NCBI GenBank assembly: GCA_002007365.1
Contig: LNZR01000022.1
Location: 1-38,825, forward strand
Direction of reading: 5' to 3'
Source: Epulopiscium sp. Nele67-Bin005
GTDB taxonomy: Bacteria; Bacillota; Clostridia; Lachnospirales; Cellulosilyticaceae
Length of the DNA: 38,825 nucleotides
Positions 1 through 38,825 of this stretch are shown here, piece by piece (positions within the stretch are counted from its first letter, which is position 1; every line of letters starts with the position of its first letter). A program made the position numbers and the translations under genes. Below the pieces are notes generated by a model. The model did no database searches and had not been told where the DNA came from. It saw only the letters and a program-made list of their open reading frames with translations.

Positions 1-3163
<3,163 letters not shown>

Positions 3164-3514
3164 TTTTTCTCGCCCCTTCTTTAAATTCCGAATTTTAATC
3201 ACAAAAAAATTTAATTAAGCTCTTGTTAATAACTTTTTGGATATATAAATATATTTTACCCCATACCCCTATAAATTACAACTATATTCTTGTATCGACC
3301 AATATTTACTAACAAATTACAACACCTAATTATTTACTTTATCTACTATTAATTTTATATTTCTTTTTGAATATACAATTATCACAAAATTTCCTTAAAT
3401 TCCCTCACGAAAATTTGGTAAATAATCCTATTCAAGAAATATCTTTATCTGGTGTAAGTCGAGTTTTATTTACAATAATTATTATAAATTAACAATATGA
3501 ACATTTTTTTAATT
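3164..3514. other. Intergenic region between the SLH gene and hemZ
   Basis: About 350 very AT-rich bases. It holds the SLH gene promoter (listed separately) and a long leader. No strong hairpin with a T-run was found after the hemZ stop, and no small gene with a ribosome-binding site. Confidence 0.6.
3253..3281 (-). promoter_or_regulatory. Sigma-A-type promoter for the SLH protein gene
   Basis: On the minus strand TTGTAA (3281-3276), a 17-base spacer, then TAAAAT (3258-3253). It lies about 90 bases upstream of the start codon, which leaves a long AT-rich 5' leader. Confidence 0.6.
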
Positions 3515-4909
3515 TTAGATTACATTCATTTTATTTTGTATCATTTCTTCAATTCTTACTATATATTCCTCAATCCCTTTTACATTTGGAATACGTTTAA
3601 TTTTAGCTCCACCTACAATTTTACTTACAGAGCCAGCCCCAAATCCAATTATAGTCTGTTGTTCAGCTATAATTTGTATGTTATATATACTATGATAATT
3701 ATTTTTTGAATAACCCACATTTTCAAAGTTACCTAAAATATTTTTCTGTCTATACATATAATATGGAGAAAAATTGTTGGTGTGCATAAGTTTTTGGGAA
3801 TAATTCACCATTTGTTCAATATTTTTACTTTGCAATAAATTTGTAGTGTTACCAAGAGCAGAAGCACGTTTTATAGCCATTGTGTGGATAGTAATATTTT
3901 CGGGTTGCAACTTTACTATTTCTTCTAAAGTATTTTGTACATCAGCCAGAGTTTCATTTGGTAACCCCAAAATTATATCCATATTTATAATTTGGTGTCC
4001 AACTTCTCTTGCCATCAAAAAAGCAGTCTGAATTTGTTCTACTGAATGATTTCTACCAATTTTATTTAATGTATCTTGGTTCATAGTTTGAGGATTGATT
4101 GAAATTCTATTAACTCCGAATTTTTTCATATCAATTAATTTTTGGTGAGTAATAGTATCAGGTCTTCCAGCTTCAACTGTAAATTCCACTACATTTTTTA
4201 TATCAAAATTTTCATTTACAATGCTCAATAAGTTGTGAAATTGCTCCTCATTCAAACTAGTTGGAGTCCCCCCACCGATATAAATTGTATTAACCACATA
4301 TTTATTTTGAATATGTTTAGCAATTTCTTTAATTTCCTTATAAAGTGCAACTAAATAATTAGGAACAACAGTCTTTTTTTGAGCTATAGTTGAAGAGCCA
4401 AAAGAACAGTATATACATTGAGTTGGGCAAAACGGAATTCCAATATATATACTTATTTCATTTGAGGTATTATTTTTTAAAATCTCATATTCGGCATCTG
4501 CTACCTGTGTTAAAAGCTCAACTTTGGCTTGGCTAATATGATAATTATTTAGTAAAGTGGTATGGATTTCTTCTTTATTATAGGATTTATTTTTAAATTG
4601 ATGCACAAGCTTGGTTGGTCGTATCCCTGTTAGTACTCCCCAAGGCATAGATTTGTTTGTATATCTGTTTAATATTTGGTAAATACAACTTTTGATTGCT
4701 ACTTTATTTGTAGTATCCGAAATTATTTGTTGCTCAATCAAATTTTCTTGCAAAATTGCATCACGATAAAGCCCAATTGTGAGTTGGGCTTTTTTTGTAT
4801 CATTATCTAAAAATAAAATATGTGGTTCGTTAATAAAAGGGATAAATAGCTTTACTAAATGTTCTATTTCATAAGTTTTTGGGTAGTTAGCTTGTTGTGT
4901 AACTATCAT
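3515..4909 (-). CDS. hemZ: HemZ-type coproporphyrinogen dehydrogenase / radical SAM HemN-family protein
   Basis: A 464-residue protein. The radical SAM cluster motif CxxxCxxC is at Cys161, Cys165 and Cys168, and the GGGTP S-adenosylmethionine-binding motif is near 212-216. The N-terminal segment PWGVLTGIRPTK (about 89-100) and a C-terminal YRQKNILGNFENVGYS segment distinguish HemZ from short HemN/HemW proteins. The family is linked to oxygen-independent oxidation of coproporphyrinogen III in haem synthesis, but no other haem gene is nearby, so the substrate is unproved. The ATG sits only 3 bases from the stop of the MBL hydrolase gene, so the two are probably co-transcribed. Confidence 0.88.
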   Translation of the reverse strand: MIVTQQANYPKTYEIEHLVKLFIPFINEPHILFLDNDTKKAQLTIGLYRDAILQENLIEQQIISDTTNKVAIKSCIYQILNRYTNKSMPWGVLTGIRPTKLVHQFKNKSYNKEEIHTTLLNNYHISQAKVELLTQVADAEYEILKNNTSNEISIYIGIPFCPTQCIYCSFGSSTIAQKKTVVPNYLVALYKEIKEIAKHIQNKYVVNTIYIGGGTPTSLNEEQFHNLLSIVNENFDIKNVVEFTVEAGRPDTITHQKLIDMKKFGVNRISINPQTMNQDTLNKIGRNHSVEQIQTAFLMAREVGHQIINMDIILGLPNETLADVQNTLEEIVKLQPENITIHTMAIKRASALGNTTNLLQSKNIEQMVNYSQKLMHTNNFSPYYMYRQKNILGNFENVGYSKNNYHSIYNIQIIAEQQTIIGFGAGSVSKIVGGAKIKRIPNVKGIEEYIVRIEEMIQNKMNVI

Positions 4910-4912
4910 TTT

Positions 4913-5545
4913 TTAACCTGCAAAATAAGGATTAGTCTGTTTTTCGTGACCAATAGTTGTAATATCTCCATGACCAGTATACACTTTCACTTGGTTTGAA
5001 AGCGTAAATAATTTTTGCTTAATGCCTTCTAAGAGCTGACGAGAATTCCCACCAGGCAAATCAGAGCGTCCAATTGCTCCTGCAAATAAAATATCTCCAA
5101 CAAAAACAGCTTTTTCTTTCTCTTGGTAATAGGCAACTCCATCAGCTGAATGCCCAGGAACATAAATTACTTTGAACTGGAGTTCTTTGTCATTAATTTT
5201 AATAATTTCTCCATCACTAACATAACGATCAGCACTAAAACTAATGTGTTCACGACCAACTCTAAAAGATAAGTTATAGCTAATATCTTCTAAATATTGC
5301 TTTCCTTTTTCGTGAGCAATAATTTCTGCTCCAAAGGCATCTCTTAATTCTTCAGCTGCTCCTATGTGGTCAAAATGCCCGTGAGTAATCAAAATTGCTT
5401 TTAGGTTTAGACCTTTTTCTTTGATATGTGCAATAATACTTGGCCCTTCTGCCCCAGGGTCTACAATAACAGCATCTTTTGTACTATCGCTAATTAAATA
5501 ACAATTTACTTCATAGCTTCCTGCTACAATAATTTCTACTTTCAT
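4913..5545 (-). CDS. MBL-fold metallo-hydrolase (glyoxalase II-like, YqgX type)
   Basis: A 210-residue single-domain metallo-beta-lactamase-fold hydrolase. The metal-binding motif THGHFDH is at 54-60 (His55, His57, Asp59, His60), followed by a GHS motif at 131-133, Asp151 and GHGD at 191-194, the full set for a dinuclear metal site. Cytosolic proteins of this family hydrolyse thioesters such as S-lactoylglutathione or related low-molecular-weight thiol conjugates; the real substrate is unknown. It starts at ATG with a GGAGG sequence just upstream. It lies between relA and hemZ, the common clostridial order, but the dtd gene often found here is absent. Confidence 0.87.
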   Translation of the reverse strand: MKVEIIVAGSYEVNCYLISDSTKDAVIVDPGAEGPSIIAHIKEKGLNLKAILITHGHFDHIGAAEELRDAFGAEIIAHEKGKQYLEDISYNLSFRVGREHISFSADRYVSDGEIIKINDKELQFKVIYVPGHSADGVAYYQEKEKAVFVGDILFAGAIGRSDLPGGNSRQLLEGIKQKLFTLSNQVKVYTGHGDITTIGHEKQTNPYFAG

Positions 5546-5558
5546 AGTTTCCTCCTAA

Positions 5559-7808
5559 TTAACCTGCAACTCTTAATACTTCTAAAACATCTGGAATTTG
5601 ATGAACTTTGCGTATAATTTCATCTAGCTGTTGTGTGTGAATAATTTCCATTCTTACATTAAATAAAACTTCACCAGCTTTTGTTGTACGTGCATTCAAA
5701 GATTTTACATCTAATCTCATATCGGTTAAAACACGTGAAATATCAACAATTATACCCATTCTTTCTGTTCCCACAATTTGAATTTCTGTAATGTAGGTAC
5801 GAGAGATATTTTGTTGGTCATTCCATCTAGCATCAATTAGGCGCTCTTTTTCATCATCTGGCATATGCTCAACGTTTGTACAGTCAGTTCTATGAATTGA
5901 AACTCCACGTCCACGAGTTACATAGCCCACAATATCATCACCTGGTAACGGTCTGCAACATTTTGAAAAACGCACAGAAATATCCCCAATGCCTTCTACA
6001 ACTATCCCACTTCTGCTTTTTCCAGTGTTGTAAGGTTCTGGTTCAGTATGTTCTGATTTTTCTTGATGTTCTTGCAAAATTTCTTTATCAGTTTTTATAT
6101 CAGGTTTTTCAATTTTGTGATGCTTTACATTTTCATCAATTAGACGCTGAATTATTTGTTTTTCCTTGAGTGTTCCATGGCCAACACTTGCACAAACTGC
6201 CGTCCAATTTTTTAGCCCATAACGTTGAGTTATCGTATCTACACATTGTGTATCCATAAGTGCAACTAAATTAAAACCTCTCTGTTTTGCTCCAAGCTCA
6301 AGCAGTTCTTTTCCACGGATTATATCTTCTTCTTTATCTTGCTTTCTAAACCATTGGTTAATTTTATTTTTGGCTTGTGTACTTTTTACAATTTTTAGCC
6401 AATCTTTACTTGGTCCTTTGGCACTTTTGGAAGTTAAAATTTCAATTCTATCTCCATTTTTAATTGTGTAATCATATGTTACAATTTTATCATTAACTTT
6501 TGCACCAACCATCTTATTTCCTATATCACTATGAATATGATACGCAAAATCTATTGGTGTACAGCCTTTTGGAATAGTTAATAGCTCTCCTTGAGGTGAG
6601 AATACATAAACTTGATCGTTATATACATCTAAGTCTAACTTTAGAGCGTCCATAAATTCTACGTTATCGCTCATCTCACGTTGCCACTCCAAAATTTGAC
6701 GAAGCCATGCAAGTTTTTCTTCAGATTTATCCTGAGCCTTACCTTCTACTTTGCCATCTTTATATTTCCAGTGAGCTGCTATACCATATTCAGCTGTTCT
6801 GTGCATATCTTCAGTACGAATTTGTAGCTCAAAAGGTATCCCTTCAAACCCCATAAGTGTGGTGTGTAATGATTGATACATATTAGATTTTGGCATGGCA
6901 ATATAATCTTTAAAGCGTCCTGGCATTGGTGTAAAAATTTCATGGATTACTCCCAAAACTGCATAGCAATCTTTTACATTTTTAACGATAGCACGGACTG
7001 CGAAAATATCATAAATTTGGTCAAACGTTTTGTTTTTATTAACAATTTTTTTGTAGATGCTAAATAGGTGTTTAGGTCTACCCTCTACGTAGGCCTCAAT
7101 TCCACCTAATTTCAACTGCTCCTTAACTTTATTTACGATATCATCAATCATTTCAAGGCGTTCACCAAGTCTTGATTCTATTTGGTCTTCTAATTCAGAA
7201 TATGCCTCAGGCTCGATATAACTAAGTGCCAAATCTTCAAGCTCAGCTTTAATTTTGCAAATCCCAAGTCTATGAGCAATAGGAGCAAAAATAGTAAGCG
7301 TTTCTTGAGCCTTTTCTTTTTGTTTATGAGGAGGCATAAAACCTAGTGTTCTCATATTATGAAGCCTATCAGCAAGTTTGATAAGAACTACCCTAATATC
7401 TTGCGCCATTGCTAAAAACATTTTTCTATAATTTTCAGCTTGAATTTCTTCTTTTTGAAGCTCTTTGTTAGATGATTTATACTTAATTTGGCTAAGCTTT
7501 GTAACTCCATCAACAAGCAAAGCTACTTCTCTGCTAAACATAACTTCTAAATCTTCAATTGTATAATGTGTATCCTCAGCCACATCATGCAATATACCTG
7601 CTGTAATTGACTCAATATCAAGCTCAAGATCAGCCAAAATATATGCTACTTCTATCGGGTGAATTATGTATGGTTCACCTGATTTTCTAAGCTGTCCTTT
7701 ATGTGCCTCATCAGCCAACTTATAAGCTTTTTCTATCATACTTAAATCATCTGATGGGTGGTAAGATTTTATTTTTTTTATAAGTCTGTTAAAGATTTCA
7801 CCCGACAT
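5559..7808 (-). CDS. relA: Bifunctional (p)ppGpp synthetase/hydrolase, RelA/SpoT family
   Basis: A 749-residue, full-length Rel protein. It makes and degrades the stringent-response alarmone (p)ppGpp. The N-terminal HD hydrolase domain has His50 and the HDVAEDT motif at 74-80, so hydrolase activity should be intact. The synthetase domain follows at about 235-345 (FDQIYDIFAVRAIV and FELQIRT segments), then TGS (about 390-450), a zinc-finger/helical region containing the CCRPLPGD segment, and a C-terminal ACT domain (about 670-745). A GGGGG Shine-Dalgarno precedes the ATG. It is separated from apt by a terminator and 365 bases, so it probably has its own promoter and leads the relA-MBL-hemZ unit. 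Confidence 0.96.
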   Translation of the reverse strand: MSGEIFNRLIKKIKSYHPSDDLSMIEKAYKLADEAHKGQLRKSGEPYIIHPIEVAYILADLELDIESITAGILHDVAEDTHYTIEDLEVMFSREVALLVDGVTKLSQIKYKSSNKELQKEEIQAENYRKMFLAMAQDIRVVLIKLADRLHNMRTLGFMPPHKQKEKAQETLTIFAPIAHRLGICKIKAELEDLALSYIEPEAYSELEDQIESRLGERLEMIDDIVNKVKEQLKLGGIEAYVEGRPKHLFSIYKKIVNKNKTFDQIYDIFAVRAIVKNVKDCYAVLGVIHEIFTPMPGRFKDYIAMPKSNMYQSLHTTLMGFEGIPFELQIRTEDMHRTAEYGIAAHWKYKDGKVEGKAQDKSEEKLAWLRQILEWQREMSDNVEFMDALKLDLDVYNDQVYVFSPQGELLTIPKGCTPIDFAYHIHSDIGNKMVGAKVNDKIVTYDYTIKNGDRIEILTSKSAKGPSKDWLKIVKSTQAKNKINQWFRKQDKEEDIIRGKELLELGAKQRGFNLVALMDTQCVDTITQRYGLKNWTAVCASVGHGTLKEKQIIQRLIDENVKHHKIEKPDIKTDKEILQEHQEKSEHTEPEPYNTGKSRSGIVVEGIGDISVRFSKCCRPLPGDDIVGYVTRGRGVSIHRTDCTNVEHMPDDEKERLIDARWNDQQNISRTYITEIQIVGTERMGIIVDISRVLTDMRLDVKSLNARTTKAGEVLFNVRMEIIHTQQLDEIIRKVHQIPDVLEVLRVAG

Positions 7809-8173
7809 ACAAAGTCCCCCTTTTGGTTGTTTATTTTATGCGTAGCTATTATATAGTATAATTCGCCACTACAATAATTTAGATTATTACTATTATAGTC
7901 ACTTTAATCAAAAATTTCAATGGTCAGTCCATTTTTTTTACATAATTTATTAAAATACGCCTTTTGAAGTTTGAGTAAAGTTTATACTATAAAAATCGTA
8001 TATTTACTATAGTGTTGCCTTATTTTTCTTAGTTCAAACATCATTTTGTAAAAAATTAACACAAATTTTTAATTTAGATATGTTTTATATTCATAGCGAG
8101 TTTTTTTGTGTATTTTGTATATTTACAAATAAAAAAAGTTACTCCTATGTAGAAGTAACTTTATAGTTTTTTA
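7809..8173. other. Intergenic region between relA and apt
   Basis: About 365 AT-rich bases holding the apt terminator at 8136-8162 and a possible relA promoter on the minus strand (TTGTAG at 7874-7869, 15-base spacer, TATAAT at 7853-7848; the spacer is short). No small gene was supported. The dtd gene is not here. Confidence 0.5.
8136..8162 (-). terminator. Rho-independent terminator of recJ-apt
   Basis: A 9-bp perfect stem (AAAGTTACT / AGTAACTTT) with a 10-base loop. On the minus strand it is followed by further T residues, just after the apt stop codon. Confidence 0.85.
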
Positions 8174-8686
8174 TTAATATTTTAATAAAGAAGAAACTGG
8201 GATATTTCCTAAAATCTTACGTCCATCAAGACCTTCTAACTCAATTAAATACACAATTTTTACGACTTCTCCACCAAGTTTTTCCACGAGTTCAATCGTT
8301 GCTTTTGTAGTTCCTCCAGTTGCCAATAAATCATCAACAATTACTACTTTTTGCCCTTTTGCAATAGCATCAGCATGAAGCTCAATTGTGTTGCTTCCAT
8401 ATTCTAAATCATAGCTTTGTGAAATTCTATCAAATGGAAGTTTGTTTGGTTTTCTAGCAGGGACAAACCCTTTGTGCATTTTGTATGCAACTGGTACACC
8501 AAAAATAAAGCCTCTTGACTCAGGTCCAATTACGATATCAAAATCAACGTCTGATAGTTCGTCTGACATTTGGTTAATAGCACATTCTAACCCTTTTGCA
8601 TCTTTTAAAAGAGGTGTGATATCTCTAAATAAAATTCCTTCGTGTGGATAATCTGGAATATCTCTAATTAATTTGTATAAATCCAT
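8174..8686 (-). CDS. apt: Adenine phosphoribosyltransferase
   Basis: A 170-residue, normal-length cytosolic enzyme of purine salvage that converts adenine and PRPP to AMP. It has the family opening DIPDYPHEGILFRDITPLL, the GPESRGFIFG segment, and the PRPP-binding VVIVDDLLATGGTT loop at about 115-128. The ATG is one base from the recJ stop codon, so translation is probably coupled. A GGAG sequence precedes the start. The recJ-apt order is conserved across Firmicutes. Confidence 0.96.
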   Translation of the reverse strand: MDLYKLIRDIPDYPHEGILFRDITPLLKDAKGLECAINQMSDELSDVDFDIVIGPESRGFIFGVPVAYKMHKGFVPARKPNKLPFDRISQSYDLEYGSNTIELHADAIAKGQKVVIVDDLLATGGTTKATIELVEKLGGEVVKIVYLIELEGLDGRKILGNIPVSSLLKY

Positions 8687-8687
8687 T

Positions 8688-10934
8688 TTAATTTTTCTCC
8701 TTTATACGTAAGTTTATGTTTGCTTGAAACTGTTGTAAATGCTGATATTGATTTGAATTTTCGAGGCTTGTTTTTGTGGAAGTTTGTAATTTGTAAATTA
8801 AAGTTTCGTTTGTTATTTCATAATCAATCAAACTTAATTCTTTAAATATTTTTAGACACTGAAGAAATTTGTATTCTGTTAAATTTTCAACACAAATATG
8901 TTGTAAAATATAATGAATATTCTGGGTATTTTCGTTACAATTTAACAAAAATTTATATATTTTTTTACATTCATTATACGTTGCAATCATCTTTTGTAAT
9001 TGAAAAAAATCTTCTTCAGTTTCAAAAATCAAATATCCACTTTCTTTAGCCTCGTCTTTTACAAAAATTTTTTGGCATTTATCATGATTATTATAGCACA
9101 TTTTATGAAAAGTCTGCATAAATTTTAAATCTTTTTTTTGAGATTTGGCTAACTCAAAAAATTCTCTCTCCAAAAGAATTTGCCGAAATTCACCTTGGGG
9201 TGGCTCGCATACAATTGGATTTGGTATGTTGTCAAACAAAAATTTGTAATAATAACTGCTTACTTCAATATCAAACGGAGAACGTATATCGCATATTTGA
9301 AATTGAAGATTTTCGTTTCCGTTCCATTCATTTTTGCTAATTTCACCAACCAAACTTATTGGCTCACCTTCTGATAAATAGTTTGCTAGATGTCCCATTC
9401 CAAAGCCTATGCATGATAAAATGGAATAATTTTTTTGTATAACTAATTTTAAAGTAGCCTTATCAGCGCCGATAGCTTTTGCAGATTGAACCATTCCAGA
9501 TACTTGAATTAAAGGGGTTGGGTTGTTTGCTCCTAGTGGCTCTAAAACTTGTAATTCATTGTACAAATTTATATTTATATTAGCAATATTTACTCGTGCA
9601 TCAATATCTAAACTTGGAGTTAAAATTTCTTGAGTCAATTTATCTTTGCTATATTTTTGGATTGCTTCTATAAAATTTTGGAGTTGGCTTTCTTCAAGCG
9701 ATAATCCTGCCGCCATCTCATGTCCTCCGTGCCTTGTTAAATACTGTTTTTGTGCGTGAATTGCCTCAAAAATATTAAATCCTTCAATGCTTCTTGCTGA
9801 CCCCACATACATTCCATCTTCTAGCCTCAAAATAATTGTTGGTTTATAATATTTGGAAATAATTCGTGAGGCCACAATTCCTACAACTCCATGATGCCAG
9901 CCATCTCCAACAGCGATTATTAGTTTGGTTTCATCTAAATTAATATTTTTGGCAATATATTTTTCTACTTCTTCGCCAATTTGACGTTGAGTTTGTTTGC
10001 GTTTTGTATTTTCTTCATCTAGTTGCTTGGCAAGGTCATGAACTTCATCTGTATCCTTTGAAATTAAAAGCCTAACACCTATTTTGGCATCGCTCAATCT
10101 CCCAGCGGCGTTAATTCGGGGGCCAATTTGATATCCAATAAGTCCTGCTGTAATTTCTTTATTAGAAACTAAATTTAATAATGCGTTTAGTCCTACGTGT
10201 TCTGTTTGTTCCATCTGCACAAATCCCAAATAAGTTAGAACTCGATTTTCATCAGTCAATGGGACAATGTCAGCAACTGTTCCTAGTGCCACTATGTCTA
10301 AATATTTCCAAATTTGCTCCTCGATACCTTCTTTAATTGCAAGTGCATGGATAAGTTTAAACACAACTCCAACTCCTGCTAACACTTCACAAGGGTAGGT
10401 GCATTCTGGTCTTTTTGGATTTACAATTGAAAATGCTGGAGGTAGTTTGTCTTGGCATTCGTGGTGGTCAGTAACAATGACATCAACATTTAGTGTATTT
10501 GCATACGTAATTTCATCTACTGCTGCAATGCCTGTATCCACTGTAATTATTAACTTTGATTGGTCGCTAATTTTTAAAATGGCCTCATTATTTAGACCGT
10601 AACCTTCTGTGTGACGATTGGGAATATAATAATCTACATCAAAATCATTTTCGCTCAAAAACATATATAAAATTGATGTGCTTGTAACTCCATCTACATC
10701 ATAGTCACCATAAATTGTGATATGTTCTTGATTGTTACGGGCTGTTAAAATTCTATTTACAGATTTTTCTATATCTATTAATAAATATGGATCATAGAGA
10801 TGCTTTTTACTTGGGTTTAAGAATTTGTCGATATCATTTGGTTTGTCTATGCCTCTATTATTTAAAATTTGATTAACTATTGTGTTGCCTTTTTGCTGTG
10901 CTTTTAAGCTCCATTGGTATTTACTTGGTAGCAA
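8688..10934 (-). CDS. recJ: Single-stranded-DNA-specific exonuclease RecJ
   Basis: A 5'-3' single-strand exonuclease used in recombination and mismatch repair. The DHH domain shows GDYDVDGVT (about 76-84) and VTDHHE (about 152-157); the DHHA1 domain shows GGHEMAAG near residue 400; an OB-type domain and a C-terminal extension rich in Cys, Asn and aromatics follow. I chose the TTG at 10934 (748 residues). The only upstream ATG, at 10952, overlaps an AAAGGAG Shine-Dalgarno that is 8 bases from this TTG. The upstream choice would add 6 residues and would have no ribosome-binding site. Confidence 0.94.
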   Translation of the reverse strand: MLPSKYQWSLKAQQKGNTIVNQILNNRGIDKPNDIDKFLNPSKKHLYDPYLLIDIEKSVNRILTARNNQEHITIYGDYDVDGVTSTSILYMFLSENDFDVDYYIPNRHTEGYGLNNEAILKISDQSKLIITVDTGIAAVDEITYANTLNVDVIVTDHHECQDKLPPAFSIVNPKRPECTYPCEVLAGVGVVFKLIHALAIKEGIEEQIWKYLDIVALGTVADIVPLTDENRVLTYLGFVQMEQTEHVGLNALLNLVSNKEITAGLIGYQIGPRINAAGRLSDAKIGVRLLISKDTDEVHDLAKQLDEENTKRKQTQRQIGEEVEKYIAKNINLDETKLIIAVGDGWHHGVVGIVASRIISKYYKPTIILRLEDGMYVGSARSIEGFNIFEAIHAQKQYLTRHGGHEMAAGLSLEESQLQNFIEAIQKYSKDKLTQEILTPSLDIDARVNIANININLYNELQVLEPLGANNPTPLIQVSGMVQSAKAIGADKATLKLVIQKNYSILSCIGFGMGHLANYLSEGEPISLVGEISKNEWNGNENLQFQICDIRSPFDIEVSSYYYKFLFDNIPNPIVCEPPQGEFRQILLEREFFELAKSQKKDLKFMQTFHKMCYNNHDKCQKIFVKDEAKESGYLIFETEEDFFQLQKMIATYNECKKIYKFLLNCNENTQNIHYILQHICVENLTEYKFLQCLKIFKELSLIDYEITNETLIYKLQTSTKTSLENSNQYQHLQQFQANINLRIKEKN

Positions 10935-10984
10935 TTTCAATGCTCCTTTCATCTTTTATCTATAATTAATTATTTTTTAATCTA

Positions 10985-11014
10985 TATACAATTATAAGGC
11001 ATTTGTGATATAAT
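10985..11014 (+). promoter_or_regulatory. Probable promoter for the S1-domain gene
   Basis: A perfect TATAAT at 11009-11014 with a weak TATACA (10985-10990) 18 bases upstream, about 35 bases before the start codon. The -35 is the doubtful part. Confidence 0.5.
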
Positions 11015-11048
11015 CTAAACGGTATTTAGTATAAATAGGAGTGTTATT

Positions 11049-11414
11049 ATGTTAGAAAATTTTGAAGTAGGTCAGATTATTGATGGGACAGTTACAGGTG
11101 TGAAACCGTTTGGTGCTTTTGTTGCCTTAGATGAGAATACTCAAGGGCTAGTGCATATTTCCCATATTTCACATGGATTTTTGGAAAATATTGCCGATGC
11201 TGTTAAAATTGGTGATAAAGTTAAGGTTAAAATATTATCTATTGATACCGAGAAAAAGAAAATTTCTCTGTCTATAAAAAATGCTAAACCTGCTCCATCT
11301 AAACCGCAGTATAAAAAAGAAGTACCAACAGAAGATTTTGAAAGCCTGATGAAAGGTTTCCTAAAAGATTCATCTGACCGTCAAACTGATATTAACAAAA
11401 GACTTAACCGTTAA
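11049..11414 (+). CDS. Small S1-domain RNA-binding protein (YugI/general stress protein 13-like)
   Basis: A 121-residue protein whose first ~75 residues form one S1 RNA-binding fold (VGQIIDGTVTGVKPFGAFV, then GLVHISHIS and GDKVKVKILSID segments). A basic linker and a short acidic-to-basic tail end in Lys/Arg. Proteins of this type bind RNA or the ribosome and have been linked to translation control and stress. An AGGAG sequence 7 bases before the ATG fixes the start. It is monocistronic, between a promoter and a strong terminator, and divergent from recJ. Confidence 0.88.
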   Translation: MLENFEVGQIIDGTVTGVKPFGAFVALDENTQGLVHISHISHGFLENIADAVKIGDKVKVKILSIDTEKKKISLSIKNAKPAPSKPQYKKEVPTEDFESLMKGFLKDSSDRQTDINKRLNR

Positions 11415-11427
11415 TTAGTTTGACCCT

Positions 11428-11456
11428 AAAGGTATCACGAAAGTGGTATCTTTTTT
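11428..11456 (+). terminator. Rho-independent terminator of the S1-domain gene
   Basis: An 11-bp stem with two G-U pairs capped by a GAAA tetraloop (aaaggtatcac gaaa gtggtatcttt), followed by T-rich sequence. Confidence 0.85.
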
Positions 11457-11550
11457 ATTTCCATTTTTTTCAATTTATATGCTGGGTACTTGAATTTTTT
11501 TTGAGTATTTGGTACACAATATATATATCAAAATTTTAAAGGAGGCAATT

Positions 11551-12183
11551 ATGCCAAATCAATTTCAATTAGTACCACTTCCTTATGCATATAACGCTTT
11601 AGAACCTTTTATTGATGAGGAAACTGTACACATTCATCACGATAAGCACCAACAAGCTTATTTAGATAAATTTAACGCTGCAATCGGAAGACACCCAGAG
11701 CTTTTTACTCAAACGGTTACACAACTTGTAACTAATCCTGCTGCTGTGCCTCTTGATATCCGTCAAGATGTTACAAATCAAGGGGGTGGAGTGTTTAACC
11801 ATACTTTCTTTTGGAAATCACTATCACCAACTAGCCGTAAGCAACCTCAAGGGAAACTGGCTGATGCTATCACAAAAACTTTTACTTCTTTTGAAGAATT
11901 TAAGACTCAGTTTAAGCAACACGCAATTTCTAACTTTGGTTCTGGTTGGACTTGGCTTGTAAAACACCCAAATGGTGACTTACAAATTATTAATACTGCA
12001 AATCAAGATAGCCCAATTAGTATGAATTTCTGCCCATTAATTACGATTGATTTGTGGGAGCATGCCTACTATTTAAAATATCAAAACAAAAGACCAGATT
12101 TTATTGATGCTTATTTCAATATTATCAATTGGGAGCAAGCTGAAGAATTTTATGAAAATGGTCTTGGCAACTCTATTTGCTAA
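11551..12183 (+). CDS. sodA: Superoxide dismutase, manganese type by residue pattern
   Basis: A 210-residue Fe/Mn superoxide dismutase that converts superoxide to peroxide and oxygen. The four predicted metal ligands are His29, His84, Asp167 and His171 (in HIHHDKH, NHTFFW and IDLWEHAYY). The outer-sphere residues fit the manganese type: Gly at 80 where Fe enzymes have Gln, and Gln152 in ANQDSP. The ATG at 11551 follows AAAGGAGG by 5 bases; a longer frame from 11509 has no ribosome-binding site. There is no signal peptide, so it is cytosolic. Oxygen defence in an otherwise anaerobic-looking gene set fits a gut organism exposed to some oxygen. Confidence 0.94.
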   Translation: MPNQFQLVPLPYAYNALEPFIDEETVHIHHDKHQQAYLDKFNAAIGRHPELFTQTVTQLVTNPAAVPLDIRQDVTNQGGGVFNHTFFWKSLSPTSRKQPQGKLADAITKTFTSFEEFKTQFKQHAISNFGSGWTWLVKHPNGDLQIINTANQDSPISMNFCPLITIDLWEHAYYLKYQNKRPDFIDAYFNIINWEQAEEFYENGLGNSIC

Positions 12184-12198
12184 AATTGCTTAAAATAT

Positions 12199-12225
12199 AA
12201 CCTATCCAAATTTGGTGGATAGGTT
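12199..12225. terminator. Terminator between convergent sodA and secF
   Basis: A 9-bp perfect stem (AACCTATCC / GGATAGGTT) with a 9-base loop, followed on the plus strand by AATTTTTTTA. It clearly serves sodA. The minus side has a poorer T-run, so service for secF is less certain. Confidence 0.85.
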
Positions 12226-12232
12226 AATTTTT

Positions 12233-13126
12233 TTATTTAGATTTTTTGTTTCTAACAGCTTTTCTCATCTCAAACCAAATCGGACTGGCTATAAATATTG
12301 ATGAGTAAGTTCCTGAAAGTACTCCAATTACTAATGGAAACGCAAATTCTCTTACTGATGCTGTACCAAAAATTAATAATGAAGATACCATTATTAATGT
12401 TGTAATTGAAGTGTTGATAGAACGTGTAATAGTTTGATTTATACTTAGGTTTATTAATTCTTCGTCGTTATTTGTTACTGATTTTCTATTTTCACGAATT
12501 CTATCAAAAACTATAATTGTGTCATTTATTGAGTATCCGATAATTGTTAACATAGCTGCAATAAATGAATTGTTTACTGGCACTCTAAATACGGCATATA
12601 CCATCAACATTATTAAAACGTCATGAACCAACGCCAAAACTGCACTAGCTCCAAACTTAAAATCATTAAATCTAATCCAAATATAGATTAGCATCAATAA
12701 TGACCCTAGCAAAATTGCACTTATGGCCTGCGTTTTTATTTCGGGGCTAATTGTTGGAGATACGGAATTTTCTTCAAGAATGATATTTTCGTTTGTTCCA
12801 AATTGCTCCTTAACTGCATCAACAAAATTTTTGCGTAATGTGCTATCTGTAACTTGTGTTGTGATGATAACTTCGGTTGTGTCTGGCACAATTTGAATTA
12901 CTGGAGAATTATCTTCTAGGTATTCTTTTGCTAGAGGTAAAATATCTTTATTAGCATCAAAATTTGTACCTATATCAAGATGAAGTACAGTTCCCCCCTT
13001 AAATTCTATATCATAGTTTAAAATATCTTCGCCTTGCATTCCGTGATAAACCATCATTCCTAGCCCTATGATGATTAGAAGTGCTGAAAATGCAAAAAAT
13101 TTATATCTGTTTGTAATATAGTTCAT
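12233..13126 (-). CDS. secF: Protein translocase subunit SecF
   Basis: A 297-residue membrane protein that forms, with SecD, the proton-motive-force-driven accessory complex of the SecYEG translocon. It has an N-terminal transmembrane helix (about 8-27), an extracytoplasmic domain with the FKGGTVLHLDIG segment, and five more transmembrane helices including the GYSINDTIIVFDRIRENR signature. The ATG overlaps the secD stop by one base (TAATG), which points to translational coupling. Confidence 0.96.
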   Translation of the reverse strand: MNYITNRYKFFAFSALLIIIGLGMMVYHGMQGEDILNYDIEFKGGTVLHLDIGTNFDANKDILPLAKEYLEDNSPVIQIVPDTTEVIITTQVTDSTLRKNFVDAVKEQFGTNENIILEENSVSPTISPEIKTQAISAILLGSLLMLIYIWIRFNDFKFGASAVLALVHDVLIMLMVYAVFRVPVNNSFIAAMLTIIGYSINDTIIVFDRIRENRKSVTNNDEELINLSINQTITRSINTSITTLIMVSSLLIFGTASVREFAFPLVIGVLSGTYSSIFIASPIWFEMRKAVRNKKSK

Positions 13127-14367
13127 TATTTAACCTCCGTTTCTTTATATCCATAAAACTGAGGTTTGTTTGCACCAACTTCAAAAAATAAACCTAGCAA
13201 TAATTTTGTTACAACTAATGCTGTAAACATCGATAAAATTATTCCTATTCCCAAAGTTGTAGCAAAACTTTTTATTATACCAGAACCTAACACATACAAA
13301 ACTACTGAGGCAATTAACGTTGTTATGTTCCCGTCGATAATCCCTGTAAATGCTTTGTTAAACCCCGCATCAATTGCAGATTTTACACTTCTTCCACGTT
13401 TTAATTCTTCTTTTATTCTGGTAAAAATGATAATGTTTGCATCAACTGCCATTCCTATTGATAAAATTATCCCAGCAATCCCTGGTAGAGTTATCGTTGA
13501 GCGTATCCAACTTAGGCAAATTATTATTAGCGCCACATACAAAATTAATGCAATATCAGCAACTAAGCCACTCAATTTGTACATCATAATCATAAATATC
13601 ATAACGATGCCAAACCCTATTGTTCCTGCTTGCAAACTAGAATTAAATGCGTCCATTCCAAGTTTTGCACCAACGCTTGTTGATGAAATTGGGATTAGTG
13701 CAAATGGTAATGCTCCTGCCTCTATTCTTTCTGCTAATTGTTTGGCTGAGTCAGTTGTAAAGTTTCCTGAAATTACAGATTTTCCATCACGAATTTCAGC
13801 ATTTACAATGGGTGCGCTTATAATTATATCATCAAGTTTAATTACAATTGCCTTCCCTAAATTTTCTTTTGTGGCAGTTGCAAATAAATCCGTTCCTTCT
13901 TTATCAAGCTCAATAGCTACGGCTGCCTCTTGCCCACCAAAGTTTGACTCTATTATTTGAGGGCTTGCTTTTGCGATATTTTTACCCTCAAGAACTACAT
14001 TTCCTTCTTCATCTTCAAATGTTAATATTGCTGATGCACCAATATTTTCAATGGCTTCTTGTGGGTCGCTAACTCCTGGAATATTAACACGAATACGGTT
14101 TGTTCCTTCAACTGCTACTTCTGCTTCTGTATAATTTTCTTTGTCAAGTCGCACTTGTATCATCTGCACAGCTGCATTCATTTCATCAATTGAAGGGCTG
14201 TCAATCCCAGCTTCATACACAATATTTACACCACCTTGCAAATCTAGCCCAAGCTTTATATTATGATAACTTAGTAATTGTTCATCTCCAAGCCCATTAT
14301 AAGCCACAAAACAAGCACCAATTATCGCCAGAATTACAAGTAGCAACACTCCTATATTTTTTCGCAA
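13126..14367 (-). CDS. secD: Protein translocase subunit SecD
   Basis: A 413-residue SecD. It has one N-terminal transmembrane helix, the P1 signature GLDLQGGVNIVYE near 38-50, an extracytoplasmic domain, and a C-terminal five-helix block with GIAGIILSIGMAVDANIIIF, a conserved transmembrane motif. It starts at TTG, 8 bases after AAAGGAGG. Its gene follows the SCIFF maturase by 24 bases, so it is probably part of the scfAB-secDF transcription unit, an arrangement seen in many Clostridia. Confidence 0.96.
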   Translation of the reverse strand: MRKNIGVLLLVILAIIGACFVAYNGLGDEQLLSYHNIKLGLDLQGGVNIVYEAGIDSPSIDEMNAAVQMIQVRLDKENYTEAEVAVEGTNRIRVNIPGVSDPQEAIENIGASAILTFEDEEGNVVLEGKNIAKASPQIIESNFGGQEAAVAIELDKEGTDLFATATKENLGKAIVIKLDDIIISAPIVNAEIRDGKSVISGNFTTDSAKQLAERIEAGALPFALIPISSTSVGAKLGMDAFNSSLQAGTIGFGIVMIFMIMMYKLSGLVADIALILYVALIIICLSWIRSTITLPGIAGIILSIGMAVDANIIIFTRIKEELKRGRSVKSAIDAGFNKAFTGIIDGNITTLIASVVLYVLGSGIIKSFATTLGIGIILSMFTALVVTKLLLGLFFEVGANKPQFYGYKETEVK

Positions 14368-14391
14368 CGATAGAACCTCCTTTAAAATATT

Positions 14392-15744
14392 TTACGCCTG
14401 TTCTGCTTGCAATCCTATTGCACACTCAAGACGCTTTTTCTCAAGCTCACACCCTACTTCATAAATACTATCAAGTTTTTGGTTAAAATGATACGCATTG
14501 GCCGCACACCCACCACTACAATATAATTTTGCCCAACAGCTTGTGCATTCTTCTTTTGAGTATACATTACATTTTTCAAATTCGTTACGTCTATCCAAGT
14601 TTGTAACACCAGTCCAAACATCACCCATTTTAAATTCTGGCATACCTACAAACTGATGACATGGGTATAAATCTCCTTCTGGAGTTGCTGCCAAATATTC
14701 TGTTCCTGAGCCACAGCCTGCCAAACGTTTATGCACACATGGCCCCCCTGATAAATCTACCATAAAATGGAAGAAGTTAAAACATTCTCCGTTTTCTTTG
14801 TGCCTACGTAACATTTCTTTTGCAAGATTTTCGTATTCTTTGCAAAGTGGCTCTAAATCTTCATCTTTTAGGGCATAATCTGTTGTTGGAGGAGCAACTA
14901 CAGGCTCAACAGAAACTTCTGAAAATCCAGCATCAGCCATATGCAACACATCTTGTGCAAAGTCTAAATTGTGGCGAGTAAAAGTTCCACGGATATAATA
15001 TTGTTTATGACCTCTTTCATCAACTAACTTTTTGAACTTTGGTAAAATAATATCGTAGCTTCCTTTTCCGTTAGAAGTTGGACGCATTTTATCGTTTACT
15101 TTTGGACGACCATCTAAACTTAATACAACGTTGTACATATTCTTGTTTAAAAATTCAATGATAGTGTTATTTAATAATACCCCATTTGTAGTTAAAGTAA
15201 ACCTGAAATTTTTTCCAGTTTTTTCCTCTTGTTCTCTGGCATATTCCACAACTTCTTTGACAACTTTAAAATTCATTAATGGTTCTCCACCAAAAAAATC
15301 TACTTCAACATTTTTACGGTGTCCAGAAGCTTTAATTAAAAAATCGATTGCGGCTTTTCCAACTTCGGCAGACATCAAACCTCTTGGACCATGGTATTCT
15401 CCTTCTCCAGCAAAGCAATATTTACACGCCAAATTACAATCGTGAGCAACGTGCAAACATAGTGCTTTTACAACTGGATTTCTTGCCATAAATGCAGGCA
15501 CTAAATCTTTGTAAGTATCTGGAGTATCAAGCATTTGCTCCTCTTTTAAATAACACAGTTCGGCTACTGCCTCTTCTATTTCACTAGCTTTAAATTTAGA
15601 TTGATATTTAGTGATAACTTCTTCTTTTGATAATTTTATGGCATCTTCTAAAATTTCATACGCCACATCATCAACAATATGAATAGACCCACTGTGGATA
15701 TCCATAACAATGTTTGACTGTTCAAATTTAAATTTATGTATCAT
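14392..15744 (-). CDS. scfB: SCIFF peptide radical SAM maturase
   Basis: A 450-residue radical SAM/SPASM enzyme that installs Cys-to-Thr thioether (sactionine-type) links in the six-cysteine SCIFF peptide. The radical SAM motif CxxxCxxC is at Cys103, Cys107 and Cys110, in CNLACKYC. An N-terminal peptide-recognition-like region occupies about 1-90. The SPASM region (about 325-445) is Cys-rich, with segments CGSGTEYLAATPEGDLYPCH and CTSCWAKLYCSGGC, and should hold two more Fe-S clusters. The ATG at 15744 follows GGAGGG; a longer open frame runs up into the intergenic hairpin but has no start signal. Confidence 0.95.
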   Translation of the reverse strand: MIHKFKFEQSNIVMDIHSGSIHIVDDVAYEILEDAIKLSKEEVITKYQSKFKASEIEEAVAELCYLKEEQMLDTPDTYKDLVPAFMARNPVVKALCLHVAHDCNLACKYCFAGEGEYHGPRGLMSAEVGKAAIDFLIKASGHRKNVEVDFFGGEPLMNFKVVKEVVEYAREQEEKTGKNFRFTLTTNGVLLNNTIIEFLNKNMYNVVLSLDGRPKVNDKMRPTSNGKGSYDIILPKFKKLVDERGHKQYYIRGTFTRHNLDFAQDVLHMADAGFSEVSVEPVVAPPTTDYALKDEDLEPLCKEYENLAKEMLRRHKENGECFNFFHFMVDLSGGPCVHKRLAGCGSGTEYLAATPEGDLYPCHQFVGMPEFKMGDVWTGVTNLDRRNEFEKCNVYSKEECTSCWAKLYCSGGCAANAYHFNQKLDSIYEVGCELEKKRLECAIGLQAEQA

Positions 15745-15774
15745 AATTTCCCTCCGTTTTCGCATCAAAAAAAT

Positions 15775-15802
15775 ACTAGCAATGACAAACGCCATTGCTA
15801 GT
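15775..15802 (-). terminator. Terminator/attenuator between scfA and scfB
   Basis: A perfect 10-bp stem (ACTAGCAATG / CATTGCTAGT) with an 8-base loop. On the minus strand it is followed by A and seven T. It sits just after the scfA stop and about 30 bases before scfB, so it should let only part of transcription reach the maturase and secDF. Confidence 0.88.
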
Positions 15803-15807
15803 TACTA

Positions 15808-15948
15808 TTACTTATTTTCGCAAGACTGATTTCCTACTGTACAAGATGTTTTACAAGCAGACTGACAAGAAGTTTGGCATTCCCCACAACCACCTTTAGA
15901 TGCTGTTTTGTTTAAGTTTTTTGTGTTTAAAGTTTTTACGTGTTTCAT
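15808..15948 (-). CDS. scfA: SCIFF (six-cysteine in forty-five) ribosomal peptide precursor
   Basis: A 46-residue peptide. The N-terminal leader starts MKHVKTLNTKNLNKTA, and the C-terminal core has exactly six cysteines at 21, 24, 28, 32, 36 and 43, the defining SCIFF pattern. It is the substrate of the adjacent radical SAM enzyme. The biological role of matured SCIFF is not established, although the pair is nearly universal in Clostridia. The ATG follows GGAGGT by 6 bases, and the gene has its own good promoter. Confidence 0.95.
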   Translation of the reverse strand: MKHVKTLNTKNLNKTASKGGCGECQTSCQSACKTSCTVGNQSCENK

Positions 15949-15979
15949 AATCTTTACCTCCGTTTTATAAATCTGTTTT

Positions 15980-16008
15980 ATTATAACATAGACAGTAGTA
16001 TTTGAAAA
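15980..16008 (-). promoter_or_regulatory. Promoter of scfA
   Basis: On the minus strand TTTTCA (16008-16003), 17-base spacer, perfect TATAAT (15985-15980), about 32 bases before the start codon. It probably drives scfA-scfB-secD-secF. Confidence 0.7.
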
Positions 16009-16080
16009 CTATATTTGATTATTTTGCGTGCAAATTGTCAAGACTATGATAAAATAAACTTATTTAAAAGGAGAAAACTT

Positions 16081-16590
16081 ATGAATATTAAATTTGCAAA
16101 ACTACGAGAAGACGCTGTAATTCCTTCAAAAAGAGATGAAGATGCTGGGTATGATATTTACCCTTGTTTTGAGGATAACTTCATCAAACTTATGCCCCAC
16201 GAAACAAAAGGCATTCCTACGGGGATAATTTCGGCGTTTGACATGGATTATGTGGCTATTATTAAAGAACGTGGCTCAACTGGGATAAGAGGAATGGGTG
16301 TTCGTGCTGGAGTTATCGACTCTGGTTATAGAGGGGAATGGTTTGTGGCTATTACCAATCATAATGATGTTCCACTTTATATTTCAAAAGATATATCAGA
16401 TACCCAAGATGAGGAGTGCATAGTTTATGATTACAAAAAAGCTATTGCACAGGCAGTATTTTTGATTGTGCCAAAGCTTGTAGTTGAGGAAACATCTGTT
16501 GAGGTAGTTGAAAAGTATGAGTCTGCTCGTGGCAAAAAGTGTTTAGGCTCAACAAATGATAACTATTCTTTTGAATTATCAGATTTATAA
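16081..16590 (+). CDS. dut: dUTP diphosphatase (trimeric dUTPase family)
   Basis: A 169-residue enzyme that hydrolyses dUTP to dUMP and pyrophosphate, keeping uracil out of DNA and feeding dTMP synthesis. All five motifs can be placed: DAGYDIY (21-27), ERGSTGIRG (63-71), GVIDSGYRGEW (77-87), AIAQAVFLIVP (121-131) and the C-terminal glycine-rich ARGKKCLGSTN (149-159). An insert between motifs 3 and 4 (about 97-118) makes it longer than the usual ~145 residues. The ATG at 16081 follows AAAGGAG; an upstream in-frame extension from 16015 is not supported. Confidence 0.9.
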   Translation: MNIKFAKLREDAVIPSKRDEDAGYDIYPCFEDNFIKLMPHETKGIPTGIISAFDMDYVAIIKERGSTGIRGMGVRAGVIDSGYRGEWFVAITNHNDVPLYISKDISDTQDEECIVYDYKKAIAQAVFLIVPKLVVEETSVEVVEKYESARGKKCLGSTNDNYSFELSDL

Positions 16591-17020
16591 AATTTTGCAA
16601 TCAGGAGCAATCTTGGTTGCTTTTTTTGTTATAATAATACATTTATGGAGAAGTGGTATTAGTTTTTTAGATTTAACAAGGCGACAATTTTGTAAGGTGA
16701 TCACGATTTTTGAATTTGAGTTTTTCTAGATTGAGATTTAGAAATCAAAAATTTAAGTTTGATTTAAGATTAAAGTAGCACTTCAAAACTCCTAATTGAT
16801 TGGTGATTTTGGAGTAAAATATAGTATTATCAATGATAGAAGCAGTTTTGTTAGCTAAAGAAAAAATATTTTTTTAGTACGCTTTTGGCATTGACAATAA
16901 AAAAGCTTCGGATTTTTGATAAAGTGATAAATTATTTTGTTTAGAAAAATTTATTTTACACTTTTGCATAAACTTTAATTTTGTTGTATAAAAAAGCTAC
17001 CCAATATTTAGGTAGCTTTT
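16591..17020. other. Intergenic region after dut
   Basis: About 430 AT-rich bases between convergent dut and the DUF1934 gene. It starts with the dut terminator and ends with the terminator at 16990-17022. I saw no gene, repeat or structured RNA in the middle. Confidence 0.6.
16606..16628 (+). terminator. Terminator of dut
   Basis: A short stem (AGCAAT / GTTGCT, with a CTTG loop and one G-U pair) followed by seven T, 15 bases past the dut stop. Confidence 0.7.
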
Positions 17021-17022
17021 TT
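16990..17022. terminator. Strong terminator at the 3' end of the ddl-murI-DUF1934 operon
   Basis: A 12-bp perfect stem (AAAAAAGCTACC / GGTAGCTTTTTT) with a 9-base loop. It is symmetrical, so it can act on both strands. The minus-strand stop codon at 17023-17021 lies inside its A/T arm. Confidence 0.9.
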
Positions 17023-17422
17023 ATATCTGTTCTATTGTAAAAGTATTTTCGCTAGATTTTAGGTCATTAATAAATATTTCATATTCGATATGAAGCTTTA
17101 GGGGTATTTCATCAAATGATAATCCATAAGTTACCATTTTCATTAGCATCTCACCATATGGAGTGGGGTACATCATACTATAACTTTTTCCATTTTGAAA
17201 TTCATATTGAATATTTACAGCCCCTTCACGCTTAACCATCACCATGCCATTTTTAATTTTGATAAGAGTGTTAGTATGTAAACCATCTTCACACTCTGTA
17301 TATTTGATGTAAGTTGTTCCATTTCTAATCCCAATTGTAGCATTAACAATAGTTTCATTGCTATCTTTATGGCTAGAATAGTTTTGAGTATCCGTAATTT
17401 TAATAGTTTTTCGGTTTATCAT
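17021..17422 (-). CDS. DUF1934 family calycin-like beta-barrel protein
   Basis: A 133-residue protein resembling the DUF1934/YwiB family: small, all-beta, cytosolic, of unknown function. Features visible are an alternating beta pattern, a GTTYIKYTE segment in the first third, a TNTLIKIKNGMVMVKREG strand pair in the middle, and a TPYGEM motif (about 88-93). It is third in an operon after ddl and murI, 13 bases from murI, so a wall-linked or co-regulated role is possible but unproved. AGAGGT precedes the ATG. Confidence 0.8.
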   Translation of the reverse strand: MINRKTIKITDTQNYSSHKDSNETIVNATIGIRNGTTYIKYTECEDGLHTNTLIKIKNGMVMVKREGAVNIQYEFQNGKSYSMMYPTPYGEMLMKMVTYGLSFDEIPLKLHIEYEIFINDLKSSENTFTIEQI

Positions 17423-17435
17423 AAGTTACCTCTAA

Positions 17436-18239
17436 TTAGTATTTTTCAATTTCTATTTTTTTGACTTGATGTATAGGGTAACCTAAAAACATCTCTGCCA
17501 TTTGCTGAACTTGGCGAACGTGGTCACTAACAAAAAATTCATAGTTTGCTTTATTATTGGATTGTAAATTATGTTTAATTAACAATGTCCCAACAAATCT
17601 TGCTGTTTCATCTGCTGGATTAATTAGTTTTACGTGTTCTCCCACTACTTGTTGTAAGCTATCTTGTATAATTGGGTAGTGTGTGCAACCTAAAATTAAT
17701 GTATCTATTTGTTTATTAAGTAGGCTTTCTAAATATTCTTTTGCAACTAGCCGAGTTACCTCATGGTGTAGCCAACCCTCTTCAACTAGAGGTACAAACA
17801 GTGGGCAAGATTTTACAAATACCTCGCTGTTTGCCAAACTCTGTTTGATGAGTTCTGGATATTTTCCACTAGAAATAGTAGCTTCTGTACCAATTACACC
17901 TATTTTATTGTTAGAAGTTGCATCTATGGCCATCTTTACACCAGACTCCACAACTCCTTCAATTAATACATTTGGAAATAACTCTCTAAGCTCATCAATA
18001 CAATTAGAATTTACTGTGTTACAAGCAATAATTATAGCTTTTACATCTTGCTCCAATAAAAATCTTATAATTTGTGCTGAAAACTTAGTTACGGTATGTT
18101 TTGATTTACTTCCATATGGCACTCTTGCAGTATCGCCAAAATATATTATAGATTCATTTTTTAGTTGGTTCATCACTTCTTTGACAACAGTTAAACCCCC
18201 CACACCTGAGTCAAAAATCCCTATCGGTCTATTGTCCAT
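17436..18239 (-). CDS. murI: Glutamate racemase
   Basis: A 267-residue cytosolic enzyme that makes D-glutamate for peptidoglycan stem peptides. The two catalytic cysteines are Cys73 (in IIACNTVNS) and Cys185 (in LGCTHYP). The N-terminal FDSGVGGLTV (9-18) and the GDTARVPYG segment (35-43) complete the pattern. The ATG follows AGGAGAT. It lies 12 bases after ddl, so one operon makes both D-amino-acid components of the wall precursor. Confidence 0.96.
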   Translation of the reverse strand: MDNRPIGIFDSGVGGLTVVKEVMNQLKNESIIYFGDTARVPYGSKSKHTVTKFSAQIIRFLLEQDVKAIIIACNTVNSNCIDELRELFPNVLIEGVVESGVKMAIDATSNNKIGVIGTEATISSGKYPELIKQSLANSEVFVKSCPLFVPLVEEGWLHHEVTRLVAKEYLESLLNKQIDTLILGCTHYPIIQDSLQQVVGEHVKLINPADETARFVGTLLIKHNLQSNNKANYEFFVSDHVRQVQQMAEMFLGYPIHQVKKIEIEKY

Positions 18240-18251
18240 CGTTATCTCCTA

Positions 18252-19301
18252 TTATAAAGAAGCAAGTTCTATGAGTTGTGTAACAAGTTCAGATATATTA
18301 ATTCCTGTTGCCTCAAAAAGCATAGGGTACATACTAATTGAAGTAAAACCTGGTAATGTGTTAATTTCATTAAAAATAACTTGATTATCTTCGGTTACAA
18401 AGAAATCAATTCGAGACAAGCCTTTTCCTTCTACTGCTCTAAAAATAGTTTTTGCATATTGGCGAATTTGCTCCTTAACATCAGATGGTAAATCAGCAGA
18501 TATAATAGTTTCTGAGGATTGATTGTTGTATTTCGCATCATAATCATAAAATTCTGCAGCTGCCAAAATCTCTCCAACTCCAGATACTTTTAGATTTTCA
18601 TTTCCAAGAACAGCAGTTTCTACTTCTCTACCAATAATAGTTTCTTCAACCAAAACTTTAGTATCATGCTTTAGTGCTTCTTCTAGGCCTTTAACTAATT
18701 CTCTCTCATTGTGAGCCTTAGAAACACCAACAGAAGACCCTGCATTTGCTGGCTTAATGAAGTATGGGTATGGCATATGCTCCTCAATTTTAGCAACAAC
18801 TTGCTTAACATTACTCATCTCACTATTTCTAACAATAACAAAATCAGCCTGTGGAACACCCACCGAATTTACTATAATTTTTGTAAAAGCTTTATCCATA
18901 GATACTGCTGAAGATAATATTCCACAACCTACAAATGGAAGCTGAGCAAGTTTACAAAGACCTTGGATAGTTCCATCTTCTCCATATGGCCCATGCAAAA
19001 CTGGGAAAACTTTATCAATTCTAATCTTAACAATTTCATCAGGCTCTCTAATTAACATTAATCCTCCATTTTTTGCAGCAGGATTTAATATACAAGGAAC
19101 ACCTTTATCTTCCCAATCATTTCTAGTAAAATCAAAGTTTGCACCCCTATAAAACAACCATTCACCTTCTTTTGTTATCCCAACTGGATATATATCATAT
19201 TGCGTAGTATCAATGTTGTTACAGATAGTAGTTACTGACTTTAATGATACTTCATGCTCTTGTGATTGTCCCCCAAATAAAATTAAAACATTTTGCTTCA
19301 C
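18252..19301 (-). CDS. ddl: D-alanine--D-alanine ligase
   Basis: A 349-residue ATP-grasp enzyme that joins two D-Ala for the peptidoglycan precursor. It has the N-terminal GGQSQEHEVSL motif, LHGPYGEDGTIQG, the FIKPANAGSSVGVSK ATP-grasp loop and the C-terminal EINTLPGFTSISMYP segment. The YPMLFEA end of this region has Tyr where D-Ala-D-Ala enzymes expect an aromatic, with no sign of a D-Lac type. The start is a GTG at 19301, 8 bases after AAGGAG; a TTG at 19319 would precede that ribosome-binding site. Confidence 0.95.
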   Translation of the reverse strand: MKQNVLILFGGQSQEHEVSLKSVTTICNNIDTTQYDIYPVGITKEGEWLFYRGANFDFTRNDWEDKGVPCILNPAAKNGGLMLIREPDEIVKIRIDKVFPVLHGPYGEDGTIQGLCKLAQLPFVGCGILSSAVSMDKAFTKIIVNSVGVPQADFVIVRNSEMSNVKQVVAKIEEHMPYPYFIKPANAGSSVGVSKAHNERELVKGLEEALKHDTKVLVEETIIGREVETAVLGNENLKVSGVGEILAAAEFYDYDAKYNNQSSETIISADLPSDVKEQIRQYAKTIFRAVEGKGLSRIDFFVTEDNQVIFNEINTLPGFTSISMYPMLFEATGINISELVTQLIELASL

Positions 19302-19380
19302 TTCACAATCTCCTTCCAAATCTTAAAAAATTCTTCTTTATTAGTATATGCATAATATATGCACTGTGTCTTCCTTTTAC

Positions 19381-19409
19381 ATTGTATTACTTTTTGTTAT
19401 ATTAATCAA
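19381..19409 (-). promoter_or_regulatory. Promoter of the ddl-murI operon
   Basis: On the minus strand TTGATT (19409-19404), 17-base spacer, TACAAT (19386-19381). A small palindrome, TGCATAATATATGCA, lies just downstream at about 19349-19363 and could be an operator; that is speculative. Confidence 0.65.
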
Positions 19410-19424
19410 GATTTGGCAGAAGAA

Positions 19425-20072
19425 CTATTTTACCCAAGACAACAATTTAAATTTAACTTTATAAGGTTGTTCACTTTGGTAGGCAACAACTTCATATTGA
19501 GAAGATGTCAAATTTTCTTTTAGTGTGTCTTTTCCTTCTAAAGGTACTACACCTGTTGCCACATCAACAAAGCAAAGTGGAGGATATAATACACACCACC
19601 AATTTTCTCCTTTTGCCTCTCCGATTAATATACGACACGCTTCATATGTGCCAGCTGGAAATGTTATATCTCCGTATGTTTTTGTAGGAAAGTCTACATC
19701 TGCTATTTCTACAGTAATTTTATATTCTTTGCCCCAATTATTACAAATTTGAACGGCAATTTGACCTATAGTTTCTAAGTTTGCTAATACAATTTCTCTG
19801 CTTTCTTCGATAGAATTGGCTTCTTTTAACTTAGGTTCAATATAGCTAATTACTGCATCTCTCACATTTTCCTTTAATAGTTGGTCTTCTGTAGTGTCAC
19901 TATTTGCCAAAACATGAAAACGCATAACTTGGTCCTTAAGCTCTGAGCTGACTTGGTTTGCATATGCCTTAGCTCCAAATAATAATGAACATACAAATAA
20001 GCAAAATAAAATAGCCATATGTATAATGGTTGAAAGTTCCTTTTGTAAAACTTGTTTAGTTAAATTTGTCAT
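19425..20072 (-). CDS. spoIIR: Stage II sporulation protein R
   Basis: A 215-residue secreted signalling protein. In endospore formers the forespore makes SpoIIR, which activates the SpoIIGA protease and so sigma-E in the mother cell. A hydrophobic export segment is at about 16-38. The conserved RFHVLANSDTTEDQ segment (51-64), LKENVRDAVI, and the NWWCVLYPPLCFVDVA segment (about 157-172) identify the family. The start ATG follows AGGAGA. It stands alone between tmk and ddl. No clear sigma-F promoter could be read by eye. Its presence says the sporulation programme, or a derivative of it, exists in this lineage. Confidence 0.93.
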   Translation of the reverse strand: MTNLTKQVLQKELSTIIHMAILFCLFVCSLLFGAKAYANQVSSELKDQVMRFHVLANSDTTEDQLLKENVRDAVISYIEPKLKEANSIEESREIVLANLETIGQIAVQICNNWGKEYKITVEIADVDFPTKTYGDITFPAGTYEACRILIGEAKGENWWCVLYPPLCFVDVATGVVPLEGKDTLKENLTSSQYEVVAYQSEQPYKVKFKLLSWVK

Positions 20073-20173
20073 CTTTTTTTCTCCTAATTTTTAAAATTTA
20101 TTTAATCTTTTTTTATTCTAATTAGAGGATTGACAACTATTTTACTTTATATACACATGACTGAAAAAAATTT

Positions 20174-20794
20174 TTATAAATTTTCCAAAACTATTTTAAA
20201 TACTGCATCTGTAACTTCTTCTAGCGATTTTGTGCCATCAACCACACAAATGTTGTCTGTTACTTCCTTATTAATAGGGTCAATTAATATTTTATAGCCT
20301 TCTTCAACTTTTTTGTGAAAATCTGCGCCTTCTAAATCAAAACGATTAAGTTCAGCCATATCAAATTTACGCTTAACCCCAATTTCAGCAGGCACATCAA
20401 TAATAATGTTTACATCTGGAAAAATATCGCACACAAAATTATTTAACTCTCGTACAGTTTCCATGCCCAAACCTCTGGCATAACCTTGATAAACTAACGA
20501 ACTTAAATAAAATCTATCCGAAATTACAACTCCTCCACGCTCCAAAACGGGTTTAATTTTTTGTACTAAATGTTCTCTACGTGCTGATAAATAAAGCAGA
20601 AGTTCGGTTTTTGGGTCAACTTCAAAATCCATAATCGTATTACGAATTGCCTCAGCCGAAGCTATTCCTCCAGGCTCACGAGTTACAATAACATCTATTC
20701 CTTTTTCCACAAGCTTTTCGCAAATAGCCTTACTAATTGTAGTTTTGCCAGTACCTTCGCCACCTTCTAAAGCTATAAATAATCCTTTTTTCAT
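20174..20794 (-). CDS. tmk: Thymidylate kinase
   Basis: A 206-residue cytosolic kinase that phosphorylates dTMP to dTDP. The P-loop GGEGTGKTT is at 11-19, the DR(F/Y) substrate motif is SDRFYLSSLVYQG (about 93-105), and the TREPGG motif sits at about 39-44. AGGTGA precedes the ATG. It is the last gene of the nadE-led operon, 3 bases from the glycosyltransferase stop. Confidence 0.95.
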   Translation of the reverse strand: MKKGLFIALEGGEGTGKTTISKAICEKLVEKGIDVIVTREPGGIASAEAIRNTIMDFEVDPKTELLLYLSARREHLVQKIKPVLERGGVVISDRFYLSSLVYQGYARGLGMETVRELNNFVCDIFPDVNIIIDVPAEIGVKRKFDMAELNRFDLEGADFHKKVEEGYKILIDPINKEVTDNICVVDGTKSLEEVTDAVFKIVLENL

Positions 20795-20797
20795 CTG

Positions 20798-21673
20798 TCA
20801 CCTCATCAAATTTTTAAGTAAAACTAATGTATATCTCAAGCTAATTCCAAGTTTAACCATCTGTGTAATTAAAAACGACTCTCTATTTTTGTAGTGCTTC
20901 TTATAAAATAACCACATTGCATTATGAAAATGATATATCATTATATTTTTTTGTTTTTTGGAGCTACCACCTTTAAAATGAACGGTTTCAACCTTTGGGT
21001 AATAAACAATTCGATATCCAGCTTCCTTAATTCTAAAACATAAGTCTATGTCTTCGCCATACATAAAAAACTGCTCGTCCAAAAATCCTACCTTATCCAA
21101 AACTTCTTTTGGCATCAACATAAAAGCGCCAGTTAGGCAGTCCACTTCACCAATTTCATTTTCATCTAAATAAGTAGCTTTATATTGCCCATATTTTTTG
21201 GGATTTTTTTTATCAAGTCCAACCAAATAATAAAAAGAGGCTTTAGGCGTTGGAAATCCTCGTTTGCAAGCATGGTCTAACGTCCCATCTTCTAATACAA
21301 CTTTACACCCTAACGCCCCAATTTTTTTATTGAATTTAAAATTTTTATTTTCTATATATTTAATACATCTTAATAAAGTGTTTTTGCCTAAAGATGTATC
21401 GGAATTTAAAAGTAAAATAAATTCTCCTGTTGCTTCTTTTAATCCAACATTATTACCTTTTGAAAAACCACCGTTTTCTGGGTTTCTAATGATTTTTAGA
21501 TGATTAACATTCAAGAAATCATTTTCAATTTGCTCAATACTACCATCATTTGAATAATTATCCACAAGAATAATCTCATAGTTAAAGGTCAAATTTTGAT
21601 TTAATATTGATTGTATCGTCTGTTTTGTAAGCAAATAAGTTTTGTAGTTTATAATGATAATTGATAGTTTCAT
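20798..21673 (-). CDS. Family 2 glycosyltransferase (rhamnosyltransferase-like)
   Basis: A 291-residue GT-A fold glycosyltransferase. It opens with LSIIIINYKT, has the nucleotide-sugar site VDNYSNDGS (about 37-45), a NPENGGFSKGNN segment, the DxD-type LLLNSDTSL motif, and the acceptor/catalytic region FFMYGEDIDLCFRIKEAGYR typical of WbbL-like dTDP-rhamnosyltransferases. There is no transmembrane helix, so it acts at the inner face of the membrane, probably on a surface polysaccharide or lipid-linked sugar. The true sugar is unknown. AGGAG precedes the ATG; it sits 13 bases after the SGNH gene. Confidence 0.88.
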   Translation of the reverse strand: MKLSIIIINYKTYLLTKQTIQSILNQNLTFNYEIILVDNYSNDGSIEQIENDFLNVNHLKIIRNPENGGFSKGNNVGLKEATGEFILLLNSDTSLGKNTLLRCIKYIENKNFKFNKKIGALGCKVVLEDGTLDHACKRGFPTPKASFYYLVGLDKKNPKKYGQYKATYLDENEIGEVDCLTGAFMLMPKEVLDKVGFLDEQFFMYGEDIDLCFRIKEAGYRIVYYPKVETVHFKGGSSKKQKNIMIYHFHNAMWLFYKKHYKNRESFLITQMVKLGISLRYTLVLLKNLMR

Positions 21674-21686
21674 AGTTCTCCTAATT

Positions 21687-22325
21687 TTAGCTTTGTAGAG
21701 CTAGTTTTATCCACTCTTTAGCAATTGCAATATGCCCTTGAGCTGTTGGGTGTACTCCGTCAGATGCCCAAAAACAGTTAGGTTGTTCAACAGTCACTAA
21801 TCCATTAAACATAGTTTGTAATGGAATATAAATTGCTTCATAATCTTTGGCAAGTTGCTCCACAATTTCAATTTTTGGCTCTAAATCTTCATTCCATTCA
21901 AGTTGTGATGGCTCTGTTGGCAATACAAATGGTGACATTAAAACTAGTTGCAAATCTGGATTTTTCTCTTTGGCAGAGTCTAATAAATATTCGTAAGTTT
22001 CTTTGAATTTTTCTGGTGGAGTAATAATATTGTGGTCATATCTTCTCCACGTATCATTTACACCTATATATAAAGAAAGAATATCTATTTCCAAATTTAG
22101 TGTTGAACGAGTCCAACGACGCTTTAAGTGAGATATTCTATTGCCCGAAATTCCTCTATTTAAACAAGTAATTTCAAGGTCTTCCAAATGTTGTTGAATG
22201 TAATAATTAACCAAATTTACATATCCATTCCCCAAATCTTCTGGGTTTAGGCGATTTCTACCACAATCAGTAATACTATCTCCTTGAAATAAAATTGTTG
22301 CATTATTAGTTAATTTTAACGACAT
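21687..22325 (-). CDS. SGNH/GDSL-type hydrolase (esterase or lipase family)
   Basis: A 212-residue cytosolic esterase-like protein. Block I is FQGDSITDCGRNR (13-25, catalytic Ser17 expected), block II has Gly in RGISGNRISH, block III is GVNDTWRR (Asn oxyanion residue), and block V is SDGVHPTAQGH near the C-terminus supplying Asp and His. No signal peptide was seen. Likely substrates are acyl or acetyl esters, perhaps on carbohydrate given the adjacent glycosyltransferase, but this is inference. AGGAGG precedes the ATG. Confidence 0.9.
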   Translation of the reverse strand: MSLKLTNNATILFQGDSITDCGRNRLNPEDLGNGYVNLVNYYIQQHLEDLEITCLNRGISGNRISHLKRRWTRSTLNLEIDILSLYIGVNDTWRRYDHNIITPPEKFKETYEYLLDSAKEKNPDLQLVLMSPFVLPTEPSQLEWNEDLEPKIEIVEQLAKDYEAIYIPLQTMFNGLVTVEQPNCFWASDGVHPTAQGHIAIAKEWIKLALQS

Positions 22326-22348
22326 AATTAATCCTCCTACTTAAAAAT

Positions 22349-22672
22349 TTAGATAAATAGCCCTAATATAAAATTTATGCACCCGCCAAAAAATCCAAAA
22401 ATCATCTTGAACATATCTATGAAATCATTAATGCTAAAAAGTAATTCGCCAGCATCTAATGCAGTTTCTAATTTGGCTTCCTTATCCATTTTTTTCTTAG
22501 CTTTAAATCTTATGGATTTTTCTTTTTTGACAGGGTTTTTAAATTTAAAAGTAAATTTATCTTTTAGTTTAGGTAATTTACATTGTAATTTAGGAAATGA
22601 AATCTTTTTAAACTTTGGAAGTTTCCATTGTAAGTTTGAAAAAGTTAACTTCTTCTTGAAATTTTTTATCAT
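22349..22672 (-). CDS. Small Lys/Phe-rich protein with a C-terminal membrane helix, unrecognised
   Basis: A 107-residue protein I do not recognise. The first ~60 residues are strongly basic and built from imperfect repeats of about 14 residues in which Lys alternates with Phe/Leu/Trp (LQWKLPKFKK, LQCKLPKLKD, FTFKFKNPVKK). A hydrophilic hinge follows (about 62-75), then a hydrophobic C-terminal helix pair (about 76-107) with a GFFGG turn. GGAGG precedes the ATG closely. It lies 18 bases after the EcsC-like gene and 23 before the SGNH gene, so it is co-transcribed. A membrane-anchored protein with a cationic face against nucleic acid or acidic lipid is possible. Confidence 0.6.
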   Translation of the reverse strand: MIKNFKKKLTFSNLQWKLPKFKKISFPKLQCKLPKLKDKFTFKFKNPVKKEKSIRFKAKKKMDKEAKLETALDAGELLFSINDFIDMFKMIFGFFGGCINFILGLFI

Positions 22673-22690
22673 CTACCCTCCATAATTTTT

Positions 22691-23416
22691 CTACTTAAAA
22701 TGTTGTATATACCTCATATGAAATACGTTTATTGCTACTGTCCCAAGCTCACCAACCAATTTTTGATTTGTATATGCTCCAACAGGTGCGCCAATTATTG
22801 GTAAAAGTTGCATAAGCTTTGCAATATCAAGATAATCTCTATACCCTTGTTGAAATTTATCCCAGTCAAATTCATTGGCGTGTGGGCTATTTTCTCTTTG
22901 ATAATGTTCCCATTTTTCAAGATGTTTTAGAAGTTTTCCTCTCTCTTCAAAATTGGAGAATGCTAGCTGAAAAATTAACAACATATACAATCTCTCTCTT
23001 TTTGTGGTCGTATCATATCCATAAACTGCAGATAATTCATATAACATCTTCATCTTTATACTTATTAGCAATGGAAAGTCCATCATTCCAACAAAAATTC
23101 CTCCCATGCCAGTACTTGCACCTTCCACCATGCCAACGCGCTTATATTTTTCAATAACTTTTTTTGCTTCTTTGTCTCTTTCCTCCAAAGATATATTAAC
23201 AAGAGGCGTGCAAGAAATATACCCCACGCCCCCTACTACTGCCTGAACCATTGCCGTAACTGTATCACACATTAGTTCACGATACTTTTCTGGATAAAGA
23301 GAGTTAAGTTTATTTTGAGCATCAACAGTAAGCACGTTTAATGTTGATGGTGATTTTAACATTTTTCGTTGCCACTTATAAACTTCGATTGATACTTTAT
23401 CTTCATAATCTCTCAT
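22691..23416 (-). CDS. EcsC family protein
   Basis: A 241-residue protein resembling the EcsC family. Its central segment has Gly-rich hydrophobic stretches (VQAVVGGVGY at about 60, GASTGMGGIFVGMMDFPLLISIKMK at about 100-125) and a C-terminal LLPIIGAPVGAYTNQKLV segment. EcsC homologs are membrane-associated and of unknown biochemical role, named after a B. subtilis ABC-transporter locus, but no transporter gene is nearby. I chose ATG at 23416 after GAGG; an adjacent TTG three bases upstream is less likely. It follows nadE by 11 bases. Confidence 0.82.
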   Translation of the reverse strand: MRDYEDKVSIEVYKWQRKMLKSPSTLNVLTVDAQNKLNSLYPEKYRELMCDTVTAMVQAVVGGVGYISCTPLVNISLEERDKEAKKVIEKYKRVGMVEGASTGMGGIFVGMMDFPLLISIKMKMLYELSAVYGYDTTTKRERLYMLLIFQLAFSNFEERGKLLKHLEKWEHYQRENSPHANEFDWDKFQQGYRDYLDIAKLMQLLPIIGAPVGAYTNQKLVGELGTVAINVFHMRYIQHFK

Positions 23417-23427
23417 CAAAAATACCT

Positions 23428-24150
23428 CTATTTAGTTGGTCTAAAGAAATATGGCATAACTCTTTTATGTTCTGTATTTTTATGCACTCGTTCGATAATT
23501 GCTAAAGATTTCTCATCTGTAGTGCCTGTTTTTATATATTCTTCGATGGCTGCATAAGTAACCCCCATTTCCTGCTCATCAGTTTGTCCCTCCCAAAGCC
23601 CAGCAGATGGTGGTTTTTCCAAAATAGGAGCAGGTACTCCAAGTTCTTTTCCAAGTGCCAAAACTTCGCTAACTGTCAAATCTGATAACGGATTAAAGTC
23701 GTATCCTCCATCACCCCATTTTGTAAAATAACCCATAGTCATTTCGCTTAAATTATCAGTTCCTGCAACCAAATAACCTTTAGTTTGTGCGATTGCATAA
23801 AGCGTTGACATTCTTAATCTTGGTTTGATGTTTGCTGTTGATAAATCAGAAAGTTCTACGTCTTTTTCAATAGTAGATTTTAGGGTGTTAAATGTATCTC
23901 CAATATCAACTACTAAAAATTCAATACCAAATGTTTCTGCAACTAATTTTGCGTGGTCAACATCTCTTGTAATCGAATGGCAAGGAAGCGCCACACCAAA
24001 AACATTTTCTGCCCCAAGAGCTTTTACACAAAGTGCTGCAACTACTGAAGAGTCCTTTCCTCCACTAAGCCCAATGACTACACCTTTTGTGTGCGACTCC
24101 TTAACACGTTCTTTAATCCATGAAATTCTTTGTTCTACATGAAAATCCAT
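23428..24150 (-). CDS. nadE: Ammonia-dependent NAD+ synthetase
   Basis: A 240-residue adenine-nucleotide alpha-hydrolase-fold ligase that amidates nicotinate adenine dinucleotide to NAD+. The PP-loop SGGKDSS is at 29-35, and the GTDNLSE, YFTKWGDGGYDFNPL and KPPSAGLWEGQTDE segments are all present. It lacks the glutaminase domain, so it should use ammonia. The ATG at 24150 is 6 bases from GGAAG; the ATG at 24156 overlaps that sequence. It heads a six-gene operon ending in tmk. Confidence 0.95.
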   Translation of the reverse strand: MDFHVEQRISWIKERVKESHTKGVVIGLSGGKDSSVVAALCVKALGAENVFGVALPCHSITRDVDHAKLVAETFGIEFLVVDIGDTFNTLKSTIEKDVELSDLSTANIKPRLRMSTLYAIAQTKGYLVAGTDNLSEMTMGYFTKWGDGGYDFNPLSDLTVSEVLALGKELGVPAPILEKPPSAGLWEGQTDEQEMGVTYAAIEEYIKTGTTDEKSLAIIERVHKNTEHKRVMPYFFRPTK

Positions 24151-24156
24151 TATCAT

Positions 24157-24609
24157 CTTCCTTTCTACAAAAAAAAATACTTACTATTTCCCATCTATTG
24201 TATATCATTTTTGGGTTTTTGTGAATAAAAAGTCTTCATTATGTTTGGAATTTCTAAAGTATATCAACTTTTTGTGTAAGAAAAATTTTTGTATCTGTAA
24301 AAATCAGATGAGTTGTTTGGTTGATATGAAATTTGGAAAACAAACTTTAAATCCCAAATCAGAATTTCTTAAATCCAGAAATCGTGATAATGTGAAATTT
24401 TTGTCCTATATTTAGGGTAAAGTTCTAAATTTAAAATTATTGTTTAGAAATTAAATATCAAACCCCTATCGAATATTCCCATTTGCTAGATTTTGTAATC
24501 AAATTATAGCCTTATCGTTGTTCATTTGCCAAAAAAATTGATATTTCCCTTTATTTTTTACCAACATTCTTGTACAATTAAGGATAAAAAAAGAAATGAG
24601 GTATAAATT
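24157..24609. other. Divergent intergenic region nadE / glnS
   Basis: About 450 AT-rich bases. It contains the nadE promoter at 24197-24225 and, near 24590, a weak possible glnS promoter (TACAAT at about 24575). No T-box motif (GGGTGG...) was seen upstream of glnS, and a 64-residue open frame at 24221 has no ribosome-binding site and no recognisable product. Confidence 0.55.
24197..24225 (-). promoter_or_regulatory. Promoter of the nadE-tmk operon
   Basis: On the minus strand TTCACA (24225-24220), 17-base spacer, TACAAT (24202-24197), about 45 bases before the start codon. Confidence 0.6.
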
Positions 24610-26256
24610 TTGGTTACATCAAATTTTATCAAAAATATTATTACAGATGATTTAGAAACAGGGAAACATAATAGTATTATTACAAGATTTCCACCCGAGC
24701 CAAACGGCTATTTACACATTGGACACGCAAAAAGCATTTGTCTAAATTTTGGACTGGCAGATGAATTTGAGGGAAAAGTAAATTTACGCTTTGATGATAC
24801 TAATCCAATTAAGGAAGATACAGAATATGTAAACGCTATAAAAAAAGATATTGAATGGTTAAATTTTGAATGGGACGAGCTACATTTTGCGTCAAATTAT
24901 TTTGATATTATGTATGAAAAAGCTCAACTACTTATCAAAAAAGGTTTGGCATATGTTTGCGAGCTTACTCCAGATGAGATGCGAGAATACCGTGGAACTC
25001 TTACAGACGCAGGGAAATTTAGCCCTTATAGAGAGCGTTCTGTTGAGGAGAATTTGGATTTATTGGAACGTATGAAGCAAGGTGAATTTGAAGATGGGTC
25101 AAAAGTTTTGCGTGCTAAAATTGATATGGCATCTTCTAATATGAATATGCGTGACCCAATTATTTATAGAATTTCACACAACATTCATCATAATACAGGA
25201 GATAAGTGGTGCATTTATCCGATGTATGATTTTGCTCACCCTCTGGAAGATGCGATTGAGAATATTACACATTCGCTATGTTCTTTGGAGTTTGAAGACC
25301 ACAGGCCTCTTTATGATTGGTTTGTAAAAGAATGTGAAATGGAGAGTACTCCTCGTCAAATTGAGTTTGCACGTTTGAACATGACAAACACAGTTATGAG
25401 CAAGAGAAAGCTTAAAGAACTTGTAGATAATGATGTGGTTGATGGTTGGGACGACCCTAGAATGCCTACAATTGCTGGATTTAGAAGACGTGGCTACACT
25501 CCAACTTCTATTCGCAATTTGTGCAGAGAGATTGGCGTTTCAAAGGCAGACTCTGTAATTGATAGTCAGATGTTAGATTATTTTGTGCGTGAAGATTTGT
25601 TGCCAAAAGCTCAACTTGCTATGACAATTTTGCGTCCATTAAAAGTGGTAATTACAAATTATCCAGAGGGTCAAGTTGAATATGTTGAGATTGAAAATAA
25701 TCCAAAAGATGAAAGTGCAGGAACTCGTAAGCTTCCATTTTCTCGAGAAATTTATATTGAGCGTGAGGATTTTATGGAAGTCCCAGTTAAGAAATATTTT
25801 AGATTGTTTGTGGGAAATGAAGTTCGTTTAAAGGGAGCATATTTTATAAAATGTAATGAAGTTATTCATGATGAAAATGGTGAAGTGGCTGAAATTCATT
25901 GTACCTATGACCCAGAAACTAAGAGTGGTTCTGGATTTACTGGCAGAAAAGTTAAGGCAACTATTCATTGGCTTAGCGCAAAAGAGGCACAAAAAGCAGA
26001 GTTTAGATTATTTGAGCCATTAATTTTAGATGATGTTCCTGAAAATGAAGGAAAACACTTTTTGGAGCAGATTAATCCAAATTCTTTGGAGGTGATTGAA
26101 GGGTTAATTGAGGCTGAGGCTACCAAAAATGCAAGCCCGTTAGATAAGTTTCAATTTGTGCGTCATGGATTTTTTTCAGTTGACACAAAATATACTACAA
26201 ATGACAAGCTAGTGTTTAATAGAGTCGTTTCACTGAAAAGTTCATTCAAAATTTAA
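24610..26256 (+). CDS. glnS: Glutaminyl-tRNA synthetase
   Basis: A 548-residue class I aminoacyl-tRNA synthetase. The HIGH motif lies in [13 protein letters not shown] (30-42), and the KMSKS-equivalent is VMSKRKL near 265-271. The GlnRS rather than GluRS identity is shown by the [19 protein letters not shown] segment, the [24 protein letters not shown] segment, and the C-terminal all-beta anticodon-binding half with [11 protein letters not shown]. It starts at TTG, 8 bases after GAGG. Its presence implies direct Gln-tRNA charging, where many Gram-positive bacteria instead rely on GatCAB amidation. It is monocistronic. Confidence 0.96.
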
Positions 26257-26263
26257 TTTTCTG

Positions 26264-26290
26264 AAATAGAGGTAGAGTTTGCCTCTATTT
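26264..26290 (+). terminator. Terminator of glnS
   Basis: A 9-bp perfect stem (AAATAGAGG / CCTCTATTT) with a 9-base loop, followed by more T residues, 8 bases past the glnS stop. Confidence 0.9.
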
Positions 26291-26304
26291 TTTTATTTTT
26301 GCAC

Positions 26305-26515
26305 ATAAAAAAACTGTTATATTTCTATAACAGCTTTTTTGTTGAAGTCTACAAACTTCAGTTTCCGTTTATACTACACAAACTGGAAAAGGGATATATT
26401 ATGGGAGATTCTTGTTTAAGAGCTTATAACAAACTAGGCTGGGGAACCTAATTGCTACCTCTTGAAATACATTATGCCTTACAAATTTTAACAAAGTATG
26501 ACCTCGGCATAAATT
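26305..26515 (-). ncRNA. Candidate structured RNA with terminator, unrecognised
   Basis: Read on the minus strand, a series of perfect stems is followed by a hairpin and T-run. Stem 1: TTATGCC (26512-26506) with GGCATAA (26478-26472). Stem 2: AAGAG (26463-26459) with CTCTT (26422-26418), enclosing AATTAGG (26453-26447) with CCTAGTT (26438-26432, one G-U pair) and an 8-base loop. Stem 3: TGAAGT (26360-26355) with ACTTCA (26348-26343). The terminator is CTGTTATA / TATAACAG (26333-26314) followed by seven T. There is no protein gene on this strand that needs that terminator. I matched it to no known family: no SRP, tmRNA, RNase P or T-box core was seen. The plus strand is also possible. Confidence 0.3.
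26311..26336. terminator. Two-sided terminator hairpin
   Basis: An 8-bp stem (CTGTTATA / TATAACAG) with a four-base loop, with A-runs and T-runs on both sides, so it can act on either strand. It is the second hairpin after glnS on the plus strand and would end a minus-strand transcript from the candidate RNA. Confidence 0.75.
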
Positions 26516-26889
26516 ATCTAAAAATTTTTTATAACATTTTCGGCTGTTTAATTCATTTTTAAGATATATCGAACTATTTTCTACATATTTTTGGAGCAAA
26601 ATGCATATTGTTAAAACAAGCTTTACATATCAAGTAGGGAGCAGGTCTTATGGTTTATAGTTTATGTTTTGGGCAAAAAAATATGCTACAACACTAGTAT
26701 TTTGAAAGTCTAAGTATATCTTAGATAATTTACACAATGTTACTTTAAAGTATTGTTTGGTAGGTTAATTTTGGTGTGCCATAAATTATTAATAAAATTA
26801 GTTTGACTTGTAAAAAATTATAGTAGGAGTTGATAAATAGTAAGTAATGTGCGAAAATGAATTATTGTCTAAATTAAGGAGGGTTTTTT

Positions 26890-27744
26890 GTGGATTTTAT
26901 TTTTTTATTAAAAGCGGCTGTTCTTGGTATTGTTGAGGGGCTTACGGAATTTTTGCCAGTTTCTTCAACGGGTCACCTTGTTATATTTTCTAATTTAATT
27001 AACATTTATGAACATTCTAGCAAAGAGTTTGTTGATATGTTTAATATGGTTATTCAACTTGGGGCTATTTTGGCTGTTGTTGTTTTGTATAGGAGTAAAA
27101 TTATTGATACTGTTAAAAATTTATTCCCATCAGCAACAACACCAGTTACAAAAAGTGGGTTGTATTTCTGGGGAATGATTGTAATTTCTTCAATTCCAGC
27201 GGCACTTATTGGTATTCCTTTTGATGATTTTATTAAGGAGAGATTTTTTAATCCTGTAACGGTATCTTGTGCGTTATTTTTGGGTGGAATTTGGATTATT
27301 GTATCAGAAAGTAAGCTTCGAGGAAGTAAGACAACTCCTCTTTCTCAAATTACAATTACACCAAAGCAAGCTCTTACTATTGGGATTTTTCAGGTGCTTT
27401 CGATTATTCCAGGGGTATCTCGTTCGGCATCTACAATTATTGGTGGTTGGACTGTTGGATTATCTACAGTTTCTGCTGCTGAGTATTCGTTTTTCTTGGC
27501 AATCCCGATTATGTTTGGTCAAGCTTTGTTAAACGTTTTAAAGGTACAAGCAAATTTAGTTAGTGGTGAGTGGGCAGCTCTTGGAGTTGGATTTGTGGTT
27601 TCATTTGTTGTGGCACTAGTTGTAATTAAGTCGTTCTTATCATTTTTACAAGAGAAACCATTACGATTTTTTGGATACTATCGTATAATATTTGCGTTTA
27701 TAGTTTTAATTTACAGCAGATTTTTCCCTTTTGTTGAAATGTAA
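26890..27744 (+). CDS. uppP: Undecaprenyl-diphosphate phosphatase
   Basis: A 284-residue integral membrane protein (BacA family) that dephosphorylates undecaprenyl pyrophosphate, recycling the lipid carrier for peptidoglycan and other wall polymers; overproduction is known to give bacitracin resistance. The two active-site motifs are EGLTEFLPVSSTGH (16-29) and PGVSRSAST (about 175-183), with about eight hydrophobic helices. It starts at GTG, 6 bases after AAGGAGGG. It is monocistronic and convergent with the amidase gene. Confidence 0.95.
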   Translation: MDFIFLLKAAVLGIVEGLTEFLPVSSTGHLVIFSNLINIYEHSSKEFVDMFNMVIQLGAILAVVVLYRSKIIDTVKNLFPSATTPVTKSGLYFWGMIVISSIPAALIGIPFDDFIKERFFNPVTVSCALFLGGIWIIVSESKLRGSKTTPLSQITITPKQALTIGIFQVLSIIPGVSRSASTIIGGWTVGLSTVSAAEYSFFLAIPIMFGQALLNVLKVQANLVSGEWAALGVGFVVSFVVALVVIKSFLSFLQEKPLRFFGYYRIIFAFIVLIYSRFFPFVEM

Positions 27745-27761
27745 AAATTGGAGGACAAACT

Positions 27762-27803
27762 AAAAAGCACAAAAGTAATTTCGGTTACAATTGTGCTTTT
27801 TTA
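27762..27803. terminator. Shared terminator of uppP and the amidase gene
   Basis: A stem AAAAAGCACAA / TTGTGCTTTTTT with an inner GTAA...TTAC hairpin in the loop. It is symmetrical and sits between the two convergent stop codons. Confidence 0.85.
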
Positions 27804-28661
27804 TTATTTATTATAATCTAAAACTCTAAGTAGTACAGTTGCAAACTCTGCCCAACTTATAGTGCTAGATGGGGTTTTATCGCTTGTAATTAAGCCACGT
27901 TTTAGGAGTTCATCTATTGCTGGTTGTCCCCAATGTTCGCCTGCTGTTGCGTCTGCTGAAATATTTAAATCTAGTGCGCGTAAGATTACGGTTGCAAACT
28001 CTGCCCAAATTATGTTGGCTGTTGGAGTTTTATTGCTAGTAATTATACCCATGTTAAAAAGTTCGTCTATTGCTGATTGACCCCAGTGTTCAATTTCTGG
28101 TTCAACAACTTCTGGTGTAGATGTAATATCAATCCCCAAAAATTTGGCTGTTCCTTCAAAAATAGCTTCGGCTACAACATTTAAAAATGAAGTATCTTTT
28201 AGTTTGGCTTCTTCTGTAGAGTTGCTCAAAAATCCCATCTCAACTAAGATTGCTGGCATTGAAGTTTCTCTAAGTACTGCGAAATTTCCAGTTTTTACTC
28301 CTCGGTTTGTAAATCCTGTTGCACTAATTATGCTAGCTTGCACACTTTGAGCAAATTCTTCTGTTTGGTCACCCAAATAATAAACATAAGTTTCTGCTCC
28401 ATTTGCTGATGCGGCAGTTGCACTATTTGCATGAATACTAATGTAATAATCAGCTTTTTGTGTGTTTGCCATTGTGGCTCTTGTGCTTAGTGCATAATAT
28501 ACGTCGCTACTACGTATTAAATATGTGCGAAGTCCTGCTCCTCGTAATAATTCATCAAGTTTTAGGGCTACAATTAGGCATATAGCTTTTTCTTGAGTCC
28601 CAGTAACTCCAACTGCTCCAGGGTCATAACCCCCATGTCCTGCATCTATTGCAATTAACAA
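27804..28661 (-). CDS. N-acetylmuramoyl-L-alanine amidase with two C-terminal SLH-like repeats
   Basis: A 285-residue Amidase_3 enzyme that cuts the bond between muramic acid and the stem peptide. The zinc ligands can be placed at His9 (DAGHGG), Glu24 and His78 (SIHANSA), with catalytic Glu141 (LVEMGFLSN). Two ~46-residue repeats follow, at about 191-232 and 242-283. Each begins HWGQxAIDEL and ends WAEFATVxLR, resembling short SLH repeats and likely to bind the wall. It starts at TTG, 8 bases after GGAGGT, and there is no signal peptide: the catalytic domain begins at residue 2. That fits an endolysin-like or lysis-released enzyme. It is a single gene with its own promoter. Confidence 0.9.
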   Translation of the reverse strand: MLIAIDAGHGGYDPGAVGVTGTQEKAICLIVALKLDELLRGAGLRTYLIRSSDVYYALSTRATMANTQKADYYISIHANSATAASANGAETYVYYLGDQTEEFAQSVQASIISATGFTNRGVKTGNFAVLRETSMPAILVEMGFLSNSTEEAKLKDTSFLNVVAEAIFEGTAKFLGIDITSTPEVVEPEIEHWGQSAIDELFNMGIITSNKTPTANIIWAEFATVILRALDLNISADATAGEHWGQPAIDELLKRGLITSDKTPSSTISWAEFATVLLRVLDYNK

Positions 28662-28685
28662 AATGGCCACCTCCGTTTTTATTTT

Positions 28686-28714
28686 ATAGTAACATATTTT
28701 TAGATTAGTATCAA
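28686..28714 (-). promoter_or_regulatory. Promoter of the amidase gene
   Basis: On the minus strand TTGATA (28714-28709), 17-base spacer, TACTAT (28691-28686), about 25 bases before the start codon. It is a good housekeeping-type match. Confidence 0.65.
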
Positions 28715-28926
28715 ACAAAATGAGAAGCATATTAATATAAAGTTTTTATGAGTATTGGCAAAATTTCCAGTATGTTACAATAATATTATACAAATTAAAT
28801 TCTAATTACAGTGGTTATTTACTAATATTTGATACTAGTATAAACTACGAATAAGTTAAAATTACTATTATTTGGTAGTATTTGACTAAAATTCATGTCT
28901 ATTAATAATAAATAGTAATAATTGGT

Positions 28927-28955
28927 TTGAAATTTTTCTAAAGATAGTGTATAAT
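28927..28955 (+). promoter_or_regulatory. Promoter of the RseC-like gene
   Basis: TTGAAA (28927-28932), 17-base spacer, perfect TATAAT (28950-28955), 34 bases before the start codon. Confidence 0.75.
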
Positions 28956-28989
28956 ATTGAATATAAATCAACAGGCTAGGGGGTAAAAT

Positions 28990-29403
28990 GTGCCAATTGG
29001 AAAAGTCCAACAAAAAGATGGTGATTTCCTAACTGTAATAATTGAGCAACAGGAATTATGTGGAAATTGCCATGCGTGCGAGGTTGTTGGAGATAAAAAA
29101 ACTTGCACAATACAATGTCGTGATAAATGCGGTGTACAGCAGGGTGATTTCGTGGAAATTGAAGTTGCATCTTCCCCATTCTCAATAGCAAATGCTCTAA
29201 TCTATGGAATTCCTCTAATGGGAATGTTAATTGGCTTAGGTTTGAGCTATGTTGTGGTGCCAACTTCTCCATACATACATGAGTTTAGCAAAATTATTTT
29301 TTCACTCATTGGAATTGCCACTGGATTTGTAATTTTAAAATTTAAAGATAAAAAAGAAAGTTCTGAAGAAATTCTTCCTTATGCCAAAAGGATAGTAAAA
29401 TAA
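28990..29403 (+). CDS. SoxR-reducing system / RseC family membrane protein
   Basis: A 137-residue protein. The N-terminal part carries six cysteines (24, 27, 30, 39, 43, 47), with a CGNCHAC cluster that could hold an Fe-S centre or zinc. Two transmembrane helices follow at about 67-88 and 97-115, and then a Lys-rich tail. RseC/RsxC-linked proteins interact with Rnf-type electron transfer complexes or reduce SoxR, but no rnf gene is in this window. It starts at GTG, 6 bases after AGGGGG; an overlapping ATG at 28988 is out of frame. Confidence 0.85.
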   Translation: MPIGKVQQKDGDFLTVIIEQQELCGNCHACEVVGDKKTCTIQCRDKCGVQQGDFVEIEVASSPFSIANALIYGIPLMGMLIGLGLSYVVVPTSPYIHEFSKIIFSLIGIATGFVILKFKDKKESSEEILPYAKRIVK

Positions 29404-29405
29404 AC

Positions 29406-29445
29406 AAGCCTACATTAACTAAGTGCCAAAAGTTAATGTAGGCTT
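29406..29445. terminator. Terminator between convergent rseC-like and helD-like genes
   Basis: A 15-bp perfect stem (AAGCCTACATTAACT / AGTTAATGTAGGCTT) with a 10-base loop and T-rich sequence on the plus side, 2 bases past the plus-strand stop. It could also act for the minus-strand gene. Confidence 0.9.
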
Positions 29446-29451
29446 TTCTTT

Positions 29452-31671
29452 TTATAAATATCTAGAAATTTGACCAGTGTAAAATAAACTTAGTCGGTGT
29501 AATGCACGAGAACACGCAATATATAGAAGTTGTTTGTCAAAAATATTATTGTAATTTTCATCGTTAGTTTGATAAATAATAACAGCATCATACTCAAGAC
29601 CTTTGGCCATATAACTTGGCATCATCGTAACACCTTTTTTGAGAACTATATTATCCTCGGTAATAGCATTAATGTCAATATGAGTCTTAATTTTTGCGTG
29701 TAAATTTCGCACTTCTGGTTTGTTTTTGCACAAAATAGCGATGCTTTCAAAACCTTCTTCTTGATACTTTTTGATTTGGGCAACTATGGCGTTATCCATC
29801 TCATCAATGCAAGAAATTTCAATGACTTCAGGAGGTTCTTCGTGTCTTTCAAAAGCTACAACTGGCTTTGTATCTCCTCTTAATTTTGCACCAAATTCAC
29901 TAATTTCATAAGAAGAGCGATAGCCTTTTGTAAGTTGAAGTTTGAGAGCAGAATTTGCGTCCAAAATATTTACTATATCATCATAAACTTCTTCGCCTGC
30001 TTTCTTTTCGATTGTCTGGCAATAATCCCCAAGCACTGTATAATGTGCCTTTCTAAATATCATTTTAAAAATATGATAATGGATTGGGTAATAGTCTTGT
30101 GCTTCGTCAATAATAACTTGTTTTATTGCGATATAAGGTGTTTTATCGCTAATTCTTAGATTTAAATATAGTAAAATTGCACCATCTTCATATGTGATAT
30201 GACGATTTTTTAGGCGATTGTGTGTAGAACTTAGCATATGAGTAATTTGAGGAGGGAGTTTAATTCCATCTGTAAATTTTTCAAAAAACTTTATATCAGA
30301 CACCAAATTTATATAAATATTTAGATAATTTGGAATTAAAAATCGCTCTATTTTATTTAAAAACTCCCCAAAATATTCTTGAACTCTGCGTTTAGCTTCA
30401 AGGTGTTCTTCAAAATCAAATCCTCCAGCATCTTCTAGTTCTTGTTGGATTTGCTCTTTATATTCTGCCTCAAGAGGTTTAATCTTTTTAAGGACTATAG
30501 TTTTAATACGGTTTAATCTTTGGAGTGGAGATAAATTTATAGGATTATCCATGAAATGTTTAATTAATTCTTCTTTGGTCATAACCAAATTTTTGTTGTA
30601 GTAAATATCTTCAAACTTTATATTTTTCTCAAGCCACAATAAATATCTATCCAAAATTTTCATAAAATCATGTGACCCTTTAAAGTCAATAAATTTACGC
30701 CATTTTTCACGCTTAGAACTCCCGATAATATGTTCTAGTTGCTTATTTCTAGTTTCCATATGAAGTCGGTGGTTAAATGTTTCTTCAAATAAATCTTCAA
30801 GCGTTGTACTTTTTACGTTTTCTTCACCAAGTTCTGGGAGTACACTTGAGATATAATCACCAAAAAGCGTATTTGGAGAAATAATTATAACGTCCTTGTG
30901 TCCAACTCCTACATCTTTTTCATTATATAATAAAAATGCAATTCTATGCATAGCAATTGATGTTTTTCCACTTCCTGCAACCCCTTGAACTATAAGTAAA
31001 TCGTTATCTTGATTTCTAATAATGGTATTTTGCTCTTGTTGAATAGTTTCTACTATATTTTTCATTTGGTGTGAGGCATTTTTGCCCAAAGCTTCTTGTA
31101 AAATGTTATCAGTTATAGCTATATTTGAGTTGAAGTAATACTTTAACTTTGATTGTTCTATGCTATATTGACGTTTTAGGAGCAATTCACCTTCGATTTT
31201 TCCAACAGGTGCAGTATATGCGGCATATCCCAAATCATTGTTATAATATACACTAGAAATAGGCGCTCTCCAATCATAAACTAAAACTTCATAAGTATCA
31301 TCGTCCATTAAATTGTGGTATCCGATATAAATTTGTTCTGTATCTTCGTCTTCTTCTTTAAAGTCACAACGCCCAAAGTATGGAGACGGGAGTAATCTTT
31401 GACACTTGGTTAAATTTGAAACCTGATGTTTGTATTGAGAAGTTTCGATTGCTTCCATATTTAAATATTGGCTAATGTCTATTCCTCGTTCCACATCATC
31501 AACGGCAGACATTCCTTCGTTCCACATCTCTTTTCTAATATCAACAAGAAGATTTTTTTGTTTATAAATTAAATCTCCTGTTGCTCCTATTTCTTCCTTT
31601 AAAAAGGAAATAACTCTTTCTAAATATTGTTCTTCTTCTAAAAAAATCGTATCTTTTTCTATTTTAATCAA
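29452..31671 (-). CDS. helD: HelD-like UvrD-superfamily helicase (RNA polymerase recycling factor)
   Basis: A 739-residue superfamily 1 ATPase. The N-terminal coiled coil and arm (about 1-90) is typical of HelD, which releases stalled RNA polymerase from DNA. The segment PSPYFGRCDF (96-104) and VYDWRAPISSVYY (131-143) are HelD-family hallmarks; Walker A is GVAGSGKTS (230-238); Walker B/DEAQ is IIDEAQDYYP in the second half; the C-terminal YIACSRALHRLSLFY is motif VI-like. The marked start is a TTG that directly abuts an AGGAG sequence, so spacing is zero. The real initiation may be at a non-standard ATT or ATA a few codons later. Confidence 0.88.
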   Translation of the reverse strand: MIKIEKDTIFLEEEQYLERVISFLKEEIGATGDLIYKQKNLLVDIRKEMWNEGMSAVDDVERGIDISQYLNMEAIETSQYKHQVSNLTKCQRLLPSPYFGRCDFKEEDEDTEQIYIGYHNLMDDDTYEVLVYDWRAPISSVYYNNDLGYAAYTAPVGKIEGELLLKRQYSIEQSKLKYYFNSNIAITDNILQEALGKNASHQMKNIVETIQQEQNTIIRNQDNDLLIVQGVAGSGKTSIAMHRIAFLLYNEKDVGVGHKDVIIISPNTLFGDYISSVLPELGEENVKSTTLEDLFEETFNHRLHMETRNKQLEHIIGSSKREKWRKFIDFKGSHDFMKILDRYLLWLEKNIKFEDIYYNKNLVMTKEELIKHFMDNPINLSPLQRLNRIKTIVLKKIKPLEAEYKEQIQQELEDAGGFDFEEHLEAKRRVQEYFGEFLNKIERFLIPNYLNIYINLVSDIKFFEKFTDGIKLPPQITHMLSSTHNRLKNRHITYEDGAILLYLNLRISDKTPYIAIKQVIIDEAQDYYPIHYHIFKMIFRKAHYTVLGDYCQTIEKKAGEEVYDDIVNILDANSALKLQLTKGYRSSYEISEFGAKLRGDTKPVVAFERHEEPPEVIEISCIDEMDNAIVAQIKKYQEEGFESIAILCKNKPEVRNLHAKIKTHIDINAITEDNIVLKKGVTMMPSYMAKGLEYDAVIIYQTNDENYNNIFDKQLLYIACSRALHRLSLFYTGQISRYL

Positions 31672-31745
31672 CTCCTAATTATATTTTTAAAAATGTACAG
31701 GACAAAAGTGGGTTAATTTTATCATTGCCACATTTGCCTAACTCT

Positions 31746-31773
31746 ATTATATTTAGCTTGTCCAAAATTAGAA
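31746..31773 (-). promoter_or_regulatory. Possible promoter of the helD-like gene
   Basis: On the minus strand TTCTAA (31773-31768), 16-base spacer, perfect TATAAT (31751-31746), about 75 bases before the start. The -35 is weak. Confidence 0.5.
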
Positions 31774-31794
31774 CACCACACTAATTGTGTGGCG
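31774..31794 (-). terminator. Weak hairpin after the DUF2935-like gene
   Basis: A stem of CCACAC / GTGTGG extended with one mismatch, with a 5-base loop, just past the stop at 31799 on the minus strand. The T-run is poor (TTCTAATTTT), so efficiency is doubtful. Confidence 0.5.
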
Positions 31795-31798
31795 TAAA

Positions 31799-32689
31799 TT
31801 AATTATTAAAGGCTCTCATAAGTTCGATAACTCGTTCATGCTCTCTTATAATATGGTTTAATACCAAGCCAAAGAGTGGAGATAATGTTACTTTAATTGT
31901 GTTTGGTAAGAGAGTGCTATTTGAATTTTTGAAATTGTTTAATACGCTCAAAAACTGCACATTTACTTCTACAAAATTATCTGCTAAAACGTTAATATAC
32001 CCCACATAACTTGCTTCAGGATTTGATAAAACATAGTTAAAACTATTAAATGTAGTTCTAAAGTATGCCAAAATATTTTTGGTAATATCTGGTAAGTTGT
32101 CATCAAATTGTGAAGCAGTTGAAATAATTGAAGTATGTTCTGCCCCAATTAAGCTCCAAAAATACATAGCTCCTTTTAAATCTGTTACTTGTGAATTTAA
32201 TTCAGTTGTAAACATATTTGGATCTATTTCTAAATTTAGCTCAAAATTTGTTGGGAAGTTACTATTCATCAATACTTGATGTGTGTATAGTTGTTCAAAA
32301 ATAATATGTTGGACAGTTTCATATAACGAAGGATATCCGTTGTAGCCTTCAAATTTTAAGCTTTCTAATAAAGCCAAAAATTCTTTGTTTGCTGTCAAAT
32401 ATTTATCAAATAGTTCACTGAAATTTGAGGGATATTGATTGTATAATATGTTCATATTTACAGTGTCAAATTCCTGATATAATCGTTGTAATTGCTCAGC
32501 AAACATAGGCTCAAGAGTTGCTCCTACGGCATTGTGTGCGCTTTGGATTATTTCAACGTGTTCATAACTATTATTTGCCCAAAATTTTAGTGTATTTACT
32601 ACACCAATATCAATTGGTACTGGCATAGGTCTTGGCGGTGGCGGTGGTGATGGTGATTGTGGACGTGGTGGTGGAAACATTCTATTCAT
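31799..32689 (-). CDS. DUF2935-like four-helix-bundle protein with a proline-rich N-terminus
   Basis: A 296-residue helical protein. Two internally similar halves each begin with an FW...EH pattern (FW 36-37 with EH 43-44; FW 177-178 with EH 184-185) and end with a matching helix (IIFEQLYTHQ near 130, IIREHERVIE near 280). This duplicated, EH-bearing, ferritin-like layout is that of the DUF2935 family, which is common in Firmicutes and of unknown function; the Glu/His residues could bind metal. Residues 5-26 form a Pro-rich segment (PPPRPQSPSPPPPP), which is uncommon in this family. GGAG precedes the ATG. There is no signal peptide. Confidence 0.75.
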   Translation of the reverse strand: MNRMFPPPRPQSPSPPPPPRPMPVPIDIGVVNTLKFWANNSYEHVEIIQSAHNAVGATLEPMFAEQLQRLYQEFDTVNMNILYNQYPSNFSELFDKYLTANKEFLALLESLKFEGYNGYPSLYETVQHIIFEQLYTHQVLMNSNFPTNFELNLEIDPNMFTTELNSQVTDLKGAMYFWSLIGAEHTSIISTASQFDDNLPDITKNILAYFRTTFNSFNYVLSNPEASYVGYINVLADNFVEVNVQFLSVLNNFKNSNSTLLPNTIKVTLSPLFGLVLNHIIREHERVIELMRAFNN

Positions 32690-32757
32690 CTAATCAACTC
32701 CAATAAATTTACATCACTACCAATATACGCAATAGCAAAAAAAATAGTACTACTTTA

Positions 32758-33066
32758 TTATAACTTTATTGAATAAAATGTTGTTAGGAAAAATTGTAAT
32801 AAAAAGAACCCAAGAAAAAATTCTATAGCGGCTATAGCAGGCATTCCAACTACAAAATACCAGTGCTTTGTTTTGTGTCTAAAGTGTCGCATTCCAATAG
32901 TAGTTCCAACGCCTCCACCCATTAAGGCAACCATAAATAATTTTTTTTCTGGAATTCGATATTCGTTATTGATAGCCTTCTTTTTATCGCTTCCCATAAT
33001 AAAAAATCCAATAATATTAATGATTAATAAGTAAATTGCGACTACTCCAAGTATCAAATTTAACAA
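32758..33066 (-). CDS. DUF1294 family small membrane protein
   Basis: A 102-residue protein with four hydrophobic segments: residues 1-23, 43-60, a short re-entrant-like stretch, and 75-98. The middle motif MGSDKKKA and LMGGGVGTTIGMRHFRHKTKH are the DUF1294 signature; the cytoplasmic side is basic. Function is unknown. It starts at TTG, 8 bases after AAGGAGG. It is divergent from the Rpn-like gene. Confidence 0.85.
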   Translation of the reverse strand: MLNLILGVVAIYLLIINIIGFFIMGSDKKKAINNEYRIPEKKLFMVALMGGGVGTTIGMRHFRHKTKHWYFVVGMPAIAAIEFFLGFFLLQFFLTTFYSIKL

Positions 33067-33093
33067 CTTCTACACCTCCTTTTGTTTTTGTTT

Positions 33094-33122
33094 ATAGTAG
33101 CACATTGAGTGAAAAAAGTCTA
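33094..33122 (-). promoter_or_regulatory. Possible promoter of the DUF1294 gene
   Basis: On the minus strand TAGACT (33122-33117), 17-base spacer, TACTAT (33099-33094), about 28 bases before the start. Confidence 0.45.
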
Positions 33123-33199
33123 ATTTTGTTTGGACTTTTATTCTGGGGGCAAATATTATATAATTATGTTAGAACTTTTACTAATGAAGGGGGATTGTA

Positions 33200-34068
33200 G
33201 TGGCTAGAAATAAAGAAGATTTGATTATGAAACGAGCAATGCAAGTATTTGCCAAGTATGCTCCAGCATATTTTGGATATGGTGGAAAGGTTAAAGAGAT
33301 TGGGTTTACAGAAGATTTATCGCTAATATTAAAGGATATGCGAATGGATTATGTATTTTTGATGGATAATGATACTTATTGTCATTTTGAATTTCAGACA
33401 ACAGACAAAGGGATTGAAGATTTAATTCGTTTTAATGCATATGATATAAGCTTGTTCCAACATACAAAACGTCAGGTAATAACTTATGTTATATACTCTA
33501 GTAATATCAAAAATCCAAAAAGTCAATATACTTTTGGGAATGGGAACACTTATAAAGTTATTCCTATTTGTATGTCAAACAAAGATGGGGTAAAGATATT
33601 ATCCCATATTGAAAACAAATTAAAAAATGGGCAACCTTTAACAGGTATTGAGCAAATGGATTTGGTATTTACTCCTATTATGGGTGGTGGTTTATCAAAA
33701 GTAGATGCAGTTAATAAAGCTTTATCACTAACGATAGATTATGAGGTAGAAAACCATGATAATATTCAAGCAATGTTGTATACATTTGCTACAAAATTTT
33801 TGAATTCACAAGAATTAGAAGGAATAAAGGAGAGGATAAAGATGACTCATTTAGGAAAAATGATTATTGAGGAGAGTTATGCTTATGGGCATACAGAAGG
33901 TTAGCAGAAGGATTAGCAGAAGGATTAGCAGAAGGATTAGCACAAAAAGCTATACAGATAGCAAAATCTTTGTTGGATATATTAGATGATGCAACAATTG
34001 CACTAAAAACAGATTTACCAATAGAAGAAGTTAAACTTCTGCGTGAACAACAAGACGTTCAACAATAA
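33200..34068 (+). pseudogene. Rpn/YhgA-like PD-(D/E)XK nuclease gene with a frameshift
   Basis: The open part (33200-33904, GTG start 5 bases after GGGGG) encodes 234 residues of an Rpn family recombination-promoting nuclease, or 'putative transposase' relative. A DYVFLMDNDTYCHFEFQ segment at about 50-66 carries the D...ExQ active-site pattern. The frame stops at TAG (33902-33904), exactly where a 12-bp repeat begins. One base later the alternative frame reads on through GLAEGLAEGLAEGLAQKAIQ to a stop at 34066-34068, giving the Lys/Glu-rich helical tail usual in this family. One missing A in the first repeat unit explains everything. Either a recent inactivation, a phase-variable tract, or a sequencing error. 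Confidence 0.75.
33901..33942 (+). repeat. 12-bp tandem repeat at the frameshift
   Basis: The unit TTAGCAGAAGGA occurs three times in a row (33901, 33913, 33925) and continues with TTAGCA. It encodes LAEG in the downstream frame. The preceding ACAGAAGG lacks the final A of a further unit. Confidence 0.85.
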
Positions 34069-34156
34069 TTGGCTACGCATTTGTACATTTAGTGCCAAAA
34101 ATACGACAGAAATGTAACATCATCATGATTTTTAGAATTTACATTTTTGATATTAA

Positions 34157-34189
34157 AAAAAATAGACCATATTTTATGGTCTATTTTTT
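34157..34189. terminator. Two-sided terminator between the Rpn gene and the paralog pair
   Basis: A 14-bp perfect stem (AAAAAATAGACCAT / ATGGTCTATTTTTT) with a 5-base loop. It is symmetrical, and the minus-strand stop codon at 34190-34188 overlaps its arm. Confidence 0.9.
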
Positions 34190-35078
34190 AGTTGCTTTCT
34201 AAAAGTTTTGTAAAATGTAAAATTCCTGAACGTAGCTCAATAACCTGATAAACAAATTCTTCGTATTGTTTGATAATTTCTGGGTTTGGGATTGGTTCGA
34301 TAAACCATGCAATACAACCATATACTAAAGTCAAAAATTCTAAAGTTTCATGAATAACTTTGCAATGTTCTTTAATTCCATCGCATTCTTCTAGCCCGTT
34401 TAACAAAACTCCCGTTGTTTCTTTATATTTTTGTAAAATAGCAAATGGCAATAAGTTTTCTGGAATTCTAACTACTAAGTCTGGGGGTAAATCTTGAATG
34501 TTAAATTCCTCTGCCAACGTTTCTGAAGTTGGGTCTGCATCTGGGTCATTTTTATAAGTCATTTGCAGAGCCACAAATTTATGAAGCGTTTCTATACAAG
34601 TTAATCTATCAAAGCAATTTTCGATAATTTGTGTATTTCCTTCTTGTAACCAATCAAATAAATATGCAAAGCTACTTTCTGCTGTAAAGAAGCTCATTTG
34701 CACAGTTGATATATTTTCAACAAAATCATCTATTTGCTCACCATAGCTATCTTTTACAAAATTATTGTAATCCTCTGTAACATAATAACCCATAATCATC
34801 AGTTCTTTGCTAAGTGTCATTACATAGGCTGTTAACTGAGCAAAATTTTGTAATTGAGCCTCCAAATATTCATTAAAAATTTCTGGGTCTGATTTGTTTA
34901 GTTGCTCTTTTAAAAAGTATTCTGGTGTAATAATAAACCACTCTAATGGGTACTTATCGAATAATAATTCAATATGTATATTACACCCCATCACTTCTTG
35001 TTTAAAATAATTTGCTACAGTTTTAATTCTATATTCTATAGGCTGTTTATTTAGGCTATTAAAATTTTGTTCGCTCAT
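34188..35078 (-). CDS. Unrecognised helical protein, paralog of the next upstream gene
   Basis: A 296-residue protein I cannot assign. It is all-helical by pattern, acidic and soluble, with no signal peptide or transmembrane helix. Landmarks are KYPLEWFI (about 44-51), KELMIMGYY (about 91-99), GEQIDDFVEN (about 112-121), IPENLLPF (about 206-213) and a late AWFIEPIPNPE segment. The same landmarks occur in the same order in the neighbouring 35105-35953 gene, so the two arose by duplication. His and Glu residues are spread through the helices, and a distant relation to the DUF2935-type bundle encoded 2 kb away is possible but unproved. The ATG follows AGGA; the gap from the upstream gene is 26 bases. 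Confidence 0.75.
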   Translation of the reverse strand: MSEQNFNSLNKQPIEYRIKTVANYFKQEVMGCNIHIELLFDKYPLEWFIITPEYFLKEQLNKSDPEIFNEYLEAQLQNFAQLTAYVMTLSKELMIMGYYVTEDYNNFVKDSYGEQIDDFVENISTVQMSFFTAESSFAYLFDWLQEGNTQIIENCFDRLTCIETLHKFVALQMTYKNDPDADPTSETLAEEFNIQDLPPDLVVRIPENLLPFAILQKYKETTGVLLNGLEECDGIKEHCKVIHETLEFLTLVYGCIAWFIEPIPNPEIIKQYEEFVYQVIELRSGILHFTKLLESN

Positions 35079-35104
35079 GTGTAATCCTACTTTCCTAAAA
35101 TATT

Positions 35105-35953
35105 TTACGAAGCTTTATCCTCCATCAGCACACGAATATTTTTTCGCATAACCATTATTTGGATTATAAATTGCTCCGATTGTTTAATTTCCTTATTTTC
35201 ATCTATCGGATTTGTAAACCAAGATACCGCCTCTAGTAACTCTACCATCAAATTTAGTGTGTTTAATATTGTATGACAAGAGTCGCTAAGCTGTGGGACT
35301 TCCGATAATACCCCTAATATTAATTGTGCTGAGTTATTGTAGTGTGTAAAAAGTATAAATGGCAATAAGTGTTGTGGCACTGCTCTATAGGGTAGCTCGC
35401 TCTCATCTATTCCACTATTAATATACCCAAGTTGCTCTATTAAAAACTCATGAAATTCATTTACTACCAAAGTTTTATAGTATGTTTTTTCTGTAAATCC
35501 ACCCTTAATTTGTTCATCTAATGCAAAGTTTAAAAGGTTTGAAAAACTTTTTTCGGCTTTTGGCATCATAGTATCTATAAATTTTAATTCTTCTACAAAG
35601 TCGTCCACATGTTCCCCAGAAGTTTCTTTTATGTGGTTATTAAATTCACAAACTATATAATACCATGCAATCATTAACTCTTTTGTAACTAACATTAAAT
35701 ATTGTGTTACCTGCTTAAATCCCAAAAAGTGCATCTCCAAATGAAGTTTAAATTCTTCTGTATTTAATGGAGGTACGTCCACTACATCATAACTATCAAC
35801 ATATGTTACAAACATCTCCAAGGGATATTTTTCAAAAACTAAAGCAAGTTTCATACTCGCCTTTGCGTTGTCTGTTTGTAAATAATCAAAAAAAGCATTA
35901 CCTTTGTGTTCCAAATTAGAATTTTCAAATCTAATATAATTTGCACTATTCAT
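35105..35953 (-). CDS. Unrecognised helical protein, paralog of the next downstream gene
   Basis: A 282-residue acidic, helical, soluble protein without recognised domains. It shares KYPLEMFV (about 44-51), KELMIAWYY (about 90-98), GEHVDDFVEE (about 113-122), VPQHLLPF (about 197-204) and AVSWFTNPI with its downstream neighbour, in the same order and at near-equal spacing. A strong GGGGGG Shine-Dalgarno lies 6 bases before the ATG. It is first in a two-gene unit that ends at the two-sided terminator at 34157-34189. AT-rich DNA upstream contains a possible TATAAA, but no convincing -35. Confidence 0.75.
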   Translation of the reverse strand: MNSANYIRFENSNLEHKGNAFFDYLQTDNAKASMKLALVFEKYPLEMFVTYVDSYDVVDVPPLNTEEFKLHLEMHFLGFKQVTQYLMLVTKELMIAWYYIVCEFNNHIKETSGEHVDDFVEELKFIDTMMPKAEKSFSNLLNFALDEQIKGGFTEKTYYKTLVVNEFHEFLIEQLGYINSGIDESELPYRAVPQHLLPFILFTHYNNSAQLILGVLSEVPQLSDSCHTILNTLNLMVELLEAVSWFTNPIDENKEIKQSEQFIIQIMVMRKNIRVLMEDKAS

Positions 35954-36062
35954 AAGCGCCCCCCTTATTACTTATATTTATTGTGAACCTATATGTTTAA
36001 TTTTATAACAATATATGAAATTTTTCCATAATAAATAAGCTAATTTATAAAATTTTATCAAA

Positions 36063-36100
36063 AAAAACAGGCTATAAACTTTTGCTCATAGCCTGTTTTT
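36063..36100 (-). terminator. Terminator of the lipoyl-like gene
   Basis: A 13-bp perfect stem (AAAAACAGGCTAT / ATAGCCTGTTTTT) with a 12-base loop. On the minus strand it is followed by further T residues, immediately after the stop codon. Confidence 0.9.
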
Positions 36101-36832
36101 CTATTTAGGATTAATTTTTGCGATTAGGCAATCTTTTCTTGCCCAAATTTCTTTATCTTTTGTCAAACACCAAGTTAGTACCCCATCGCATTCACTTTTT
36201 TTAGCAAATTTCTGGATTTTCTTTCGTCCAAACATACCCGTAACTTCATGAGTATATTCAAACAAAATATCACCCTTTTTTACAAAAGCTCCTTCTTTAA
36301 CCAACGTATCACAAAGCAATACATCATCAACTTTTAAGTAATAGGAGTCTTCCACATTTGCACGGCGTAAAGTCGCTGGGGATAGTACAAATTGACTTTT
36401 AAATACATCATCAGCCACAGTATTATACTGCAACATTTGCTGTAATTGTTCCTTGTGATGGTCTGCTAGGGGGCTTGCCAAAACTCCTTCTAACACTTGC
36501 TCACCAATTAACGCTTCACAAATATTAATAAATCGTATAGTTTTATACTTGAGTTCTTCGTCCTCTGGTATAGCTACAATATTTAAACGTCCTTTTTTCT
36601 TTGTAATTCTAAAAAATGAACCTTCAAATGCTATATTACAAGGAAAACTTGCCCCTTGATTATTTATATAAAAGCTCCATAGCAAAGCTGGTGCTAGCTC
36701 ACAATTTGCTACTGAAGTGGCCTTAGTAAATCGGTCTTTTGCCTTATAAAAATAATCATAAATAATTGCTTCATCATATAAAATCTTTACATTACAATCT
36801 TTGAGATTATTATAATTTAGGGGGTAAGTCAT
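36101..36832 (-). CDS. Unrecognised protein with a biotinyl/lipoyl-like domain; 5' end at the contig join
   Basis: A 243-residue open frame. Residues ~1-150 match nothing I recognise. Residues ~172-222 look like a biotinyl/lipoyl-type hammerhead: LVKEGAFVKKGDILFEY, then a turn and SECDGVLTW, the half-motif pair of HlyD, RnfC and lipoyl folds. There is no ExxK lipoylation Lys in the expected turn, so it is probably a structural or binding version. Six cysteines are present. No Shine-Dalgarno precedes the ATG at 36832, unlike almost every other gene here, and eukaryotic-type sequence begins within a few dozen bases. The true N-terminus is therefore likely lost at the join, and the first few codons may not be bacterial. 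Confidence 0.55.
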   Translation of the reverse strand: MTYPLNYNNLKDCNVKILYDEAIIYDYFYKAKDRFTKATSVANCELAPALLWSFYINNQGASFPCNIAFEGSFFRITKKKGRLNIVAIPEDEELKYKTIRFINICEALIGEQVLEGVLASPLADHHKEQLQQMLQYNTVADDVFKSQFVLSPATLRRANVEDSYYLKVDDVLLCDTLVKEGAFVKKGDILFEYTHEVTGMFGRKKIQKFAKKSECDGVLTWCLTKDKEIWARKDCLIAKINPK

Positions 36833-36856
36833 ATAATCTATTAGGTCGCAAATATC

Positions 36857-37805
36857 GTAGTGGCAATATGCCTCTCCAGTGACAGAGCTCTGTTGTGGAC
36901 CTTGGTGAGGCTCTGGGGTTGATATCCTCTCCGTCTGAAATGTTGCTGCACATCCACAGATTGAATGTGGAAATCCTGGTCAGAGTCACATATCCGTCTA
37001 AGCCTTTGAAGTTGTCCATAAGGAATATTTTTTACGAGCCATGGTGGATGAAAACCGTCAGCATGCAGTATGCTGTTTCAATCAGTAGCTTTCCGGAAAA
37101 TGGAGGTGTGCAAATATCTGTGATCATCTTTTGCGTTGCGTAGATCTGGAGCATTAATGGCCTGTTGGTCATATTTAATACTAAACTTCAGATTTTCACT
37201 TGCATTATTCACATAAGTGGGCATTCTAGGAGTTCTATATAACATCATCAACATATCTGCCCCACTGTACAATTTTTTCTTTGAAGAGGTTGTTAGAAAA
37301 AATATGTTCTTCCTACTATTGCATAATTATGTGCAAAACTAGCACCCATGGCCGAATCCTTTTTCTCGTCTATACGATTTATCTTTGAATGAGAGTCCAC
37401 TTTATTGCGAGTTGCACAATAAATCCATTAGGGAGCATAAGGTCATCAGGTCTGGACCTCAGATAATATCTCAAAGCCTCCAGACCTTCATCATGCATAA
37501 TGTTGCTGTGTGGGGACTCAATATCCATGGTAGATCTTATTTAGGAACCAATATTCTGTATTTGCTCCACTTTCTGTAGGACCTGATTGCTATCCTGAAT
37601 GTAAGAAGGCAGCTGTACAACAAATGGTTTGATACACAGTAAATGGATTCCTGCTCAAAAATCCAGTTGTTGGACATTGAGTAGTTCCTCAAGCTCTTTG
37701 TTCATGTGATCCAAAGGGTTTGATGGAGGCAGAGAGTAGTACTGAGTGTTCTCTAGTTGGCGCATGGCCTCTGTTTTATATTTATCCTTGCCCCATACAC
37801 AAACT
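36857..37805 (-). mobile_element. Decayed Penelope-like retroelement reverse transcriptase
   Basis: Minus-strand translation, through several stops and frameshifts, gives the reverse transcriptase motifs of Penelope-like elements in order. First comes a KYKTEAMRQLENTQYY segment (about 37,775-37,730), then KPFVVQLPSYIQDSNQVLQK, then motif A-like MDIESPHSNIMHDEGLEALRYYL (about 37,530-37,460), then MGASFAHNYA (near 37,350). These are followed by NLKFSIKYDQQAINAPDL, TSIFRKATD, LHADGFHPPW and PYGQLQRLRRICDSDQDFH, ending near SLERHIATT (about 36,857). Typical functional copies are intact over this stretch. This one has at least three in-frame stops and a deletion after the first motif, so it is dead. 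Confidence 0.8.
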
Positions 37806-37978
37806 TCTCCCCCAGTGTCTTCTTATTCCAAGATCAATTGTACAGACCAGAAAAGAGTGCAGCCATGGGTGCAAATTTTGCACCTAGTTATGCAAAGCTG
37901 TTTTTGGGAACAGAGCCATTGTTCAAATTACTTGCATGGACACTTCTGTTGTTGGCTCATGTCAAACCATGGCCGTAG
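37800..37978 (+). mobile_element. Second Penelope-like fragment in the opposite orientation
   Basis: On the plus strand a short frame reads LFQDQLYRPEKSAAMGANFAP followed by SYAKLFLG, the motif B region of the same reverse transcriptase family (compare MGASFAHNYA in the minus-strand copy). It lacks the flanking motifs and points the other way, so it is a separate fragment beside, or inserted next to, the first. Confidence 0.65.
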
Positions 37979-38825
37979 CTGCCAGCAGACCCTCCTCAGG
38001 AGAGGCTGATTGGCCCAGTCTGCTCTTGGTGCTTTCTCAAAACTTTCCGACTTTCAACCTGTCCAGACCGATCGCAGAGCACAACAAAAATGCTGAGCTC
38101 CTGTGATCAGGATGGGTTTAAACAGGCGAGAGATCAAATCCGTCAACAGACCTTAAGTTGCTGATTGACAACAGGAGTGCCTGTGTAAGTATTTTTTACT
38201 CTCAGTTGTATTGTTATTGTGGTATAATTTAATGATTTTATGCATGCTGTGTCTTTATTGGATAGTTAACTGACTGTGACAGACAACAAAATAACCTTTA
38301 TTTATCCACAATGTTATAAGTGTTAATGTTGAAAAAAGGATGATGGGAAATTGTCAAGAAAAGGGTCACACTGTCACTACACCGGCTGGCATTGTTGTTG
38401 TGGCTTGAAGTCACTACAGCCACCAGTAAATTTTTCCTGGCGGGAGAGGAAGAGAAAGAAACACAGGACACCGCACTACAAGAGTCTTTGAGATGAAAGA
38501 GATGATAAGGTAACGACGAATATTTACCTTTTTGAACTTTAACACTAAAGCGCCTGCTGGCCAACAGATGCTTCACTCACCTTACTTTACATTTATGAGG
38601 AACTCAGGGCACAGACAGTGTTAGAGAATAATTTCACTTGTCTATAGGTTAAAATTCCTTCAGCACAAGACATCCAGGACTCTGGTACTTCTTCTTTTCC
38701 TTCTCCGGCATCACTCCACATTCCTCCCTAACAGACAGGACATGTGAAAGGACGACTGAAGTTGGCATGAGGTGCCAGAGGAAAGCCAACAGATTATCGC
38801 CAGTCATGAGGAAACAAAACAGTGA

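Follow-up and report, generated by a model that had tools for sequence, protein, structure and literature searches.

A bacterial to vertebrate-like DNA join in an Epulopiscium contig: a technical artefact with counterparts at dozens of other contig ends

Penelope-like retroelements are defined by a reverse transcriptase (RT) plus a GIY-YIG endonuclease. The Epulopiscium family consists of giant gut symbionts of surgeonfish. Amplification by phi29 MDA is a described source of chimeric sequence: in a study of one E. coli cell, 495 MDA chimeras were recorded in 10.9 Mb of mapped sequence, and 85% of the described chimeras are intramolecular inversions (Lasken and Stockwell 2007, PMC1855051). These three subjects meet in the stretch of DNA analysed here (the window), which is the entire 38,825-bp contig C22 of an Epulopiscium genome (G000; 2.09 Mb in 90 contigs, 89% complete and 0.04% contaminated). 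Here, we describe the border between bacterial and vertebrate-like DNA in the window, the bacterial gene that is cut at this border, and the retroelement that lies beyond it. In addition, we compare the window with the other contig ends of the same genome and with related genomes.

Position of the join and the gene cut at it

The sequence-only reading of the window had described a switch, within a few dozen bases, from compact Firmicute DNA to vertebrate-like DNA. The composition of the contig bears this out: near the right end, compact bacterial DNA of low GC content gives way abruptly to vertebrate-like DNA that is non-coding. As a bacterial reference, 175 windows of the same size as the tail were taken from the bacterial part of the contig. 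The GC content of the tail (36,881-38,825) is 0.418 vs 0.282-0.370 in these windows; its longest open frame is 92 aa, against a bacterial minimum of 194; frames of at least 100 aa cover none of it, against a bacterial minimum of 0.44; and its TG/CA o/e of 1.36 lies above the bacterial maximum of 1.305. The CpG o/e of the tail, 0.32, is low, yet within the bacterial range. A two-state HMM run on the contig assigned positions 1-36,869 to the bacterial state and 36,870-38,825 to the vertebrate-like state.

The join, to which no strand is assigned, is located at 36,868-36,880 by two independent methods, namely the end of bacterial protein homology and the HMM switch at 36,869/36,870, and the sequence runs through it continuously, without N. 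The relatives of the border gene align from the motif E[IL]YCxxDxxELIDYLNYPL, which is matched in the window by the sequence EAYCHYDICDLIDYMTYPL; bacterial protein homology therefore reaches 36,868-36,874. The earlier interval of 36,810-36,857 for the join has to be moved accordingly, as it is wholly bacterial.

The border gene (36,101 to ~36,874, minus strand) is a 5'-truncated bacterial gene that encodes an Epulopiscium-family protein, with relatives that are 34-42% identical in family genomes. The full-length relatives are ~280-300 aa long, and the border gene is short of ~38-40 N-terminal residues that are present in all seven of the full-length relatives aligned. In several relatives an AGGAG-type Shine-Dalgarno sequence precedes the start codon, whereas the in-frame ATG of the window (36,832) has none. 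The proposal that this gene is devoid of a ribosome-binding site and has probably lost its true 5' end is confirmed by the alignment.

The missing 5' part was sought in the G000 assembly with a 60-aa query from a relative and with a profile, and the window copy alone was matched; a candidate on contig C31 (E=0.06) was rejected, being antisense to another gene. Synteny was also considered as a guide to the continuation, since thrS adjoins the border gene in the loci of five relatives; in G000, thrS lies in mid-contig beside infC, rpmI and rplT, and no continuation was given by it. Against Pfam, the border gene has a sub-threshold match to Biotin_lipoyl_2 and nothing above the cut-off. Its relatives in Epulopiscium genomes form a conserved family of proteins of ~280-300 aa (loci L005-L014), and where the genome is named it is that of Epulopiscium sp. 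or of Candidatus Epulonipiscium viviparus. Two adjacent genes on the minus strand, at 34,188-35,078 (296 aa) and 35,105-35,953 (282 aa), resemble paralogues of each other and adjoin the border gene.

A dead retroelement in the vertebrate-like tail

Beyond the join, the vertebrate-like tail extends from 36,870 to the contig end at 38,825, without an assigned strand, and is delimited by its composition, its lack of open frames and the HMM. From the composition, the type of the element described below and the biology of the host, we infer that the tail derives from the fish host. When the tail DNA was compared with phages, plasmids and the genomes of relatives, one weak match, in G009, was obtained and no other; it was rejected as a chance match, sitting inside the bacterial aroE gene.

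The tail contains a dead Penelope-like reverse transcriptase (36,922-37,840, minus strand), interrupted by stops and frameshifts. It was delineated by tblastn with a 765-aa ORF of the related genome G008 (C41, locus L248), which had been reached through a weak match of the RT fragment of the window in that genome. The ORF is intact and combines RVT_1 with GIY-YIG, its RVT_1 score of 29.2 bits being just below the cut-off of 29.6. Three collinear tblastn blocks are found on the minus strand of the window, at 37,840-37,736, 37,633-37,241 and 37,194-36,922, with E down to 2e-9, and these blocks confirm the dead retroelement fragments that had been noticed from the letters. The same RT motif recurs in a second fragment, MGANFAPSYAKLFLG, which lies in the opposite orientation at 37,802-37,909 on the plus strand (tblastn E=0.001), and an inverted repeat of 80% identity links 37,319-37,394 with 37,821-37,895. 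The raw RT fragments of the window have no match in Pfam, and the retroelement peptide has none among the genome and viral contigs searched.

The GIY-YIG part is not in the 2-kb tail, the element being severed by the join before that part is reached; the claim is therefore limited to an RT fragment related to Penelope-like elements and does not extend to a member element. In G008, contig C41 holds two matches 5.4 kb apart (L248 and L249), each within a 765-aa open frame; L248, the one examined, sits in a bacterial genome record (SCG-C07WGA).

Tails at other contig ends and in related genomes

From each end of the 89 other contigs of G000, 2.5 kb was taken (loci L038-L215), and the tails called by the HMM were strictly filtered. 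Terminal vertebrate-like tails are borne by 45 of these ends, on 38 of the 89 contigs, with seven contigs tailed at both ends. The median tail length is 1.5 kb, 11 tails occupying all of the 2.5 kb fetched, and the 45 tails total at least 75 kb. With the window included, vertebrate-like DNA at contig ends amounts to at least ~78 kb, or 3.7% of G000. Ten further HMM tails were discarded as doubtful, some of them being real bacterial genes (SpoIIIAH, GerA and collagen-like). Because dozens of other contig ends in the same genome bear similar tails, the join in the window is an artefact rather than a gene transfer, and is not a biological feature.

The tailed ends differ from the untailed ones in their place in the assembly. 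An exact terminal k-mer overlap was found for none of the 45 tailed ends vs 49 of the 123 ends that have no tail (Fisher p = 7e-9 when the window is added as the 46th tailed end), and the most frequent length of these overlaps is exactly 127 nt, as is typical of de Bruijn assembly. The tails therefore sit at dead ends of the assembly graph. By all-vs-all blastn they have few repeats in common and derive for the most part from different loci, and a search for an adaptor or linker shared by the joins returned only an 8-base ONT-like string, which is expected by chance. An open bacterial frame of at least 80 aa enters the join in 16 of the 35 measurable joins, compared with 70% for random window positions; this lower share may reflect imprecision of the HMM or low coverage of intergenic regions rich in AT. 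At one end of contig C25 (L149; C25:37,180-39,679), a vertebrate-like stretch of 1 kb with an inverted repeat (1,059-2,097 of the locus) lies between purE-side bacterial DNA and a cut GGDEF-like frame; this succession of bacterial, host and bacterial DNA is probably a double chimera.

Vertebrate-type sequence was also found in the records of two related genomes. One tail in G000 contains a LINE-type ORF, and its relative in G008 adjoins an endonuclease-like domain (below the Pfam cut-off) and an RT domain (above it). The relatives of the LINE endonuclease/RT and of the Penelope-like sequence of the G000 tails were found in G008 only. CA microsatellites are present in other G000 tails, and an exact (CA)15 is confined, among the 24 genomes of the family, to G000, G008 (SCG-C07WGA-EpuloA2) and G013 (SCG-B11WGA-EpuloA1); going by their names, the latter two are single-cell WGA genomes. 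The four other named relatives (G009, G010, G011 and G022) are devoid of (CA)15. Beside a CA repeat, G008 also has an open frame with DNA_pol_B_2, 535 aa long (L216; C4:4,499-7,528), a type that occurs in Polinton/Maverick elements, and this frame is possibly such an element of the fish.

Origin of the join and comparison with known systems

The join is almost certainly a technical chimera with host DNA, whatever the route by which it was formed. An assembly chimera or library artefact had been favoured from the sequence alone, and this view is now strengthened by the ~46 terminal tails, their position at graph dead ends, their origin from different loci and the parallel vertebrate-type sequence in two WGA-named genomes. 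As for the route, MDA in particular is the one that we consider probable. What was observed is a join at which a bacterial gene is cut short, a retroelement of vertebrate type beyond it, many similar tails at graph dead ends and the k=127 overlaps; from this, the following sequence of events may be proposed. Fish host DNA would have been present in the material sequenced for G000. This material would have been amplified, most likely by phi29 MDA of cells that had been sorted or picked by hand, and in the process a bacterial 3' end would have primed on a host strand and given rise to a hybrid molecule. Elsewhere such hybrid branches would have been dropped by the assembler, but where bacterial coverage ended inside the border gene, the hybrid would have been the sole continuation, and the contig would have continued into host DNA for 1,956 bp, up to the point at which host coverage also ended. 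A search for self-inverted contig termini as a mark of MDA found none; a de Bruijn assembler would collapse such termini. Given the predominance of inversions among MDA chimeras, this result may count to some extent against the MDA route.

The same kind of join could have been made without MDA: chimeras may form by ligation or PCR when an ordinary metagenome library is prepared, or the assembler may have connected two dead ends through a single hybrid read. We regard this as a distinctly less likely but serious alternative. It accords with the short-read de Bruijn signature (k=127) and with the richness of gut samples in host DNA. However, the metagenome bins G009, G010 and G022 are without (CA)15 while both WGA-named genomes have it, and 46 tails in a 2-Mb genome are many for an unamplified library.

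That fish DNA was really transferred into the chromosome of the bacterium is, by comparison, extremely improbable. In favour of this reading, the join is continuous and without N, and the C25 end offers a vertebrate-like stretch of 1 kb flanked on both sides by bacterial-like DNA. Under horizontal transfer, a bacterial flank would also be expected on both sides of the tail in the window, whereas the contig ends within that tail. Moreover, ~46 separate insertions would be needed, each of which stops exactly at a contig end and a graph dead end; the assembly yielded no match for the part that the cut border gene has lost; and the tail occurs in no other genome of the family, its lone weak match lying inside aroE. 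The reverse event, in which bacterial DNA was integrated into a fish genome, deserves no more credence: the seven contigs with tails at both ends look as an integrated bacterial fragment would, but the contigs together make up a bacterial genome that is 89% complete, is 0.04% contaminated and has long open frames, and most contig ends are untailed or are joined to other bacterial contigs. It is just as implausible that the many genome copies of a giant bacterium of the fish gut include true insertions of host DNA, a case in which polyploidy could shelter the broken genes in some of the copies.

The importance of the join, as a technical chimera, is one of data hygiene and not of biology. The contamination score of 0.04% missed foreign DNA amounting to at least ~3.7% of the genome, which marker-gene checks do not see. 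Comparisons of giant bacteria can be misled by such tails, through "eukaryotic genes in bacteria" and gene fusions that are not real and through genes that are cut short.

In relation to known systems, the tail of the window resembles Penelope-like retroelements in being collinear, over the RT, with the RT plus GIY-YIG ORF of G008; it differs from them in that the copy in the window is dead, is broken into fragments, is inverted in part and lacks the GIY-YIG part. The join itself is closest to the intermolecular chimeras of phi29 MDA (Lasken and Stockwell 2007, PMC1855051). It differs from these in that the partner in G000 is host DNA and that the join is known from contigs and not from reads. 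In both cases, unrelated sequences abut directly, with no linker between them, at arbitrary positions and many times per genome, and the likeness extends to the Epulopiscium family, in which the WGA-named genomes also hold vertebrate-type DNA.
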